Notes under the pieces: generated by a model
Seen by the model: only the letters and a program-made list of their open reading frames with translations
Told to the model about the DNA's origin: nothing
Databases searched by the model: none
Shown here: piece by piece, positions 1 through 64,000 of the stretch
Layout: the number at the start of each line of letters is the position of its first letter
Numbering within the stretch: the first letter of the stretch is position 1
Made by a program: the position numbers and the translations under genes
Source of the DNA: Nevskia sp.
GTDB taxonomy: Bacteria; Pseudomonadota; Gammaproteobacteria; Nevskiales; Nevskiaceae
DNA: 64,000 nucleotides
Assembly: GCA_021732745.1 (NCBI GenBank)
Contig: JAKFUK010000002.1
Coordinates: 893,882-957,881, forward strand
Direction: 5' to 3'

Positions 1-272
1 GTGTAGGTGACCAGCAGGCTGCCCGCGATCGACAACCAGGCACCGTTGCGCGGCCGTGCCGGCATCCAGAACAGCGTGCGCATCAGCACAACACAACCGA
101 GGGTGATGGCAACGCTCATCATCCAGTGCGTGAAGCCGATCAGCGCCGCATGCGGCAAGCCGGCATGCCGGTTGACGAAAAACGCCCAAAGGCCATAGAC
201 CAGACCGCCGAGAACAGCACCCAGAGGGCTGTCCATCAGGCGATAAAGGCCTCCCAGAAAGCGGTCACGCAT
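1..272 (-). CDS. Integral membrane protein, C-terminus beyond window edge
   Basis: The reading frame starts at ATG 272-270 on the minus strand and runs off the left edge without a stop, so only about 90 N-terminal residues are visible. It begins MRDRFLGGLYRLMDSPLG and contains at least two strongly hydrophobic stretches (roughly residues 16-32 and 46-62) with a third starting near the edge, so it is a polytopic inner-membrane protein. A GGAG ribosome-binding site lies nine bases before the ATG, which supports this start. I do not recognise the family. Membership of a small DUF membrane family is likely, but no function can be given. Confidence 0.7.
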   Translation of the reverse strand, partial: MRDRFLGGLYRLMDSPLGAVLGGLVYGLWAFFVNRHAGLPHAALIGFTHWMMSVAITLGCVVLMRTLFWMPARPRNGAWLSIAGSLLVTY

Positions 273-562
273 CAGTCGCAACTCCAATCGGACGCGCAGC
301 GCGCCATTATTGACAATACCTTGACGACTCGGGAACCCATGCGACATGGCCGCAGACCCCGATTTCATGACCGATCCTACGGATGGACCGGATCGACGGA
401 CGCAGTTCTTGAACCTGCTTGCGGTCGACTACCCCGCAAACGCTGGTTTTCGCTGAATTCTGCCGGTTTACCTGCCGATTCTACCGTGCGGCGGGCGTGC
501 GCAACCGGTGGCGCTGCTCGCAGCGGCTCCGCGCCATCATTGCAGACGGCGCGGAGGCGGGC
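273..562. other. Intergenic region between divergent/tail-facing genes
   Basis: This 290-base stretch separates the 5' end of the partial membrane gene from the 3' end of the YHS gene. It should hold the promoter of the membrane gene (an AT-rich patch, AATAAT on the minus strand, lies near 305-315). A 36-codon open frame at 346-456 on the plus strand has no good ribosome-binding site and no recognisable product. I see no terminator with a T-run and no repeat. Confidence 0.5.
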
Positions 563-1033
563 TCACTCCCCTTCGACGGGGCCACTCAGCAGCTTGGGGA
601 ACACTGCATCGGCTTCGGCGTTGTAGCCGATGACGTCCTTCTTCCAGCGCGTCCGCACCTGTTCGTTGTAGTTCAGGTACAGCTTGCCGTCGATCACCGC
701 CCAGGCCGCCGGCTGCGTCGGGGCCAGATGGCCCTTGGCGGTGCCGTAGGCGCAGTAGCCACCGTATTGCGGGGCGTATTTTTCGGGGGTGGCCAGAAAC
801 AGGTCGCGATTGGCGGCGCTGGCGAACTTCCAGCGCGCACCGTTCCACTCGGTGGTGAAATCGTCGGTACCCTTGACCGGCTTGGACTCGGTGAAATACG
901 CGACCGGGTCGTAGCCGCGGATGGCGACGCCATCGGGCGAGAACACCGCCGGTGCTGCCTGGGAAATGCCGGCAACCATGCCGGACGCCAGCACCAGCGT
1001 CGCAACGATAGAACGAAGTGTTGGCATGGTCAT
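563..1033 (-). CDS. Exported YHS-domain protein (second of tandem pair)
   Basis: A 156-residue protein with an N-terminal signal peptide (MTMPTLRSIVATLVLASGMV, cleavage near SQAAP). The body is a YHS domain: AIRGYDPVAYF, then a conserved W-N-G-A-R-W-K-F-A segment, then KYAPQYGGYCAYG with the characteristic cysteine. YHS domains are small, usually metal-associated modules; the exact role of the secreted form is not established. The ATG overlaps the TAA stop of the upstream gene (TAATG), so the two are translationally coupled. Product and upstream protein are clear paralogues, so this is a local tandem duplication. The family call is secure; the biochemical function is unknown. Confidence 0.85.
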   Translation of the reverse strand: MTMPTLRSIVATLVLASGMVAGISQAAPAVFSPDGVAIRGYDPVAYFTESKPVKGTDDFTTEWNGARWKFASAANRDLFLATPEKYAPQYGGYCAYGTAKGHLAPTQPAAWAVIDGKLYLNYNEQVRTRWKKDVIGYNAEADAVFPKLLSGPVEGE

Positions 1034-1515
1034 TATTTCTTGATCAGTTTGTCGAACGAACCGTTGGCCTTGGTGATGTAGCCGGCGGTGTCCTTCTTCC
1101 ATTTCTTGGAGATGTCGGCGTCGTAATTCAGGTACAGCTTGCCGTCGACGACCGTCCACTGATCGGGCTCGATCTTCACGATGTTGCCATTGGCGACGCC
1201 GTAGGCGCAGTAGCCGCCGTATTGCGGCGCGTACTTCGCCGGTTCGGCCTTGAACTTGTCGAGATGGTCCTGGCTGGCGAACTTCCACTTCGCGCCCATC
1301 CATTCATGGACGAACTTGTCGCTGCCCTTGACCGGCTTGCCATCGGTGAAATAGGCCACCGGGTCGTAGCCGCGTATCGCGGTGTCGGTGCGCTTGGGAT
1401 CGGTGAAATAACCGCCGCCTTCGCCGAAGGTGTTGATCACCGGGGCGGCGTGCAACGAACCGGCTGCCGCCAGACCCAGCGCGATGGCGATGCCAAAAGA
1501 TTTGATTGGATTCAT
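1033..1515 (-). CDS. Exported YHS-domain protein (first of tandem pair)
   Basis: A 160-residue protein beginning MNPIKSFGIAIALGLAAAGS, a Sec signal peptide cleaved near LHAAP. The YHS module follows: AIRGYDPVAYF at about residues 46-56, GAKWKFAS near 75, and YAPQYGGYCAYG near 95-106. The C-terminal part (DGKLYLNYD, KKWKKD) is shared with the downstream paralogue. A GGAG site lies just upstream of the ATG. It is the first gene of a two-gene operon reading leftward, divergent from the amidohydrolase at 1728. Probably periplasmic; possibly metal-binding by family, but no substrate can be inferred. Confidence 0.87.
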   Translation of the reverse strand: MNPIKSFGIAIALGLAAAGSLHAAPVINTFGEGGGYFTDPKRTDTAIRGYDPVAYFTDGKPVKGSDKFVHEWMGAKWKFASQDHLDKFKAEPAKYAPQYGGYCAYGVANGNIVKIEPDQWTVVDGKLYLNYDADISKKWKKDTAGYITKANGSFDKLIKK

Positions 1516-1727
1516 GAGTGTTCTCCTCGTTATCAGGGCTGGATGATCGCTTGTTGATGCTGAACCACAGCTTTCCAGCCTGTCACATCAGCATGCGGGG
1601 GTGATGACCAGCAGGCCAGTCGTGGGCGTCCACGTTTTGCTACCGATCGTTCGCTGAATTTAGATTGCATTCACTCTCTAAGTTCATTACCGTCCATCGA
1701 GTGCTACACCGCCATGACGAGTACCCC

Positions 1728-3548
1728 ATGCGTCCCGACCCTGCTCGAAACCTGCCGTTCGATCTCATCATCTGCAATGGTCGCCATTTTGACGGCACCG
1801 GCGGCCCGTCAGCGATCCGCCACCTCGGCATCCGCGATGGCCGCGTGGTCGCTGTCGGCACCGAACCGCTGGACGAAACCGGCTGCGGGCAAGTGATCAA
1901 TGCCGCAGGCCTGTGGGTGACACCAGGCTTCCTCGACACCCACACCCATTACGACGCCGAACTGCTGGCCGGCCCGGGCTTGAAGGAAAGCGTGCGCCAT
2001 GGCGTGACCACGGTGACCTTCGGCTCCTGCTCGATCGGCATGGTCTGTTCCGACGCCGAGGACTGCTCGGACCTGTTCACCCGCGTCGAGTCGATTCCGC
2101 GCGAGGAAGTGCTGCCGCTGTTGAAGCGCACCAAAACCTGGAACACGCCGCGCGGCTATGTCGACGCGCTGGAGAAGATGCCGCTGGGGCCTAATGTCAC
2201 CGCGTTTCTCGGCCATTCCGACCTGCGGGTGTCGGTGATGGGCCTGTCGCGTGCTGTCGACAAGGCCACGCAGCCGACCGAAGCCGAAATGCAGCACATG
2301 GAAGCGGTGCTCGAAGAAGGGCTGGACGTCGGCCTGCTCGGCCTGTCGACCATGACCACCAAGTGGGACAAGCTCGACGGCGACCGCGAGCGCTCGAAAT
2401 CGCTGCCGACCACCTACGCTAAGTGGAAGGAATACGCGCGCCTGAACCGGGTGCTGCGGCGCCGCGAGCGCATTCATCAGGGCGCGCCGGACATCGTCAC
2501 CAAGATCAACATGTTCGCCTTCCTGTTCGCCTCGTTCGGCTGGTTCCGGAAGCCGCTGAAGACCACGCTGATCACCTTGATGGACGTGAAGTCGAACGGC
2601 CTGCTGCACCGCATGGTCGGCAAGCTGGCGCACTTCTGCAACCGCTACTTCAACGCCAACTTCCGCTGGCAGGCCCTGCCCTGCCCGTTCGAGGTTCATG
2701 CCGACGGCATCGACCTGGTGATCTTCGAGGAGTTCGGCGCTGGCGAAGCGGCCCTGCATCTGGCCAACGAAGTCGAGCGCAACGTGCTGCTCAAGGACGA
2801 GAAGTACCGCCGCTGGTTCCGCAAGAACTACGAATCGAAGCTCACGCCGCGCGTCTGGCATCGCGATTTCCACGACGCCGAGATCGTCGGCTGCCCGGAT
2901 GCCAGTGTCATCGGCAAGAGCTTCGGGGCGGTGGCCGATGCCCGCGGCATCCATCCGGTTGATGCCTTTCTCGATCTGGTGGTCGAGCATGGCAAGGCGC
3001 TGCGCTGGAAAACAACCATCGGCAACTACCGCAAGCACCGCCTTGAAGCCATCGTGCAGGACAAGGGCGCGATCCTGTCGTTTTCCGATGCCGGTGCCCA
3101 CATCCGCAACATGGCCTTCTACAACTTCCCGCTGCGGATGCTGAAGCTGGTCAACGATGCCAACGTCGAAGGCCGCAGCTTCATGAGCATGGAACACGCC
3201 GTGTGGCGGCTGACCGGCGAACTCGGCGACTGGTTCGGCATCGACGCCGGTCATCTGCGGCTCGGTGATCGCGCCGACATCGCCATCATCGACCCGCGCG
3301 GGCTTGATGCCTCGACCGCCGCCTATGCCGAAGCGCCGATGCCGGAATTCGGTGGCGTGATGCGCATGGTCAACCGCAACGATGCGGCCGTGGCTGCGAC
3401 CATCATCAACGGCCGCATCGCCTATCGGCAGACCCGCTTCGCCGCCGATTTCGGCGAACAGCGCGGTTACGGCCGATTCCTGCGCGCGGGCGAAATTCCG
3501 GCGCGTGACGCAGCGTCCGTCGAGGCCAGCCTGGCCCGAGCCGCCTGA
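1728..3548 (+). CDS. N-acyl-D-amino-acid deacylase-type amidohydrolase
   Basis: A metal-dependent hydrolase of the amidohydrolase superfamily, D-aminoacylase/dihydroorotase-like branch, about 606 residues. It would hydrolyse an N-acyl or cyclic amide bond in the cytoplasm. The N-terminal beta-sandwich (DLIICNGRHFDGTGGPS) leads into the TIM barrel with the metal motif TPGFLDTHTHYDAE; GHSDLR and SFSDAGAHI are further conserved barrel segments, and the C-terminal sandwich (LGDRADIAIIDP) closes the fold. I chose the ATG at 1728 because homologues begin a few residues before the first strand; an in-frame start at 1665 would add 21 residues. The TetR gene starts two bases after the stop, which suggests co-transcription. 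The exact substrate is unknown. Confidence 0.82.
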   Translation: MRPDPARNLPFDLIICNGRHFDGTGGPSAIRHLGIRDGRVVAVGTEPLDETGCGQVINAAGLWVTPGFLDTHTHYDAELLAGPGLKESVRHGVTTVTFGSCSIGMVCSDAEDCSDLFTRVESIPREEVLPLLKRTKTWNTPRGYVDALEKMPLGPNVTAFLGHSDLRVSVMGLSRAVDKATQPTEAEMQHMEAVLEEGLDVGLLGLSTMTTKWDKLDGDRERSKSLPTTYAKWKEYARLNRVLRRRERIHQGAPDIVTKINMFAFLFASFGWFRKPLKTTLITLMDVKSNGLLHRMVGKLAHFCNRYFNANFRWQALPCPFEVHADGIDLVIFEEFGAGEAALHLANEVERNVLLKDEKYRRWFRKNYESKLTPRVWHRDFHDAEIVGCPDASVIGKSFGAVADARGIHPVDAFLDLVVEHGKALRWKTTIGNYRKHRLEAIVQDKGAILSFSDAGAHIRNMAFYNFPLRMLKLVNDANVEGRSFMSMEHAVWRLTGELGDWFGIDAGHLRLGDRADIAIIDPRGLDASTAAYAEAPMPEFGGVMRMVNRNDAAVAATIINGRIAYRQTRFAADFGEQRGYGRFLRAGEIPARDAASVEASLARAA

Positions 3549-3550
3549 AC

Positions 3551-4180
3551 ATGGCGGACGACGCGCCACCACGGCGCACCCAGGCCGAACGCCGCGCCGG
3601 CAGCCTGCGGCGGCTGCTCGACGCCGCAACTTCCGCACTGATCGAGATCGGCTACTACCGCACCACGATCGCGGAAATCTGCGCCCGTGCCGGACTGTCG
3701 CAGGGGGCCTTGTTCCGCCACTTCGATACCCGCATCGCGCTGCTGATCGCGGTTGCCGAAGATATCGACGAGGGCTTGCGCGCGCTGTATCGCCGCGATT
3801 TCGAGCAGCTGCATCCAGCCCAGACCGATGAACTGCTGCTGGCCATGTCGGTGCTGCGCGCCAATGTCGCCTCGCCGCTGCATCAGGCCTGGTTCGAACT
3901 GTTGATGGCGGCGCGCACCGATGCAGCACTCCACGCCGCCCTGCTGCCGATCTGGCAGCGCCGCGCTGCGGACGACCAGGCGCTGGCTGCGCTGCTGCTG
4001 CCCGATGCGGCGCAGCACTTGCCGGATTTCGCGGTGATCGTCGACACCATGGTCACCCTGTTTCACGGCGAAGGTGTCGACCGTTTCCTGCGTCACGATC
4101 CTGACGCCGAAGCACGCCGCATGGCCTGGCTGATCGACCGCCTGCGGCCGCTGCTCGAGCAGGCCGATATCCGGAAATGA
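3551..4180 (+). CDS. TetR/AcrR-family transcriptional regulator
   Basis: A 209-residue one-component regulator. The N-terminal helix-turn-helix of the TetR type spans about residues 15-60 (TTIAEICARAGLSQGALFRHF, consisting of the recognition and following helices). The C-terminal part is an all-helical ligand and dimerisation domain with no assigned inducer. It starts two bases after the amidohydrolase stop, so it is probably in the same transcript and may control that gene in response to its substrate or product. TetR proteins usually repress. The family assignment is firm, the target is inference. Confidence 0.88.
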   Translation: MADDAPPRRTQAERRAGSLRRLLDAATSALIEIGYYRTTIAEICARAGLSQGALFRHFDTRIALLIAVAEDIDEGLRALYRRDFEQLHPAQTDELLLAMSVLRANVASPLHQAWFELLMAARTDAALHAALLPIWQRRAADDQALAALLLPDAAQHLPDFAVIVDTMVTLFHGEGVDRFLRHDPDAEARRMAWLIDRLRPLLEQADIRK

Positions 4181-4205
4181 TCCTGCGGCAAGTCGCACAA
4201 AATGG

Positions 4206-4222
4206 GGCGGCAAAGTGCCGCC
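4206..4222. terminator. GC-rich hairpin after TetR gene
   Basis: A perfect 7-bp inverted repeat, GGCGGCA and TGCCGCC with a three-base loop, sits 25 bases after the TetR stop. There is no following T-run, so this is only a weak terminator candidate or a transcript-stabilising hairpin. Confidence 0.35.
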
Positions 4223-4334
4223 GATAGAGCGTTTGACTCACGTACGCGGGCGGCACCTTCATTTATAGTGCGGCGACGGCCTTCGTCCGGAATGCTGCTG
4301 CACGATCGTGATCTGACCGCCTGACGCCGACTGG

Positions 4335-6476
4335 ATGAAGAACCCGTTTCTCAGCGTACGAATGCGCCTGCTGGCCTTGTGCCTGGGCTCCGTATTGGTG
4401 CTGGGTGGTGCCAGCGCCTTCATCGTGCTGCTGATGGTGCAGGATCAGCAGGACCGCGAGGAGCGGCAGACCCAGTTCGAGCGCTACGAAACGGTGCACG
4501 CCGTGCAGCAGGCGCAAGGCCTGTTCCGGCATCGCAGCGGCCAGACCACGTCGGCCAACGCCATGGGCGACAAGGCCGCCCTCGATGCTGCACGCACGGC
4601 GCAGCAAGTCGCGAAAACCAATCTCGATCGCGAGTTGCTCCGCTTCGCCCGCTTCGACGAAACCAGCGCCAAGCGGATCGAAGATGCCAACAGCGCGGTC
4701 GCCGATCTGTCGGACCGTGCGATCGCCGCGATGGTCGCCGGCCGCCAGCCGGAAGTCGTCAGCAACCTGACCGACTTGCAGCAAAGGCTTGACCAGATCG
4801 AGGAAACGCTGCGCGCCGCCAAGCTGCGCGAGCAGACCCAGTTGCACCAGCGGCAGACCGGCGAACGGCAGCGCGTGGAAAACGCGATCCGCTTCGCGAG
4901 CCTGGTGATCGGCGGCGCGATCATTCTCGGCTTGATCGCCACCTTCACGGTGGTGCGCTCGGTGATCCGGCCGCTGCAGATCACCACCGATGCGATCCGC
5001 CAGGTCAATGCCGGGGCCATCGAGATCGACCTGCCGCCGATTCGCCCCGACGAGTTCGGCGACATGGCCGTGGCCCTGCGCCAGTTCCGCGATCAGGCCG
5101 AGCGCCTGCGCCGTCTGGCCTATTACGACCCGCTGACCGGCCTCGGCAACCGTGCCCGGCTGGAGGAAAGCCTGCAAAGGGCCATTGACCGCTCGCGCCA
5201 GACGCGCGAGCCGGTCGCCCTGTTCTATGTCGATCTCGACAACTTCCGCGCCGTCAACGACAAGTTCGGCCACAAGGCCGGCGATCGCTATCTGGGCGAA
5301 GCTGCCAGCCGCCTGAACCGTTTCATGCCGCCGGGCGCGCAGCTCTGCCGGCACAGCGGTGACAAGTTCGCGATCACCATTGATCGGCTCGACGCCGGTT
5401 CGTCGCTGGAAAATACGCTGCGCGAGCAGGCCGACAGCGTGTTGCGCGGCGTGTCGGAAAGCTATCCGCTGGGCGATCACCTGCTGCACATGGCGGTGTC
5501 GATCGGCATTGCGGTGTTCCCCGGTGACGGCGAAACCGCCGAACAGATCATCGCCAGCGCCGAAGCGGCGATGTACGTCGCCAAGAAGAACGGCCGCAAC
5601 AACGCCCGCTTCGCCTCCGCCCAGCTCACCGGCACCATGCGCAAGCAACTGGCGCTGGCCAGCGAAATCCGGCGCGGCCTGGAACGCGGCGAATTCGAGC
5701 CGTTCTACCAGCCGGTGGTCGATGTCGAACAGGGCCGGGTGATCGGTGCCGAAGCGCTGCTGCGCTGGCGGCATCCGGAAAACGGCCTGATGCCGCCGAG
5801 CGATTTCATCCAGGTGGCGGAAGAGTCCGGGCTGATCAACCAATTGGGCGAGCTGTGCCTGATCAAGGCGCACGAACAGGCGCAGGTCTGGGCGTCCAGG
5901 AACCGGCGCATCCGGGTGTCGGTGAACCTGTCGGTGCGCCAGGTGCACGATGGGAAAATCTTGCAGATCCTGCGCGGCTTCGGCAGCTCGCCCGGCTCGC
6001 GCGAGCGGCTGATCGACTTCGAGCTGACCGAATCGGCCTTGCTCGATTCCACCGAGTACAGCCACACCATGCTCACCGAGATCAAGCGTCTCGGCTTTCG
6101 CATCGGGCTTGATGATTTCGGCACCGGTTATTCCTCGTTCAGCTATCTGCAACGGCTGCCGATCGACAAGATCAAGATCGACCGCCAGTTCGTGACCGCG
6201 ATGGGCGCGTCCAAGCAGGCGCTGGCGATCGTCTCAGCCACCCTGACCCTGGCCCAGAACCTTGATCTGGGCGTGATCGCCGAAGGCGTGGAAAGCACCG
6301 AGCAGATGCGCCAGCTGCGCATTCTTGGCTGCAAGCTGCAACAGGGTTTTTACTTCACTCGCGCGCTGCCGGCGGCAGATTTCGAGGCCTGGTCGATCGC
6401 TTTCGAGCGCGGCGGCATGGAGGCCCATGCGCTCTCCGTCGCCACTCGCGAGCCGGTCACCATCGGCTTGCGCTGA
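4335..6476 (+). CDS. HAMP-GGDEF-EAL c-di-GMP signalling protein
   Basis: A 713-residue inner-membrane protein. Transmembrane helices lie at about residues 9-32 and 187-210 and flank a periplasmic helical sensor region; a HAMP linker follows (VIRPLQITTDAIRQVNAG). The GGDEF domain (about 265-420) has a degenerate signature, SGDKF in place of GGDEF, so cyclase activity is doubtful and it may act as a GTP-binding regulator. The EAL domain (about 440-690) looks intact: EALLRWRHP, VNLSVRQ, FELTES, DDFGTGYSS, KIKIDRQF and IAEGVES are all present, so it should hydrolyse c-di-GMP. Stand-alone gene; it controls a local c-di-GMP pool, with unknown stimulus. Confidence 0.93.
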   Translation: MKNPFLSVRMRLLALCLGSVLVLGGASAFIVLLMVQDQQDREERQTQFERYETVHAVQQAQGLFRHRSGQTTSANAMGDKAALDAARTAQQVAKTNLDRELLRFARFDETSAKRIEDANSAVADLSDRAIAAMVAGRQPEVVSNLTDLQQRLDQIEETLRAAKLREQTQLHQRQTGERQRVENAIRFASLVIGGAIILGLIATFTVVRSVIRPLQITTDAIRQVNAGAIEIDLPPIRPDEFGDMAVALRQFRDQAERLRRLAYYDPLTGLGNRARLEESLQRAIDRSRQTREPVALFYVDLDNFRAVNDKFGHKAGDRYLGEAASRLNRFMPPGAQLCRHSGDKFAITIDRLDAGSSLENTLREQADSVLRGVSESYPLGDHLLHMAVSIGIAVFPGDGETAEQIIASAEAAMYVAKKNGRNNARFASAQLTGTMRKQLALASEIRRGLERGEFEPFYQPVVDVEQGRVIGAEALLRWRHPENGLMPPSDFIQVAEESGLINQLGELCLIKAHEQAQVWASRNRRIRVSVNLSVRQVHDGKILQILRGFGSSPGSRERLIDFELTESALLDSTEYSHTMLTEIKRLGFRIGLDDFGTGYSSFSYLQRLPIDKIKIDRQFVTAMGASKQALAIVSATLTLAQNLDLGVIAEGVESTEQMRQLRILGCKLQQGFYFTRALPAADFEAWSIAFERGGMEAHALSVATREPVTIGLR

Positions 6477-6480
6477 AGTT

Positions 6481-7371
6481 TCAGCTGCCGCGCCAGCCGG
6501 CCAGCCGCGCCCGCGCTTCATTGGCCACCAGCGGGGCGCTGTCGCTGCAGGCCCGTTCCCAGATCTTCAGCGCATCGTCGGGCAATAGCCGCGCCAGCGC
6601 TTCGTAGGCGGTGAGCCGCGTGCGTCGACAGGGATGACGGCGCGCGAGATCGCCCAGCAACTGGCAGGTTTCGCCGTTGCCGGCGTGGCCGGCCATGGCC
6701 ACCGCGTCGATGCGCCGCGCGGTGTCGGTATGGGCACCGAAACCCGCGATGGTACGGCGCTGCAAGTCGAAATAGAACTGGTCGCGGGCGTTGAGCACCG
6801 GGGAATCGAACATCAGGCTCAGGGTGATGCTGATCTCGTCCGGCGGAAACTGGACGTGGAGATCGCGGCTTCCGCGATACAGCATGGCCCGGCCGCTGGC
6901 GAAGCGGGTTCGCTCCAGAAAGCGCAATTCGACTGCCTCGCCGACATAGCCTTCGATGGCGTCGTGGTCGTACTCGTAGATTTCGGTGACGTAGCCATCG
7001 CCGAAGTAGCCGACGGTCAGGAAATGGAAGTTGTGATCGTGGGCTACGTCGTAGCGTGGCTCGCTCATCTGCACGCGGCCGGCAGTGAGATCGGCAGACG
7101 AAGGCCAGATGTTGGCGCGCAGCCGGAAATCCTTGCCGCTGCCGAGCGGAATCGCCTGCGCCAATGCCGTCGAGCCGCCGTCGACCCGGCCGCCCAGACG
7201 CCGGTTCAGCAGCCGCACAATCAGTTCGCGGTCGTTGACCAGGGCACCCAGAACAGGGGCCAGCGACGCCAGACTGTTGGGATCATCGCGGTCGCCCAGG
7301 CGGCGGGCGCGGTCGATGACCTCCTCGACACTGACGAGCTGATCGCTGGCACAAGCAATCGTCAGCGCCAT
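6481..7371 (-). CDS. Unrecognised protein, cupin-like core with C-terminal helical repeats
   Basis: A 296-residue soluble protein that I cannot assign to a named family. The middle contains an H-D-H-N-F-H cluster followed by FLTVGYFGDGY and EIYEYD, then a later ...SRDLHVQF histidine. That spacing resembles a cupin or cysteine-dioxygenase-like metal site, though this is a weak guess. The last 80 residues look like HEAT/armadillo-type helical repeats (GNGETCQLLGDLARRHP, LTAYEALARLLPDDALKIW). It follows the gene at 7373-8215 with a one-base gap, so the two form an operon. Both proteins share the layout of a beta-rich core plus C-terminal repeats, so they probably work together. Confidence 0.6.
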   Translation of the reverse strand: MALTIACASDQLVSVEEVIDRARRLGDRDDPNSLASLAPVLGALVNDRELIVRLLNRRLGGRVDGGSTALAQAIPLGSGKDFRLRANIWPSSADLTAGRVQMSEPRYDVAHDHNFHFLTVGYFGDGYVTEIYEYDHDAIEGYVGEAVELRFLERTRFASGRAMLYRGSRDLHVQFPPDEISITLSLMFDSPVLNARDQFYFDLQRRTIAGFGAHTDTARRIDAVAMAGHAGNGETCQLLGDLARRHPCRRTRLTAYEALARLLPDDALKIWERACSDSAPLVANEARARLAGWRGS

Positions 7372-7372
7372 G

Positions 7373-8215
7373 TCAGCGATCCCGCTGGCGGCTGGGGGCC
7401 GGATCGTCGCGATCCAGCGCCTGCCGCGCCGACAGGCGCACCTGCGGATGCGGATCGTCCAGCGCTGCGTTGAGCAGCTTGCGGGCCAGCGAGCGGCTCA
7501 GCCGGCCAATGTTCTGAAGCGCCGCGCCGCGCACGCCGGGGTTGGGATGCGCAGCCAGCGCCTGCAGCGGCTTCAGCGAGGTGTGGTGCGCCAGTCGGCC
7601 CGCCAGCCAGGCGGCAGCTTTCAGATCGGTGGTGTCGGGATCGGCGTCGGTGCATTGCCAGGCGTGCAGGCTGTCCCTGCTGAAACGCCATTCAAGCAGC
7701 GCCTGCGGGGCCGATTCGAGCATCAGGATCAGCAGCGGTGCCTCGATGCGGTAATCGAAGACCAGACCGGCCACCGGCATCCGCAGCAGTTCACCGGGGG
7801 CAACGGATATCGAGCCGGCGCGGCTCAGCCGCTGCGCCGGATCGAACACGGCATCGCGGAATCCGTCCGGTAGCTGATAGCGATCAAGCCGCAGCGGCAG
7901 GCTGCCGATCGGCGCCACCAGCGTGTCGCGAACGGTGCTGTGAAGGTAGCGGCGTGCCTGCGTCAACAAGCGCAGGGACAAAGTCCAGGCCGCGCCCTGA
8001 GCCAGTTGCAGGGTGGGTCCGCCCGAGCTGCCGACGGCAGCGGGATCGTCGACCAGCGCCTGCAAGCGTTCGTTGATCACCGCTTCGGCGACCTGCGGAT
8101 CGAGCAGAAGCCGGAACAGCGGCTCGCAGGTCCAGAACGTATCCGCCCAGGCCGGCGAGTAACGCTTGCCGACCTGTGCCGCGAATGCCGCCACCAAAGG
8201 GTTCTGGACGATCAT
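7373..8215 (-). CDS. Unrecognised HEAT-repeat protein, partner of the downstream gene
   Basis: A 280-residue cytoplasmic protein starting at ATG 8215 (MIVQNPLVAAFAAQVGKRYS). A longer open frame continues upstream, but it runs antisense through the neighbouring gene and is discarded. The N-terminal half is helical with the motif PLFRLLLDPQVAEAVINERL. The middle is beta-rich (LRLDRYQLPDGFRDAVF, LVFDYRIEAPLLILML). The C-terminus holds HEAT-like repeats (ALAAHPNPGVRGAALQNIG and LDDPHPQVRLSARQAL). It is the first gene of the two-gene operon with the cupin-like protein, and divergent from the gene at 8369. No function can be assigned. Confidence 0.6.
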   Translation of the reverse strand: MIVQNPLVAAFAAQVGKRYSPAWADTFWTCEPLFRLLLDPQVAEAVINERLQALVDDPAAVGSSGGPTLQLAQGAAWTLSLRLLTQARRYLHSTVRDTLVAPIGSLPLRLDRYQLPDGFRDAVFDPAQRLSRAGSISVAPGELLRMPVAGLVFDYRIEAPLLILMLESAPQALLEWRFSRDSLHAWQCTDADPDTTDLKAAAWLAGRLAHHTSLKPLQALAAHPNPGVRGAALQNIGRLSRSLARKLLNAALDDPHPQVRLSARQALDRDDPAPSRQRDR

Positions 8216-8368
8216 CGCGCTGCAGTCGCGTCCTTGTGAGGCAGGCAGGATGCTGCACTGTGCCACGTTGCTGTCGAAAGCGGTCGGCCACGGCGCTGCG
8301 CAAGCCTGCCGACTGCATCCAATCGTCGCTGCGGCGCATCCAAGGGCCATCAACCCGGGAGCTTCGCC

Positions 8369-9049
8369 ATGAACCATCGCCTCGTCGTGATCAGCAGCCT
8401 GCTGTGCGCCTTCGTCTGGCTCGGCATCAACAGTGCGCAGGAAGTGTCCGCCCACGACAGCGACGACAGCGTCAAGGGCTCGGGCAAGCGCGTCAGCGTC
8501 AGCCGCAGTCTGCCGCCATTCACCGCCATCGACCTGCGCGACGCCAGCGACCTTGATCTGCGCATCGGCACCGACACCAGTGTGATCGTCGAAGCCGACG
8601 GCAACCTGATCGAGCGCATCGTCACCGAAGTGGAAGGCGACACCCTGATCGTTCGCTCGAAAGGCGGCTATTCCATGCGCAAGAGCCCGAAACTGACGGT
8701 GACCCTGCCGCGCCTGACCGCACTGACCATCCACGGCAGCGGCGACGCCGACCTGCGCGGACTCGACAGCGAAAGCCTGAATTTGTCGATCCGCGGCTCC
8801 GGCGATATCGAAGCCGAGGGCCGCGCCGCAGTTCTCGGCGTGAGCATTCACGGCAGCGGCGATGCCGCGCTGGCCAAGCTCGTGGCCCGGCAGGTGCGGG
8901 CGTCGATCCACGGCAGCGGCGATATCGACGTCGAAGCGCGCGAATCACTCGATGCGGAAGTCAACGGCAGCGGCGACATCGTCTACGGCGGCCATCCTGC
9001 CCGGCTTTCGAAGCGAGTCCACGGCAGCGGCGAGATCGCGGCGCGCTGA
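8369..9049 (+). CDS. Head-GIN (DUF2807-like) exported repeat protein
   Basis: A 226-residue exported protein with a signal peptide (MNHRLVVISSLLCAFVWLGI). The mature part matches the putative auto-transporter adhesin, head-GIN (DUF2807) architecture. A strand-rich leader (FTAIDLRDASDLDLRIGTD) is followed by a ladder of repeats, each carrying the element HGSGD or a close variant: IHGSGDADL, IRGSGDIEA, IHGSGDAAL, IHGSGDIDV, VNGSGDIVY, VHGSGEI. About 20 residues separate successive copies, as expected for a right-handed beta-helix. A GGGAGC site precedes the ATG. The protein is periplasmic or surface-exposed; its function is unknown. No export partner is adjacent. Confidence 0.85.
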   Translation: MNHRLVVISSLLCAFVWLGINSAQEVSAHDSDDSVKGSGKRVSVSRSLPPFTAIDLRDASDLDLRIGTDTSVIVEADGNLIERIVTEVEGDTLIVRSKGGYSMRKSPKLTVTLPRLTALTIHGSGDADLRGLDSESLNLSIRGSGDIEAEGRAAVLGVSIHGSGDAALAKLVARQVRASIHGSGDIDVEARESLDAEVNGSGDIVYGGHPARLSKRVHGSGEIAAR

Positions 9050-9132
9050 ATCGGGAGAACAAGTGTTCCATTTCCGGACGAAGGCGGCGCTATCCTTGTC
9101 GCCTTGAATTTCCCCTGTCCTGGAGTGACCTG

Positions 9133-10308
9133 ATGAACGCCCCCCTGCCCGCCGGTGCCGCTGTGGCCGTCGATGCTGCCGAACTCGAATTGTTTCGCGA
9201 CAACGTCCGCCGCTTCTTCACTGAGAACGTCGAACCGCACTACGAACAGTGGGAGCGGGACGGCAAGTTTCCGGCCTCGCTGTACCTGGAAATGGGCGCC
9301 AACGGCCTGCTCTGCGTCGACATGCCGGAAGCCTACGGCGGTGCTGGCGCGCCGTTCGAGTTCTCGATGGTGGTGATCGAGGAAGCCGCGCGCATGGGCT
9401 TCCTGGCGCTGGCCTCGAACCTGTCGGTGCATTCCGACATCGCCGCCCCCTACATCCTGCATCTGGGCAGCGATTTCCAGCGCCAGAAGTACCTGCCGCG
9501 AATGGCCAGCGGCGAGTGCATCGGCGCCATCGGCATGTCCGAACCCGGTGCCGGTTCCGACCTGCAGGGCATCAAGACTTCGGCCCTGCCAGACGGCGAC
9601 GGCGGCTACATCATCAACGGCTCGAAGACCTTCATCACCAACGGCCAGCACGCCGGTGTCGTGATCCTCGCCACCAAAACCGATCCGAAAGCCGGTGCCA
9701 AGGGCACGACGCTGTTCACTTTCGACACCGCCTTGCCTGGCTTCAAGCGCGGCCGCAACCTCGACAAGATCGGCTTGCACTCGGCCGACACCAGCGAGCT
9801 TTTCTTCGACAACGTGAAGATTTCGGCTGACGAAGTGCTGGGCCGGGTCGGCGGCGGCTTTGGTCATCTGGTCGATGAACTCCCGCGCGAGCGTCTGGCA
9901 CTGGCCGTCACCGCCGTCGGCCACGCAGAAGGTGCCTTGGAGAAGACCATCAAGTACACGATGGAGCGCAAGGCCTTCGGCAACCCGATCGCCAGCTTCC
10001 AGAACACCCGCTTCGAGTTGGCCAAGTGCAAGACTGACATCGAGGTGCACCGCGCCTTCGTCGAGAAGTGCAACGCCCAATACGCGATTGGCAAGCTCGA
10101 CGTGCCGACCGCCGCGATGGTCAAACTCGCCACCACCGAGATGGAAGGCCGGGTCACCGATGCCTGCCTGCAGTTGTTCGGTGGCTACGGCTACATGACC
10201 GAATACCCGATCAGCCGCTACTGGGCCGATGCGCGCATCCAGCGCATCTACGGCGGCACCAGCGAAATCATGAAGGAAGTGATCGCCCGCAGCCTGGTTG
10301 GTCGCTGA
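9133..10308 (+). CDS. Acyl-CoA dehydrogenase, LCAD/isovaleryl-type
   Basis: A 391-residue FAD-dependent dehydrogenase that introduces the 2,3-double bond of acyl-CoA in beta-oxidation or branched-chain degradation. The three ACAD domains are present: an N-terminal helical domain, the substrate and FAD segments (AIGMSEPGAGSDLQGIKT and INGSKTFITNG), and the C-terminal helical domain (ERKAFGNPIASFQNTRF, QLFGGYGYMTEYPISRYWAD). The usual catalytic glutamate of the Y-E-G-T motif is a glycine here (IYGGTSEIMKE). In LCAD and isovaleryl-CoA dehydrogenases the base instead sits in the segment equivalent to ELPRERLALA, which is present. A GGAG site lies before the ATG. Confidence 0.93.
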   Translation: MNAPLPAGAAVAVDAAELELFRDNVRRFFTENVEPHYEQWERDGKFPASLYLEMGANGLLCVDMPEAYGGAGAPFEFSMVVIEEAARMGFLALASNLSVHSDIAAPYILHLGSDFQRQKYLPRMASGECIGAIGMSEPGAGSDLQGIKTSALPDGDGGYIINGSKTFITNGQHAGVVILATKTDPKAGAKGTTLFTFDTALPGFKRGRNLDKIGLHSADTSELFFDNVKISADEVLGRVGGGFGHLVDELPRERLALAVTAVGHAEGALEKTIKYTMERKAFGNPIASFQNTRFELAKCKTDIEVHRAFVEKCNAQYAIGKLDVPTAAMVKLATTEMEGRVTDACLQLFGGYGYMTEYPISRYWADARIQRIYGGTSEIMKEVIARSLVGR

Positions 10309-10329
10309 CTTCGCGGCTCGCCTCGCCGC

Positions 10330-10974
10330 TCAGAACGCCGCGCGCTGGATCAGGAAGTACGACACCACCAGCGCGCCGGTGTAGAAAACGCTGACCGCTG
10401 CGGCGGCTGCAATCCGCATGGCGATGCCGGCACCGCCGACCTCTCGATACGCGAATGCAGTCGCCCAGCCGAGCAGGGCTTCGGGCAGCAGCACGTAGTC
10501 GGCGATGCCGTAATGGGTGCTGACGTTGCGCGGCCGCCAGATGCCGAACAGCGGTGCCGCCCATTCAGAAGCCGCGAACACCGCCAGCGCCAGCACGCCG
10601 GCCAGCATTGTCGAGCCGCGGGCAATCAGCAGCACCCAGAACAGCGGAATCACCCACATGCCGGCCATGTAGACCGGCACATGACCACCGATGCGCGGCG
10701 CGCCGAGATCCGGGAAGCTGAGGATGCCGATCAGCTGCGACAGCACCCAGTCCGGCACCACCTGAAAGATCGACAACGGCAGCAGGAACCACCACAAATC
10801 GAGCCAATGACCGTGGCCGCTGCTACGCGCGAACAGCGGCAGCAGCAGATTGAAAGCCACGACCAGCGCCAGCACCGCCAGCCCGAGCATCGGCGCATGC
10901 AGGTACTGGAACGCCGCCCAGCCGCCTGCGGCGAGCAGGCCGTTGAGGATCAGCGCGTCGCGGGCTTCACGCAT
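10330..10974 (-). CDS. Polytopic membrane protein of unknown function
   Basis: A 214-residue hydrophobic protein with about six predicted transmembrane segments (for example LAVLALVVAFNLLLPLFA, AGMWVIPLFWVLLIARGS, MLAGVLALAVFAASEWAA and a C-terminal VFYTGALVVSYFLIQ). Conserved-looking loops include HGHWLDLWWFLLP and FGIWRPRNVSTHYGIADYVLLPE. It starts 20 bases after the glutathione peroxidase stop and may be the last gene of that operon. The fold and function are not recognised. Confidence 0.75.
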   Translation of the reverse strand: MREARDALILNGLLAAGGWAAFQYLHAPMLGLAVLALVVAFNLLLPLFARSSGHGHWLDLWWFLLPLSIFQVVPDWVLSQLIGILSFPDLGAPRIGGHVPVYMAGMWVIPLFWVLLIARGSTMLAGVLALAVFAASEWAAPLFGIWRPRNVSTHYGIADYVLLPEALLGWATAFAYREVGGAGIAMRIAAAAAVSVFYTGALVVSYFLIQRAAF

Positions 10975-10993
10975 CGGCCAGAGCGGGCGCGGT

Positions 10994-11479
10994 TCAGGCG
11001 GCGAGCAGCTTTTCGATGTCCTTGGCGATCGCGGCCGGGGTGTCGATCGAACCGTAGCGCCTCAGCACTTCGCCGTTCTTCGCGACCAGGAACTTGGTGA
11101 AGTTCCACTTGATCGCCTCCGAGCCGAGGATGCCTTTCTCTTCGGATTTCAGGAACTTGTAGAGCGGATGCGCATCGTCGCCATTGACCTTGATCTTGGC
11201 GAACATCGGGAAGCTGACGTCATAGGTCAGCGAGCAGAACTGCTGGATTTCCTTTTCATCGCCCGGTTCCTGATGACCGAACTGGTCGCAGGGAAAGCCG
11301 AGGATTTCCATACCTTTGTCATGCAAATCCCGGTAGGCCGCTTCCAGCCCCTTGTACTGCGGCGTGAAGCCGCATTTGGAGGCGACGTTGACGATCAACA
11401 GAACCTTGCCTTTGAACTCGGCCAGGGAAACGGTCTTGCCGTCGATGGTGGTGGCGTTGAAATCGTAGATGGAGGGCAT
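10994..11479 (-). CDS. Glutathione peroxidase (cysteine type)
   Basis: A 161-residue thiol peroxidase that reduces hydroperoxides in the cytoplasm, using glutathione or thioredoxin. The catalytic tetrad is visible: the peroxidatic cysteine in NVASKCGFTPQY (cysteine, not selenocysteine), the glutamine in GFPCDQFGHQEPG, and tryptophan plus asparagine in KWNFTKFLV. The extra cysteine in FPCDQF and a later CSLTYDV are typical of the bacterial, thioredoxin-using subgroup. I chose ATG 11479 (MPSIYDF), where homologues begin, over the in-frame start 27 bases upstream. The toxin gene lies 23 bases upstream on the same strand. Confidence 0.94.
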   Translation of the reverse strand: MPSIYDFNATTIDGKTVSLAEFKGKVLLIVNVASKCGFTPQYKGLEAAYRDLHDKGMEILGFPCDQFGHQEPGDEKEIQQFCSLTYDVSFPMFAKIKVNGDDAHPLYKFLKSEEKGILGSEAIKWNFTKFLVAKNGEVLRRYGSIDTPAAIAKDIEKLLAA

Positions 11480-11502
11480 GGCGTGCTCGTTGGAACCTGG
11501 AA

Positions 11503-11796
11503 TCAATGAATGCGGTTAACCCAATAGGCCGGGTCGCGACGATGATGACTGACCGCGAAGATCATGATGTAAGTCGGGTGTGCTTCGTACACCAGCCAGT
11601 ACGGATACGGCTTGATCGTCCGACGTCTGAAGCCATCCTGATCGGCGTTTGCGCGTAGCGGGTGCTGGGCAGCCGATACGGCGGCGCTGTAGATCGCGCG
11701 GAGAAACTTTCCCCCTGATCCGGCGCGCTGCAAGTCGTACCAACGCGCCGCCTCCAGCAGCTCGGCGTGCGCTTCCAAATGGAAGCGGATGCTCAC
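11503..11796 (-). CDS. RelE/ParE-family toxin
   Basis: A 97-residue protein of the RelE/ParE superfamily. Family features include a basic, aromatic-rich body (FRRRTIKPYPYWLVYE) and the C-terminal strand IMIFAVSHHRRDPAYW. RelE-like members cleave mRNA on the ribosome, whereas ParE-like members inhibit gyrase; which applies here cannot be read from the sequence. The GTG start overlaps the antitoxin stop by four bases (GTGA), the usual order antitoxin then toxin. Part of a chromosomal type II toxin-antitoxin module. Confidence 0.88.
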   Translation of the reverse strand: MSIRFHLEAHAELLEAARWYDLQRAGSGGKFLRAIYSAAVSAAQHPLRANADQDGFRRRTIKPYPYWLVYEAHPTYIMIFAVSHHRRDPAYWVNRIH

Positions 11797-12035
11797 GCCG
11801 GTCGCTCGACTCCGAATTCAGCGAACAACTCGTCAAACACTCGCTGGCCGTCCAGCATCACCGACGGATCAAGCCGCGCTTGATCCCGGCGGCGGAGCAA
11901 CTCGGCACGCCATTCCGCGGTGACCGCCGGGTCAGAAGTGTCATCAAGGCTCGAAAACAGCGCCGCCGCAAGCAATTCCCGATCATCGACGGGCAAGGCA
12001 AGCGCCTGCTCCAGCAGCGTCTTCTTCAGTTCCAT
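11793..12035 (-). CDS. Addiction-module antitoxin (Unstab_antitox type)
   Basis: An 80-residue acidic protein with the pattern of the putative addiction-module component family: a helical N-terminus (MELKKTLLEQALALPVDDRE, then LLAAALFSSLD) and a WRAEL-RRR linker with an acidic tail. It should bind and neutralise the co-encoded RelE/ParE toxin and probably autoregulates the operon. I prefer ATG 12035 because a GGGGGA ribosome-binding site lies ten bases upstream; a GTG at 12062 would add nine residues. It ends in a four-base overlap with the toxin start. Confidence 0.85.
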   Translation of the reverse strand: MELKKTLLEQALALPVDDRELLAAALFSSLDDTSDPAVTAEWRAELLRRRDQARLDPSVMLDGQRVFDELFAEFGVERPA

Positions 12036-12083
12036 GACCTGTCGATCCCCCAAAGAAACCACTGCCGGAGCTTAAACCGGCCC

Positions 12084-13829
12084 TCAGAAATTCGCTGCAT
12101 CCAGCGCCATCAACTCGCTGGCTGGCTGGCGCACGTTGGCGCACAGGCTCATCACCTGCGGCAGCATGCGGGCGGCGAAGAACTGCGCGGTGTTGAGCTT
12201 CTGCTGCTTGAAGATCTCGTCGCTGGAATTGCTCGCGGCCTTGGCCATGCGCAGCCAGTTGTAGCCGAGGTAGGTCAGCGAGAACGCGCGCTGGAAATCC
12301 ACCGCGCCGAAGCCGGCGTCGTTCGGGTTGGTCTTGAACGATTCCTGCAGCCAGGCGGTGGTCTTTTCCAGTTCGTCGAGCGCTTCGCGCAGCGGCTTGG
12401 CGATGAAGCCGAGCGGCGCGTCGCCGGTCGATTCCGAGCGCACCTTGGCGAAGAAGCGCTTCGGCAGGCGACCGTTGTCGATCATCAGCTTGCGGCGCAC
12501 CAGATCCATCGCCTGAATGCCGTTGGTGCCTTCGTAAAGACACAGGATTTTGGCGTCGCGCATGATCTGCTCGACCCCGTGTTCGCGGATGAAGCCGTGG
12601 CCGCCGTAGACCTGGATCGCCAGGCTGCCGAGGTCGACGGCCGAGTCGGTGCAGAAACTCTTGACCAGCGGCGTGTTCAGCTCGACCCAGTCATTGGCTT
12701 CCTCGCGGACCGCCGGGTCCGGGTGGTGATGGGCCATGTCGACATACATGCCGGTCTCGTAGGCCAGCACGCGGGCGCCTTCGGTGGTCGCGCGCATGGT
12801 CAGCAGCATGCGGCGCACGTCCGGGTGGTCGATGATCGTCGCCCCACCATTGAAAGCCTTGCCCTGCTTGCGGTCCTTGGCGTAAGCAATCGCGTTCTGG
12901 GTGGCCAGCTCGCAAAGCCCCAAGCCCTGCATGCCGACCAGGATGCGCGCGAGATTCATCATCACGAACATGTTCTGGATGCCGGTATTAGGCAGCCCGA
13001 CCAGCCAGCCCGTCGCCCCCTCGAACTGCAAGGCGCAGGTGCAGGAACCGTGAATGCCCATCTTGTGCTCGATGGATGTACAGGTGACCTTGTTGCGGGC
13101 GCCGATCGAGCCGTCGGCATTGACCAGGAACTTCGGCACCGCGAAGGTCGTCAGCCCCTTCACACCCGCCGGGCCGCCTTCGATGCGGGCCAGCACGAAG
13201 TGAATGATGTTGTCGGCCATCGTGTGCTCGCCGGAGGTGATGAAAATCTTGCCTCCTTCGAGCGAATAGCTGCCGTCGGCGTTCGGGATCGCCTTGGTCT
13301 TGATCGAACCCAGGTCGGTGCCGGCCTGCGGCTCGGTGATGCACATGGTGCCGGTCCACTCGCCGGTGGCGAGCTTCGGCAAATAGGTCTGCTTCACGTC
13401 ATCGGAACCGGCTGCGAGGATGCCCTCGAAGCAGCCGACGGTCAGGCCCGGATACAGCGCGAAGGCAACATCCGCCGAGCACAGCATCTCGTCAATGACC
13501 TTGCCAAGGGTGTACGGCAGGCCGGCACCGCCCCATTCCGCCGGGTTGGAAATGCCGACCCAGCCGGCTTCCTGATACTGCTTGTAGGCTTCCTTGAAGC
13601 CTTTCGGCACCGTCACATCGCCGTTGCTGAGCTTGCAGCCTTCAGCATCGCCGGGCGCGTTCAGCGGCGCGACCTGATTCTCGATCAGCTTGGCGGCTTC
13701 CTCGATCAGGCCGTTCAAGGTGTCCGGCGTGGCATCGGCCATGGCCGGCATGTCGGCGAGCGTGCCGACATTCAGCACGTCGTTGAGAACAAACTGAATT
13801 TCGCGCACGGGCGCTGTGTAGGTCGCCAT
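12084..13829 (-). CDS. Acyl-CoA dehydrogenase with C-terminal extension (DmdC/FadE-like)
   Basis: A 581-residue acyl-CoA dehydrogenase of the long subgroup that carries an extra C-terminal domain (about residues 465-581), as in methylthiopropionyl-CoA dehydrogenase DmdC and related enzymes. Core motifs: MCITEPQAGTDLGSIKT (FAD/substrate), GGKIFITSGEHTM, QVYGGHGFIREHGVEQ, and LYEGTNGIQ with the catalytic glutamate. A GGAG site is ten bases before the ATG. It would oxidise acyl-CoA in the cytoplasm and pass electrons to ETF. The substrate is not determined by sequence: DmdC-like enzymes are often general medium or long-chain dehydrogenases. Confidence 0.9.
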   Translation of the reverse strand: MATYTAPVREIQFVLNDVLNVGTLADMPAMADATPDTLNGLIEEAAKLIENQVAPLNAPGDAEGCKLSNGDVTVPKGFKEAYKQYQEAGWVGISNPAEWGGAGLPYTLGKVIDEMLCSADVAFALYPGLTVGCFEGILAAGSDDVKQTYLPKLATGEWTGTMCITEPQAGTDLGSIKTKAIPNADGSYSLEGGKIFITSGEHTMADNIIHFVLARIEGGPAGVKGLTTFAVPKFLVNADGSIGARNKVTCTSIEHKMGIHGSCTCALQFEGATGWLVGLPNTGIQNMFVMMNLARILVGMQGLGLCELATQNAIAYAKDRKQGKAFNGGATIIDHPDVRRMLLTMRATTEGARVLAYETGMYVDMAHHHPDPAVREEANDWVELNTPLVKSFCTDSAVDLGSLAIQVYGGHGFIREHGVEQIMRDAKILCLYEGTNGIQAMDLVRRKLMIDNGRLPKRFFAKVRSESTGDAPLGFIAKPLREALDELEKTTAWLQESFKTNPNDAGFGAVDFQRAFSLTYLGYNWLRMAKAASNSSDEIFKQQKLNTAQFFAARMLPQVMSLCANVRQPASELMALDAANF

Positions 13830-13999
13830 GACAGAGCAACTCCGGGGTCAGGATGAAGGGGTTTATCGACGCCGCCTCAGCAGCCGGAAGGCAGCCGGAA
13901 GGCAGCCGTGAGCAGCGTGGAAAAACCGATTCTGGAATAAAAGGCTAGCACGACGAGCCGCGATTTCGACTCGACCAGGGCTTTTCGACAGCGTCCGGC

Positions 14000-14527
14000 T
14001 CAGATCGGCGGCACCACTTCCGGATAGGCCACGAAACGCAATTCGATCTTCGCGGCGGCCGCCGCCGCAGAAACCTCGGCGCGTTGCGGGTCCGGGCCGA
14101 CGTAGATCAGGATCATGCCGCTCAAGTCCTCGCTGCGATGGGCGGCAAGTGCCGCCAGCAGGGTGCGGCGGTTGCGTTCGGGATCCGGACCGGCGATGCC
14201 GAGGTAGTCGCGCTCGGCCGATGCTGCCTGCAATTTCTTGCCCAGTTCGGCGATGTCCTGCGCTTCCGGTGCCGCCTCGATCATCGCGAAGAAATAGAAA
14301 CTGTCGAGTTCCGGCGGCACCTGGGTGCCAGCCAGACGCATGGCGGTGTCCAGACTGAATGCGCTGTCGGCCGGCTCGCTGGTCGACACAGGAGAAGCCG
14401 CCGGCAGTTCCGATGGCGACCGCCAGGCCAGCAGCAGCGCTGCCACGATCACGGCGCAGATCGCCACTGCGGTTTTCAGGTCGCGGGACGGCAAGGTGGC
14501 GGCTGCGGTCATCGGAATCAGGGTCAT
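14000..14527 (-). CDS. Single-pass membrane-anchored hypothetical protein
   Basis: A protein of 175 residues (170 if the ATG at 14512 is used). A transmembrane segment lies near the N-terminus (TAVAICAVIVAALLLAWRS), followed by a Ser/Pro-rich linker. The periplasmic part is helical (LDTAMRLAGTQVPPELDSFYF) and ends in a strand-rich stretch (MILIYVGPDPQRAEVSAAA). I recognise no family. It is divergent from yajC, which starts about 155 bases away, and convergent with nothing. It is supported as a gene by codon use and by the coherent anchor-plus-soluble layout. Confidence 0.6.
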   Translation of the reverse strand: MTLIPMTAAATLPSRDLKTAVAICAVIVAALLLAWRSPSELPAASPVSTSEPADSAFSLDTAMRLAGTQVPPELDSFYFFAMIEAAPEAQDIAELGKKLQAASAERDYLGIAGPDPERNRRTLLAALAAHRSEDLSGMILIYVGPDPQRAEVSAAAAAAKIELRFVAYPEVVPPI

Positions 14528-14639
14528 CGGCGGTCGGGCACGAAGCCTAGCATTGCCCACAGGCAATTCCGGCACTCCGGCAAGCCGGAATTGGCTCGAA
14601 AACCACTGCCGGAACGCAGAAAAGCCCGTCAAAAGCCCT

Positions 14640-14682
14640 GTGGCATAATCCAGCCCCTTTTGCCGCGCCTTAGGTTTCCGAC
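14640..14682 (+). promoter_or_regulatory. Candidate yajC-secDF promoter and leader
   Basis: A CATAAT hexamer at about 14644-14649 lies 34 bases before the yajC GTG, in the gap between the divergent genes, and is a plausible -10 box. No convincing -35 hexamer is visible. This is the expected start of the yajC-secD-secF transcript. Confidence 0.35.
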
Positions 14683-15024
14683 GTGCTGGAATTGCTCGAT
14701 CTGCTGATCCCGGTTGCCCACGCCCAGAGCGCTGCCCCTTCGCAGCCGGGCCTGCTCGCCGCCACCTGGCCGCTGCTGGTGATGCTGCCGCTGTTCTATT
14801 TCCTGATGATCCGGCCACAGATGCGGCGCTCGAAGGAAGCCCGGGAAATGCTCGGCAAGCTGGCCAAGGGCGACGAAGTGGTGTCCAGCGGCGGGCTCGC
14901 CGGCCGAATCACCGCCATCGGCGAGAACTATCTGACCGTCGAGATTGCTGACAAGGTCGAGGTCAAGTTCCAGAAGGCCGCCGTCACCACCGTGTTGCCG
15001 AAAGGCACGCTGAAGAACCTTTAA
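14683..15024 (+). CDS. yajC: Preprotein translocase accessory subunit YajC
   Basis: A 113-residue single-pass inner-membrane protein associated with SecDF and SecYEG. The transmembrane helix (about residues 26-44, WPLLVMLPLFYFLMIRPQ) ends in the family signature FYFLMIRPQMRRSKE. A cytoplasmic beta-barrel follows (KGDEVVSSGGLAGRITAIGE). The start is GTG at 14683; upstream in-frame options are absent. It is the first gene of yajC-secD-secF. In many gammaproteobacteria tgt is immediately upstream, but here tgt is 27 kb away at 41.3-42.5 kb. Confidence 0.96.
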   Translation: MLELLDLLIPVAHAQSAAPSQPGLLAATWPLLVMLPLFYFLMIRPQMRRSKEAREMLGKLAKGDEVVSSGGLAGRITAIGENYLTVEIADKVEVKFQKAAVTTVLPKGTLKNL

Positions 15025-15135
15025 GCCGCTCGCGGCAAGATTCCGGGGCTTGACTGCCCGGACAGCGGCCGCAATACCTTGAGAATCCCGGAGCGGCGTC
15101 GCTGACGCCGATCCCTCGCAGCCCGACGAACCGCC

Positions 15136-17004
15136 ATGCATCACTACCCCTTCTGGAAGCCCGTGACGTTGATCATCGTCACGCTGCTTGGCGCGCTCTA
15201 TGCGCTGCCGAATCTTTATGGCGAAGACCTCGCCGTGCAGATCAGCACCAGCTCCGGCGATCCCCTGCCAGCGGATTTCGGCGACACCGTGGCCAAGACC
15301 CTGGACGCCGGACAGCTGACGGCGATCGGCTCGCGCCTTGAAGGCACGCAATGGGTGGCCCGCTTCGACAGCCCGGAAACGCAGCTGAAAGCCGTTGATG
15401 CGCTGAAGCGCGATCTCGATGGCAAAGGCTATGTCGCCGCGCTCAACCTCGCATCAAAGACGCCGAAGTGGCTGTCCGCACTCGGCGGCAAGCCGATGGC
15501 GCTTGGCCTCGATCTGCGCGGCGGCGTGCATTTCCTGCTGCAAGTCGCGGTGGAGGACGTCAAGAAGGCGGCCGTCAAGCGGTTGATCAATGACGTGCCG
15601 AAACTCTTGCGCGACAAGGACATCCGCTACACCGGCCGTCGCGAAGCCGGCGAGTCGATCGTCATCGAATTCGCCGATGCCGAACGGCTGGAAAAGGGTC
15701 GCGCTGCCATCGCCACGGAAAACCCCGACCTGACGCTGGCCACGCCGCCAGACGCTACCGGTCCGGCGCTGCTGGTGACCTTGTCGGAAGTCGCCGCCAA
15801 GCGTCTGATCGACGATGCCGTCGACAAAAACCTGATCACCCTGCGCAATCGCGTCAACCAGTTCGGCGTTGCCGAGCCGATCGTGCAGCGCCAAGGGGCC
15901 GATCGCATCGTCGTGCAGTTGCCGGGCGTGCAAGACCCGACGCGCGTCAAGGAATTGCTCGGCGCGACCGCCACGCTGGAATACCGCGCAGTCGACGAGA
16001 ACGCCGATGCCGCCGGTGCTGCCGCCAGCGGCATCATTCCGGCCGGTGACGAGCTGTATTACGAGCGCGGCACCCGTCGGCCGTTCCTGTTGAAGCGTGA
16101 AGCGATCGCCAGCGGTGCCGAGCTGACCAGCGCCCAGCCGACCGTCGACCAGGAATCCGGCACGCCGGCCGTCAGCGTCACGCTCGATGCCAATGGTGCC
16201 AAGCGGATGCTCGATTTCACCTCGAAGAACGTCGGCAAGCTGATGGCGGTCGTCTATCGCGAAACCGAGATCAAGACCACCTACAACGCGCGTGGCGACG
16301 CGATCCGCGAACGCCGCGACGTGCAGGAAGTGATTTCCGCCGCCACCATTCGCGGCGTCTTCGGTTCGCGCTTCCAGACCACCGGTCTGGAAAGCCGCGA
16401 AGCCCGTGACCTTGCCGACCTGCTCAAGGCTGGTGCCCTGGTCGCCCCGATCGAGATCATCGAGGAACGCACCATCGGCCCGAGCTTGGGCGCCGACAAC
16501 ATCCGTCGCGGCATGTCGGCGGCACTCCTGGGCCTGGGCCTGGTGATGGTGTTCATGGTCGTCTACTACCGCGTGTTCGGCCTGTTCGCGATTGCCGCGC
16601 TCACCGTCAACCTGCTGCTGCTGACCGCCGTGCTGTCGCTGTTCCAAGCCACGCTGACCATGCCCGGCATCGCCGGCATCGTGTTGCACATGGGTATCGC
16701 GGTCGACGCCAACGTGCTGATCTACGAGCGCATTCGTGAAGAACTGCGCGCCGGCCTCAAACCCCATCAGGCGATCGACGCCGGTTACGACCGCGCTTTC
16801 CTGACCATCGCCGACGCCAATGTCACCGTGTTGATCGGCACGCTGATCCTGTTCTTCCTCGGTGCTGGTGCGCTCAAAGGTTTTGCGATCACGCTGGCCA
16901 TCGGTATCGTCACTTCGCAGTTCACGGCGATCGTGGGTAGTCGCACGCTTGCCCACTGGGTGTTCGGCAAACGCCAGAACCTCAAAGATCTGCCGATCTG
17001 GTAA
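15136..17004 (+). CDS. secD: Protein translocase subunit SecD
   Basis: A 622-residue RND-superfamily subunit that uses the proton gradient to pull secreted proteins through the membrane. The first helix (residues 9-26, VTLIIVTLLGALYALPNLYG) precedes the large periplasmic P1 region with the motif LGLDLRGGVHFLLQV. The last 170 residues carry five transmembrane helices with the diagnostic GIAVDANVLIYERIREEL. The length matches gammaproteobacterial SecD. It lies 111 bases after yajC and 15 bases before secF. Confidence 0.97.
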   Translation: MHHYPFWKPVTLIIVTLLGALYALPNLYGEDLAVQISTSSGDPLPADFGDTVAKTLDAGQLTAIGSRLEGTQWVARFDSPETQLKAVDALKRDLDGKGYVAALNLASKTPKWLSALGGKPMALGLDLRGGVHFLLQVAVEDVKKAAVKRLINDVPKLLRDKDIRYTGRREAGESIVIEFADAERLEKGRAAIATENPDLTLATPPDATGPALLVTLSEVAAKRLIDDAVDKNLITLRNRVNQFGVAEPIVQRQGADRIVVQLPGVQDPTRVKELLGATATLEYRAVDENADAAGAAASGIIPAGDELYYERGTRRPFLLKREAIASGAELTSAQPTVDQESGTPAVSVTLDANGAKRMLDFTSKNVGKLMAVVYRETEIKTTYNARGDAIRERRDVQEVISAATIRGVFGSRFQTTGLESREARDLADLLKAGALVAPIEIIEERTIGPSLGADNIRRGMSAALLGLGLVMVFMVVYYRVFGLFAIAALTVNLLLLTAVLSLFQATLTMPGIAGIVLHMGIAVDANVLIYERIREELRAGLKPHQAIDAGYDRAFLTIADANVTVLIGTLILFFLGAGALKGFAITLAIGIVTSQFTAIVGSRTLAHWVFGKRQNLKDLPIW

Positions 17005-17019
17005 CCCGGAGCCCAGCCC

Positions 17020-17985
17020 ATGAAAATTTTCGCGAATGTTCCGAACATCGACTTCATGCGCCAGCGCAAGGTCGGCCTCGTGGTGTCGGCGCTGCTGACC
17101 ACCGCGTCGATCCTGCTGGTGCTGTTCCGTGGCTTGAATTTCGGTATCGACTTCACTGGCGGCGTGCTGGTGGAAGTGCAGTTCCCGCAGTCGGTGCAGC
17201 TCGAAAAGGTCCGCGAGGATCTGGGCCGTGGCGGCTACGAGCACGGCATCGTCCAGTATTTCGGCGGCTCCTCCACCGTACTGATCCGCCTGCCGCCGAA
17301 CCAGGAAACCTCGGCGTCCCTGAGCAGCAAGGTGCTGGCCGCAGTCGGTGCCGGTGAAGCCGGGGTGGAGATGCGCCGCGTCGAATTCGTCGGCCCGCAG
17401 GTCGGCGAGGAACTGAGCGAGAAGGGTTCGATCGCGATGCTGGTGGCATTTGGCCTGATCGCAGCGTTCATCGCCTTCCGCTTCGAATGGAAGTTCGCGA
17501 TCGGTGCGATTGCCGCACTGATTCACGACGCGGTGATGGTGCTCGGTTTCCTGTCGCTGACCTGGGTCGAGTTCGACCTGACCACGCTCGCGGCGATCCT
17601 GGCGCTGATCGGCTACTCGAACAACGAAACCATCGTCATCTTTGATCGCGTTCGCGAAAACCTCATTCGCACGCGCAAGGCGACGGTATTCGAGGTGGTG
17701 AATCTCTCGGTCAACCAGACCCTGCTGCGCTCGATCATCACCCACGTCACCACCCTGCTGGTCTGCGTGGCGCTGTTCACGCTGGGCGGCTCGACGGTGC
17801 ACAGCTTCTCGGTGTCGATGATCGTCGGCGTGATCGTCGCGACCTATTCCTCGATCTACGTCTCCACCGGCCTCGCCGTGGCGCTCGGTGTGAAGCGCGA
17901 CGATCTGCTGCCGCCGGAAGAGAAGGACGAGAAGGTCAAGGCGGAGAAGCTGGCCAAGGCGGAGAACGACGGCGCGGTGGTCTGA
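17020..17985 (+). CDS. secF: Protein translocase subunit SecF
   Basis: A 321-residue partner of SecD. It has an N-terminal transmembrane helix, the periplasmic P4 domain opening with FGIDFTGGVLVEVQF, and five C-terminal helices with the SecF motif YSNNETIVIFDRVRENL. The C-terminal tail is lysine- and glutamate-rich (EEKDEKVKAEKLAKAE), typical of a cytoplasmic end. It is the last gene of the operon and is followed by a strong terminator. Confidence 0.97.
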   Translation: MKIFANVPNIDFMRQRKVGLVVSALLTTASILLVLFRGLNFGIDFTGGVLVEVQFPQSVQLEKVREDLGRGGYEHGIVQYFGGSSTVLIRLPPNQETSASLSSKVLAAVGAGEAGVEMRRVEFVGPQVGEELSEKGSIAMLVAFGLIAAFIAFRFEWKFAIGAIAALIHDAVMVLGFLSLTWVEFDLTTLAAILALIGYSNNETIVIFDRVRENLIRTRKATVFEVVNLSVNQTLLRSIITHVTTLLVCVALFTLGGSTVHSFSVSMIVGVIVATYSSIYVSTGLAVALGVKRDDLLPPEEKDEKVKAEKLAKAENDGAVV

Positions 17986-18011
17986 TCCACCTGCAGCGCC
18001 GCGCAAGGCCT

Positions 18012-18042
18012 ATGGCCCTGACCCAGGTCAGGGCCATTTTTG
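18012..18042 (+). terminator. Rho-independent terminator of yajC-secD-secF
   Basis: A perfect 12-bp stem (ATGGCCCTGACC paired with GGTCAGGGCCAT) with a two-base loop is followed by five T residues, 27 bases after the secF stop. Confidence 0.93.
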
Positions 18043-18291
18043 TATGCGGCGCTTGCGGCCGGCCGCGCCGAGGCTCGCTGCAGGCAGGCGCGCGAATTTT
18101 CCGAGCGGGATTTTCTTGTAGTGGCGCGACCGACAGCCGCCGTGCTTAGATTGATGCAGGCCAGCAAACAATCCCCGTCGGGCGCTGCGAACAGAAGCCG
18201 TTTTGCCCCTTCGGACAGCAAGCAGAATCATTGTTGACAGGCCTTGGGGTTGTCTGCGGTTTGCAGATCATTCGGGTAGCGGAGAAAGGGA

Positions 18292-19443
18292 ATGCTCGGA
18301 TTTCCTTCGCGAATGCGGTGGCTGTCGGCAGCCTTGGCAGCCGCGCTGGGCGTGGCCGGCTGTGCCGGCCCGGCGGCCAAGCCGCCTGCGGTCGTCAAGA
18401 CCAGCCCGCCTCCGCCTGCTGTGAAGAAGGCGCCCGCAGCCAGGATCGCGTTGAGCGAAGAAGAGCGGGCCGCCGCCGAGGCAGCACTGCAACTGGGCCT
18501 GCGCTACAGCAGCGGCAGCGGTGTGCCGAAGGACAATGCCCAGGCTTTCAGCTGGTTCAAGCGCGCCGCGAATGCCGGCCTTGCCGAAGGCCAGTCGGCC
18601 GTGGGGTCCTGCTATCTGTACGGCCTGGGCGTGCCGAAGAACGATGCGACCGCTGCCCAGTGGTACGGCAAGGCCGCAGCACAGGGCAATGCGCTGGCCC
18701 AGGTTCGGCTCGGAGCCCTGTATTTTTCCGGTCGCGGCGTTGTGCAGGATGACCGCAAGGCGGCCAACTTTTTCGCTCGGGCGGCTGCGTCGGGCGATCT
18801 CCAGGGCAAATACAACCTGGCGCTGCTGCGTCTGGTCGGCCGTGGCGTTGCACTCGACCGGCCCAAGGCCATCGCGACGATCATGGAGACGGCGCGCGCC
18901 GGCTTGCCGGACGCGCAGGTCAAGCTGGCAGCGATGTATTTCCAGGGGGTCGGCCTGAAGAAGGACCAGGCGCAGGCGATGGTCTGGGTCCGGAAAGCGG
19001 CCGAACAGGATGACCCGATCGGCCAGGCCTCCCTGGCCGCCGAATATGTGCGCGGCGTGCTGCTGCCCAAGAACGAAGCGCTCGCCTTCAGCTGGATGAC
19101 GAAAGCGGCGGCGCATGGCGAGCCCGAGCACCTGTATGAACTCAGCCGCTTTCACTCGGCCGGTCTCGGCACCGCCAAGAACCCTGTCGAGGCGGTCAGG
19201 CTGCTGAAGCAATCGTCCGAACTCGGCTACGCCCTGGCGCAATACAGCCTGGCGCTCTGTTATTCCTCCGGCGATGGTGTTGCGCGCAACCAGGAAGAAG
19301 CAGCGAAATGGTTCCGGCTGGCGGCTGCGCAGGGCGCTGCCGACAAGCCTGCTGCAGCGACAACCAGGGCCACAGCCGGCTACGCCTCCTCGTCCCAGCC
19401 GGTGACGTCCGTGATTCCGGGACGTTCCATCATCAACCCGTAA
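18292..19443 (+). CDS. Sel1-repeat lipoprotein
   Basis: A 383-residue protein with a lipoprotein signal (MRWLSAALAAALGVAGC, lipobox LGVAGC with Cys at about residue 24) and a Pro/Lys-rich spacer. At least seven Sel1-like (short TPR) repeats follow, each near 36 residues with the pattern A-x-x-x-L-G-x-x-Y-x-x-G-x-G-V; examples are LGLRYSSGSGVPKDNAQAFS, VGSCYLYGLGVPKNDATAAQ and LALCYSSGDGVARNQEEAA. Such proteins act as scaffolds for protein complexes. A GGAGAAAGGG site precedes the ATG. The envelope location is clear; the partner is unknown. It stands alone between the SecF terminator and the transglutaminase gene 40 bases downstream. Confidence 0.88.
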   Translation: MLGFPSRMRWLSAALAAALGVAGCAGPAAKPPAVVKTSPPPPAVKKAPAARIALSEEERAAAEAALQLGLRYSSGSGVPKDNAQAFSWFKRAANAGLAEGQSAVGSCYLYGLGVPKNDATAAQWYGKAAAQGNALAQVRLGALYFSGRGVVQDDRKAANFFARAAASGDLQGKYNLALLRLVGRGVALDRPKAIATIMETARAGLPDAQVKLAAMYFQGVGLKKDQAQAMVWVRKAAEQDDPIGQASLAAEYVRGVLLPKNEALAFSWMTKAAAHGEPEHLYELSRFHSAGLGTAKNPVEAVRLLKQSSELGYALAQYSLALCYSSGDGVARNQEEAAKWFRLAAAQGAADKPAAATTRATAGYASSSQPVTSVIPGRSIINP

Positions 19444-19482
19444 AGCGCGCCGACACTGCTGCCACTGAGGTTCCGAGCCACC

Positions 19483-21405
19483 ATGGAAGACATCCCGCAG
19501 CGAGTACGGATTGCGCTTTTCGCCTTGATCGGCTGGGCGCTGCTGCTGCCGGGGCCGGAGGTCCGGGCCGCTGGGGCTGGCTCCATTCACGAGGGCCAGG
19601 ACGTCCGCATCAAGCGGCTGCACATCGACCTGGTGGTGAACGCCGACGGCAGCTACAGCCAGACGATGGACCTGGTCGAGCAGCTCAATTCCCTGCGCGC
19701 GGTCGAACAGGCCGGGCAGATCAAGCTGCCCTACAGCGCCAGTCTCGACACGCTCGACATCCTGGAGGCGAACACGCTCAAGGCGGACGGCCGCAAGCTG
19801 CCGGTGGCGCGGACGTCGATCTTCACCCAGGACGGACTGATTTCTGCCGAAGGCCTGACCTCGTTCCAGGATCTGAAGACGACGGTGGCGGTGTTTCCGA
19901 CGCTGGAACCGGGCGACAGCATCGGCATCCGCTTCCGGGTGACGCGGCGCAAGCCGACGCTGCCGGGCGTGTTCACCTACACCCACACCTTCGCCGGCGA
20001 CATTCAGAACGACGACGCGGTGATCACCCTGGTGGCACCGCGGAACTACCCGCTGAGCATCGAGAATCCCGGCCTAAAGGTGACGATGAGCGAGGCCCCG
20101 GGCGGCCTGCGGAAATGGACCTGGACCTACCGGAACAGTCGTGTGGAGTGGCCGGAAGATGGTTCGATCGACCCCATCACCTACCGACCGCGCCTGCTGA
20201 TTTCATCGCTGGCCAGCTATCAGGATCTGGCCGTCGCCGCGAACCGCCAGTTCGCCGGCAAGGCGGCAGTGACGCCGGCCATACGGGCGGCGGCAGCGAA
20301 GATCACGGCCGGCACGAGCGACCCGCTGACCCAGACCAAGAAAATCTTCGACTGGGTGGCGAGGAACATCCGCTATTTTTCGATCACGCTGGATGTCGGC
20401 GGCTACATTCCTCGCAGCGCCGACGAAGTGCTCGCCTCCCGCTTCGGCGACTGCAAGGACCACACCGTCATCGTCGCCGCCCTGCTCGCGGCCCAGGGAA
20501 TTCCGAGCATGCCGGCGCTGCTGACCACGGAGTCGATCTACGAATTGCCGAAGGTGCCGGTTCTGGCGGTGTTCAACCACGCCATCGTCTTTGTGCCCAG
20601 CCTGAACGTCTATCTGGACACCAACACCTCGTCGATTTCCTACGGCGCGCTGCCGGAAGTCGATGCCGACAAACCGGTTCTGCTGCTGGGCACGCCGCAA
20701 GCGCTGGCGCGCACGCCGGTGCTGGCCGCCGAAACCAATGGCACGCGGCTGGTCAGCAAGATCAGCATCGCCGCAGACGGTTCGGCCTCCGGCCGCGACG
20801 TGCTCACCGCCAGTGGCAGCACCGGCATCGCCTACGGTGGCTTTGCCGATGCCGTTTCCAGCACCGATCCGGTGCGGCTGACGCGCACCATCCTGCTGGC
20901 CAAGGGCTTCGCGGGCGAAGGCACCGCCACCGCCCGCCGGATCACCAACGAAGCCGATTTCCGCTTTGAACTGCTCTACGAACTGCGCGACCTGGCCTGG
21001 CTCGACCAGCCGGGCGGCGTGCGTGCCGAAGCGCCGATGGAATTCCTTGGCTCGTCGGTGCGCGCGGAGATCTCCAGCTCCCCCAATCGGACCGTGCCCT
21101 ACGTCTGCTCGGCGCGAACCGACGTCGAAATCCTCGACCTCAGCTTCCCTGCCGGCCTGAGTCTGGCCCTGCCTCGCGGCGTGCATGCCGTCGGCCCCGA
21201 TCGCAGCTACGACTCCAGCTACAGCCTCAAGGGCAGCACCGTGCATGTCGAACGCCGGTACGTCTCCCGCAGCCCGCGCGGTTACTGCGATCCCGCAGAA
21301 TTTTCCGAACTTCGGCAGTTCCGCGAGAAAATCCTGCGCGATCTGCGCGCGGAGATTCGCTTCAGTCCGGCCAGCACGGCCACCGCAGTTTCGGGGCAAC
21401 CATGA
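19483..21405 (+). CDS. Exported DUF3857 / transglutaminase-like protein
   Basis: A 640-residue exported protein. The signal peptide is at residues 1-30, the DUF3857 domain at about 40-210 (HIDLVVNADGSYSQT, LEPGDSIGIRFRVTRR), and the transglutaminase-like domain at about 280-400. The papain-like triad is visible: Cys in RFGDCKDHTVIVAALL, His in VFNHAIVFVP, Asp in NVYLDTNTS. The C-terminal 230 residues are beta-rich and unassigned. Proteins of this architecture are widespread in the envelope of Gram-negatives; the substrate is unknown. Its stop overlaps the FKBP gene start by four bases, so the two are coupled. Confidence 0.88.
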   Translation: MEDIPQRVRIALFALIGWALLLPGPEVRAAGAGSIHEGQDVRIKRLHIDLVVNADGSYSQTMDLVEQLNSLRAVEQAGQIKLPYSASLDTLDILEANTLKADGRKLPVARTSIFTQDGLISAEGLTSFQDLKTTVAVFPTLEPGDSIGIRFRVTRRKPTLPGVFTYTHTFAGDIQNDDAVITLVAPRNYPLSIENPGLKVTMSEAPGGLRKWTWTYRNSRVEWPEDGSIDPITYRPRLLISSLASYQDLAVAANRQFAGKAAVTPAIRAAAAKITAGTSDPLTQTKKIFDWVARNIRYFSITLDVGGYIPRSADEVLASRFGDCKDHTVIVAALLAAQGIPSMPALLTTESIYELPKVPVLAVFNHAIVFVPSLNVYLDTNTSSISYGALPEVDADKPVLLLGTPQALARTPVLAAETNGTRLVSKISIAADGSASGRDVLTASGSTGIAYGGFADAVSSTDPVRLTRTILLAKGFAGEGTATARRITNEADFRFELLYELRDLAWLDQPGGVRAEAPMEFLGSSVRAEISSSPNRTVPYVCSARTDVEILDLSFPAGLSLALPRGVHAVGPDRSYDSSYSLKGSTVHVERRYVSRSPRGYCDPAEFSELRQFREKILRDLRAEIRFSPASTATAVSGQP

Positions 21406-22322
21406 GCGCAGCTGGCCGTGGTTGCTGTCTGGCGGTGCTGGCCTTGCTGCTCGCCATGCCGGCAAGCGCTGCTCCGGCACCAGCGGCGGCGGCGCTGGTG
21501 CTGAGCGGCCGCGCCCAGCAGCATGCCTATGCAATCGGCTACAGCTATGGCGAGAAACTGCGTCCGCAGCGCAGCACGATCCTGTTCGATTTTCTGGTCG
21601 AGGGCCTCTACGACGTTCGCCTGCGAAAGGCCTTGCTCTACGGCGACCGGGAGCGCCAGAGCGCAGTCGCGGCTGTGACTGCGCGCAACGCCGGCACCGG
21701 CCCGGCGGCAGCGCCGCTGTCGGCGCAGCAGCTTTCCGTCTACGCCTATGCGCTCGGCATCGAAATCTCGCAGGTGCTGAGTCCGATCGGCGACCGCATT
21801 GATTTTCACAGCCTTGAGGCCGGCCTTCGGGACGGTCTGGACGGCGCGAAGCCGAGGCTGGTGCAGCCGGATTTTGCTGCCACGCTCGCCGACGTCCAGA
21901 CCGAGCTTGACGCCGCCACCCTGACCATCGCCGCGCGCAACGGCGCGGATTCCGCAGAGTTCCTGATCCGCAACGGCCGCCGTCACGGTGTGGTCACCAC
22001 CGCCAGCGGCTTGCAATACGAAATCATCCAGCAGGGCCAGGGTCCCCGCCCAAAAAGCAGCCATCTGGTGACCGTGAACTACAACGGCCGGCTGATCAGC
22101 GGCGAAATCTTCGACAACAGCCACGACAAGGGCAAGCCGGTGAGTTTCAAGCCGGCCCAGGTCATTGCCGGCATGCGCGAGGGCATCCTGCTGATGCCGG
22201 TAGGCAGCCGCTTCCGCTTGTTCGTGCCGCCCTATCTGGCCTATGCCGACCGCGGGGCCGGCACCAGCATCGGCCCGAATCAGTTGCTGATCTTTGAAGT
22301 GCTGTTGCTGCGGACGAAGTGA
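21402..22322 (+). CDS. Periplasmic FKBP-type peptidyl-prolyl isomerase
   Basis: A 306-residue exported isomerase. The signal peptide (LAVLALLLAMPASAAPAP) is followed by an FKBP_N dimerisation region with helical segments (YAIGYSYGEKLR, YAYALGIEISQVLSPIGD). The catalytic FKBP domain is C-terminal, about residues 205-305: LQYEIIQQGQGP, VTVNYNGRLISGEIFDNS, PAQVIAGMREGILLMPVGS, and FRLFVPPYLAYADRG. The order is that of FkpA/Mip-type proteins, which speed proline isomerisation and act as chaperones. It is coupled to the upstream transglutaminase gene by an ATGA overlap. Confidence 0.9.
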   Translation: MSAAGRGCCLAVLALLLAMPASAAPAPAAAALVLSGRAQQHAYAIGYSYGEKLRPQRSTILFDFLVEGLYDVRLRKALLYGDRERQSAVAAVTARNAGTGPAAAPLSAQQLSVYAYALGIEISQVLSPIGDRIDFHSLEAGLRDGLDGAKPRLVQPDFAATLADVQTELDAATLTIAARNGADSAEFLIRNGRRHGVVTTASGLQYEIIQQGQGPRPKSSHLVTVNYNGRLISGEIFDNSHDKGKPVSFKPAQVIAGMREGILLMPVGSRFRLFVPPYLAYADRGAGTSIGPNQLLIFEVLLLRTK

Positions 22323-22329
22323 GCGCCGC

Positions 22330-23130
22330 CTACTCCTCAGTCACGATCGGCCGCGCCACCCCGCGCAATGCCTCCGACAGCTGCGCATGCAGCTTGTGCG
22401 GTGCCGCCAGGATGTGGCCGGTGCTCATCACGTCGCCGCGCGAGTCGTACAGCTCGGTGACCGTGCCGCCGGCTTCCTGCACCAGCACGATGCCCGCTGC
22501 CATGTCCCAGGGCTTGAGGCCCAGCTCGAAGTAGCCATCGAGGCGGCCGGCCGCGACATAGGCCAGATCGAGTGCTGCCGAACCGGCGCGACGAATGCCG
22601 GCCGAGTTGCCGGCGACGGTCTTCAGCATCGGCAGGTAGGCGTCGAGCAGATCGGCCCTGATCGGCACGCCGGTGCCGATCAGGGCGCTGTCGAGTTCCT
22701 TGGCCGTGCTGCCGCGAATCTTGCGGTTGTTCAGCGTGGCGCCCGAGCCTTTCGTCGCGATGTACAGATCCTGGGTGCAGGGCGCATAGATCACGCCGTG
22801 TTCGAGCTTGCCGCGCACCTGGATACCGATCGACACCGCGAAGTGCGGCAGGCCGTGCAGGAAGTTGGTGGTGCCATCGAGCGGGTCGACGATCCAGACC
22901 ACTTCGTTGCTGCCGCTCGCGCCGCCTTCCTCACCGAGAATCGCGTGCTGCGGGTAGGCCTTGCGGATGATCTTGACGATCTCGCCTTCGGCGCTGCGGT
23001 CGATCTGGGTGACGAAATCGTTGCGGCCCTTGCTTTCGACGGTCAGCTGATCGACCCGATCGAGGTTGCGCATGATGAAATTGCCGGCGGAACGGGCAGC
23101 GGCGACGGCAATGTTGACGAGGGGGTGCAT
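22330..23130 (-). CDS. suhB: Inositol-1-monophosphatase family protein SuhB
   Basis: A 266-residue magnesium-dependent phosphatase. Metal-site motifs: GEEGG at about residue 67, WIVDPLDGTTNFLHGLPHF at about 80-98, and KPWDMAAGIVLVQEAGG near 215. In E. coli SuhB also binds NusA and RNA polymerase during rRNA transcription, in addition to its phosphatase activity. The neighbour trmJ is divergent, an arrangement conserved in gammaproteobacteria, which supports the suhB name. Confidence 0.95.
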   Translation of the reverse strand: MHPLVNIAVAAARSAGNFIMRNLDRVDQLTVESKGRNDFVTQIDRSAEGEIVKIIRKAYPQHAILGEEGGASGSNEVVWIVDPLDGTTNFLHGLPHFAVSIGIQVRGKLEHGVIYAPCTQDLYIATKGSGATLNNRKIRGSTAKELDSALIGTGVPIRADLLDAYLPMLKTVAGNSAGIRRAGSAALDLAYVAAGRLDGYFELGLKPWDMAAGIVLVQEAGGTVTELYDSRGDVMSTGHILAAPHKLHAQLSEALRGVARPIVTEE

Positions 23131-23187
23131 GGCAGGAAGCGGGTCCGGTGAACAAGGTTGCGGCGCGACACTGGCGTCCGCACGATC

Positions 23188-23209
23188 AAAGCCGGAAACT
23201 TCCGGCTTT
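23188..23209. promoter_or_regulatory. Near-perfect palindrome between suhB and trmJ
   Basis: AAAGCCGGAA and TTCCGGCTTT form 10-bp inverted arms separated by two bases, in the 86-base gap between the divergent suhB and trmJ starts and ending eight bases before the trmJ ATG. It could be an operator or a leader hairpin that masks the trmJ start region. Confidence 0.5.
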
Positions 23210-23216
23210 GCCGTCG

Positions 23217-24011
23217 ATGAATCAAGAAGTGGAACTATTATCCCGCATCCGGGTGGTACTCGTGGCTACGCGCCATCCCGGCAACATCGGTTCGGCCGCG
23301 CGCGCCATGCGCAACATGGGGCTGCGCGATCTGGCCCTGGTGACCCCGCATCGCTTTCCAGACCCCGAAGCCACTGCGCTGGCGTCCGGCGCTGACAGCA
23401 TCCTCGAAAGCGCCACGATCCACGCCAGCTTGGCCGATGCCGTTGCCGACTGCGAGCACGTCATCGCCACCACGGCGCGCGTGCGCTACGTGTCGATCCC
23501 GTTCTCCGAGCCGCGCGAATGCGTGGCGAAGCTGGCAGCGGGCGCGCATCCGGGCCGCATCGCCATCGTTTTCGGCCGCGAGCGCATCGGCCTGACCAAC
23601 GAGGAACTCGACCATTGCCGCGAAGCGGTGGCGATCCCCACCGATCCCGAATTCGGCTCGATGAACCTTGCCGCCGCCGTGCAGATCATGGCCTACGAGC
23701 TGCGCCTGGCCGCCGGTGCCAAGCTGCCCGAGTTGCCGGAACACCAGCCGGTGCCGCAGGGGCAGATGGAGCACTTCTTCGAGCATCTGGAGCGCGTGCT
23801 GATCGCCACCACCTTCATCGACCCCGCCGCGCCGCGCTTCATCATGCGGCGCATGCGCCGCATGTTCGGCCGCGCCGCCCCGGACAGTCACGAAGCCAAC
23901 ATCCTGCGTGGCATCCTCACCTCGGTCGAGGAAGCCCTGGGTCTGAAGCCGACCAGCAAGTCCTACCCCCATCTTCCCCATCCACCGCCATCCGCGAAGC
24001 AGGAACCATGA
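23217..24011 (+). CDS. trmJ: tRNA (cytidine/uridine-2'-O-)-methyltransferase TrmJ
   Basis: A 264-residue SPOUT methyltransferase that methylates the ribose 2'-OH of position 32 in tRNAs. The N-terminus VVLVATRHPGNIGSAARAMR and the trefoil-knot motifs IVFGRERIGLTNEEL and DPEFGSMNLAAAVQIMAYEL are diagnostic. I chose ATG 23217 (MNQEVELLSRIRVV); an in-frame start at 23148 would add 23 residues that run through the palindrome. Divergent from suhB; its last four bases overlap the next gene (ATGA). Confidence 0.95.
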   Translation: MNQEVELLSRIRVVLVATRHPGNIGSAARAMRNMGLRDLALVTPHRFPDPEATALASGADSILESATIHASLADAVADCEHVIATTARVRYVSIPFSEPRECVAKLAAGAHPGRIAIVFGRERIGLTNEELDHCREAVAIPTDPEFGSMNLAAAVQIMAYELRLAAGAKLPELPEHQPVPQGQMEHFFEHLERVLIATTFIDPAAPRFIMRRMRRMFGRAAPDSHEANILRGILTSVEEALGLKPTSKSYPHLPHPPPSAKQEP

Positions 24012-24940
24012 CCGGCGTCCCGACCCTTGATTTCCGCCGTTATCACACGGACCGCAGCGCTTTTGTCGCCGAACTGGGCGCGGCCTACCGCGAATACGGC
24101 TTCTGCGGCCTGAGCCACCACGGCATTCCGAAGTCACTGATCGACGAGGCGTATCAGGTCTTCCAGGCCTTCTTCGCGCTGCCGGATGCCGCGAAGCGGC
24201 AATACGTCGCCGGCCCCGGCGGCACCCGCGGGCTGACGCCGTTCAAGGTCGAAACGGCGAAAGGTGCAGCGTTGCCAGACTTGAAGGAGTTCTGGCACAT
24301 CGGCCGCGAAATCCCGCGTGATTCCAAGTACGCCGCGATCATGGCCCCGAACGTCTGGCCTGCCGAAGTGCCGGACTTCCAGGCCAGGGGCTACGCGCTG
24401 TACAGCGCACTCGGCGCACTCGGCGCGCGGGTGCTGTCGGCGCTGGCGCTGCACATCGGCCTGCCCGAACACTGGTTCGACGACAAGATCGACAGCGGCA
24501 ACGCCATCCTGCGGGCGATCCACTACCCGCCGATCACCTCCGACGACATCCCGAATGTCCGCGCCGGCGCCCACGAAGACATCAACCTGATCACCCTGCT
24601 GGTCGGTGCCAGCGAAGGCGGACTGGAGGTCAAGACCCGCAAGGGCGAATGGCTGCCGATCACCACCGAAGGCGATGCCATCGTCGTCAACATCGGCGAC
24701 ATGCTGCAAAGGCTGACCAACCACGTCTATCCGTCGACGACGCACCGCGTGGTCAATCCGCAAGGCGATGCTGCACGCCGCGCCCGGTTTTCAGTGCCCT
24801 ATTTCCTGCACCCGAACCCGGATTTCCTGATCGACGTGCTGCCGTCCTGCGTGACCCCGGACAACCCCAGCCGCTATCCGACGCCGATCACCGCCAACGA
24901 TTACCTGTGGGAGCGGCTGCGGGAGATCAAGCTGGGCTGA
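24008..24940 (+). CDS. 2-oxoglutarate/Fe(II) oxygenase, isopenicillin N synthase-like family
   Basis: A 310-residue non-haem iron oxygenase. The N-terminal DIOX_N segment (TLDFRRY, EYGFCGLSHHGIP, FFALPDAAKRQY) precedes the catalytic double-stranded beta-helix. The iron ligands are His and Asp in AHEDINLITLLVG and His in STTHRVVNP, and the cosubstrate Arg/Ser pair is in RARFSVPYFLHP. Such enzymes hydroxylate or desaturate small molecules; the substrate is unknown. The start overlaps the trmJ stop by four bases, so it is translationally coupled to trmJ. Confidence 0.9.
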   Translation: MTGVPTLDFRRYHTDRSAFVAELGAAYREYGFCGLSHHGIPKSLIDEAYQVFQAFFALPDAAKRQYVAGPGGTRGLTPFKVETAKGAALPDLKEFWHIGREIPRDSKYAAIMAPNVWPAEVPDFQARGYALYSALGALGARVLSALALHIGLPEHWFDDKIDSGNAILRAIHYPPITSDDIPNVRAGAHEDINLITLLVGASEGGLEVKTRKGEWLPITTEGDAIVVNIGDMLQRLTNHVYPSTTHRVVNPQGDAARRARFSVPYFLHPNPDFLIDVLPSCVTPDNPSRYPTPITANDYLWERLREIKLG

Positions 24941-24955
24941 GCTTTCAGAGCTTTC

Positions 24956-25064
24956 CTCACGCAGAGAACGCGGAGGACGCAGAGAACGGCAACAGCAGGA
25001 AAGCCTTTACGGAAGGTCTTCTCATTTTCGTTTTTCTCTGCGTCCTCCGCGTTCTCTGCGTGAG
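24956..25064. repeat. Long inverted repeat with perfect 31-bp arms
   Basis: Arms at 24956-24986 and 25034-25064 are exact reverse complements of 31 bases, built on the units CACGCAGAGAACGCGGAGGA and its continuation, with a 47-base spacer. The transcript would form a very stable cruciform between the oxygenase gene and the cysteine desulfurase operon. The ctctgcgt-type arm resembles a motif I have seen scattered in intergenic DNA of many bacteria, so it is likely a dispersed palindromic repeat rather than a simple terminator; there is a TTTTT run just after it at 25071-25075. Confidence 0.85.
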
Positions 25065-25109
25065 ATCAAGTTTTTATTGCTTTTCCGGCTAGCGACTAAA
25101 CTTCGCGTC

Positions 25110-26240
25110 ATGCCGATCTATCTCGATCACAACGCCACCACGCCGCTTGATCCGCGGGTGCTGAACGCGATGCTGCCGTACCTGTCCGGGCCTTACGGCA
25201 ATGCTTCCAGCGTGCACCGCTACGGGCGGGCTGCGCGTGACGCCATTGAGGCGGCGCGGGTACAGGTCGCGGCACTGGTCGGGGCTGAAGCCTCTGAAGT
25301 CAGCTTCACCAGCGGTGCCACCGAATCGAACAATCTTGCGATCAAGGGCTTGACCGAAGGCCGTGCGCCGACGCGCCTGCTGTACGGCGCAACCGAACAT
25401 CCGGCGATTCTTGAAGCCGCCGAATCGCGGCGAGCGCATGGCTGGGGTGTGGAAACCATCGCCATCGACGCGGCGGGCCTTGTCGACTGGCCTGCTTTCC
25501 AAACTCAGTCGTCTCGCGGCCCGGTGCGGGTCGCAGCACTAATGCTCGCCAACAACGAAACCGGCGTGATCCAGGACTGCGCACGCGCCGCGCGGATGGT
25601 CCACGCGGCTGGCGCGCTGTTCCACGTCGATGCCGTGCAGGCGGCCGGCAAGCTGCCGTTCTCCTTCGCTGAAACGGGCGCGGACTTGATGTGCCTGTCG
25701 GCGCACAAGCTGTACGGGCCGAAGGGCGTCGGGGCGCTGCTGGTGAAATCCCACGTCGAACTGACGACCCAACTGCATGGCGGCGGGCAGGAGCGCGGCC
25801 TCAGAGGCGGCACCGAGAATCTGGCGGCGATCGTGGGATTTGGCGCGGCCTGCGAACTGGCTGCGGCGGAAGTCGGGCAGCGCATCGCCCGCTGGACCGA
25901 ATTGACGACGCGCCTCGAAACCGGGCTGCGCGCCCTGTCGGGCATCACCATCTTCGGCGACGGCAGCCCGCGGCTGTCGAACACTGCGCAGTTCGGCGTC
26001 GCGGGCTGGGAAGGCGAGGCGCTGCTGATGGCGCTGGATCGCAAGGGCATTGCCGTGTCCAGCGGTTCGGCCTGCGCGTCCGGCACTGGCGAACCCAGCC
26101 ATGTGCTGCTAGGCATGGGCTGGGACCGCGACACGGCGTTCTCGGCGATCCGCGTCAGCCTCGGTGTCGCCACCACGGACGCCGAGATCGACCGCTTCCT
26201 CGCCGTGCTCGGCGATCTGCGCTTGCAGGTCGCCGCATGA
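25110..26240 (+). CDS. Cysteine desulfurase, NifS/IscS class (first of two)
   Basis: A 376-residue PLP enzyme that converts cysteine to alanine and delivers the sulfur. It starts MPIYLDHNATTPLDPRVL. Motifs: FTSGATESNNLAIKG, VAALMLANNETGVIQD, FHVDAVQAAGKLPF, the PLP lysine in LSAHKLYGPKGVG, GGGQERGLRGGTEN, and the sulfur-carrying cysteine loop SSGSACASGTGEPSHVL. I chose ATG 25110 over an in-frame start 33 bases upstream. The next desulfurase starts inside its stop (ATGA), so two paralogous desulfurases are made from one transcript. Confidence 0.94.
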   Translation: MPIYLDHNATTPLDPRVLNAMLPYLSGPYGNASSVHRYGRAARDAIEAARVQVAALVGAEASEVSFTSGATESNNLAIKGLTEGRAPTRLLYGATEHPAILEAAESRRAHGWGVETIAIDAAGLVDWPAFQTQSSRGPVRVAALMLANNETGVIQDCARAARMVHAAGALFHVDAVQAAGKLPFSFAETGADLMCLSAHKLYGPKGVGALLVKSHVELTTQLHGGGQERGLRGGTENLAAIVGFGAACELAAAEVGQRIARWTELTTRLETGLRALSGITIFGDGSPRLSNTAQFGVAGWEGEALLMALDRKGIAVSSGSACASGTGEPSHVLLGMGWDRDTAFSAIRVSLGVATTDAEIDRFLAVLGDLRLQVAA

Positions 26241-27415
26241 TCTATCTCGACTACGCCGCCACCACGCCGCTCGACGAGCGCGTGTTCGAAGCGATGCTGC
26301 CCTACCTGAAACCGGACGGCCTGCACGGCAATCCGGCTTCGACTCACGGCCCCGGCTTCAAGGCGCGGGCAGCGGTGGAAGCGGCGCGCAGGCAGGTGGC
26401 GTCGCTGATCGGCGCGGATGCTTCCGAGATCATCTGGACCAGCGGCGCCACCGAATCGAACAATCTCGCGATCAAGGGCGCGCTGGAGTTTCGTGGTCTC
26501 CCGAAAGCCGGCAAGCCAGCGCACATCGTCACCTCGAAAACCGAGCACAAGTGCGTGCTCGACACCTGCCGGCATCTGGAAACCCTCGGTGCTCGCGTCA
26601 CTTATCTGAAGCCCGACGCTGACGGCCGGGTGTCGCCAGAAGCGGTGATGGCGGCGATCACGCCGGATACCGCGCTGGTATCGCTGATGTGGGTCAACAA
26701 CGAGATCGGCGCGGTCAACGACATCGAGCGCCTTGCGCCGAGCTTGCGCGAGCGCGGCGTGATGCTGCATGTCGATGCCGCACAGGCCGCCGGCAAGCTG
26801 GCGATTGATCTGGCCGCCGTGCCGATCGACCTGCTGAGCCTGTCGGCGCACAAGCTGTACGGCCCGAAAGGCGTCGGTGCGCTGTTCGTGCGCCGCAAGC
26901 CGCGCGCACGGCTGAGCCCCCAGATGCACGGCGGTGGCCACGAGCAGGGCATGCGTTCGGGCACGCTGGCACCCCATCAGGTGGTCGGCATGGGCGCTGC
27001 CTGCGCGCTGGCCGCTGAACGATTCGAAGCCGACATCGCGCATTGGAGCGGGCTGCGTGACGCACTTTGGACACGCCTGCGCGAGGTTCCCGGCGTGCTG
27101 CGCAACGGTCCGGCTGAGGGCACGCGCGCCGCGCCGCATCTGCTGAACCTGAGCTTCCCGGGCGTCGAAGGCGAAGCGCTGCGGGCATCGCTGGGCGGCA
27201 TTGCCGTATCGAGCGGCTCCGCCTGTTCATCGGCGACTGCCGAGCCGTCCTACGTGCTGCGCGCGCTCGGTCGCGATGACGAAACCGCCAATGCGTCCTT
27301 GCGCTTCTCGTTCGGGCGCAAGACGACGCTGGCCGAGATCGAAACGGTCGCCCGCACGGTGATCGAGCAGGTCGCCTGGCTGCGCGAGCTGTCCCCGCTG
27401 CCGAGGACCTGGTAA
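26237..27415 (+). CDS. iscS: Cysteine desulfurase IscS-like (second of two)
   Basis: A 392-residue desulfurase closer to classical IscS: IYLDYAATTPLDERV, GNPASTHGPGF, TSKTEHKCVLDTCRHL, SLMWVNNEIGAVNDI, SAHKLYGPKGVGALFVRRKP, MHGGGHEQGMRSGTL and SSGSACSSATAEPSYVLRAL. It stops at ELSPLPRTW, so the final ~20 residues that follow LSPL in E. coli IscS, a region used to dock IscU, are missing. It overlaps the previous gene by four bases, and its stop overlaps the scaffold gene start (TAATG). Members of one Fe-S operon. Confidence 0.93.
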   Translation: MIYLDYAATTPLDERVFEAMLPYLKPDGLHGNPASTHGPGFKARAAVEAARRQVASLIGADASEIIWTSGATESNNLAIKGALEFRGLPKAGKPAHIVTSKTEHKCVLDTCRHLETLGARVTYLKPDADGRVSPEAVMAAITPDTALVSLMWVNNEIGAVNDIERLAPSLRERGVMLHVDAAQAAGKLAIDLAAVPIDLLSLSAHKLYGPKGVGALFVRRKPRARLSPQMHGGGHEQGMRSGTLAPHQVVGMGAACALAAERFEADIAHWSGLRDALWTRLREVPGVLRNGPAEGTRAAPHLLNLSFPGVEGEALRASLGGIAVSSGSACSSATAEPSYVLRALGRDDETANASLRFSFGRKTTLAEIETVARTVIEQVAWLRELSPLPRTW

Positions 27416-27819
27416 TGAGCGAACTCGACGACAGCAACCCCTTCGGTTACGCCCCGGAAATCTGGCGGCTGTTCCAGCGCGCCCCGAACGCCGGCTCGTT
27501 CGCCGACGATGTGCAAGGGGTGGTGAGTGCCGAAGCCGGCACGCCGGCCGCGCGTTCGGTGCTTCGGCTGGCGCTGCGATTCGACGGTGATCGGGTGGTC
27601 GATGCCCGTTTCCGGGCTTACGGCTGCCCGGCGTCGATCGCCGTCGGCGCGTACATCGCCGGCTGGGCGCAAGGCCGGAATCCGCAGGAATTGAGCCTGC
27701 TCAAAGCCGCCGACCTGCGCGCCGCGCTTGAAATTCCGGAGGATCGTGCACACTGTGCCCTGCTTGGGGAAGACGCGCTGCGCGCGGTGCTGACCCGATA
27801 CAAGGAGCAACAGGCATGA
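27415..27819 (+). CDS. IscU-like Fe-S scaffold protein lacking the first cluster cysteine
   Basis: A 134-residue protein homologous to the NifU N-domain/IscU scaffold. Matching segments include [25 protein letters not shown] (second cysteine), [25 protein letters not shown] (third cysteine) and [12 protein letters not shown]. The first active-site motif, GAPACGD in E. coli IscU, reads GTPAARS here, so both Cys37 and Asp39 equivalents are replaced. Classical IscU cannot build a cluster without these, so this variant either uses a different ligand set or acts as a sulfur/cluster carrier. It sits between the IscS-like gene (TAATG overlap) and the IscA-like gene (ATGA overlap). Confidence 0.88.
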
Positions 27820-28142
27820 GCATCGAACTGACGGAAAGCGCGGCAAAACGCATCCAGGCGCAGATCGCCAAGCGCGGCAAGGGCTATGGCCTGCGCATCG
27901 CAGTGAAGAAATCCGGCTGTTCCGGCTACGCCTACGTGCTCGATTACGCGGAAAGCGCGAGCGCCGAAGACCAGGTGTTCGACGCCTTCGGTGCCAAGGT
28001 CGTGGTGGCGAAGGAGCACCTGTCGTTCCTCGACGGCCTGACCCTGGATTTCCAGCGCGATGGCCTGAACGAAGCCTTCAAGTTCCGCAATCCCAACGTC
28101 ACCGGCGAGTGCGGCTGCGGCGAGAGTTTCGCGGTCGGATAA
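27816..28142 (+). CDS. A-type Fe-S carrier (HesB/IscA/SufA family)
   Basis: A 108-residue A-type carrier that receives Fe-S clusters and passes them to apoproteins. The three invariant cysteines are in [14 protein letters not shown] and GECGCGESF. The N-terminus ([19 protein letters not shown]) matches the family start. It is coupled to the scaffold gene by ATGA. SufA and IscA cannot be told apart by sequence alone. Last gene of the Fe-S block; no ferredoxin, hscA/hscB or iscR lies here. Confidence 0.93.
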
Positions 28143-28272
28143 GGCTTGGCAGCAGGCTTGCTGCAACGCCGCAGATTGCCGCTGTCACACGCAAACCGTT
28201 AACATTCCGTGTTTTTCCGCCCCCGAAGCTTTTCGTGGGCGCTTATTTCATCAAAACACACGGAACATCATC

Positions 28273-28704
28273 ATGGCGGTTGAACGCACCCTTTCGATCA
28301 TCAAGCCCGACGCCGTTGCCAAGAACGTCATCGGTGGCATCTATTCGCGCTTCGAAGCCGCCGGCCTGCGCATCGTCGCCGCCCGCATGGAGCACATGAC
28401 CCGCGAAGAAGCCGAAGGTTTCTACGCCGTGCACAGCGCCCGTCCGTTCTTCAAGGACCTGGTCAGCTTCATGATCTCAGGCCCGGTCATCATCCAGGTG
28501 CTGGAAGGCGAAGACGCGGTTGCCAAGCACCGCGACATCATGGGTGCCACCGATCCGAAGAAGGCAGCAGCAGGCACGATCCGTGCTGATTTCGCTGACT
28601 CGATCGACGAAAACGCCGTTCACGGTTCGGACAGCCTGGAAAATGCCGCCCGCGAAATCAGCTACTTCTTCCGCATCACCGAACTCGCGCCGCGTACGCG
28701 CTGA
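28273..28704 (+). CDS. ndk: Nucleoside diphosphate kinase
   Basis: A 143-residue enzyme that transfers the gamma-phosphate between NTPs and NDPs through a phosphohistidine. Family marks: [19 protein letters not shown] at the start, [17 protein letters not shown] in the middle, and the active-site histidine in [12 protein letters not shown]. First of the conserved block ndk-rlmN-pilW-rodZ-hisS-yfgM-bamB-der. The 130 bases upstream hold a possible promoter and a partial hairpin (about 28221-28241) with a short T-run before it, not a clear terminator. Confidence 0.97.
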
Positions 28705-28715
28705 GTCGGTTGACC

Positions 28716-28902
28716 GTGAGGGGTGAGGCGTGAGGCGTGAGGCGGAAAAGCGGGTGGTCGACGAGGGGCGGATTGCTCCTCTCGACACTGGCTTGCCTGC
28801 CGTAGCCCCGGGGCTGCCGCCCGGTGAAATCGGGCTCGGAAGTGCCATTCAAGGCTCTTCCGAAAACGCGCCCGATTCCACGCCTCACGCCTCACCCCTC
28901 AC
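28716..28902. repeat. Inverted GTGAGGC repeat at the 5' end of rlmN
   Basis: A 23-base arm at 28716-28738 (GTGAGGGGTGAGGCGTGAGG and three more bases) is repeated in exact reverse complement at 28880-28902. The arms are made of 8-mer units (gtgaggcg) and about 141 bases lie between them. It resembles a small palindromic intergenic element. It covers the region where the rlmN start should be, and only the GTG triplets inside the repeat give an open frame into rlmN. Confidence 0.85.
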
Positions 28903-30025
28903 GCCTCACGCCCGGGTCAATCTTTTCGGGCTAGACCGCGCCGCGCTGCGCGCCGAGTTCGAAAAGATGGGCGAATCCGGCTACCGCGCCGACCAGATCA
29001 TGCTGTGGATCTACCGGCGCGGCGTGGTCGATTTCGAGCAGATGAGCAATGTCGGCAAGGCCTTGCGCGCCCGGCTCGAAGCGCATTTCGTGATCCGCCC
29101 GCCGGAACTGGTCACCGAGCAGGTGTCGACCGATGGCACCCGCAAATGGGTGCTCAGGCTCGAGGAACGCGAGGGTCGGCCGGAAACGATGATCGAGACG
29201 GTCTACATCCCGGAAGCCAATCGCGGCACCTTGTGCATCAGCTCGCAGGCCGGCTGCGCGATGGACTGCTCGTTCTGTTCGACGGCCCAGGGTGGCTTTT
29301 CGCGCAACATGACCACGGCGGAAATCGTGGCCCAGGTGTACTTCGCCGGCAAGGCGCTCGGCGGTGACTTCCAGAACGAGAAAGTCATCTCCAACGTCGT
29401 GTTCATGGGCATGGGCGAGCCTCTCGCCAACTACAACGCGGTGCTGCCGGCGATCCGCATCCTGCTCGATGACTTCGGCTTTGGCCTCAGCAAGCGCCGA
29501 GTCACGGTGTCGACCTCCGGCCTGGTGCCGTTCATCGACCGTCTTGGCGATGATGTCGACACCGCACTCGCGATTTCGCTGCACGCGCCGAACGATCAGC
29601 TTCGCGATCAACTGGTGCCGATCAACAAGAAATACCCGATTGCCGAATTGATGGACGCCTGCCGCCGCTATCTGGCCGGCAAGGATCGCAAGGCGCACAT
29701 CGTCTACGAATACGTGATGCTCGAAGGCGTCAACGACCAGCCCGAGCACGCGCGCGAACTCGCGAAGCTGCTCAACGCCGCCCACGGCGGTTACTCGGCG
29801 AAGGTCAACCTGATTCCCTTCAACCCGTTTCCGAACGCGCGCTACACGCGCTCGAAGCCGGACGTGATCAGCCGTTTCTCCGACATCCTGCGCGCCAAGG
29901 GCCTGCTGACGATGACCCGCCGCACCCGCGGTGACGATATCGACGCGGCCTGCGGGCAGCTCGTCGGCAAGGTTCAGAGCAAGCAGAAGAAGCGGCTCGG
30001 TGACATACCGGTGCGCGTGCAATGA
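28730..30025 (+). CDS. rlmN: Dual-specificity rRNA/tRNA adenosine-C2 methyltransferase RlmN
   Basis: A radical SAM methyltransferase of A2503 in 23S rRNA and A37 in tRNAs. Motifs: VNLFGLDRAALRAEF at the usual start of homologues, the cluster cysteines CAMDCSFCSTAQGG, NVVFMGMGEPLANY, and the methyl-accepting cysteine in DIDAACGQL near the end. No ATG, GTG or TTG lies close to the usual start; the first usable in-frame start is GTG 28730 within the repeat, giving 431 residues with about 62 extra N-terminal residues. A GTG at 28754 is an alternative. The 3' end (29951-30025) is duplicated downstream. Enzyme call is firm, start uncertain. Confidence 0.9.
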   Translation: MRREAEKRVVDEGRIAPLDTGLPAVAPGLPPGEIGLGSAIQGSSENAPDSTPHASPLTPHARVNLFGLDRAALRAEFEKMGESGYRADQIMLWIYRRGVVDFEQMSNVGKALRARLEAHFVIRPPELVTEQVSTDGTRKWVLRLEEREGRPETMIETVYIPEANRGTLCISSQAGCAMDCSFCSTAQGGFSRNMTTAEIVAQVYFAGKALGGDFQNEKVISNVVFMGMGEPLANYNAVLPAIRILLDDFGFGLSKRRVTVSTSGLVPFIDRLGDDVDTALAISLHAPNDQLRDQLVPINKKYPIAELMDACRRYLAGKDRKAHIVYEYVMLEGVNDQPEHARELAKLLNAAHGGYSAKVNLIPFNPFPNARYTRSKPDVISRFSDILRAKGLLTMTRRTRGDDIDAACGQLVGKVQSKQKKRLGDIPVRVQ

Positions 30026-30114
30026 AGAGCCCGCAGGCCGCGCGCCCGACTCGCCTTGCTCCGATCCCCACCGCTGTCGCGGCGGGGCCCCTCGTCGGGG
30101 GCTCGCGTGCTTCC
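30026..30114. repeat. Hairpin-rich spacer between two rlmN 3' ends
   Basis: This 89-base insert separates the stop of rlmN from the second copy of its last 25 codons. It contains two GC hairpins: CCCCACCGC (30066-30074) with GCGGCGGGG (30079-30087), and GCCCC (30087-30091) with GGGGC (30098-30102). It may be the residue of a mobile element or a REP-like palindrome. Confidence 0.6.
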
Positions 30115-30189
30115 TGTGGCCAATTGGTCGGAAAAGTGCAGAGCAAGCAGAAAAAGCGCCTCGGCGACATCCCCGTGAGGGTGCAGTGA
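30115..30189 (+). pseudogene. rlmN: Second, synonymously recoded copy of the rlmN 3' end
   Basis: These 75 bases encode CGQLVGKVQSKQKKRLGDIP followed by VRVQ and a stop, exactly the same 24 residues as the end of the intact rlmN at 29951-30025. Fourteen of the 24 codons differ, and every difference is synonymous. The segment begins at the codon of the methyl-accepting cysteine of RlmN. Its stop overlaps the GTG start of the next gene by four bases (GTGA), which suggests that this is the ancestral rlmN end, still coupled to pilW, and that the copy now fused to rlmN was brought in. See findings. Confidence 0.9.
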
Positions 30190-30953
30190 TCCGTGGCCTT
30201 GCGGCCGCTGCGCTGCTGCTGGTGTCGCTGACCGCCTGCGTCACCGAAACCAGCGGCGAGCTGCGCCCGCAGTCGCCGCCGGATCTGGAGGAAGCGGCAA
30301 AGATCAACACCCAGCTGGGTGTCGATTACGCGCGTCAGGGCCGCTTCGATGTGGCCGAGGAAAAGCTGCGCAAGGCCGTCGAACAGGACGAGAACTACGC
30401 GCAGGCGCACAGCATGCTGGCCTATGTGCTGACCCAGATCGGCGATCGCGAGGGTGCTGAGCGCGAGTACCGCCGCGCGCTGGCGCTGGCACCGGGTGAC
30501 GCGGCCACGCACAACAATTTCGGCGTTTTCCTCTGCGATCTGGGCAAGACCAAGGAAGCCGATCGCGAATTCCAGACCGCCCTCGCCGATCGCAACTACC
30601 CGACGCCCGAGGCCGCCTGGACCAATGCCGGCATCTGCCAGCAGCAGGCGAAAGACCCGCGCGCCGAAGACAGTTTTCGCGCCGCACTCAAGATCAATCC
30701 CGAATACCGGGCGGCGCTGGCGCAGATCGCGGCCTTGACCTACCGCAAGAGCGACTGGCAACGCACCGATGCTTTCGTCAAGCGTTACGAAAAGCTCGGC
30801 AGTCTGACGCCGGACTTGCTGCTGATCGCCGCCCGCACCCAGCGCAAGCTCGGTGACAAGGTGGCTGCGCGGCGCTACGAACAAACCCTTCTGCGCGATT
30901 TCCCCGAATCCGACCAGGCCGTGCAACTGCTGAAGAACCCGCCTGCACCATGA
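30186..30953 (+). CDS. pilW: Type IV pilus biogenesis/stability lipoprotein PilW (PilF)
   Basis: A 255-residue TPR lipoprotein. The lipobox is LTAC in the leader MIRGLAAAALLLVSLTAC. TPR repeats span about residues 38-215: INTQLGVDYARQGRFDVAEE, AHSMLAYVLTQIGDREGAER, THNNFGVFLCDLGKTKEADR and similar. In type IV pilus systems PilW/PilF assembles the secretin PilQ in the outer membrane. The GTG start at 30186 overlaps the rlmN remnant stop; the gene order rlmN-pilW-rodZ is conserved in gammaproteobacteria. No other pil genes are in the window. Confidence 0.92.
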   Translation: MIRGLAAAALLLVSLTACVTETSGELRPQSPPDLEEAAKINTQLGVDYARQGRFDVAEEKLRKAVEQDENYAQAHSMLAYVLTQIGDREGAEREYRRALALAPGDAATHNNFGVFLCDLGKTKEADREFQTALADRNYPTPEAAWTNAGICQQQAKDPRAEDSFRAALKINPEYRAALAQIAALTYRKSDWQRTDAFVKRYEKLGSLTPDLLLIAARTQRKLGDKVAARRYEQTLLRDFPESDQAVQLLKNPPAP

Positions 30954-31960
30954 ATCCCGATCCGATTTCCCCCACACTGCGCGCGGCGTCCGAAGGCGCG
31001 GAAGCCACGCTGGTTTCCGCCACTGCCGGTCCCGGCCGGGTGATCCGCCAGGCGCGCGAACGCGCCAAGCTGGCCATCGAAGAGCTGGCCACCCTGACCC
31101 GGCTGGCCAAGTCCACGCTCGAAGCGCTGGAGCGCGATGACTTTTCGACGCTGACCGAAGCCGTTTACGTGCGCGGCTACTACCGCAAGTGCGCCAAGGT
31201 GCTGAATCTGCCCGAGGCGGAGCTGATTGCCGCCTACGACAAGCTTTACGCGCCGAAAACCTCGCCGATGCCGACCAAGCTGCTGCTCGGCACCAGCGGT
31301 TCGACCATGGGCTCCAGCCGCAGCAACAGCAGTGGTGGCGGCTGGAGCCTCACCCTGGTCGTGCTCGCGGTTCTGATCGGTGCGGCTGTCTGGTTCCTGA
31401 ACCAGGACGCCCCCGAACGGGCGCAGTCGCAGGCTGCGGCAACGCCGGCGGTGGTGGAAACGCCGTCAGCCGCGCCGTCGATCCCCGCCAGCGAGCTGAT
31501 TGCCCCGTCGACAACGACCCCGGCAGCCGACCCCGCCGCACCCGTCGCAACGCCTGCTGAAGCCGCAGCCGCCGACGCCGCCCTGCTCGATGCCGCCAGC
31601 GGCACACCGCCAGCCCCGCCGATCGGCCTTGCGCTGGCACCGGCGACCACGCTGTCGACGCCGCCGACCGGGATCGCCCCGGCACCGCCCGCCGCCACCG
31701 AACCCGACGCCCTGGTGCTCGACTTCAAGTCCGCGTCCTGGGTGCGCATCGAGGATGCCGACGGCCGCACCTTGCTGTCCGGCACCATTCCGTCCGGCGA
31801 CCGGCAGGTGTTGCGCGGCCGTACGCCGTATTCGCTGTTCATCGGCTACGCGCCGGGCGTGGCCGTGGAATTCGACGGCAAGCCCTTCGATCTGACGCCG
31901 CACGTCCGCCAGAACTCGACGGCACGCCTCAACCTGCCGTACGTTCCCGCCCCCCAATAG
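30950..31960 (+). CDS. rodZ: Cytoskeletal protein RodZ
   Basis: A 336-residue bitopic protein that links MreB to the cell-wall elongation machinery. The N-terminal helix-turn-helix is at about residues 25-90 (GRVIRQARERAKLAIEEL, VYVRGYYRKCAKVLNLPE). A transmembrane helix lies at about 126-146 (WSLTLVVLAVLIGAAVWFLN), then a long Ala/Pro/Thr-rich periplasmic linker (about 150-255). The C-terminal DUF4115 domain has DFKSASWVRIEDADGRTLLS. The ATG overlaps the pilW stop by four bases. ispG, often between rodZ and hisS, is absent here. Confidence 0.93.
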   Translation: MNPDPISPTLRAASEGAEATLVSATAGPGRVIRQARERAKLAIEELATLTRLAKSTLEALERDDFSTLTEAVYVRGYYRKCAKVLNLPEAELIAAYDKLYAPKTSPMPTKLLLGTSGSTMGSSRSNSSGGGWSLTLVVLAVLIGAAVWFLNQDAPERAQSQAAATPAVVETPSAAPSIPASELIAPSTTTPAADPAAPVATPAEAAAADAALLDAASGTPPAPPIGLALAPATTLSTPPTGIAPAPPAATEPDALVLDFKSASWVRIEDADGRTLLSGTIPSGDRQVLRGRTPYSLFIGYAPGVAVEFDGKPFDLTPHVRQNSTARLNLPYVPAPQ

Positions 31961-32011
31961 CCGCGTCGACCGGCCCCGCCGCCGGTTGCGCCCCTCGCAA
32001 AGCTCCGCCTC

Positions 32012-33280
32012 ATGAAGATCCAGTCCGTTCGCGGCATGAACGATGTCCTGCCTGCCGATTCAGCGGCCTGGCAGCACGTTCATGCGGTCGCCGCGCAGGT
32101 GTTTGCCGCTTATGGCTACGGCGAACTGCGGCTGCCGGTGGTCGAGCGTACCGAGTTGTTCAAGCGCGCGGTCGGTGAAGTGACCGATGTCGTCGAGAAG
32201 GAGATGTACTCGTTCGAGGATCGCGGCGGCGAAGCGCTGAGCCTGCGCCCGGAGCTGACGGCGGGCGTGGTTCGCGCCGGCATCGAGCACGGCATCCTGT
32301 TCAACCAGCAGCAGCGCGTCTGGTGCACCGGCCCGGTATTCCGCTACGAGCGCCCGCAGGCCGGCCGCTATCGGCAGTTTCATCAGCTGGATGTCGAAGC
32401 CTTCGGCATTGCCACGCCGGACGCCGATGTCGAAGTGATCGCCATCGCCGCCCAGCTCTGGAAGCGGCTCGGCCTGTCCGGCTTCGAGTTGCAGATCAAC
32501 ACCCTGGGCACGCCGGGCTGCCGCGCCAAGCACCGCGCCGCGCTGATCGCCTATCTGGAACAGCACGAAGCCGGGCTCGATGAAGACGCCCAGCGCCGCC
32601 TGCACAGCAATCCGCTGCGCGTGCTCGATTCCAAGGTGCCGGCCACCCAGGCGATCGTCGAAGGCGCGCCGAAGCTGCTCGATTACCTGGACGAAGCCTC
32701 GATCGCCCATTTCGATGCCGTGAAAGCCGGGCTCGATGCGCTGGGCATCGCTTTCCGGGTCAATCCGCGTCTGGTTCGCGGGCTCGACTACTACACTCAC
32801 ACGGTGTTCGAGTGGGTCACCGACCAGCTCGGCGCCCAGGGCACGGTCTGCGCGGGCGGGCGTTACGACGGTCTCGTCGAACAGCTAGGCGGCCCGAAGA
32901 CCACCGGCGTCGGCTTTGGCCTGGGCATCGAGCGACTGATCCTGCTGATGGGCGTGCAGCAGGTCGCGGTCACTTCCAATGCGCCGCAGGTCTACATCTG
33001 CCGCATGGGTGCAGCGGCGGAAGTGCAGGCGCTGCAACTCGCCGAAGCGCTGCGCGACCAGTTCCCGACGCTGCGCCTGGTGCTCAATGCCGGCGGCGGC
33101 AGCCTGAAGTCGCAATTGAAGCGCGCCGACCAGTCCGGTGCCCGTTACGCGCTGGTGATCGGCGACGACGAAGCGGCGGCCGGCAGCGTTCAAGTAAAAT
33201 CCCTGCGCGGCGAAGGCGATGCCTTCCCGTGCCCCCGATCGGATGTGGCTGCGGAACTCGGCAGCCGGCTCGCGCTCTGA
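32012..33280 (+). CDS. hisS: Histidyl-tRNA synthetase
   Basis: A 422-residue class II synthetase that charges tRNA-His. Motif 1 region: RGMNDVLPADSAAWQHV. Motif 2: VWCTGPVFRYERPQAGRYRQ. HisRS-specific motifs: LVRGLDYYTHTVFEWV and GGRYDGLVEQLGGPKTTGVG. Motif 3: GFGLGIERLILL. The C-terminal anticodon-binding domain is about residues 325-420. It follows rodZ by 51 bases and precedes yfgM. Confidence 0.97.
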   Translation: MKIQSVRGMNDVLPADSAAWQHVHAVAAQVFAAYGYGELRLPVVERTELFKRAVGEVTDVVEKEMYSFEDRGGEALSLRPELTAGVVRAGIEHGILFNQQQRVWCTGPVFRYERPQAGRYRQFHQLDVEAFGIATPDADVEVIAIAAQLWKRLGLSGFELQINTLGTPGCRAKHRAALIAYLEQHEAGLDEDAQRRLHSNPLRVLDSKVPATQAIVEGAPKLLDYLDEASIAHFDAVKAGLDALGIAFRVNPRLVRGLDYYTHTVFEWVTDQLGAQGTVCAGGRYDGLVEQLGGPKTTGVGFGLGIERLILLMGVQQVAVTSNAPQVYICRMGAAAEVQALQLAEALRDQFPTLRLVLNAGGGSLKSQLKRADQSGARYALVIGDDEAAAGSVQVKSLRGEGDAFPCPRSDVAAELGSRLAL

Positions 33281-33352
33281 CGTCGCGAGCCGTCCTTCAC
33301 TCACCAGAACAACCAGAACTGGCGACAACCCGTCGCCACGCGAGAACGAGAC

Positions 33353-34015
33353 ATGAGCACCCATTACGACGACGAAGCCCAAGTCGAAGACCTGCGCCGC
33401 TGGTGGAAGGAAAACTGGCTGGCGCTGGCCATCGGCCTCGGCCTGGGCCTCGGCGCGATTTTCGGCTGGGAGTATTACCAGCGCGAGAAAAACTACACGC
33501 GCGCCCAGGCGTCGCAGTTGTTCGAAGAACTGAAGAAAGCCACCACGGCCAAGCAGTACGACAACGCGGCCAGCATCGGCGATCGCCTGATCGCCGAGTT
33601 CGCGTCCACCCCGTACGCGGTGGCCGGGGCGATGAAGCTGGCGCAGGCGGCGGTCGCGGAAACCAAACTCGATGATGCCCGCAGCCGCCTCGAATGGGCC
33701 GCCGCGCACAGCGATGACGCCGCCCTCAAGCCGCTGATCCAGCTACGCCTCGCCCGCGTGCTCTGGCAGCAGGGCAAGCCTGTCGATGCGCTGAAGCTGC
33801 TCGACGGCGACGCCAGCACCTACGCTGTGCTTTTTGAAGAGCTGCGCGGTGACATCAAGCTGGCTGAAGGCGATCGCCCGGCCGCCCTCGCCGCCTACTC
33901 GAAAGCGCTTGCCAGCCTGGGCGCTGCCACCACCGGCACGCCGAACGCCCCGATCGCCGAAGCGCTGCAGGAAAAGATCGACGATCTGGCCGATGTCGCC
34001 TCGGTGAAATCGTGA
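33353..34015 (+). CDS. yfgM: YfgM-type ancillary SecYEG translocon subunit
   Basis: A 220-residue single-pass inner-membrane protein. The short cytoplasmic N-terminus (DEAQVEDLRRWWKENWL) is followed by the transmembrane helix LALAIGLGLGLGAIFGWEYY and a periplasmic TPR-like domain (QASQLFEELKKATTAKQYD, LIQLRLARVLWQQGKPVDAL). In E. coli YfgM sits at the SecYEG translocon with PpiD. Gene order hisS-yfgM-bamB-der is the same as in E. coli. The stop overlaps the bamB GTG by four bases. Confidence 0.93.
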   Translation: MSTHYDDEAQVEDLRRWWKENWLALAIGLGLGLGAIFGWEYYQREKNYTRAQASQLFEELKKATTAKQYDNAASIGDRLIAEFASTPYAVAGAMKLAQAAVAETKLDDARSRLEWAAAHSDDAALKPLIQLRLARVLWQQGKPVDALKLLDGDASTYAVLFEELRGDIKLAEGDRPAALAAYSKALASLGAATTGTPNAPIAEALQEKIDDLADVASVKS

Positions 34016-35166
34016 ATTCACGGTTTGCCTGGCTGCTGATCGCAGCGGCGGTCGCCGTTGCCGGCTGCTCGTCGAAGCCCAAGGTTCGCCAGCCGACCAA
34101 GCTGGTTGAAATCAAGCAGCCGGAAGCAAAGGCCCGCGAGATCTGGTCGCGCTCGGCCGGCAACGGCAGCAACACCCTGTATTCCGGCCTGCGTCTGGCG
34201 GTGGAAGCCGATGCGCTGTACGCGGCTTCGATCAATGGCCAGGTGTTTGCCATGGTGCCGAAGACCGGTGCCACGATCTGGCGCACGTCGACCAAGACCC
34301 GCGTCATCGCCGGGCCGACCGTGTCCGGCGATCTGGTGCTGGTCGGCACGCTCGATGGCGACGTCATCGCGCTCAAGCGCGCAACCGGTGTCGAAGTCTG
34401 GCGCGCCGTGCTGCCCAGCGAGGTGCTGGCACCGCTGGCAGTCGGCGGCGACATCGTGGTGGCCCGGGCAGCGGACGGCCGGGAATTCGGCCTGTCGGCC
34501 ACCGACGGCAGCCGCGTCTGGAGCTTCGATCGCACCATCCCGAACCTGACCCTGCGCGGGCTTTCCAAGCCGCTGATCCTCGGCAACCGCGTCTACACCG
34601 GGCTCGACAACGGCAAGCTGGCTGCGCTGAACTTGAGCGACGGCGTGCCTGCCTGGGAACAGAACGTGTCGGTGCCGACCGGCCGCTCGGAACTCGAACG
34701 CCTCACCGACATCGACGCCGACCTGATCGCCGCCGACAACGGCATCTACGCGGTCACCTACGGCAACGACATCGCCCTGCTCGACCCCACGCGCGGCGAA
34801 AGCCGCTGGCGGCGCAGCATCAAGAGCTATTCGGGCATGGTGGCCACCGACAAGGCGCTCTTTGTCACCGACAACGACGGCGTGCTGTGGGCGCTCGACC
34901 CGGTCACCGGGGCCGTGATCTGGAAGCAGGAGTCGCTCAAGTTTCGCCGCCTGTCGCCGCCTGCTGTGTTCGGCGAATACGTGATCGTGGCCGACTACAA
35001 GGGCTACGTTCACATCTTCGAGCCGCGCGACGGCCGCGCTGTCGCCCGCGTCAATCTGGGCGGCGATCCGGTGATTTCGGCCCCGGTCAGCGATGGCGAG
35101 CGCATCTACGTGCTCGACACCGACGGCGATATCGCCGCGTATCAGATCGAAGCGCTGAAGCCGTAA
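34012..35166 (+). CDS. bamB: Outer membrane protein assembly factor BamB
   Basis: A 384-residue lipoprotein of the BAM complex that inserts beta-barrel proteins. The leader ends in the lipobox VAVAGC. The rest is an eight-bladed PQQ-type beta-propeller: repeated motifs such as ALYAASINGQVFAMVPKTG, VLVGTLDGDVIALKRATG, VYTGLDNGKLAALNLSDG and VIVADYKGYVHIFEPRDG. The start is GTG, in a four-base overlap with yfgM. A terminator follows. Confidence 0.95.
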   Translation: MNSRFAWLLIAAAVAVAGCSSKPKVRQPTKLVEIKQPEAKAREIWSRSAGNGSNTLYSGLRLAVEADALYAASINGQVFAMVPKTGATIWRTSTKTRVIAGPTVSGDLVLVGTLDGDVIALKRATGVEVWRAVLPSEVLAPLAVGGDIVVARAADGREFGLSATDGSRVWSFDRTIPNLTLRGLSKPLILGNRVYTGLDNGKLAALNLSDGVPAWEQNVSVPTGRSELERLTDIDADLIAADNGIYAVTYGNDIALLDPTRGESRWRRSIKSYSGMVATDKALFVTDNDGVLWALDPVTGAVIWKQESLKFRRLSPPAVFGEYVIVADYKGYVHIFEPRDGRAVARVNLGGDPVISAPVSDGERIYVLDTDGDIAAYQIEALKP

Positions 35167-35191
35167 GGCCCGGCGGTTCGCGAGGTTCCCC

Positions 35192-35220
35192 GCCCCGGGC
35201 GCAATGCGTCCGGGGCTTTT
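35192..35220 (+). terminator. Terminator after bamB
   Basis: An 11-bp stem (GCCCCGGGCGC with GCGTCCGGGGC, one G-U pair) and a three-base loop are followed by TTTT, 25 bases after the bamB stop. The der gene starts 63 bases further on and so probably has its own promoter. Confidence 0.88.
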
Positions 35221-35283
35221 GTCGTCTTGGCGATGCTCAGCGTAGGCTGCCGCCAGCGATGGTTTTCCAGATGGTCGTGAATC

Positions 35284-36741
35284 ATGAGCAGCATCCCTGA
35301 AGTGCCCCCCGTTGCAATCCCGGCCGCTGAAGCCGCCGAGCCGAAGATGTTGCCGGTCATCGCCCTGGTCGGCCGCCCGAACGTCGGCAAGTCGACCCTG
35401 TTCAACCGCTTCACCAACAGCCGCGACGCCCTGGTCGCCGACTACGCCGGCCTGACTCGCGATCGCCAGTACGGGCAGGGCAGCTACGACAAGAAGCGCT
35501 TCATCGTCGTCGACACCGGCGGCCTGATGCCGGAGTCGACCGATGCGCTGGCCGCCCTCGCCGAAGCGCAGGCGCGGATCGCCATCGAGGACGCTGACAC
35601 CGTGCTGTTCCTGGTCGATGCCAAGGCCGGGCTGATGCCGTCGGACATCGAGATCGCCAACGTCCTGCGCAAGCTCGGCAAGCCGGTGCGCTTGCTGGCG
35701 AACAAGTCCGAAGGCATGACCAAGTCCTTCGTCGCCGATTTCTACAAACTGGGGCTCGGCGAGCCGACCGTGATCTCCGCCGAATTCGGCGACGGCATCA
35801 ACGGTCTCTTGCGCGAACTGCTGGCCGCAACACCGCAGAACATGGAAGAGCCGGAGTGGGATGACGGCACCATCCGGGTGGCGATTGTTGGTCGCCCGAA
35901 CGCCGGCAAGTCCACCCTGGTCAACCGCCTGATCGGCGAGGACCGGGTGCTGTCGTCCGACCAGCCGGGCACCACGCGCGACTCGATCTCCGTGCCGTTC
36001 GAGTGGGGCGGTCGCAAGTTCCAGCTGATCGACACGGCTGGTGTCCGGCGCAAGTCGCGGGTCACCGAAGTGATCGAAAAGTTCTCGATCGTCAAGACCT
36101 TGCAGGCCATCGACCGCGCCCATGTGGTGATCGCCATGGTCGACGCCCACGACGAGATCGGCACCCACGACGCCCGGATCATGGGCCTGGTCGCCCATCA
36201 CGGCCGGGCGATGGTGCTGGCGGTCAACAAGTGGGACGGCCTGGACATGGACAAGCGCAAGTGGGTGCGCGAGATGGTCGACTACAAGCTGCCGTTCCTC
36301 GACTACGTGCCGGTCGATTTCGTCTCCGCACTGCACGGCTCGGGCCTGCGCGAGCTGATGGAACACGTCGTCGCCGGCTACGAAGCGACCACGCGCGAAA
36401 TGGCCACGCCGGAACTGAACCGGGTGCTGATCGCCGCCGTGGAAAAGCACGCGCCGCACGCCATCCTCGGCCGCCGCATCAAGCTCCGCTACTGCCACCA
36501 GAGCGGCCGCAATCCGCCGGCGATCATGATTCACGGCAACCAGACCGACAAACTGAAAGACAGCTACGTCAGCTATCTCGCCAACACCTTCCGCGAAGCC
36601 TTCAAGCTGCAGGGCGTGCCGCTGAAGCTCGAATTCAAGACCGGCGACAACCCGTTCAAGAACAAGAAAAGCGACCTGTCGCCGGCCATGCAGATGAAGG
36701 CCAAGCGGCTGGCGGCGCAGTCGGCAAGGACCAAGAAGTAG
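35284..36741 (+). CDS. der: Ribosome biogenesis GTPase Der (EngA)
   Basis: A 485-residue essential GTPase with two tandem G domains and a KH-like C-terminus, needed for 50S subunit assembly. G domain 1 has ALVGRPNVGKSTLFNRF, DTGG and NKSEG. G domain 2 has AIVGRPNAGKSTLVNRL, DTAGVRRKSR and NKWDG. The KH-like tail contains RIKLRYCHQSGRNPPAIMIH and ends in VPLKLEFKTGDNPFKNKKSD and a basic tail. The last ~129 bases recur at 38757-38885, beyond the methyltransferase gene. Confidence 0.97.
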   Translation: MSSIPEVPPVAIPAAEAAEPKMLPVIALVGRPNVGKSTLFNRFTNSRDALVADYAGLTRDRQYGQGSYDKKRFIVVDTGGLMPESTDALAALAEAQARIAIEDADTVLFLVDAKAGLMPSDIEIANVLRKLGKPVRLLANKSEGMTKSFVADFYKLGLGEPTVISAEFGDGINGLLRELLAATPQNMEEPEWDDGTIRVAIVGRPNAGKSTLVNRLIGEDRVLSSDQPGTTRDSISVPFEWGGRKFQLIDTAGVRRKSRVTEVIEKFSIVKTLQAIDRAHVVIAMVDAHDEIGTHDARIMGLVAHHGRAMVLAVNKWDGLDMDKRKWVREMVDYKLPFLDYVPVDFVSALHGSGLRELMEHVVAGYEATTREMATPELNRVLIAAVEKHAPHAILGRRIKLRYCHQSGRNPPAIMIHGNQTDKLKDSYVSYLANTFREAFKLQGVPLKLEFKTGDNPFKNKKSDLSPAMQMKAKRLAAQSARTKK

Positions 36742-36767
36742 GGTCGACGCGGGGGCGGAGCGAGGCG

Positions 36768-38510
36768 ATGACGCAGGCAACGGAGGTCGTCGTGGTTGCC
36801 GCCAAGCGTTACAGCGAATCGAGTGCGCGAAAGTCATCGGGCACGGTCTACACGCCCAAGCGATTCGCCGGTTTTGCGGCTGAGCAGATGCTGTCGCTGG
36901 TGACGGTCCCGAACAGCCAGCCGCTGCTTCTGCTGGACCCGGCCTGCGGCGATGGATCACTGCTGATGGCGGTCCTTGAACGGCTGCCCGCTGCCGTGCG
37001 GGATTGTCTTGTGGTCCACGGCTTCGATACCGATGACGTTGCGGTGCGGGCGACCAGCGCACGCATTCGCGATCGCTTTCCGGACCAGCAACTGCGGATC
37101 GAGCAGCGGGATTTCCTCGAATACCTGGCGGGCCGCAATGACGATCTGTTCTCGGCGTCGTCGAGCCGGGAGCAGTTCGATCTGGTCATCGCCAATCCGC
37201 CCTATGTCCGTACTCAAGTGCTGGGGGCTGCCGAGGCGGCGAGGCTCGCCACTCGATTCGGATTGACCGGCCGCGTCGATCTCTACTACCCGTTCGTGCT
37301 GGGTATCGGCGAGGTGCTGGCACCGCGCGGGGTGGCCGGCGTCATCGTGTCGAACCGGTTCATGACCACGCGTTCCGGTCAGGCGGTTCGCAGCGGCCTG
37401 CGCGCGGCGATGAACATCCGCCACGTGTGGGATCTGGGCGACACCCGCTTGTTCGACGCCGCCGTGCTGCCCGCATTCATCCTCGCTACCGGGACAGCGG
37501 CCGCCGCTGCGGGTCCAGCGGGCTTCTCGACGATCTACGCCTGCGATCAAGCGGCTACCGCAACGAGTCCCGATCCTCTGACTGCGCTCGGGCAGCCGGA
37601 TGGTGCCGTGGTCGCAATGCCCGACGGTCAGACTTTCGCCATCAAGCACGGCGAACTGTCGCTGAACACTGATCGCGGTGCGGTTTGGCGGCTTTCGGGA
37701 GTCACCGCAGACCATTGGCTCAAGCGCGTTGCCGACCGTACCTGGGACAGCTTCGAACGGATCGGCAAGATCAAGGTCGGGGTGAAGTCCACGGCTGATC
37801 GCGTGTTCATCCGCTCGGACTGGCATCTCATGCCAGTAGCGGAACGCCCGGAACTGCTGCGCCCCTTGACCACCCGGCACTGCGCGCGCCGCTTCCGCCC
37901 GATCGACGATCCGAAATGTCGGCAAATCCTTTATCCACATGAAGCGAGCGCGAACGGCCGGGCAGCCGTCGATCTGCGTCAGTATCCGAACGCGGCGCGT
38001 TATCTCGACGAACACCGTGCAGTGCTGGAAGCGCGTGATTACCTGATCGCTGCCGGCCGCCGGTGGTACGAAATCTGGGTGCCCCACGATCCGGAAGCCT
38101 GGGCGCAACCCAAGCTAGTGTTTCCGGACATCTCCGAAAAGCCGGTGTTCTGGCTCGACGAGTCCGGTTCGGTGGTCAACGGAGAGTGCTACTGGATGCG
38201 CTGCGAGCGCGGTGCCGATCCGGACTGGCTGTGGCTGGCGCTCGCGGTAGCCAATTCCAGCTTCATCGAAGCGTTCTATGACCGACGCTTCAACAACAAG
38301 CTGTACGCCGGACGGCGGCGCTTCATCACCCAGTACGTCGAGCAATTTCCGCTGCCCGACCCCGCATCCGGGCATGGCATGGCCTTGATCGAGATGGCGC
38401 GTCAGGTTTACCGCTTGACGCCGTCGGCCGAAGCGGACGCCGCAGTCCTTACCCTCGATCGAATGGTATGGGCTGCGTTCGGGTTTTCAGTCGAAGAAAT
38501 CGGCGGGTAG
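36768..38510 (+). CDS. N6-adenine-specific DNA methyltransferase, type II R-M class
   Basis: A 580-residue DNA methyltransferase of the gamma (N6-adenine) class. It has the N-terminal segment TVYTPKRFAGFAAEQML, the AdoMet motif I LLLDPACGDGSLLMAVL, and the catalytic motif IV FDLVIANPPYVRTQVLG. The C-terminal half (about residues 300-560) is a TaqI-like target recognition region (WYEIWVPHDPEAWAQPKLVF, FNNKLYAGRRRFITQYVEQF). A GGAG site is seven bases before the ATG. The gene is inserted immediately after der and flanked by a direct repeat of the der 3' end. A convergent restriction-enzyme stump follows, so this is probably a type II methylase left as an orphan. Confidence 0.9.
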   Translation: MTQATEVVVVAAKRYSESSARKSSGTVYTPKRFAGFAAEQMLSLVTVPNSQPLLLLDPACGDGSLLMAVLERLPAAVRDCLVVHGFDTDDVAVRATSARIRDRFPDQQLRIEQRDFLEYLAGRNDDLFSASSSREQFDLVIANPPYVRTQVLGAAEAARLATRFGLTGRVDLYYPFVLGIGEVLAPRGVAGVIVSNRFMTTRSGQAVRSGLRAAMNIRHVWDLGDTRLFDAAVLPAFILATGTAAAAAGPAGFSTIYACDQAATATSPDPLTALGQPDGAVVAMPDGQTFAIKHGELSLNTDRGAVWRLSGVTADHWLKRVADRTWDSFERIGKIKVGVKSTADRVFIRSDWHLMPVAERPELLRPLTTRHCARRFRPIDDPKCRQILYPHEASANGRAAVDLRQYPNAARYLDEHRAVLEARDYLIAAGRRWYEIWVPHDPEAWAQPKLVFPDISEKPVFWLDESGSVVNGECYWMRCERGADPDWLWLALAVANSSFIEAFYDRRFNNKLYAGRRRFITQYVEQFPLPDPASGHGMALIEMARQVYRLTPSAEADAAVLTLDRMVWAAFGFSVEEIGG

Positions 38511-38639
38511 CGGAATCTGCAATTTCCCGTTGACCACGCGGAATATGGGCGAACTGGCCGTTGTCGGCGTGAATTCGCTATCCGAGCACGTGAAGACCAG
38601 CACCGCGATTGCGTTCCTGATCGGGGCCAGGATCCGTGG
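38487..38639 (-). pseudogene. Truncated C-terminal stump, probable restriction endonuclease
   Basis: On the minus strand a 50-residue frame reads RILAPIRNAIAVLVFTCSDS, continues through a hydrophilic stretch and ends FRVVNGKLQIPLPADFFD with a TGA stop. The composition looks like a real protein C-terminus. An in-frame TAG at 38640-38642 breaks it; the same frame continues upstream for about 35 codons before meeting the der repeat. It is convergent with the methyltransferase and overlaps its 3' end by 24 bases, the arrangement expected for the paired endonuclease. The N-terminal part has been lost. The identification as a restriction enzyme is inference from position. Confidence 0.6.
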
Positions 38640-38756
38640 CTACGGATTGCAAACGACATTCGATCCGCCCGAACGGATGCCGTCAGGGTGCCGAGCGGAC
38701 GCGCAGATATACTCACGAGCGAGCAATGAATGCTCTGGACCCACCCCGTTCCCGGA

Positions 38757-38885
38757 CGTGCCGCTGAAACTCGAATTCAAGACCGGCGACAAGCCGTTCA
38801 AGAACAAGAAAAGCGACCTGTCGCCGGCCATGCAGATGAAGGCCAAGCGGCTGGCGGCGCAGTCGGCGAGGACCAAGAAGTAGGG
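38757..38885 (+). pseudogene. der: Duplicate of the der 3' end
   Basis: This segment repeats der 36615-36743 with three base changes in about 129 positions: a synonymous Lys codon, Asn to Lys in the GDNPF motif (GDKPF here), and a synonymous Ala codon. It encodes the last 41 residues of Der and its stop. A plus-strand frame open from 38530 runs into it in phase, giving a possible 117-residue chimera, but no function is expected. It marks the right boundary of the methyltransferase insertion. Confidence 0.92.
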
Positions 38886-38893
38886 GTTGGGAG

Positions 38894-39047
38894 CCCTCTC
38901 CATGCCGGAGAGGGTTGCGCGGGTCTCCCCTCTCCCTGCGGGAGAGGCTGAAAGCATGCTTTCAGGGGGTGAGGGACGCCGTCGGACGATGCGCGCTCCG
39001 GGGCTGGCCGAGTCCCTCACCCAATTCTCTCCCGGGGGGAGAGGGCT
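38894..39047. repeat. Cluster of nested palindromic repeats
   Basis: The gap between the der copy and the MFS gene holds several stems: CCCTCTCC/GGAGAGGG (38894-38914), CCTCTCC/GGAGAGG (38929-38947), a perfect 18-base palindrome CTGAAAGCATGCTTTCAG (38948-38965), and GGGTGAGGGAC (38968-38978) with GTCCCTCACCC (39012-39022). The end (39027-39047) carries another CTCTCCC/GGGAGAG stem. The same gggtgaggg plus ccctctccc theme occurs inside tgt at 41874-41912. This is a dispersed palindromic element family. Confidence 0.8.
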
Positions 39048-39073
39048 TGAATCGTGATGTTTCCGAGCAGGAC

Positions 39074-40267
39074 ATGAACCACCGCCGCATCGCCGTGACC
39101 CTCGCCGGGGTTGCGGCTTTCATCAATCTTTATGCGCCGCAGTCACTGCTGCCGCTGCTGCGCGACTGGATCGGGCAGGATGCTGCGCGCGCCGGCTTGA
39201 TCGTGTCGGCGGGGACTTTCGGGGTGGCCTTGGCGGCACCGTTCGCGGGCCTGCTGGCGGATCGTTTCGGTCGCCGCCGGGTGATCGTCAGCGCGGCTTT
39301 CCTGGCGGTATTGCCGGGTTTGCTGGCCGGGCTGGCACCGTCGCCAGAGGCGCTGATGCTGATCCGCCTCGTGCAGGGGCTGTGCCTGCCGGGCATTTTC
39401 GCGGTGACCGTGGCCTATATCGCGGAAGAATGGCCCGCGAGCGAATCGCGCGGGGTGACCGCGATCTATGTTGCGGGGACCATCGGCGGCGGCTTTTGTG
39501 GGCGGCTGATGTCGGGCGTGGTCGCCGAGTTCTTTGGCTGGCGCTGGGGCTTTTTTGCCCTGGCGATGCTGCAACTGCTGATCGCGCTGCTGATTCGCGC
39601 CTGGCTGCCGCCCGGCCGCGATATCCCGAAAACGCGCGGCACGCCGCGCACGCCGCTGCTGCCCTTGCTGGTTCGCCCCGGCTTGCGCGGTGCGTTTGCG
39701 GCCGGCTTCCTGATGCTGTTCAGCCTGGTCGGCGGCTTCACCTACATGACCCTGCATCTGAGCGCGCCACCGTTCTCGCTGGGGCCGGCAGCGCTGTCGA
39801 CGATCTTCGCGGTGTATCTGGCGGGGGTGGTGATCACCCCGTATTCAGGCCGCTTGCTGAACAGCTTCGGCCACGCCCGGGTGCTGGTGATGGCCTGGGG
39901 TGTCGCGTTCGCGGGGCTGGTGGCCACGCTGTGGCCGACGCTGCCGAGCATCGCTGTCGGCCTGTGCCTGTTCTCGGTGGGTCTGTTCGTGGCCCAGACG
40001 GCGACCACCAGCTTCGTCGGCGAGATCGCCGGGCGCGAACGCGGACCGGCGGTCGGGCTGTACGTGACCTGCTACTACCTCGGCGGCAGCGTCGGCGGCG
40101 TGCTGCCGTCGGTGGTCTGGCACTGGGCCGGCTGGAACGGCGTGGTCGGCCTGCTGTGCGTCGCGGGTGCGCTGGCCGCCGTCATCGGCTGGAAAAGTTT
40201 CCGCTTTCCGAAGGACGAGCCGCATCCGGTCGAGGATGCGCTGCCGGAGATCGGCGGCGAGGCCTGA
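39074..40267 (+). CDS. MFS transporter, YnfM/arabinose-efflux-like
   Basis: A 397-residue, 12-helix major facilitator transporter in the inner membrane. It starts MNHRRIAVTLAGVAAFINLY and has the MFS motif A loop GLLADRFGRRRVIVSAAF between helices 2 and 3. Helix segments continue to VVGLLCVAGALAAVIGWKSF. A drug or sugar efflux role is typical of this subgroup (YdhP/YnfM-like); the substrate is unknown. The ATG at 39074 follows GAGCAGG. It stands alone, just after the palindromic repeat cluster. Confidence 0.85.
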   Translation: MNHRRIAVTLAGVAAFINLYAPQSLLPLLRDWIGQDAARAGLIVSAGTFGVALAAPFAGLLADRFGRRRVIVSAAFLAVLPGLLAGLAPSPEALMLIRLVQGLCLPGIFAVTVAYIAEEWPASESRGVTAIYVAGTIGGGFCGRLMSGVVAEFFGWRWGFFALAMLQLLIALLIRAWLPPGRDIPKTRGTPRTPLLPLLVRPGLRGAFAAGFLMLFSLVGGFTYMTLHLSAPPFSLGPAALSTIFAVYLAGVVITPYSGRLLNSFGHARVLVMAWGVAFAGLVATLWPTLPSIAVGLCLFSVGLFVAQTATTSFVGEIAGRERGPAVGLYVTCYYLGGSVGGVLPSVVWHWAGWNGVVGLLCVAGALAAVIGWKSFRFPKDEPHPVEDALPEIGGEA

Positions 40268-40308
40268 GCGTCGCCGCCGACTGATGGGCTGGCGGGTCGC
40301 GACCCGCC

Positions 40309-41193
40309 CTACAAGTTTTTGGCGTTGAAGGTGTCGCAGCCGGCGACATCGCCCTGCTGGAAACCGGCCTTGAACCAGCGCACGCGCTGCACCGAGGTGC
40401 CATGCGAGAAGGCGTCCGGCACCACCGTGCCCTGCGATTGCTTCTGCAGGCGGTCATCGCCGATGGCGGTTGCGGTGTTCAGCGCTTCGTCGATATCGCC
40501 GGCTTCCAGCCACTGGTGGCGGGCCTGCGCGTGATGCGCCCAGACACCGGCCAGGCAATCGGCCTGCAACTCCTGACGGACCAGCAGACCGCCGTCGCCG
40601 ACGACGTTTTCGCCGCGCTGGCGGGCGGCATTCACTTCCGCCGACACGCCGAGCAGGGTTTGCAGGTGATGCCCCACTTCATGGGCGATGACATAAGCCT
40701 CGGCGAAATCGCCGCCGCCGCCGAGCTGGCTGCGCATCTGGCTGAAGAAGCTGGTGTCGAGGTAGACCTGCTGGTCGGCCGGGCAGTAGAACGGGCCGGT
40801 CGCCGAGGTGGCGCCGCCGCAGGCGCTCTGCACGCGACCAGCGAACAGCACCAGTTTCGGCTGCACGTAGCGCTGGTCGGATTTCTGGAAGATCGCGCCC
40901 CAGACGTCTTCGGTGTCGCCGAGGATGCGGGCGACAAATTCCGCTTCGCGGTCATCGACCGGCGGTGCGGTGGCGGTTTGCTCGGCTGGCGCGCCGGACA
41001 GCACGTCGGCCACGCCGGAGTTTTCGATCAGCCCGAGCATCTCGATCGGGTTCTTGCCGAGCAGCACGCTGACCACGACCACGGCCAGCATGGCACCAAT
41101 GCCGAGCTTGCCGCGACCGCCTCCGCCACCCCCGCCGCCGCCCGAGCGCCGGTCTTCGACATTGCTGCTGCGCCTGCCCTTGTTCCAGTCCAT
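40309..41193 (-). CDS. Neutral zinc metallopeptidase (YpfJ/KPN_02809 family)
   Basis: A 294-residue membrane-anchored metalloprotease. The N-terminus MDWNKGRRSSNVEDRRSGG leads into a run of glycines and the transmembrane helix KLGIGAMLAVVVVSVLLGK. The zinc site HEVGHHLQ is at about residue 169-176, in AYVIAHEVGHHLQTLLG; a downstream glutamate in ELQADCLAGVWAHH is the likely third ligand. The conserved end is AFSHGTSVQRVRWFKAGFQQ. Family substrates are unknown. It is 72 bases downstream of tgt on the same strand. Confidence 0.92.
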   Translation of the reverse strand: MDWNKGRRSSNVEDRRSGGGGGGGGGRGKLGIGAMLAVVVVSVLLGKNPIEMLGLIENSGVADVLSGAPAEQTATAPPVDDREAEFVARILGDTEDVWGAIFQKSDQRYVQPKLVLFAGRVQSACGGATSATGPFYCPADQQVYLDTSFFSQMRSQLGGGGDFAEAYVIAHEVGHHLQTLLGVSAEVNAARQRGENVVGDGGLLVRQELQADCLAGVWAHHAQARHQWLEAGDIDEALNTATAIGDDRLQKQSQGTVVPDAFSHGTSVQRVRWFKAGFQQGDVAGCDTFNAKNL

Positions 41194-41265
41194 CGTCTGC
41201 TCCGGTGGTTGGCGAGCATTCTAAGAGCATGTCCGTTTCAGCGACGCGAACCCCGGCTGCCGCGA

Positions 41266-43190
<1,925 letters not shown>

Positions 43191-43195
43191 CGACC

Positions 43196-43612
43196 ATGCG
43201 GCTCCCGGCCACCGATCATGTGCCGGCGTCCACGGTGCGCTTCTGGGCGCTGATGGATTCCGGCATCGTCAGCATGGCGTTGCCGTTCACCTCGCCGTTT
43301 TTCCTCGGCTTCCTTTACTGGCTGAACGGCTTGCTGGGCGGCGTGTCCACGGTGCCGGCCTTTGATGCGCTGGCGATGTTCTTCGTCAATCTGGCCGGCG
43401 TGCTGGTGGTGATGTGGATCGTCGCCCGCCTGACCGTGAAACCGGCCGGGCGGCTGATCCTGGTCGAAATCGCCTTTCGCGTCGTCGTCGCCCTGCTGCT
43501 GGTCTGGTACCTGCTCGCCGAGGACGTGATTCCGGTGCTGTGGCTGTTCGTCGGCACCGAATTGATCGGGGCGATTGCCCAATGGCGGGCCGTGATCCGG
43601 CGGCCGGCATGA
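43196..43612 (+). CDS. Small polytopic membrane protein
   Basis: A 138-residue hydrophobic protein with about four transmembrane helices (GIVSMALPFTSPFFLGFLY, AMFFVNLAGVLVVMWIVA, LILVEIAFRVVVALLLVWY, PVLWLFVGTELIGAIAQW). I do not recognise the family. It follows the GST gene by six bases and its stop overlaps the next start by four bases (ATGA), so it belongs to the GST-CWC operon. Confidence 0.75.
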   Translation: MRLPATDHVPASTVRFWALMDSGIVSMALPFTSPFFLGFLYWLNGLLGGVSTVPAFDALAMFFVNLAGVLVVMWIVARLTVKPAGRLILVEIAFRVVVALLLVWYLLAEDVIPVLWLFVGTELIGAIAQWRAVIRRPA

Positions 43613-44430
43613 CCCCGCTGGCCCATCGTGATTGCCCACTGTGCGGCGGCCCGAACGGCTGCGAGCCGGCCCGCTGCGGCCGTTTCGACGTGCCCTGCTG
43701 GTGCCTGAGCACCACCATCGACCCCGCCGCGCTCGCCCGCGTGCCCGAGGCGCAACGCGGCCTTGCCTGCATCTGTGCGACCTGCGCCACCGCAGAACCG
43801 CCTCAGCTCGAACAGGCCCCGTCCATGATGACCGTGCTGACCGAGGCGCTGCCCGCCGCCAGCGGCTTCCGGCTGCGCATCGTCGATGCGGACGGCCGCG
43901 CGCAAGGTTTCGACACCGTGTTCAGCCGCTGGCGCGCGGCCGAAGACGATGGCCTGCGCCGCCGCTGCACCGAAGCCCTGCGCGCCCTGCCGATCGACGC
44001 CTGCTTCTGGGAGCTGCCGGCGCTGACGGCGGCCATGCTGGCGCAGCCCTTCGAATGCGTCTGTCTCGCCGCCCCGACCCTGGCCGCCGTGCCCGGACCG
44101 GCCGATCGCGACAGCTTCCAGCGCGCCTTCGCGATCGACGACGGCACGCCGTTCGCCAGCTTCGACAACCTGGGCGGCGACGCCCTGCTGATCGTCCCGC
44201 GCCCCCGGTCGGCGGCGTCCGACTACCGCCACCTGCTGCGCTTCCTGCGCCAGGCCCCGGATGCCGATGCCGACGCGCTCTGGCAGCGCATCGCGCTCGA
44301 ACTCGAAAAACGGATCGCGCGGCAAACGGTCTGGCTCAGCACCGCTGGCCTCGGCGTCAACTGGCTGCACATCCGGCTTGATCGGCGACCGAAGTATTTC
44401 CAGCATCGGCCCTACATCAGCGGCCATTGA
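43609..44430 (+). CDS. CWC cysteine-rich domain fused to a DUF6940-like protein
   Basis: A 273-residue protein in two parts. Residues 1-65 form a cysteine-rich CWC-type domain with CPLCGG, CEPARCG, PCWC and CICATC, a likely zinc knuckle. The rest resembles a family of about 200-residue proteins (DUF6940-like, from memory) with CFWELPALTAAMLAQPF, FDNLGGDALLIVPRP and WLSTAGLGVNWLHIRLD. The two parts are continuous in one frame with no stop or frameshift. A second start could exist at the Met-Met of MMTVLTEAL. Function unknown for both parts. Confidence 0.7.
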   Translation: MTPLAHRDCPLCGGPNGCEPARCGRFDVPCWCLSTTIDPAALARVPEAQRGLACICATCATAEPPQLEQAPSMMTVLTEALPAASGFRLRIVDADGRAQGFDTVFSRWRAAEDDGLRRRCTEALRALPIDACFWELPALTAAMLAQPFECVCLAAPTLAAVPGPADRDSFQRAFAIDDGTPFASFDNLGGDALLIVPRPRSAASDYRHLLRFLRQAPDADADALWQRIALELEKRIARQTVWLSTAGLGVNWLHIRLDRRPKYFQHRPYISGH

Positions 44431-44456
44431 CCCCGGACCACTGCGAGACCAGTCCC

Positions 44457-44690
44457 ATGCTGAGCCTCAGACCCAACTGCGAATGCTGCGACCGCGATCT
44501 GCCCGCCGATGCGGCCGACGCCCGCATCTGCTCCTTCGAATGCACCTTCTGCGCGGCCTGCGCAGACACGAAACTGGCCGGCCGCTGTCCGAACTGCGGC
44601 GGCGAACTGCTGGCCCGGCCGCGTCGCCCGGCGGACAAGCTGGCGCGCTATCCGGCGTCCACCGAGCGGGTGCTGAAGCCGCTGCCGTAG
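44457..44690 (+). CDS. DUF1272 small zinc-finger-like protein
   Basis: A 77-residue protein with the family pattern of DUF1272: LRPNCECCDRDLP, RICSFECTFCAACAD and CPNCGGEL, seven or more cysteines suggesting a zinc-binding fold. It starts MLSLRPNCEC at ATG 44457; an in-frame start 30 bases upstream is less likely. It is the last gene of the GST-CWC operon and convergent with coaX, 15 bases away. Function unknown. Confidence 0.88.
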   Translation: MLSLRPNCECCDRDLPADAADARICSFECTFCAACADTKLAGRCPNCGGELLARPRRPADKLARYPASTERVLKPLP

Positions 44691-44705
44691 ATACCGCCTG
44701 CCACC

Positions 44706-45431
44706 CTACGAGCGGGCCAGTGTGGCCAAGCCGGACAGCACCAGATCCGGCTGCAATTGCCAGACGCCGTCGAGATGCGGCAGCAGGGTTCCGGCATCGC
44801 CGCCGATCAGGTAGCGGGTGCCGGGATGGCGCGCGGCGAGGCGGTCGATGAGCCCCGCGCAGGCGTGCAGCGCACCCTGACGCACGCAGGCATCGGTATC
44901 GCTGCCCAGGCCGCGCGTGTAGTGCTGGCTGGGGCCGGACGCCGCGAAACGGGTAGCGCCCAGCACCGCCGCCTGCGCCGTGAACAGCCCAGGCGCGATG
45001 ATGCCGCCGAGGTGGCGGCCATCGCTGTCGACCGCATCGAAAGTCAGCGCAGTGCCGGCACTGGCGACACAGGCGGCGGCGCGTTCGCGGGTCCAGACCG
45101 CCAGCAAGGCCAGCCAGCGGTCAACACCCAGGCGCGTCGGCTCCGGGTACGCCAGCGCAAGGCCGGCCAGCCCGTCGACCGGCCGCGCGAACCGCGTTTG
45201 CAGGCGATGGCGGATGCTCAAGGCCGCTGCCAGCCGCTCGCCGGGCGCCTCACCGGTGACATTGGCGATCCAGGCGTCATGCAAGCCATCCGGCAGCGGC
45301 AACCATTCGACCAAAGCCGCCGGATCGCCACCGTGGGCCAGCGCCTGCACGGGCGTGAGCAGGCCGCTGTCGTCGGCGATCGTCCACTTGAGCCGGGTGT
45401 TGCCGACGTCGATCAGCAAGCGCGCGCTCAT
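44706..45431 (-). CDS. coaX: Type III pantothenate kinase
   Basis: A 241-residue ASKHA-fold kinase that makes 4'-phosphopantothenate, the first step of coenzyme A synthesis. The phosphate motif LLIDVGNTRLKW is at the N-terminus. LGVDRWLALLAV carries the conserved catalytic region (G-V-D-R), and ASAGTALTFDAVD is the second phosphate motif. The ATG overlaps the birA stop by four bases; birA-coaX pairs are common. Confidence 0.93.
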   Translation of the reverse strand: MSARLLIDVGNTRLKWTIADDSGLLTPVQALAHGGDPAALVEWLPLPDGLHDAWIANVTGEAPGERLAAALSIRHRLQTRFARPVDGLAGLALAYPEPTRLGVDRWLALLAVWTRERAAACVASAGTALTFDAVDSDGRHLGGIIAPGLFTAQAAVLGATRFAASGPSQHYTRGLGSDTDACVRQGALHACAGLIDRLAARHPGTRYLIGGDAGTLLPHLDGVWQLQPDLVLSGLATLARS

Positions 45432-46417
45432 GTTCGCGGCTCCAGTCGAACGCTGATTTCGCCGGCATGCAGATGCTGGCGACGGCCGTCCGGGGTTTCG
45501 ACGATTAGGGCACCGTCGTCGTCGATGCCGCAGGCGCGGCCTTCGATATCGGGGCCGGCACCGACGATCCGCACCGGCCGGCCGGTGGCGATGTCGAGGC
45601 GCTGCCAGTCGGCGAGGAAGCTCGAGAAGCCGCTGGCCTGGAATTCGCCGAGCGCCCGCGTCAGTTCAAGCAGCAGATTCGCCGCGAGCGCATTGCGCGA
45701 CACGCGCGGCGCACCCGCCCGGTCCTGCGCCGCATGCACGGCGATCCACGGCTGGCCGAGATCAGCGGCCTGCGCGGCCGTCATCGAGACATTGAGCCCC
45801 AGGCCGATCACCACCCGGCAAGCGCCGCCGATCTCGCTGCGGCTTTCGATCAGGATGCCGCCGAGCTTGGCTTCGCCGAGCCTGAGATCGTTCGGCCACT
45901 TGAGCTGCACCCCGGTCAGACCCGAGGCCGCCAGCGCCCGGGTGGCGGCCACGCCGACCGCCAGCGGCAGGCAGCCGAGCCTGGGCGGCCAGCCGGGGAA
46001 GCTCCAGGCCAGCGACAGGTACAGATTGGCTCCGAACGGCGAGCGCCAGTCCCGTCCGCGACGGCCGCGTCCGGCGGTCTGGGCTTCGGCGAACAGGGCC
46101 TGCGGATCGTCGGCGGCGGGCGCTTCGAGCAGGCGCTGGTTGGTCGAATCGACGCGCAGGGCGACATCGACCCTGCGCAGCGCAGGGCTGCTCAGGCCTG
46201 CGGCATCGAGCCGTTCCAGTGGCGTGCTCAGGCGATAGCCGAGGCCGGTGCGCGCTTCGATGTCGAGCCCCCAGGCTTCGATCTGGGTGACGCGCTTGGC
46301 CAGCGCCGCGCGGCTGAGGCCGGCTGCCGTCGCCAGCGCTTCGCCGGACACCCAATCACCGACCGCCAGCGCATCGACCAGCGGCAGCAGCGCAGCATCG
46401 TCGAGCGCGCGGGTCAC
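45428..46417 (-). CDS. birA: Bifunctional biotin operon repressor / biotin-protein ligase
   Basis: A 329-residue protein. The N-terminal winged helix (residues 1-60, WVSGEALATAAGLSRAALAK) binds the biotin operator. The central catalytic domain has VDSTNQRLLE, AEAQTAGRGRRGRDWRSPFG (biotin-adenylate loop), LKWPNDLRLGEAKLGGILIE and GLGLNVSM. The small C-terminal SH3-like domain ends the protein. Because the HTH is present it can also repress. The GTG start overlaps the plsY stop (GTGA). Confidence 0.95.
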   Translation of the reverse strand: MTRALDDAALLPLVDALAVGDWVSGEALATAAGLSRAALAKRVTQIEAWGLDIEARTGLGYRLSTPLERLDAAGLSSPALRRVDVALRVDSTNQRLLEAPAADDPQALFAEAQTAGRGRRGRDWRSPFGANLYLSLAWSFPGWPPRLGCLPLAVGVAATRALAASGLTGVQLKWPNDLRLGEAKLGGILIESRSEIGGACRVVIGLGLNVSMTAAQAADLGQPWIAVHAAQDRAGAPRVSRNALAANLLLELTRALGEFQASGFSSFLADWQRLDIATGRPVRIVGAGPDIEGRACGIDDDGALIVETPDGRRQHLHAGEISVRLEPRT

Positions 46418-47073
46418 GCGGCGGGCTTGCGGTCGAACAGGCGGCCCAGCACGCGCGCTTTCTCGAAGCGCGATTCGCTGCCGGCGTACAGGCGGGCGAT
46501 GTTGTCGCGGTGCTTGAACAGGATCAGCGCCAGCATCGCCGCCGTGAACGCGCCCTGAAAACTAAAGGCCCCGACACCGAAGCAGGCGACATGGAACAGC
46601 GCCACCACCCCGGCCGCGATCGACGCCAGGCTGACGTAGCCGGTCAGCATCACGACCAAGGCGAACGCGGCGATCAGCCAGGGCGCGGCCATCGGCAGCA
46701 GGGCGATGAACACGCCCGCCAGCGTCGCCACGCCCTTGCCGCCCTTGAATTTCTGGAACACCGGATAGCAGTGGCCGAGTGCGGCCCCGAGCCCGCAGGC
46801 GTAGGGCAGCATGGCGACATGGCTGGCCGCGCCGGAGAGCGGCCACGTCAGGCTCGGCAGCGCGAGTGCTGCGACCACGCCCTTGCCGATGTCGATGGCC
46901 AGCACGCCGAGCGCGAAACGCGGCCCGCGCGTGCGCAAGGCGTTGGTGGCTCCGACATTGCCGGAGCCGCTGGCGCGCAGGTCCGCACCTCCGGCGAAAC
47001 GGCGCATGACATCGCCGCCCATGAGGCCGCCGAGCAGATAGGCGAGGAGGAATTTGGCGGTCAGTTCAAGCAT
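46414..47073 (-). CDS. plsY: Glycerol-3-phosphate acyltransferase PlsY
   Basis: A 219-residue, multi-pass inner-membrane acyltransferase that uses acyl-phosphate to acylate glycerol-3-phosphate, the first step of phospholipid synthesis. The three PlsY motifs are present: GSGNVGATNALRTRGP near residue 35, GHCYPVFQKFKGGKGVAT at about 98-115, and a third region near ASIAAGVVALF. The gene is coupled to birA downstream and lies 15 bases after the M61 peptidase gene. Confidence 0.95.
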   Translation of the reverse strand: MLELTAKFLLAYLLGGLMGGDVMRRFAGGADLRASGSGNVGATNALRTRGPRFALGVLAIDIGKGVVAALALPSLTWPLSGAASHVAMLPYACGLGAALGHCYPVFQKFKGGKGVATLAGVFIALLPMAAPWLIAAFALVVMLTGYVSLASIAAGVVALFHVACFGVGAFSFQGAFTAAMLALILFKHRDNIARLYAGSESRFEKARVLGRLFDRKPAA

Positions 47074-47088
47074 CGCAGGCAGGCTCGA

Positions 47089-48876
47089 TCAGCATCCCAG
47101 CCACGCCAGCCGCCGCTCCAGCACCGCCCCGCTGGCTTCGGCCAGCGCGAACGTCCAGGTATCGAAACCGGGTGCCGCCGGCTCGATCATCGCCGTCATC
47201 AGCTCATCGCCCCGGAAAAACGCCAGCGCCACGGCCACACCGGGATGCAGCGCCTCCAGCCGGTTGGCCCAGTTGCCGGCGGTGACTTTGAGGCCGTCGA
47301 TGGCCACCAGCTGATCGCCGCCCGCAAGCCCGGCGCGTTCGGCGGCTGAGCCGCTGAACACGGTTGCCACCGTCACGTCGCCGGATCGGAGACTCAGGCC
47401 CAGTTCGGTGGCCGGGGAATGGCGTGCATCGCTGCGGCCGCCTTCGTCGCTGGCACCGTGGCTGGCGCGCAGGCTCGCGGTAACGCCGAATTCGGCCAGC
47501 AACTCGGTCAGCGGCAGTTCGGAAGTGCCGCGCAACCAGAGATCGAACTGCGGCTTGAGGTCCAGCCCGGAAATCTCGCTGGCGATCGCTTCCAGCCCGC
47601 CTTCCGGCACGCCGATGTCCTGCGCGCCGAAACGCCGCCAGAGGGCGCGCATGACGTCGTCCAGGGTCTGGGTCGAGCGCAGGCGCAGCCACAGATCGAG
47701 ACAGACCGTGGCCAGCGCGCCTTTCACGTAGTAATTGACCGCCGCATTGGGCGTGTTCTCGTCCGGCTGGTAGTACTTGATCCAGGCCTCGAAGCTGGCA
47801 TCGGCCAGGGTCTGCACGGCGCGTCCGGGCGTGCGTTGCAGGCGGGTGGCGGCTTCGGCGAGCAGATCGAGATAGTTCGGCGCGTCGATGAGCCCTGCGC
47901 GCAACAACATCAGGTCGTCGTAGTAGGAGGTCACGCCCTCGTAGGCCCAGAGGTCTTCGCTGTAGGCCTCGGCACGCAGATCGTTGTCGGCGAAGCGCGC
48001 GGCGGTGATCCGCTTGACGTTCCAGAGATGGAAATACTCGTGGCTGACCAGGCCCAGAAAGCCGCGATAACCCTTGCGCAGGCCAGTCTGGCCGGGGCGC
48101 GGCAGGGCATCGCGGGCGGTGACCAGCGCGGTGGACGTGCGGTGTTCCAGACCGCCGTAGCCGTTGCCGGTCACCTGGGTCAGGAACAGGTATTTCTCCA
48201 TTTGCGCCTTCTGGGGCTCGTGGCCGAACAGGGCGCGCTGCACTTCGCAGATCTTGCCGATGTCGGCGGCAAGGCGCGGCAGGTCCGGTTCGCAGCGGCC
48301 GGACAGGACGAGGTGATGCGGAATGCCGTCGACATCGAAGTCGATGCGCTGGTAGGCCGCCATTTCCACCGGGCAGTCGATCAGTTCCTCGTAACCGGCG
48401 GCGCAGTAGCGGCCGAAGCCGTCGGCGGCGATGTCGACCGGCGTCAGCGACGTGGCCAGCTTCCAGCCGGGGCAGAGGGCGGCGTCCGGGCGTTCGATGC
48501 TGATCTCAAACGCGGCATGCTCGAAGCCGGCCGGGCAGTAGAACAGCGAGCTGCCATTGAAAAAGCCGCGCCGGGTATCGAGGTAGGCCTTGCGCACCGA
48601 GCTGTCGAGCGCGTGGACGCTGTATTCCAGCCGGATGCGCCCCTGCCCCTCCACCCGGAACGAGGCCTTGTCGAGCCGCGTGACGGCCACCGGAAGCTCG
48701 TCGACAAAGGCTTTCAGGCCCTGGACGTGTTTGGCGAAATCGCGCACCAGATAACTGCCACGCAGCCAGTTCGGCAGGCGCAGCACGGGTGCGGCGAGCG
48801 GTGAATCGAAGCTGCCGGTGATGGCGAAACGATGGGCCAGCGCGTCGCAGCGGACGCGGTAACGGACGGCAGTCAT
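47089..48876 (-). CDS. M61 family peptidase with PDZ domain
   Basis: A 595-residue gluzincin of the M61 (glycyl aminopeptidase) family. The N-terminal beta-rich domain has NWLRGSYLVRDFAKHVQG. The zinc site HEYFH is in GLVSHEYFHLWNVKRI (about residue 285), with the downstream glutamate in AYEGVTSYYDDLMLL. A C-terminal PDZ domain contains GSAAERAGLAGGDQLVAIDG. No signal peptide is evident, so it is probably cytoplasmic. I chose ATG 48876 (MTAVRYRV); an upstream in-frame start would add 26 residues. Confidence 0.92.
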   Translation of the reverse strand: MTAVRYRVRCDALAHRFAITGSFDSPLAAPVLRLPNWLRGSYLVRDFAKHVQGLKAFVDELPVAVTRLDKASFRVEGQGRIRLEYSVHALDSSVRKAYLDTRRGFFNGSSLFYCPAGFEHAAFEISIERPDAALCPGWKLATSLTPVDIAADGFGRYCAAGYEELIDCPVEMAAYQRIDFDVDGIPHHLVLSGRCEPDLPRLAADIGKICEVQRALFGHEPQKAQMEKYLFLTQVTGNGYGGLEHRTSTALVTARDALPRPGQTGLRKGYRGFLGLVSHEYFHLWNVKRITAARFADNDLRAEAYSEDLWAYEGVTSYYDDLMLLRAGLIDAPNYLDLLAEAATRLQRTPGRAVQTLADASFEAWIKYYQPDENTPNAAVNYYVKGALATVCLDLWLRLRSTQTLDDVMRALWRRFGAQDIGVPEGGLEAIASEISGLDLKPQFDLWLRGTSELPLTELLAEFGVTASLRASHGASDEGGRSDARHSPATELGLSLRSGDVTVATVFSGSAAERAGLAGGDQLVAIDGLKVTAGNWANRLEALHPGVAVALAFFRGDELMTAMIEPAAPGFDTWTFALAEASGAVLERRLAWLGC

Positions 48877-48940
48877 GCTCGAAGGGCGGGTCAGTCTGGG
48901 CGTGCGGCGATGGTAGCGCCCGGGGTCACCGGGCACCACG

Positions 48941-48966
48941 AAAAAGGCCCGCACGGAGCGGGCCTT
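48941..48966 (-). terminator. Terminator after the DUF4394-like lipoprotein gene
   Basis: On the minus strand, AAGGCCCGC pairs with GCGGGCCTT (9 bp, five-base loop) and is followed by TTT. It lies 18 bases after the stop at 48985 and separates it from the M61-plsY-birA-coaX operon. Confidence 0.9.
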
Positions 48967-48984
48967 GAGGGAAGCCGCCGCCGA

Positions 48985-49884
48985 TCAGATCTGGAAGCCG
49001 TTGCGATCCGGCGGCGTCGGCCGCACGGCGAGGCTGCGAATCTGCCGGTCGTCGCCGATCTCTGCGCCATTGGTGCCGATCGAGGAGCGCGAGGTATTAC
49101 CGTCGGTCAGGTCGATCTCGAAGAAGCGCGCCGGATCGCGATTGTTGGAGAAAGCGATGTAGGCGATGCCAAGGTCGTCGGCGCGGTCGCCGCGCTCGCG
49201 CACGATGTCGAAGCCGGCCGACAGCAAAAAGCTGCGATCGAGCACGCCGATGGTGGTCAGCACCCCGGCATTGGTGATCCGCACCAGACTTTGTGTCGTG
49301 AAATCAAGGCCGTACTGAGTGGTGGTGGTGGCCCGCTCGTTGCCGTTGGAATGGGCGATGCCGGCCAGCTGCGGGATTTCGCCGTCATTCAGATCGTTGT
49401 CGGTGAAGCGCAGGCGGCCGTCGCCGTCGGATTGCAGCAGCGCGCCGGTATCCGGGTCGATGCGCAGCACCGCACTGCCACTGCCGCCGGTGGGATCGAA
49501 GTCGATCACTCGCAGGAAGCCGTTGGCCGGATTGAAATCCATGACCGGCTGCATCAGCACGTCGTCGATGAACGGCGCGCTGCCGACATAGGTGGCCGCG
49601 CCGGTGGCCGGGTCAAGCGTGACGATGCGGTTGGCGCTGGTCAGGCCGTAGAGCGTTTCCGGCTCGATGCGGAAGTCGATCTGCAACAGGGATTCGCCGC
49701 TGCCGAGACCGGTGACCGTCAGTTCGCTGTCGAGGGTGCCGGGATCGTCGGTCTGGAAGCTGATCAGGGTGCCGGTATCGGTGACGGCATAGGCGTCGCG
49801 GCCGTCGGTGCAGCCGACGATCGCGGCCGCCGCTGCCAGCAGCAGGCCGGCGCGAAGCAGGTTGGAAAAACGGGGCAGTGCCAT
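48985..49884 (-). CDS. DUF4394-like lipoprotein
   Basis: A 299-residue protein with a lipoprotein signal (LLLAAAAAIVGC, Cys at about residue 25). The mature part has repeated beta-propeller-like motifs typical of DUF4394: DRDAYAVTDTGTLISFQTDD-like strands, LYGLTSANRIVTLDPATG, FNPANGFLRVIDFD and LRIDPDTGALLQSDG. Such proteins are envelope-attached and of unknown function. I chose ATG 49884, since the longer frame would bury the signal. AGGA is near the ATG. It has its own terminator. Confidence 0.85.
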   Translation of the reverse strand: MALPRFSNLLRAGLLLAAAAAIVGCTDGRDAYAVTDTGTLISFQTDDPGTLDSELTVTGLGSGESLLQIDFRIEPETLYGLTSANRIVTLDPATGAATYVGSAPFIDDVLMQPVMDFNPANGFLRVIDFDPTGGSGSAVLRIDPDTGALLQSDGDGRLRFTDNDLNDGEIPQLAGIAHSNGNERATTTTQYGLDFTTQSLVRITNAGVLTTIGVLDRSFLLSAGFDIVRERGDRADDLGIAYIAFSNNRDPARFFEIDLTDGNTSRSSIGTNGAEIGDDRQIRSLAVRPTPPDRNGFQI

Positions 49885-50012
49885 CGGGGAATCCTGTTCG
49901 GGGTGTGCAAGCGGTGAACGCATCATAACGACCCTTGAATGACATTTGCCTCGTCGCGCGGTTCCTCGTTCGGCTACGCTCGCGGCCCGCGCACACCCGT
50001 TTTCCCGACCCG

Positions 50013-50918
50013 ATGACCCGATCTTTAAGCCTTCGCGCCCGCTTCTTCGGCCCGGTATCCGAATTCCTGCTCAAGCCGGTGCTCGCAGCCCCCGCAGATG
50101 AGCTGCGACCGAAGCTGGAGCGCATCGCCGGGATGATCACCCGCATGCCGGGCGGCACCCGGGTGGAAGCGATCACGCTCGCTGGCCGGGCGGCCGAAAA
50201 ACTGACGCCGAAAGGGCCGGTCAGCGCGCAAACCCTCTATTACATGCACGGCGGGGCTTACCTCGGCGGCAGCCCGCGCACCCATCGCGGCATGCTGGCC
50301 TGGATCGCCAAGGCCGCCGGCTGCACGGTGATCGCGCTCGACTACCGGCTGGCCCCCGAACATCCCTATCCGGCCGCGCTCGACGACGCCGTGGCCGGCT
50401 GGAAAGCGCTGCTGGCGCAGGGACTGAAGCCGGAACATCTGGTCATCGGCGGCGATTCCGCCGGCGGCAATCTGGCCCTCGTCACCGCCATCGCGATCCG
50501 CGACGCCGGCCTGCCGCAGCCATCGGGCCTGGTGCTGCTGTCGCCCTGGACCGATCTGACCTCCAGCGGCCGCTCGATGGGCAGCCGTGCCGAGCACGAC
50601 CGCCTGCTCACCGTGCGCGGCATCGACCGCGCCGCGCGCGCCTTTGCCGGCGGCCTGCCCCTGAACGATCCCGGCCTGTCCCCGCTGTTCGCCGAGCTTG
50701 CCGGCCTGCCGAAAACCCTGATCCAGGTCGGCGACGACGAACTGCTGCTCGACGATTCCGTTCGCTATGCCGACGCCGCGCGCCGGGCCGGCGTCGACGT
50801 GACGCTCGACGTGAAGATGCAGCTTTGGCACGTCTGGCAGGTGATGGCCGGCTGGATGCCGGAAGCGGATCAGGCGGTGGCGGAGATCGGGGTGTTTTTG
50901 CGCGGGCTGCTGCGCTGA
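50013..50918 (+). CDS. Alpha/beta hydrolase, hormone-sensitive-lipase-like family
   Basis: A 301-residue esterase or lipase. The oxyanion motif HGGAYLGG is at about residue 72, the nucleophile elbow is GGDSAGGNLAL (Ser), the acid is probably in VGDDELLLDD and the histidine in LWHVWQVM. No signal peptide, so cytoplasmic. The substrate is likely a short-chain ester. I chose ATG 50013; an in-frame start 78 bases upstream adds a non-conserved leader. Divergent from the lipoprotein gene. Confidence 0.9.
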   Translation: MTRSLSLRARFFGPVSEFLLKPVLAAPADELRPKLERIAGMITRMPGGTRVEAITLAGRAAEKLTPKGPVSAQTLYYMHGGAYLGGSPRTHRGMLAWIAKAAGCTVIALDYRLAPEHPYPAALDDAVAGWKALLAQGLKPEHLVIGGDSAGGNLALVTAIAIRDAGLPQPSGLVLLSPWTDLTSSGRSMGSRAEHDRLLTVRGIDRAARAFAGGLPLNDPGLSPLFAELAGLPKTLIQVGDDELLLDDSVRYADAARRAGVDVTLDVKMQLWHVWQVMAGWMPEADQAVAEIGVFLRGLLR

Positions 50919-50942
50919 CGGCTGTCCTGGCTTGCGGTGAGG

Positions 50943-51506
50943 TTATGGGGCGTCGCGATAAGGCTCGACATCGCCGCAGTCCGCACCCAGCCATCGCGCT
51001 GACGATTCCACGGTAAACACGGCGTCGGCAGCGCCTCGCTTGACCCGCATGTCCGAGCGCGCGTCGTACTGTTTGCCATCCGGTTCGATGTACATGACGA
51101 AAGCCACGTTCACCGGCCTTGTGCCGGTGCAGTTGTACGCGTACTCGCTCGTTACACGATTGGCTGCATCCACCGTCGTATTCGAGCGGCACTTCCCCGG
51201 CTCGCCGCCCTTCCTCAGCCGAGCCAGCCGCTCGGGATCGGCAGCGATTTCTGCCGACTGCTCCGGCGTCAGACAGCTCAGGTCGGTCTGGCCTTTCGAG
51301 TCGTCCGGCACTTCCGAACCGGCGCTCCGCAGGTGTTTTTCAAGATCATCACGCGCCTTTTGCTGCGCCGGGCTGAGTTTCCTGTTGTCGATCAGCTTGA
51401 CCGTGGTTTCCCACAGCCCGGGCTCGAGCGTCGGCACCGGAAACGCCCGGCCGGGCCAGCCCAGCGCCAGCACGACCAGCATTCCTTCAATCGAGAATCC
51501 ACGCAT
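50943..51506 (-). CDS. DUF3617 exported protein
   Basis: A 187-residue protein with an N-terminal hydrophobic leader (GMLVVLALGWPGRAFPV) and the DUF3617 signature LEPGLWETTVKLI. The middle contains conserved cysteines (DLSCLTPEQSAEIA, GKCRSNTTVDAANRV, YNCTGTRP). A GGAG site is nine bases before the ATG at 51506. Probably periplasmic. DUF3617 has no known activity. Convergent with the hydrolase gene 24 bases away. Confidence 0.88.
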   Translation of the reverse strand: MRGFSIEGMLVVLALGWPGRAFPVPTLEPGLWETTVKLIDNRKLSPAQQKARDDLEKHLRSAGSEVPDDSKGQTDLSCLTPEQSAEIAADPERLARLRKGGEPGKCRSNTTVDAANRVTSEYAYNCTGTRPVNVAFVMYIEPDGKQYDARSDMRVKRGAADAVFTVESSARWLGADCGDVEPYRDAP

Positions 51507-51567
51507 GCGCCATGTCTCCGGTTGAGCGATCACCAGCGCATTTTCGGTTTGAGCACGTAGACAAAAT

Positions 51568-51644
51568 CCGTTCGGGCTGAGCTTGTCGAAGCCTTGCTGG
51601 ATGACGCTTTAGCGCATGCCCTTCGACAAGCTCGGGGCGAACGG
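51568..51644. repeat. Imperfect inverted repeat
   Basis: CCGTTCGGGCTGAGCTTGTC and four more bases (51568-51591) pair with CTTCGACAAGCTCGGGGCGA and four more (51621-51644). One or two mismatches occur across 24 positions, with a 29-base loop. Similar cttcgacaagctc stems are common dispersed repeats in gammaproteobacteria. It lies in the 282-base gap between the DUF3617 gene start and the ROK gene stop; the rest of the gap shows nothing recognisable. Confidence 0.8.
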
Positions 51645-51788
51645 GGTCGGGGCAATGTCGTCACTTGAACCCAAAATGCTCTGACGATCAGCGGCGACGA
51701 TGCCATTTTCGCAGGACTGCTTGCCGCCGGGTATATGAAACATCCGTGATGGTTTCGCAACAGCGGCCGGGGTGCTGCCTGGTCCGTG

Positions 51789-52718
51789 TCAGGGCGCGAT
51801 AACGGGGGCCTGCGACCACAGCCACGCAGCGCCGCGCACGCCGCTGCTGTCGCCGTGCGTCGCTGGCACCAGGCGGGTGGCGACGCGATCGCTGAACACC
51901 CAGCGGGTCCAGATGTCCGGCACGGTGTCGTAGAGCCTTGTGATCCGGCTCAGGCCGCCGCCGAGGACGATCACGTCGGGATCGAGCAGATTGATGACGC
52001 TGGCCAGCGCGCGCGCCAGGCGGTCTTCGTAGCGGGTCATCGTGGCGTTGCAGGCCGGATCGCCGGCATCGGCAAGATTCACGATCTGCTCGCCGGACCG
52101 TCGCAGACCGGTGGCGTCGAAATGATCGCGGGCCAGCGCCACGCCGCTGCACCAGTCTTCGATTGCGCCGTGGCGGCCGTCCCAGCCGAGCGGGCCGGGC
52201 ACTTCGTTCCACTCTGGTCGCGGCCAGGGCAGCGGGTTGTGGCCCCATTCCCCGGCGATGGCGTTCGGCCCCTGACGCAGCCGGCCGTCGATGACCAGAC
52301 CGCCGCCAACGCCGGTACCGAGGATCACCGCAAACACGCAAGGCGCGCCGGCCGCCGCGCCATCGGCCTGCGCTTCGGACAGCGCCAGACAGTCGGCATC
52401 GTTGGCCATGCGGATTTCACGGCCGAGCGCGGCTTGCAGATCGGCCTTCAGCGGGCGTCCGTTGAGACAGGTGGAATTGGCGTTCTTGATCAGCCCGGTG
52501 AACGGCGAAATCGCGCCGGGATGGCCGATGCCGACTGGCAGATCGCGGGCATCGACTTCGCGTTCGAGTGCTGCGATCAGTGCCACAACGGCCGCCACGG
52601 TGGCTGCGTAATCGCCGCCCGGTGTGGCGATGCGCTGGCGGGCGATGACCTCGGAGGCACCGCGCAACGCGATGCCTTCGATCTTGGTGCCGCCGAGGTC
52701 GATGCCGATGCGCAGCAC
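51789..52718 (-). CDS. ROK family sugar kinase, zinc motif lost
   Basis: A 309-residue ROK kinase. The ATP-binding motif RIGIDLGGTKIEG opens the protein, with NDADCLALSEAQADGAA, VFAVILGTGVGGGLVIDG and the catalytic aspartate in NDAD. ROK kinases normally have a zinc motif C-x-C-G-x-x-G-C-x-E; here the same place reads GPLGWDGRHGAIEDWCSG, so the cysteines are replaced. The substrate is a hexose such as fructose, glucose or an N-acetyl sugar. The start codon is GTG. The DUF1499 gene ends 12 bases upstream. Confidence 0.88.
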   Translation of the reverse strand: MLRIGIDLGGTKIEGIALRGASEVIARQRIATPGGDYAATVAAVVALIAALEREVDARDLPVGIGHPGAISPFTGLIKNANSTCLNGRPLKADLQAALGREIRMANDADCLALSEAQADGAAAGAPCVFAVILGTGVGGGLVIDGRLRQGPNAIAGEWGHNPLPWPRPEWNEVPGPLGWDGRHGAIEDWCSGVALARDHFDATGLRRSGEQIVNLADAGDPACNATMTRYEDRLARALASVINLLDPDVIVLGGGLSRITRLYDTVPDIWTRWVFSDRVATRLVPATHGDSSGVRGAAWLWSQAPVIAP

Positions 52719-52730
52719 GACGGCGCCTGC

Positions 52731-53201
52731 TCAGCCCGCCTTGGCTGCGAAGCCAGCGCGAATGGCTTCGACCCGCTTCCGGTTGGCACCGAGATCGCTG
52801 TAGCCGATGCGGCTCGACGAGCGCACCTGAATCACGCCGGGCTGGCTGGCGGTGGCCACGAACTCGGCATCGTCGACGAACTTCATCAGCGAAGACGTGA
52901 AGGTGGCGTGGATGTAGCTGTCGCTGCTGGACACCACGACGGCACCCGGCATCGCCGCGATCACCTTCGCCAGCCGTGCCATCGCGGCAGCGGGGGCATC
53001 GTCGTGACGCAGCGGGGCGACCTGGCGTTCGGCATCGGTGGATTCCGAACTGACGCAGTGCGGGCCGTCATCGCAGGGCTGGAGCTTGCCCTGGCTGTCG
53101 CGCAGCGAAGCGCTGCCCGCGCCGCAGGCGCAAAGCGCAAGGCTCAGCAGGCCGATGGCTGTGCAGCGGGCGGCCTTGCCGCCGTCGATCGTGTTGCGCA
53201 T
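52731..53201 (-). CDS. DUF1499 lipoprotein
   Basis: A 156-residue lipoprotein: leader with lipobox SLALCAC near residue 25, then a DUF1499 domain (HCVSSESTDAERQVAPLRHD, SSDSYIHATFTSSLMKFVDD, RSSSRIGYSDLGANRKRVEA). GGGGATATC lies before the ATG at 53201. An in-frame start 84 bases upstream was rejected because it would hide the signal sequence. It is in the same direction as the ROK gene and probably co-transcribed with it. Function unknown. Confidence 0.87.
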   Translation of the reverse strand: MRNTIDGGKAARCTAIGLLSLALCACGAGSASLRDSQGKLQPCDDGPHCVSSESTDAERQVAPLRHDDAPAAAMARLAKVIAAMPGAVVVSSSDSYIHATFTSSLMKFVDDAEFVATASQPGVIQVRSSSRIGYSDLGANRKRVEAIRAGFAAKAG

Positions 53202-53407
53202 TGCGATATCCCCGAAAAGAACCTGGCCGATGATGGCTGGAAAAGCGGATCGCCGCGACGAGGGCTCCGGACGCTTGAGCATCAAAATCGGTCATTCGGT
53301 TGCATACGACCGGAGCGCCCGATGCAAAGGTTCGCCGCGAGCAGGGCGTGGCTTGTGCGACCAGCGCCCGCCTTGGTTCGACTCAAACTTTTCAACTCGG
53401 GTAACAG
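53202..53407. other. Intergenic region upstream of the TonB receptor operon
   Basis: This 206-base gap lies between the divergent DUF1499 gene and the receptor gene and should hold the operon promoter. A short inverted pair, CGGTC and GACCG (about 53310-53334), is a possible operator. No clear -35/-10 pair, riboswitch or Fur-like site is visible by eye. I would look here for the binding site of the ArsR-type regulator encoded at 61760. Confidence 0.4.
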
Positions 53408-55804
53408 ATGAAAATTATTTCATGCGAACGACGCTTCGCCGGCCTGTTCGCGGCAGTGCTGGCGACGTCCAGCGCGCAGGCAGCGGACAGCCCGCCGGAA
53501 ACGGCCGTCGCGCTCGAACCGGTGGTGGTGGAAGGCGCACGCGACGGCGCGCTCGATCTGCCGACCAAGCAGAAGGTCGACGGCGTCTTCGGCGATGAAC
53601 GCGCGCTGCTCGACGTGCCGCGCTCGGTCACCACGATCGACGCCGCGCTGATCGACCGCGCCGCGATCGTCGAACTGCGCGATCTGCAGCGTCTGGTGCC
53701 GAACAGCTACGGCGCCAATACTTTCGGGGCCAGCAGCCTGCCGACCCTGCGCGGCCAGTTCGGCGAGATCTACCAGGACGGGCTGCGTCGGCAGGGCGGC
53801 AACAATGGTCTGGGGCTGCCGCTGTCGTTCAATGCCGTCGAGCAGATCAATGTCGTCAAGGGACCGCCGCCGGTGGCCTTCGGGTCCAGCCAGCGGGTCG
53901 GCGGCTTTGTCGATCTGACGCCGAAGCGGCCGGACCTTGATCAGTCGCGCGCGTCCGTCAACCTGCAGGCGGGCAGCTGGGATCGCTATCGGCAGTCGCT
54001 GGACTGGTCGCAGCCGATCGAAAGCGGCCGCTCGGCGGTGCGCCTGTCGGCCGAGAACCGCACCGAGGGCAGCTATTACGACTTCGTGCACTACCAAAGC
54101 CAGAGCCTGTTCGCGGCCTATCGACTGAAGCCGGACAGCGATTCGCAGCTCGATGTCGGCTTCGAGTATTTCCATGTCGATTTCACCGACAACGCCGGCT
54201 TCAACCGGCCGACCCAGCAGTTGATCGACGACGGCCTGTATGTGACCGGGCAGGGCGAGCAGGCCGATGGCTCGACGGTGCCGGCCGCCGGTGCCGTGGT
54301 CTCCCCGACCGGGCTGACCCGCATCTCGCGCCGCCGCGTCTACACCGATCCGGACGATCGCAATAGTGCCGAAACGGTGATCGGCAACCTGCGCTACGAG
54401 CGCAGCTTAAGCGACGGCCTGCGCTGGACCACGCGCGGCCTGTACCAGCATCTGGAACGCGAGGAAGTGGCGCAGAACAGCTTCGTGGAGATCATCGACG
54501 GGGCCGATACCGTCAATCTGCGCAGCGAACTGGGCCTGGATACGGCGCTGCCGCTGGCCGGCTTCGATGTGGCGCAAACCACGACGTTTGGCGTCGAATA
54601 CCGCTACCACGACATCCTCGGCTTCAGTCAATTCACCACCGAAGCCGACAATCCGGTGGACCTGACCGGGCCGATCGCCAACCGGCGCATTCCGCTGAGC
54701 GCAGCCCAGCAGGCGCGGCTGGTGCAACTGCGGCCGGGCCTGTTCGTGTCGCCCGGCGCGCAGTACGACATCGACGGCGATGGCAGCGGCGACTTCAACA
54801 CTTCCGACAGCACCGATTCGACGACGCATCAGGGTGGCGTGTTCATCCAGCACGCGATCCGCCCCGATCCGCGCTGGGAACTGCTGCTCGGGGCGCGTGG
54901 CGACTGGTTCGATGTCACCGCCAGCGATGGCGCACCGCCGCCGGGCGTGATCGCCGCCAGCGACGGCATCAACCGCTGGCTCAAGGCCGGCAATGCCGCA
55001 CTGCTGTTCAAGCCGCAGGCCGATGTCACCCTGTTTGCCACCGCCAACTACAGCGAATCGACCTCGAACAGCTTGGGCGGAGGCTTCGTGCTCGGCGGCG
55101 GCAACCAGATCGCCCGCGAAAACTTCGCCACCGAAAGCCGGCTGTATGAAGTCGGCGTCAAATGGGCACCGGCCAACGGCCTCTGGTACGCCGACCTGAG
55201 CCTGTTCGACCAGACCCGCGGCCTGCGCAATCGCGACGGCAGCAACAGCGGCATCAAGACCCACGGCGGCGAAACGCGCTTGAGCTTCACGCCGGATCGG
55301 CACTGGTTCCTGCAACTGGCCGGCAGCTGGATCGACGTGAGCTTCGACGATTCCGTGGCCTTCCAGGACAGCAGCAATGTGCTCGATGCCTTCGACAATT
55401 CGCGTCCCGATCTGGTCGCTGGCACCGGTGTTGGCAGCCCCAGCTTCGCGGTGTTTCCGGCCAGCAGCAACCGGGTGCCGGGCATCCCGAGAGTGCAGGC
55501 TTCCGGCCTTTTGAACTACGAAACCGCGTTCGGCCTGGGCGCGTCGATCAACGCGCTGTACACCAGCGAATTCCCGCTCGACTACCAGCAGACGGTGAAG
55601 ATTCGCGAGCAGATCAATGTCAATGCTTCGGTGCACTGGGACGTGAAGGCCATCGCCACCGATTTCCGCTTCGACGTCTTCAATCTCACGAACGAAGACA
55701 ACTACTCGCCGGTATTCGAGGGCGGCTTCTTCGGTTCCACCCTGGTGTTTCCGGAGCAGCCGATCAATGTGCTGTTCTCGATCCGGCACCGGTTCAGCCT
55801 GTGA
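53408..55804 (+). CDS. TonB-dependent outer-membrane receptor
   Basis: A 798-residue receptor. The signal peptide (LFAAVLATSSAQA) is followed by a TonB-box-like segment (ALEPVVVEGA). The plug domain spans about residues 60-180: VPRSVTTIDAALIDRAAIVE, LPTLRGQFGEIYQDGLRR and VEQINVVKGPPPVAFGSSQR. The remaining ~610 residues form the beta-barrel, ending in FSIRHRFSL with the terminal aromatic-leucine signature. It resembles siderophore receptors in its plug. First gene of a nine-gene operon; its stop overlaps the next start by four bases (GTGA). Confidence 0.93.
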   Translation: MKIISCERRFAGLFAAVLATSSAQAADSPPETAVALEPVVVEGARDGALDLPTKQKVDGVFGDERALLDVPRSVTTIDAALIDRAAIVELRDLQRLVPNSYGANTFGASSLPTLRGQFGEIYQDGLRRQGGNNGLGLPLSFNAVEQINVVKGPPPVAFGSSQRVGGFVDLTPKRPDLDQSRASVNLQAGSWDRYRQSLDWSQPIESGRSAVRLSAENRTEGSYYDFVHYQSQSLFAAYRLKPDSDSQLDVGFEYFHVDFTDNAGFNRPTQQLIDDGLYVTGQGEQADGSTVPAAGAVVSPTGLTRISRRRVYTDPDDRNSAETVIGNLRYERSLSDGLRWTTRGLYQHLEREEVAQNSFVEIIDGADTVNLRSELGLDTALPLAGFDVAQTTTFGVEYRYHDILGFSQFTTEADNPVDLTGPIANRRIPLSAAQQARLVQLRPGLFVSPGAQYDIDGDGSGDFNTSDSTDSTTHQGGVFIQHAIRPDPRWELLLGARGDWFDVTASDGAPPPGVIAASDGINRWLKAGNAALLFKPQADVTLFATANYSESTSNSLGGGFVLGGGNQIARENFATESRLYEVGVKWAPANGLWYADLSLFDQTRGLRNRDGSNSGIKTHGGETRLSFTPDRHWFLQLAGSWIDVSFDDSVAFQDSSNVLDAFDNSRPDLVAGTGVGSPSFAVFPASSNRVPGIPRVQASGLLNYETAFGLGASINALYTSEFPLDYQQTVKIREQINVNASVHWDVKAIATDFRFDVFNLTNEDNYSPVFEGGFFGSTLVFPEQPINVLFSIRHRFSL

Positions 55805-57012
55805 AGCACTGGCTGGCAGCGGCGGCCATCGCACTGTCGAGCGCTTGCACGCGGACGCCGCCACCGCTCACCGACAGCGCGCTGGCGGCCATGGACTGGC
55901 CGCAGATCGAAGCGGCGGCGCGCGGCCGCACCGTCACTTTCGTGATGTGGACTGGCGATCCGGCGATCAACGCGTACATCGCGAATTTCCTGGCCCCGAG
56001 GCTTGCGCGCCAGCACGACATCCGCCTGCGCGTGGTGCCGGGACAGGCCGATATCGCCAATCAGGTGATCGCCGAGCGCGATGCCGGGCGGAGCGCCAGC
56101 AGTCTCGACCTCTTGTGGATCAACGGCGAAACCTTCTTCAAGCTGCGGCAGTTGCAGGCGCTGCACGGGCCGTTCACCGAGCGCCTGCCGAACAATCGCT
56201 ACGTGCGCTGGTCCGACCCGACCATCGCCCGCGATTTCCAGCAGCCGGTCGAAGGCTACGAGATGCCCTGGGGCAATGTGCAACTGCTGCTGATCGCCGA
56301 TCGCGAACGGGTGTCGCCGCTGCCGGACACGCCGGCGGCGCTGGCCGACTGGATTCACGCCCATCCCGGCCGCTTCAGCTTCGATTCCGGCTTCACCGGC
56401 CTGAGCTTCCTCAAATCGCTGATGCACGCCTTCGCTGAATCGCCTGAAGCGCTGGCCGGTCCGTTCGACGAAGCGGCCTATCTGCGGCTGCGCGATCGGG
56501 TGTTCGACTGGCTGCGCGCGGTTCGCGCCGACCTGTGGCGGCAGGGCCGCAATTTCCCGCGCGATGTCGCCCAACTGCACCAGTTGTTTGCGGCCGGCGA
56601 GATCGACTTCACCATGAGCTTCAACGACGGCGAAGTCGACAACAAGATCGCGCTCGGCCAGTTTCCTGCCAGCGCCGAAGGCTATGCGCTGAGCACCGGC
56701 ATGCTGCGCAACTCGCATTACCTCGGCATTCCGGCCAAGTCCCGCGAGCGCGCGGCGGCGATGGTGGTGATCAACGAGCTGCTGTCCCCGGAGGCGCAAT
56801 TCGAGAAGCTCAAGCCGGCGGTCTGGGGCGATGGCACGGTGCTCGATGTCGAACGCCTGCCGGCCCCGTGGCCGGCGCGTTTTGCCGAAGCGGCAGCGCG
56901 CAGCCGGGTGCCGAGCCGGGCTGCACTCGCCGCCATCGCCCGGCCGGAGCCGGCACCGGAGTTGATGATCCGGCTGGAGCAGGATTTCCGGCATGCCTTC
57001 GTCGAAAACTGA
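55801..57012 (+). CDS. ynjB: YnjB-type ABC transporter substrate-binding lipoprotein
   Basis: A 403-residue binding protein with a lipobox (IALSSAC) after a GTG start. Motifs of the YnjB-like family: VTFVMWTGDPAINAYIANFL, SLDLLWINGETFFKLRQLQA and LHGPFTERLPNNRY. This branch is related to iron, thiamine and polyamine binding proteins; the ligand of E. coli YnjB itself is not established. It sits between the outer-membrane receptor and the permeases, so it takes over the ligand in the periplasm. Its 3' end overlaps the permease gene by 20 bases. Confidence 0.88.
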   Translation: MKHWLAAAAIALSSACTRTPPPLTDSALAAMDWPQIEAAARGRTVTFVMWTGDPAINAYIANFLAPRLARQHDIRLRVVPGQADIANQVIAERDAGRSASSLDLLWINGETFFKLRQLQALHGPFTERLPNNRYVRWSDPTIARDFQQPVEGYEMPWGNVQLLLIADRERVSPLPDTPAALADWIHAHPGRFSFDSGFTGLSFLKSLMHAFAESPEALAGPFDEAAYLRLRDRVFDWLRAVRADLWRQGRNFPRDVAQLHQLFAAGEIDFTMSFNDGEVDNKIALGQFPASAEGYALSTGMLRNSHYLGIPAKSRERAAAMVVINELLSPEAQFEKLKPAVWGDGTVLDVERLPAPWPARFAEAAARSRVPSRAALAAIARPEPAPELMIRLEQDFRHAFVEN

Positions 57013-57838
57013 GCGCCTGCTGCTGAGCCTGTTCGCGCTCGCCACCGGCGGCGTGGTGCTGCTGGCGCTGGCGGTGGCCGCGGCCGGCAGCGTCGGCCTC
57101 ATCGGCGGCGTGGACACCGCATTCACCTGCGCGCACTGGCGGGCGATCCTGTCAGCCCCGACGCTGTGGCTGTCGCTGGCCTATTCGGCGGCGATTGCCG
57201 TGCTCAGCCTGCTGCCGAGCGTTGCGCTGGCGCTGCTGATCGTGCTGGCAGCGGGCGCGCGCCTGCGCCGCGCGCCGCTGGATGCGCTGCTGGTGCTGCC
57301 GCTGGCGTTTCCGGGCGTGGTCGCGGCCCTGGTGGCGGTGCAAGTGCTGGGCGGTGCTGGCTGGCTGTCGCGCTTCGCCCATGCGGCCGGGCTGGTGGCC
57401 GGCCCGGAGCAGTTTCCGGCGCTGGTTCACGACCGCCTCGGCATCGGTGTGGTCATCACCCATAGCTTGATGGTGACGCCGTTCTTCGTGCTGCTGATCG
57501 CCCGGCTGTCGATCCTGGAGCGGCTGGACGATCTCGCGGCCCTCGGCCGCTCGCTGGGCGCGACCTCGGCACAGGCGCTGTGGTCGATCCGGGTGCCGGT
57601 GCTGCTGCGCGGGCTCTCGCCGGTGGCAGCGGTGTACGGCGCAGCGCTGCTGGCCTCGTTCGAGGTGCCGCTGCTGATCGGCGCGCAGCATCCGGCAATG
57701 ATCGCCGTGGAGATCGACCGCCACCTGCGCCCGCTGGATCTGGCCACCCGCGGTCAGGGCTATGCGATGGCCTGCGTCTATCTGCTGCTGCTGAGCACCG
57801 CCTGGTGGTGGCTGTCGCGCAGGACGGCGAAGTTTTGA
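56993..57838 (+). CDS. ABC permease, first (YnjC N-half-like)
   Basis: A 281-residue inner-membrane permease with about six transmembrane helices. The EAA-type cytoplasmic loop is LAALGRSLGATSAQALWSIR in the second half. It and the next gene correspond to the two halves of E. coli YnjC, which is a fused permease. It overlaps the binding-protein gene by 20 bases and its stop overlaps the next ATG (TGATG). Confidence 0.9.
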   Translation: MPSSKTERLLLSLFALATGGVVLLALAVAAAGSVGLIGGVDTAFTCAHWRAILSAPTLWLSLAYSAAIAVLSLLPSVALALLIVLAAGARLRRAPLDALLVLPLAFPGVVAALVAVQVLGGAGWLSRFAHAAGLVAGPEQFPALVHDRLGIGVVITHSLMVTPFFVLLIARLSILERLDDLAALGRSLGATSAQALWSIRVPVLLRGLSPVAAVYGAALLASFEVPLLIGAQHPAMIAVEIDRHLRPLDLATRGQGYAMACVYLLLLSTAWWWLSRRTAKF

Positions 57839-58623
57839 TGGCCGCCGCATGGGTCAGGATGATGGTCTGGGCGCTGGCCGGCCTCATCGTGCTGCCGTAC
57901 GCGGTGCTGGCATTCAGCGCCTTTGCCCAGCAATGGCGCTATCCGGCGCTGCTGCCGGCGCGATGGTCGACGCAGGCCTGGTCAGCGCTGACCGGCGGCG
58001 GCGCGCTGCTCGATGCCGCCATGCGCTCGCTGCTGATCGCGCTGGTGGTGTCGATCCTGTCGGTGGCCTCCGCCCTGCTCACCTCGAAAGCGCTGGCGAC
58101 AGCGCGCCAGCGCCAGCGCCTGCACGCGCTGGCCCTGCTGCCGTTCTTCGTGTCGCCGGTGGTGATCGGCCTGAGCCTTCAGCAATTGTTCCTGCTCCTG
58201 GGTCTGGACAACAGCGTGCTGGCGGTGCTGCTGGCCCAGGGTTTCATCGCCTACGCTTACGCCGTGCTGCTGCTCAATGCGCTGTGGTCGCCCAGCCTGC
58301 TGGCGATGGGCGATACCGCCGCCGGGCTCGGTGCCAGGCCGTCCGACATCTGGTTCCGGGTCTGGCTGCCGGCCGGTGCGGGCCTGATCGGCATGGCGTT
58401 GTTCCAGACCTTCGCGATGTCCTGGTTCGATTACGCGCTGGCCCGCGTGCTCGGCGGCGGACGGGTGATGACCCTGCCCACCCGCGTGTTCGAAGCGCTG
58501 AGCGCGGGCGATGTGCGCATTGCCAGCGTCGGCAGCCTGCTGCTGGTGCTGCCGCCTGCAGCGGCTTTTTTGATCGGCAGACGCCTCGTTGCGGCCTTGC
58601 CGATCGCCGGAGTACCGCGATGA
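57838..58623 (+). CDS. ABC permease, second (YnjC C-half-like)
   Basis: A 261-residue permease with about six transmembrane helices. The EAA-like loop is GDTAAGLGARPSDIWFRVWL. Start ATG 57838 chosen from the TGATG coupling; the frame is open upstream but reads across the first permease. It overlaps the ATPase gene start by four bases (ATGA). Confidence 0.9.
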   Translation: MAAAWVRMMVWALAGLIVLPYAVLAFSAFAQQWRYPALLPARWSTQAWSALTGGGALLDAAMRSLLIALVVSILSVASALLTSKALATARQRQRLHALALLPFFVSPVVIGLSLQQLFLLLGLDNSVLAVLLAQGFIAYAYAVLLLNALWSPSLLAMGDTAAGLGARPSDIWFRVWLPAGAGLIGMALFQTFAMSWFDYALARVLGGGRVMTLPTRVFEALSAGDVRIASVGSLLLVLPPAAAFLIGRRLVAALPIAGVPR

Positions 58624-59366
58624 CGGCGGGGCTTGCGGTCACCGGGCTGAGCAAGCGCTATGACGGCCGGCCGGTGCTGGACGCCGTGTCGCTGGCGGTG
58701 CCGCCGGGCGGGCTGATGGCCGTGCTCGGGCCGTCCGGCTGCGGCAAGTCCACGCTGCTGCGCGGCATCGCCGGCTTGATCGCGGTCGACGGCGGCACGG
58801 TGCTGGTCGCCGGTCGCCGGGTCGATGACCTGCCGCTGCGGCAGCGCGGCATCGTCTACCTCGGTCAGGAGCCGCTGCTGTTTCCGCATCTGGATGTCAG
58901 CGGCAATCTGGCCTTCGGCCTCAAGCTGTCGCGACGGCCGCCGGCCGTCATCGCCGCCCGGGTCCGGGAATTGATCGGCGAACTGGGCTTGCAGGGGCTG
59001 GAGCAGCGCAATCCGGGCGATCTGTCCGGCGGCGAACGCCAGCGCGTGGCCTTCGGCCGGGCGCTGGCCATTGAACCGGCGGTGCTGCTGCTGGATGAGC
59101 CATTCAGCAGCCTTGACGCGATCACCCGCAGCAGCATGCAGCAGCTATTTCGCCGCGTGGCCCGGCACCATGCCATCACCACCGTGCTGGTGACGCACGA
59201 TCTGAAGGAGGCGCTGGTCATGGGCGATTGCTTTGGCCTGATGCACGATGGACAGCTCACCGCCCATGCCGACCGCGCCGCATTCGCCGCAGCACCCGGC
59301 AGCGGCGTCGCCCGCGAACGGGCGTTCTGGGAAGCGCTGGATACCGGAGGCAGCCGCGATGCTTGA
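58620..59366 (+). CDS. ynjD: ABC transporter ATP-binding protein (YnjD-like)
   Basis: A 248-residue ATPase. Walker A is GPSGCGKST, the Q-loop VYLGQEPLL, the signature LSGGERQRV, Walker B VLLLDEPFSSLD and the H-loop VTHDLKEA. It powers the binding-protein-dependent importer. It overlaps the next gene start by eight bases. Confidence 0.95.
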   Translation: MTAGLAVTGLSKRYDGRPVLDAVSLAVPPGGLMAVLGPSGCGKSTLLRGIAGLIAVDGGTVLVAGRRVDDLPLRQRGIVYLGQEPLLFPHLDVSGNLAFGLKLSRRPPAVIAARVRELIGELGLQGLEQRNPGDLSGGERQRVAFGRALAIEPAVLLLDEPFSSLDAITRSSMQQLFRRVARHHAITTVLVTHDLKEALVMGDCFGLMHDGQLTAHADRAAFAAAPGSGVARERAFWEALDTGGSRDA

Positions 59367-59985
59367 CGTCATCCTGATCGACAACGGCATGCACGGTCTG
59401 CGCGATTTCTTTGTCGACGGCGCGGGCCAGCGCTATCGCCAAGCCCGCATCGGCCGCCACTGGCAGCCCGATTTCTCGGGTGCTGACCTCGTGATCGCGC
59501 CGAACGGCACCGATCACGTTGCTCTGCACGAAGCCCGCGCCGCCGTGGCCGACTATCTGGACGAGGGCGGCGTGCTGGCCTGCTTCTGCGGCTTTTTCAC
59601 GCCCTGGATACCCGGCAACCGCTGGATACACGATGTCGGCCGGCCGCTCGATGCGCTCACCTTTGACTGCGTCGAAGACCGCCTCGGCCTGCTCGACGGT
59701 GTCGATCTCGAACGCTTCGCGGCAGGCCGCCACGGCATCCGCGGCGGCTGGGCCTGCGGGCGCATCGAAACCGCGCATGCGCAATCGGTGGTCTTGCGCG
59801 ACAGTCACGGGCGCGTGGTCATGGTGGCCGACACGCAGTCGACCGCCGGGCTGATCGTGGCCACCGCCAGCGGCCCGCTCGGCGATGGCGCGCCGGATCA
59901 GCCCATCGGCGACGGCGACGACCTCAGCCGCATCTATCGAAATCTGCTGAACGTGGTTCGGCAACGGAAGGAGCGCCAGTCATGA
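59359..59985 (+). CDS. Unrecognised protein, possible amidotransferase-like fold (A)
   Basis: A 208-residue soluble protein with no clear family. Opening strands MLDVILIDNGMHGLRDFF and DLVIAPNGTDHVALHEARA alternate with helices as in a class I glutamine-amidotransferase-like (ThuA/DJ-1-type) fold. GGVLACFCGFFTPWIPGN is the best candidate for the nucleophile-elbow region, with a cysteine. It is embedded in the importer operon and overlaps both neighbours (eight bases before, ATGA after). It should act on the imported compound; no reaction can be assigned. Confidence 0.65.
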   Translation: MLDVILIDNGMHGLRDFFVDGAGQRYRQARIGRHWQPDFSGADLVIAPNGTDHVALHEARAAVADYLDEGGVLACFCGFFTPWIPGNRWIHDVGRPLDALTFDCVEDRLGLLDGVDLERFAAGRHGIRGGWACGRIETAHAQSVVLRDSHGRVVMVADTQSTAGLIVATASGPLGDGAPDQPIGDGDDLSRIYRNLLNVVRQRKERQS

Positions 59986-60662
59986 ACCCGAAACCGATCG
60001 CGATGATCTTCAACGGCGTCTGGTCGCAGTACGCGGTGGCAACCGCGCCGAAATACCGGGACTGGATCGACCTCGTCTACGTCCACGACCTGGCGAGCCT
60101 GGTCTGGTCCGACTATCGCGGCGTCATCGTGCCGTTCCAGAGCGATCACGCCACGCTCGGTGCGCATCGCGATGCCATCTACGGCTTTCTGGCTGGCGGC
60201 GGCCGGATGGCCGTGTTCGGCGACGCCCGTCAGTGGATCGACGCCGAATGGGCCGACCGGCCGGTCGATAACCATTGGTGGCTCACCCAGCCCGATCGCC
60301 CGCCGGTCCAGACGCTGGATTTCGGGCATCCGCTGTTCGCGGGGCTGACCGCGCGTCAGGCCGGCTGGCACCACCACGGCGTCTACCTGCGCATGCCGCC
60401 CGCCGCGCGGGTGCTGCAACGCAGCCGCGACGGCGAAGTGGTGAGCTGGACTACCACCGAGTACGGCGGCGAATTGCTGGCCGGCACCCAGGACCCGATC
60501 GTCGAACACGGCGTGCAGCAGATTCGCCATCTCGACCATTTCGTCGATCAGCTTGTCACCTGGCTCGGCGGCAGCCGACCGTCCGCCGCCCGCATGAGCA
60601 TCGACGAAGCCGACTATGGCGTCCCCTTTTTGCGGCCGCAGCCGGCAGCGCAGGACGCCTGA
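59982..60662 (+). CDS. Unrecognised protein, possible amidotransferase-like fold (B)
   Basis: A 226-residue soluble protein. MNPKPIAMIFNGVWSQYAVA and FLAGGGRMAVFGDARQWIDA suggest the same open alpha/beta fold as its neighbour, but the elbow cysteine is absent. It also has a His-rich stretch (GWHHHGVYLR). It may form a pair with protein A, one catalytic and one structural; this is inference. Coupled to gene A by ATGA, and six bases before the radical SAM gene. Confidence 0.65.
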   Translation: MNPKPIAMIFNGVWSQYAVATAPKYRDWIDLVYVHDLASLVWSDYRGVIVPFQSDHATLGAHRDAIYGFLAGGGRMAVFGDARQWIDAEWADRPVDNHWWLTQPDRPPVQTLDFGHPLFAGLTARQAGWHHHGVYLRMPPAARVLQRSRDGEVVSWTTTEYGGELLAGTQDPIVEHGVQQIRHLDHFVDQLVTWLGGSRPSAARMSIDEADYGVPFLRPQPAAQDA

Positions 60663-60668
60663 TCGGTC

Positions 60669-61763
60669 ATGGAAAGCATTTACTGGGTGCTCACCTGGGC
60701 CTGTCATCGCAAATGCGGCCATTGCTACGACGAGCGCTTCCGGCCCTATGTGCGCGCCGGGCTGAGCGCCGTGCTCGCCGAAGGCCAGCAGGCCTACCGC
60801 CAGATCGTTGAAAACTTGCCCAATGATTTCAGCTACTTGCAGCCACTCGCCGATGGCGGTTCCGAACGTCGGCGCGGCCGGCTGATCCTGGCGGGCGGCG
60901 AGCTGTTGATCGACAGCGTGCGCGAGCCGCTGTTCTACCCGGTGCTCGACGCGCTGCGCGACAAGTACGGCAGCGGCGGCCCGAGGCTGTCCTTGCAGAC
61001 CACCGGCGACATCCTGACCGACCGCCATCTCGAAGAATTGCTCGAACGCGGCATCTGGATGATCGGCATCGCCTCGATCGACGACCACCACGTCGGCATG
61101 AAAGGCGAGCGCAAGTTCGCCTTCATGGCCCGCATCCGCGCCATGATGGCGCGCCACGGCATCGAGGAAGCGAGCCTGGGCGGCGCCCGGGATCATAGAG
61201 TCGAACTTCCTCCGCAAGCGGGTGCTGCCGCCCGCGACTACCTGCAGGAAGACGGCCCGTTCTTCGTCTTTTTCGGGGCGCAGCCGGAGCTGTGGGTCGG
61301 CGAGCTGTGGCCGCGTGGCAGGGCCTGGAAGAACGGGCTGTCGAACGCCGACTACAGCACCAACTTCTGCGCCCGCTGGTCCGGCGGCCTGAATTTTCTC
61401 GACCACGGCCGGCCCGGCTCGGAAGTGTCGATCGAGCCGGACGGCTCGGTCTATCCCTGCTGCATCAAGACTCGCGCGCCGCTCGGCAGCCTGGTCGAAG
61501 AACCGCTGATCGACATGCTCGACAGCCTGCGCGACGAACCCGCCCTGCAAGCCCTGAACGCGGGCGATCCGGAAGGCATGGGCCTGCATCACGGCTGGTC
61601 GCGCGAGCAGTTCCGGGCCTCAGCAACGGTGACCGACCCGACCGGACGGGCCTACGCCAATCCCTGCATCGGCTGCGACGCCTATTTCGACCAGCACCTC
61701 AGCGCGCAACTGATCGCCCTGCGCGAACAGCGTCGCGCGCAGCGCCTGAGCAGGGCCTCATGA
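60669..61763 (+). CDS. Radical SAM/SPASM-like enzyme
   Basis: A 364-residue radical SAM protein. The [4Fe-4S] motif is CHRKCGHC in VLTWACHRKCGHCYDERF at the very N-terminus; LILAGGELL carries the GGE-type SAM contact and LSLQTTGDIL a barrel strand. The C-terminal part has a SPASM-like cysteine set: FCARWSGG, SVYPCCIKTRAPLGSL and NPCIGCDAYFD, suggesting auxiliary clusters. SPASM enzymes often modify peptides or cofactors. Its place after a TonB/ABC importer suggests that it remodels the imported ligand or makes a partner of it. It is coupled to the ArsR gene by ATGA. Confidence 0.9.
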   Translation: MESIYWVLTWACHRKCGHCYDERFRPYVRAGLSAVLAEGQQAYRQIVENLPNDFSYLQPLADGGSERRRGRLILAGGELLIDSVREPLFYPVLDALRDKYGSGGPRLSLQTTGDILTDRHLEELLERGIWMIGIASIDDHHVGMKGERKFAFMARIRAMMARHGIEEASLGGARDHRVELPPQAGAAARDYLQEDGPFFVFFGAQPELWVGELWPRGRAWKNGLSNADYSTNFCARWSGGLNFLDHGRPGSEVSIEPDGSVYPCCIKTRAPLGSLVEEPLIDMLDSLRDEPALQALNAGDPEGMGLHHGWSREQFRASATVTDPTGRAYANPCIGCDAYFDQHLSAQLIALREQRRAQRLSRAS

Positions 61764-62101
61764 CCGTCACCCGACCCCGCCGGTCGCCGTCCGCCCGCTA
61801 CGCCGGCATCAGCCTCAGCACCCGCGATTGCGCCGCACTGTTGCGGTTGGTCGCCGAACCGACGCGGCTGGCGGTGCTGCGCCTGGTGGCGGCCGTGCCG
61901 CTGTCGGTCAACGAGATCGCCGAACGGCTCGATGTCGAACAGACCCTGCTGTCCCATCATCTGGCGCTGCTGCGGCGCAGCGGCCTGGTCAGCGTGCATC
62001 GCGACGGCAAGCACCAGCTCTACAAGCTCGCCGAGCGCGTGCAACTGAACGACACGGCGGATGGCATCGACTTTGGTTGTTGCCGATTGCAGTTCTTTTA
62101 G
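61760..62101 (+). CDS. ArsR-family transcriptional regulator
   Basis: A 113-residue winged-helix regulator: LRLVAEPTRLAVLRLVAAVP, SVNEIAERLDVEQTLLSHHL and LLRRSGLVSVHRDGKHQLYK are the ArsR/SmtB helices. A cysteine pair sits at the C-terminus (FGCCRLQFF) and another cysteine near residue 24, which could bind a metal or metalloid, though the classical ELCVCDL motif is absent. It is the last gene of the operon and likely autoregulates it. Its stop is convergent with, and overlaps, the hydrolase stop. Confidence 0.88.
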   Translation: MTVTRPRRSPSARYAGISLSTRDCAALLRLVAEPTRLAVLRLVAAVPLSVNEIAERLDVEQTLLSHHLALLRRSGLVSVHRDGKHQLYKLAERVQLNDTADGIDFGCCRLQFF

Positions 62102-63021
62102 CGCGCGTTCGGACGCGCCGGCCGCTTCGCCGACACCGCCGCCGGGCGACCGGCGTGCTCGTCCACCCACTCGGCGATGCAGCGCGCCACCTTGTCGGGA
62201 TGGCTCAGCAGCAGCCAGTGGCCGGCGTCGATGGCGCGGCGGCGCAGGTTCGGCACCCAGTGCGACAGGCCTTCGTAGAGTTCCGGGCTGACGAAGCGGT
62301 CGCGCATCGGGATGATCAGCTGCACCGGGGCGATGGCGTGGCGCGGCTCCGGGCGCAGCAGGCGCGGCAGGACATTGGCGCGGTACAGGTTGACGCCGTT
62401 GCGACCGTCGGCGGTCTGGGTCGAGCTTGCGTCGATCACCGTGCCTTCCATGGTTTTCATGATCCGCGCCCAGGAGCGGCCCAGGGCCAGACTCCAGGCT
62501 GCGGGTGCGACCACCGGCAGCTGGAACATCAGGATGTACCAGCTACGGCCGAGCTGACGCAGCAACTGCTGGCCTTTCCAGCCCGGTTTCGCATGGGCGC
62601 GCAGCCAGTAGCCGACGTGATCCAGGCTCGGGCCGCTGATGCTGGTGTAGCTGGCGATGCGGTCGCGCATCGGTGACAGGGTGACGCTTTCCCAGCTCTG
62701 GATCGAACCCCAGTCATGGCCGACCAGATGAACCTTGCGGCCCGGTGCCACGGCGTCGAAGACCGCCGCGAGATCGCCCATCAGCTCGAGGATGCGGTAG
62801 TCGCGGATGCGTGTCGGCACGCTCGACTGGCCAGCACCGCGCACGTCGTAGGCCACGACATGGAACTGCGCGGCCAGCCGTTCGGCAATCGCTTCCCAGA
62901 CTTGCGCGGAATCCGGGTAGCCGTGGACCAGCACCACGGTGGGCTTGCCATCGGCGGCGGTGCCCCATTCGTAGACGGCAAGCTGGATATCGCCACGGGT
63001 GACGCTGCGGGTCGGAGTCAT
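62098..63021 (-). CDS. Alpha/beta hydrolase, epoxide-hydrolase-like
   Basis: A 307-residue soluble hydrolase. VVLVHGYPDSAQVWEAIAER holds the oxyanion region; the nucleophile elbow is HLVGHDWGSIQS (aspartate nucleophile, as in epoxide hydrolases and dehalogenases, rather than serine). The histidine is likely in IDAGHWLLLSHPD. Helical cap region at about 150-230. It is convergent with the ArsR gene, sharing four bases at the stops, so it is not part of that operon. The substrate is unknown. Confidence 0.88.
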   Translation of the reverse strand: MTPTRSVTRGDIQLAVYEWGTAADGKPTVVLVHGYPDSAQVWEAIAERLAAQFHVVAYDVRGAGQSSVPTRIRDYRILELMGDLAAVFDAVAPGRKVHLVGHDWGSIQSWESVTLSPMRDRIASYTSISGPSLDHVGYWLRAHAKPGWKGQQLLRQLGRSWYILMFQLPVVAPAAWSLALGRSWARIMKTMEGTVIDASSTQTADGRNGVNLYRANVLPRLLRPEPRHAIAPVQLIIPMRDRFVSPELYEGLSHWVPNLRRRAIDAGHWLLLSHPDKVARCIAEWVDEHAGRPAAVSAKRPARPNAR

Positions 63022-63144
63022 CGTCAGTTTCAGTGAACGTCTGTTGCGGAAAGCGACATCATCGCCGCAGTGCGGCCTTGGATGAAAGCGGCCGGGCCGC
63101 GCGGCTGGCTATGATCGCGGCATCTTCCCGACTTCAAAAACTCC

Positions 63145-63537
63145 ATGGCCGATTCCGCTTCCCGCCCCGAACCCGCGCTGAACGTGCTCGGCGGCCTGCT
63201 GGGCTGCTGCTGCACCAGCCCGATGACCGGCTTCTACCGCGACGGCCACTGCCACACCGGGCCGCAGGATGTCGGCCGGCATCTGGTCTGCGCCGAAGTC
63301 ACCGCCTTGTTTCTGGCCTACTCGCAATCAGTCGGCAACGATTTGTCGACACCGCGCCCGGAATACCACTTCCCGGGTCTCAAACCCGGCGACAAATGGT
63401 GTCTCTGCGCGCTGCGCTGGCAGGAGGCCTGCAACGCCGGTCTGGCTCCGCCGGTGTTCCTCGCCGCCACCAACCAGAAAGCCCTGAGTCTGGTTGACCG
63501 CGAGCAATTGTTCGCGCATGGGCTTGATCGGCCTTGA
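63145..63537 (+). CDS. DUF2237 family protein
   Basis: A 130-residue cytoplasmic protein with the full DUF2237 pattern: LNVLGGLLGCCCTSPMTGFY, HTGPQDVGRHLVCAEVTALF, SVGNDLSTPRPEYHFPGLKP and GDKWCLCALRWQEACNAG. Several conserved cysteines (CCC, CLC) suggest metal or cluster binding. The family has no known function. Single gene with an ATG at 63145; the next coding feature is beyond the window. Confidence 0.92.
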   Translation: MADSASRPEPALNVLGGLLGCCCTSPMTGFYRDGHCHTGPQDVGRHLVCAEVTALFLAYSQSVGNDLSTPRPEYHFPGLKPGDKWCLCALRWQEACNAGLAPPVFLAATNQKALSLVDREQLFAHGLDRP

Positions 63538-64000
63538 GCCCGAGTAGGTCGGGAAAGCGGCTTTATCGCGCATCCCGACGGATTGGGTTTCGCCTGCATC
63601 CCTTGCTGATCTGGCGGCATCGAACCATTCCGCGCTATCGCGCGGGTAACTTTTCCTTGAAACGCACAAGGAAAAGTCACCAAAAGGAATGCGCCCCTGT
63701 CGCTGCGTCGGTTCGCATGAAGCAAAAGCGCGAACCGATGCCCTCCGCTTCTCGGACATGGCGGGGCTTTTCGACACGCCATCCATGGCGTGACGAAAAG
63801 GCTTCGGCTCCTGCCTCGCCCCCTGCGGGGCCTACTCCGCCATGTCCTGCGATGCTCGGCGCGCTCAAAGGGGGATTTACGGCAACAGCAACGGCAACAA
63901 CCACATCAAAAGCCGTAGGTCGGCAATCCTTTGCCGACATGGCGCTTGGTCAACCGCCCCCACCCCAGCCCTCCCCCGCGTGCGGGGGAGGGCTGGGGTG
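63538..64000. other. Repeat-rich non-coding end of the window
   Basis: These 463 bases show no credible gene. They hold an inverted pair AACTTTTCCTTG (63649-63660) / CAAGGAAAAGT (63668-63678), a GC-rich stretch (about 63715-63885) of the kind I recall as a dispersed repeat in Xanthomonadales-like genomes, a GTCGGCAA/TTGCCGAC stem (63922-63940), and a terminal palindrome. Open frames here on either strand are low-complexity and inconsistent with each other. Confidence 0.6.
63961..64000. repeat. Perfect 19-bp palindrome at the window end
   Basis: CACCCCAGCCCTCCCCCGC (63961-63979) and GCGGGGGAGGGCTGGGGTG (63982-64000) are exact reverse complements with a two-base loop. The theme (ccctcccccgc) is close to the palindromes at 38894-39047 and in tgt. 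The element may continue past the window edge. Confidence 0.9.

Follow-up and report, generated by a model that had tools for sequence, protein, structure and literature searches.

A 62-bp palindromic element between two copies of the rlmN 3' end in a Nevskia genome, and the probable gain of the upstream copy from a relative

The prophages e14 and phage 21 reside in icd and carry an integrase, the incoming DNA bringing a silent-variant end of the gene that displaces the native one. Long target duplications are described both for restriction-modification genes (Nobusato 2000, cited in PMC3031569) and for IS1549 and IS1634, where they range over 8-514 bp; according to a 2008 review, the duplications of these two elements were still without a proposed mechanistic model (PMC2266710). 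Among palindromic sequences, REP and REPIN palindromes, associated with RAYT transposases, are described as short, dispersed and 20-40 bp long (PMC3733652; PMC3116915; PMC2817692), while Rickettsia palindromic elements (RPEs) are given as about 150 bp long and located inside genes as fusions (PMC10969869).

The window considered here, i.e. the whole stretch of DNA that was analysed, comprises 64,000 nt of a Nevskia sp. genome (contig JAKFUK010000002.1). As a preliminary description drawn from the sequence had stated, the last 24 codons and the stop of rlmN recur downstream of the gene, and a comparison codon by codon of the two 75-nt copies (29951-30025 and 30115-30189), which lie in register 164 bp apart, gave 11 identical codons (stop counted), 14 synonymous changes and no non-synonymous one, with 79% identity over 77 aligned nt. 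The TGA of the second copy (30187-30189) and the GTG start of a pilW-like gene (30186-30188) share the four-base overlap that had also been reported. We assign a probability of roughly 0.6 to the reading that a 62-bp element lies between the two ends, and that the upstream end together with the spacer (164 bp) was gained from a relative by recombination, displacing the native end. In what follows, G000 is the window's own genome, G011 its sister, and the other G-numbers denote the genomes compared, many of which are draft or metagenome assemblies. The features of the locus are as follows.

28730..30025, + strand: rlmN open reading frame, longest reading, with Pfam RlmN_N and Radical_SAM (Pfam run on 28928-30022)
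29944..29957, + strand: left arm of a 14-nt perfect inverted repeat, around the Cys codon
29951..30025, + strand: upstream rlmN 3' end, now functional, foreign-like (repeat alignment, codon and relative comparison)
30022..30189, + strand: 55-aa frame crossing spacer and second copy, from the ATG that overlaps the rlmN stop to the stop that overlaps the pilW start
30026..30114, + strand: spacer of 89 nt, made up of a 20-nt left flank, the element and a 7-nt right flank
30029..30042, + strand: right arm of the same 14-nt inverted repeat, at the spacer start
30046..30107, + strand: 62-nt palindromic element, member of a dispersed family (model R1)
30115..30189, + strand: downstream rlmN 3' end copy, putative displaced native end (same comparisons)
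30186..30953, + strand: pilW-like gene, GTG start overlapping the stop of the second copy (open reading frame list; name taken from the preliminary description)

The repeat at rlmN is more than chance, since a comparable flanking score was reached at 4 of 570 random anchors and both frame and protein are kept. The TGA of the upstream end overlaps an ATG (30022-30024) that opens the 55-codon frame, and the 14-nt inverted repeat pairs the region of the Cys codon with the start of the spacer. Around the start of rlmN (28720-28912), repeated GTGAGGCGT / ACGCCTCAC motifs are present.

A RlmN search of 61 genomes returned extra short matches directly after rlmN in several relatives, with two in G015, and no second end far from the gene, bar one at a contig edge in G004, where the contig stops inside the second copy. 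With scans reaching 300-400 nt downstream of rlmN, a second end behind a spacer of 74-90 nt was recorded in 21 distinct genomes, i.e. in G000 and 20 relatives. The carriers are G000, G003, G004, G006, G007, G008, G012, G014, G015, G016, G021, G023, G027, G065, G069, Solimonas terrae, S. flava, S. variicoloris, S. soli, one Polycyclovorans MAG and one Nevskiaceae MAG, some of them deposited as Nevskia or Solimonas. This total unites two overlapping sets, namely the G-genome loci read first (11 of 30 with a second end) and the closest named loci (10 of 23), with L063, G004, G012 and G069. A single end, with the pilW start either at the stop or only a few bases away from it, was found in G011, G005, G002, G010, G017, G013, G001 and G009. 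Among 57 distant named loci (L105-L161), 8 were without the motif and 1 lay at a contig edge; the 48 testable ones, scanned over 400 nt, all lacked a second copy of more than 50% identity. Summed over G000, G014, G008, G015 and G016, the second ends show 29 silent and no amino-acid changes; those of the four Solimonas carry 4-7 amino-acid changes, and the cysteine is absent from the second end in G003, G006 and Polycyclovorans.

Comparison with close relatives, three of which are empty at rlmN (G011, G002 and G010), separates the two ends of G000. The nearest match of the downstream end is the single end of G011 (88%), the two differing at 9 sites, 8 of them silent, with the one amino-acid change lying in G011, whereas the upstream end is 95% identical to G016 and 92% to G014, against 77% to the G011 end. 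The rlmN body of G000 is 92% identical to G011 and 86% to G016, and its pilW 81% and 77%, respectively. Such a G016-over-G011 contrast occurred in 0 of 920 overlapping 75-nt windows of the rlmN body and 0 of 643 of pilW, and the outcome was equally null with four other donors for G000, three for G015 and four for G014, bearing in mind that the window count differs slightly by pair and that the tail compared is only 75 nt. Part of the contrast at the upstream end arises because the G011 end is itself unusual, as the single ends of other non-carriers are also 85-88% identical to the upstream end (88% in G005, 88% in G010, 85% in G002). Since the contrast is nevertheless unmatched in any body or pilW window, an outside origin is most likely for the upstream end of G000, and the displaced native end is most likely the downstream one; both assignments agree with those of the preliminary description. 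The upstream ends of G015 and G014, like that of G000, match distant carriers better than sisters, and G014 is filled at rlmN, although G002 and G010, 95-96% identical in the rlmN body, are empty. In the comparison of G000 with its relatives, the left border of the acquired stretch is not visible. Between G014 and G010, 12 of 39 differences fall in the 90 nt immediately preceding the Cys codon (p 0.0003), with a weaker excess over the same 90 nt between G010 and G002 (9 of 40, p 0.03).

A further set of filled and empty sites is provided by argG, where the element is absent from G002 and G011 and present in G014, G015, G005, G008 and, by eye, G010; past the second copy, G014 and G015 agree with the empty loci. 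G010 and G014 differ from G005, G008 and G015 in where the repeat begins, which suggests two separate argG insertions. In G005, G008 and G015 it is the first argG copy, not the second, that is closer to the G011 end, so that a foreign first copy is not a general pattern.

An unlikely explanation is that one old insertion in an ancestor of the family was followed by repeated precise loss and gene conversion, without any lateral transfer. The same repeat borders and related spacers are indeed found across several genera, direct repeats make loss easy, and in both G025 and G036 the smpB arrays appear homogenised genome by genome. Against this history stand the upstream ends of G000, G015 and G014, nearer to distant carriers in a way unlike any body or pilW window, the filled state of G014 next to its empty close relatives, and the second end of G000, which should show amino-acid changes had it long been redundant.

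The core of the spacer recurs away from rlmN. An alignment of cores, 11 taken at rlmN and 4 elsewhere, shows a common hairpin, the middle helix of which swaps C-G/G-C for G-C/C-G in several of the sequences; the structure was drawn from these same aligned sequences, and the paired percentage alone proves little. The covariation score was above all 500 shuffles and all slid controls, and the 11 two-sided pair-change cells were reached by 0 of 500 shuffles, slid versions giving 0-1; two other measures fell within the shuffles, namely pairs with two-sided change (133 of 500) and pair types (63 of 500). Using stricter filters, the covariance model R1 gave 105 matches in 25 of 51 genomes at E 0.05 and, on 274 genomes from the class, matches in 5 at E 0.001, G000 included. 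The element measures 52-66 nt in 103 of 104 cases. Contigs end close to elements in G004 (C75 and C82) and G010 (C86), which suggests that repeats are collapsed or broken in the draft assemblies and that element counts are low.

Of the 105 R1 matches, 104 had a locus and 100 enough flank for a test in which a direct repeat scoring 50 or more was sought over 130 nt on each side. Such a repeat flanked 48 of the 100 testable elements, against the 4 of 570 random anchors placed in the same loci, and none was detected within that distance at the remaining 52. The repeat starts again within 20 nt after the element in 45 cases, compared with 2 random anchors, and its first start lies 79-102 nt before the element in 37 of these 45, which represent 34 loci, 11 of them rlmN, several being the same gene in different genomes. 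When the flanks of different element sites were paired as another control, scores of at least 50 appeared in 13 of 312 pairings versus 51 of 104 real ones; loci shared across genomes, such as rlmN, may inflate this control. Genes with a repeated end that were confirmed by Pfam, one example each, are RlmN, SmpB, GlyQ, ArgG, SpeE and MetF, together with an HD phosphohydrolase (dgt-like) and an M48 peptidase; two cases concern gene starts (pntB-like and ABC permease genes, named by eye), and some repeat-flanked loci were not matched to a gene. The speE repeat spans 84 bp at 100% identity and thus points to a recent event, and in G021 the repeat extends beyond the rlmN stop as far as the element. 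The preliminary description had placed the insertion at the codon of the methyl-accepting cysteine; the rlmN repeat does start there, but this codon is not an evident cut point, as the repeats at other genes begin at unrelated codons.

Two loci after argG (L309 in G012 and L305 in G001) deserve mention, where part of the argG end apparently recurs on either side of another hairpin, of the types CTTGAAGCGG..CCGCTTCAAG and CTTGGAGCCGGC..GCCGGCTCCAAG, so that other hairpin families may also copy gene ends. Between rlmN and pilW of G069 (L271), the start of pilW resembles two stretches, the left flank of the spacer and the element's left half, and gives the impression that pilW has taken up a second element.

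Several loci hold tandem arrays, with units mostly of 137-164 nt, others of 59, 103 and 237 nt, and argG units of 153 and 157 nt, which are not 2 mod 3. In some arrays the number of elements equals that of gene ends, and some terminate in an element or a piece of one. Equal numbers are not given by plain insertion, and such arrays may have grown by tandem duplication. Both the arrays, with their prevailing unit size, and their ending in an element or a piece of it would also suit replication slippage at a resident hairpin, which would have duplicated the gene end with the hairpin before the distal hairpin was lost. We hold this to be rather unlikely, because the same element family occurs at unrelated genes, so that the element moves, because the rlmN end is single at all 48 testable distant loci, and because no consistent microhomology was seen by eye at the joints.

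Spacer lengths among the carriers are 74, 77, 80, 83, 86 and 89 nt, i.e. 2 mod 3 in 20 of 21 carriers, the exception being G012, where a 90-nt spacer lets the frame read on into pilW. This regularity over six lengths, a frame opening at or beside the rlmN stop (cut by the contig end in G004) and the silent-only divergence in G000 would all be expected if the spacer and the second end formed a selected small gene of 50-55 aa, in which a short basic leader would precede the cysteine-bearing RlmN C-terminus. Such a gene is improbable: the leader is not conserved as a protein between clades, although its nucleotides are, the second ends of the four Solimonas have gained amino-acid changes, the cysteine is dispensed with in three carriers, the G012 frame runs on, and the argG units disregard the 2 mod 3 rule. 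An identical 74-nt spacer is shared by Solimonas flava, S. variicoloris and S. soli despite the differing rlmN end of S. soli. What is maintained through the spacer frame appears to be the translational coupling to pilW, not a protein.

The preliminary description took the spacer for the remnant of a larger integrative element by which the rlmN 3' end had been replaced, which is very improbable. A foreign-like upstream and a native-like downstream end are what such an element would leave, and in kind the idea of mobile DNA restoring a gene end holds good; as to the remnant, however, all 21 carriers are without a larger insert, their spacers measuring 74-90 nt, and the spacer core is itself a repeated element. 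The single-end strains coupled to pilW that had been anticipated do exist (e.g. G011, G002 and G010), whereas the larger insert anticipated alongside them was not seen in the carriers. The suggested search of mobile-element collections gave no match to phage records and one weak match to plasmid records, irrelevant in that it lies inside a primosomal protein N' gene; in a virus collection, one pattern matched one virus contig and the other none. Within its own genome the spacer has one full match, the next best being partial (77% over 47 query bases and 79% over 39). Rfam, applied to 29900-30300 at a permissive threshold, returned three matches, all far under gathering scores, and folding of the region revealed no excess stability (z -0.01). 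An assembly artefact, conceivable in that G000 and many relatives are draft assemblies, has a negligible probability given that named strains (Solimonas terrae, S. flava, S. variicoloris and S. soli) also have the second end and that the two G000 copies differ at 14 codons.

According to the preferred reading, in which the upstream end and the spacer were gained by recombination, the element would have inserted in an earlier host about 20 nt past the rlmN stop, duplicating a target of roughly 75-100 bp, so that rlmN would retain its whole end to the left of the element and pilW its whole start to the right. A long target duplication accords with a count of n elements among n+1 gene ends, with distant relatives having one rlmN end only and with the fairly constant distance. 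The duplicate end would then offer landing homology, by which the unit could move between species through homologous recombination, multiply in tandem or be lost again. In G000, the native rlmN end would have been left displaced onto the pilW start, and the short in-frame ORF would be kept so that ribosomes finishing rlmN still reach that start. The 14:0 ratio of silent to amino-acid changes would follow if, before the acquisition, each copy had been the functional end of a separate rlmN gene.

More tentatively, the family may represent a new class of tiny mobile palindromes with a near-constant target duplication of 80-100 bp, harmless at packed gene borders, in which the duplicate acts as homology homing gene-end cassettes into the same gene of other species. 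Compact genomes have little safe room for mobile DNA, a problem that an element gaining a copy of the gene end would solve. It would need neither an intron nor a specific integrase, and would explain partial gene duplications with silent changes only. The gain of the upstream end and the element from a relative would illustrate a way for tiny mobile DNA to settle between closely spaced genes while leaving them unbroken, and the filled and empty sites constitute a defined set for asking how long target duplications form.

A different insert is found elsewhere in the window, where an Eco57I/TaqI-type N6-adenine methyltransferase gene stands between two copies of the der 3' end that are 97% identical.

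36612-36743 and 38754-38885: copies of the der 3' end (132 nt)
36768-38510: methyltransferase gene between them

Among the matches listed for 18 genomes searched with Der, a second C-terminal one occurred in G000 only, and the site looks like, and is likely to be, an insertion with long target duplication. Der of G000 (35284-36741) is 95% identical to G002 and G010 and 90-91% to G005 and G011, an identity order that reverses that of the rlmN body and hints that the der region was separately acquired.

Regarding mobilisation, no transposase parallels the elements in distribution: a Y1 transposase (PF01797) was matched in 39 of 51 genomes, and the element-bearing G003, G004, G017, G018 and G019 had no match, which weakens the case for a RAYT as mobiliser. 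In G008, the dgt element array is immediately followed by a Y1 (IS200-like) transposase gene (L198, 168-893), and Y1 matches stand beside the dgt element in G005 and G014 as well.

Set against the described systems, the elements resemble REP and REPIN sequences in being short dispersed palindromes, sometimes in arrays, and in the Y1 gene beside the dgt element in G008, G005 and G014. They differ in being mostly 52-66 nt long rather than 20-40 bp, in that several element-bearing genomes have no Y1 match, and in the gene-end copies at their flanks, which the part of the REP account compared here does not mention (PMC3733652). REP sequences bear GTAG or CGTC at one end. Scored on either strand and anywhere in the element, irrespective of position at its end, GTAG was found in 15 of 104 elements and CGTC in 64 of 104. 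Terminal inverted repeats like those of MITEs were not apparent, as the first 12 nt, compared with the reverse complement of the last 12, gave at most 6 matches in the 104 elements with ends as set by the model. With RPEs they share palindromic mobile DNA in open reading frames, but here the element lies between two copies of the gene end, after the rlmN stop, and among the rlmN loci no in-frame fusion inside the gene was seen, the G012 frame into pilW being the exception.

The long and variable direct repeats around the insert, in a form able to amplify in tandem, recall the insertion of restriction-modification genes, although the insert is a gene complex there and a hairpin of about 60 bp here, with repeats mostly starting 79-102 nt before it. 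Long target duplications are likewise shared with IS1549 and IS1634, which are, however, full ISs with a transposase and terminal inverted repeats, whereas the present element is too small for a gene and shows no terminal inverted repeat. In line with insertion of this kind are the direct repeats at 48 of 100 elements, including the identical 84-bp pair at speE, and the empty sites at argG (G002, G011) and rlmN (G011, G002, G010).

The likeness to e14 and phage 21 lies in the supply of a silent-variant end and the displacement of the native one, as seen at rlmN in G000, G015 and G014 and in reverse at argG in G005, G008 and G015; the difference is that the 164-bp unit has no integrase gene, being too small to hold a recombinase. 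Searches confined to the open-access literature yielded no description of elements with copied gene ends at their flanks. The rlmN element looks like a small palindromic repeat of a new sort rather than the scar of a larger element.
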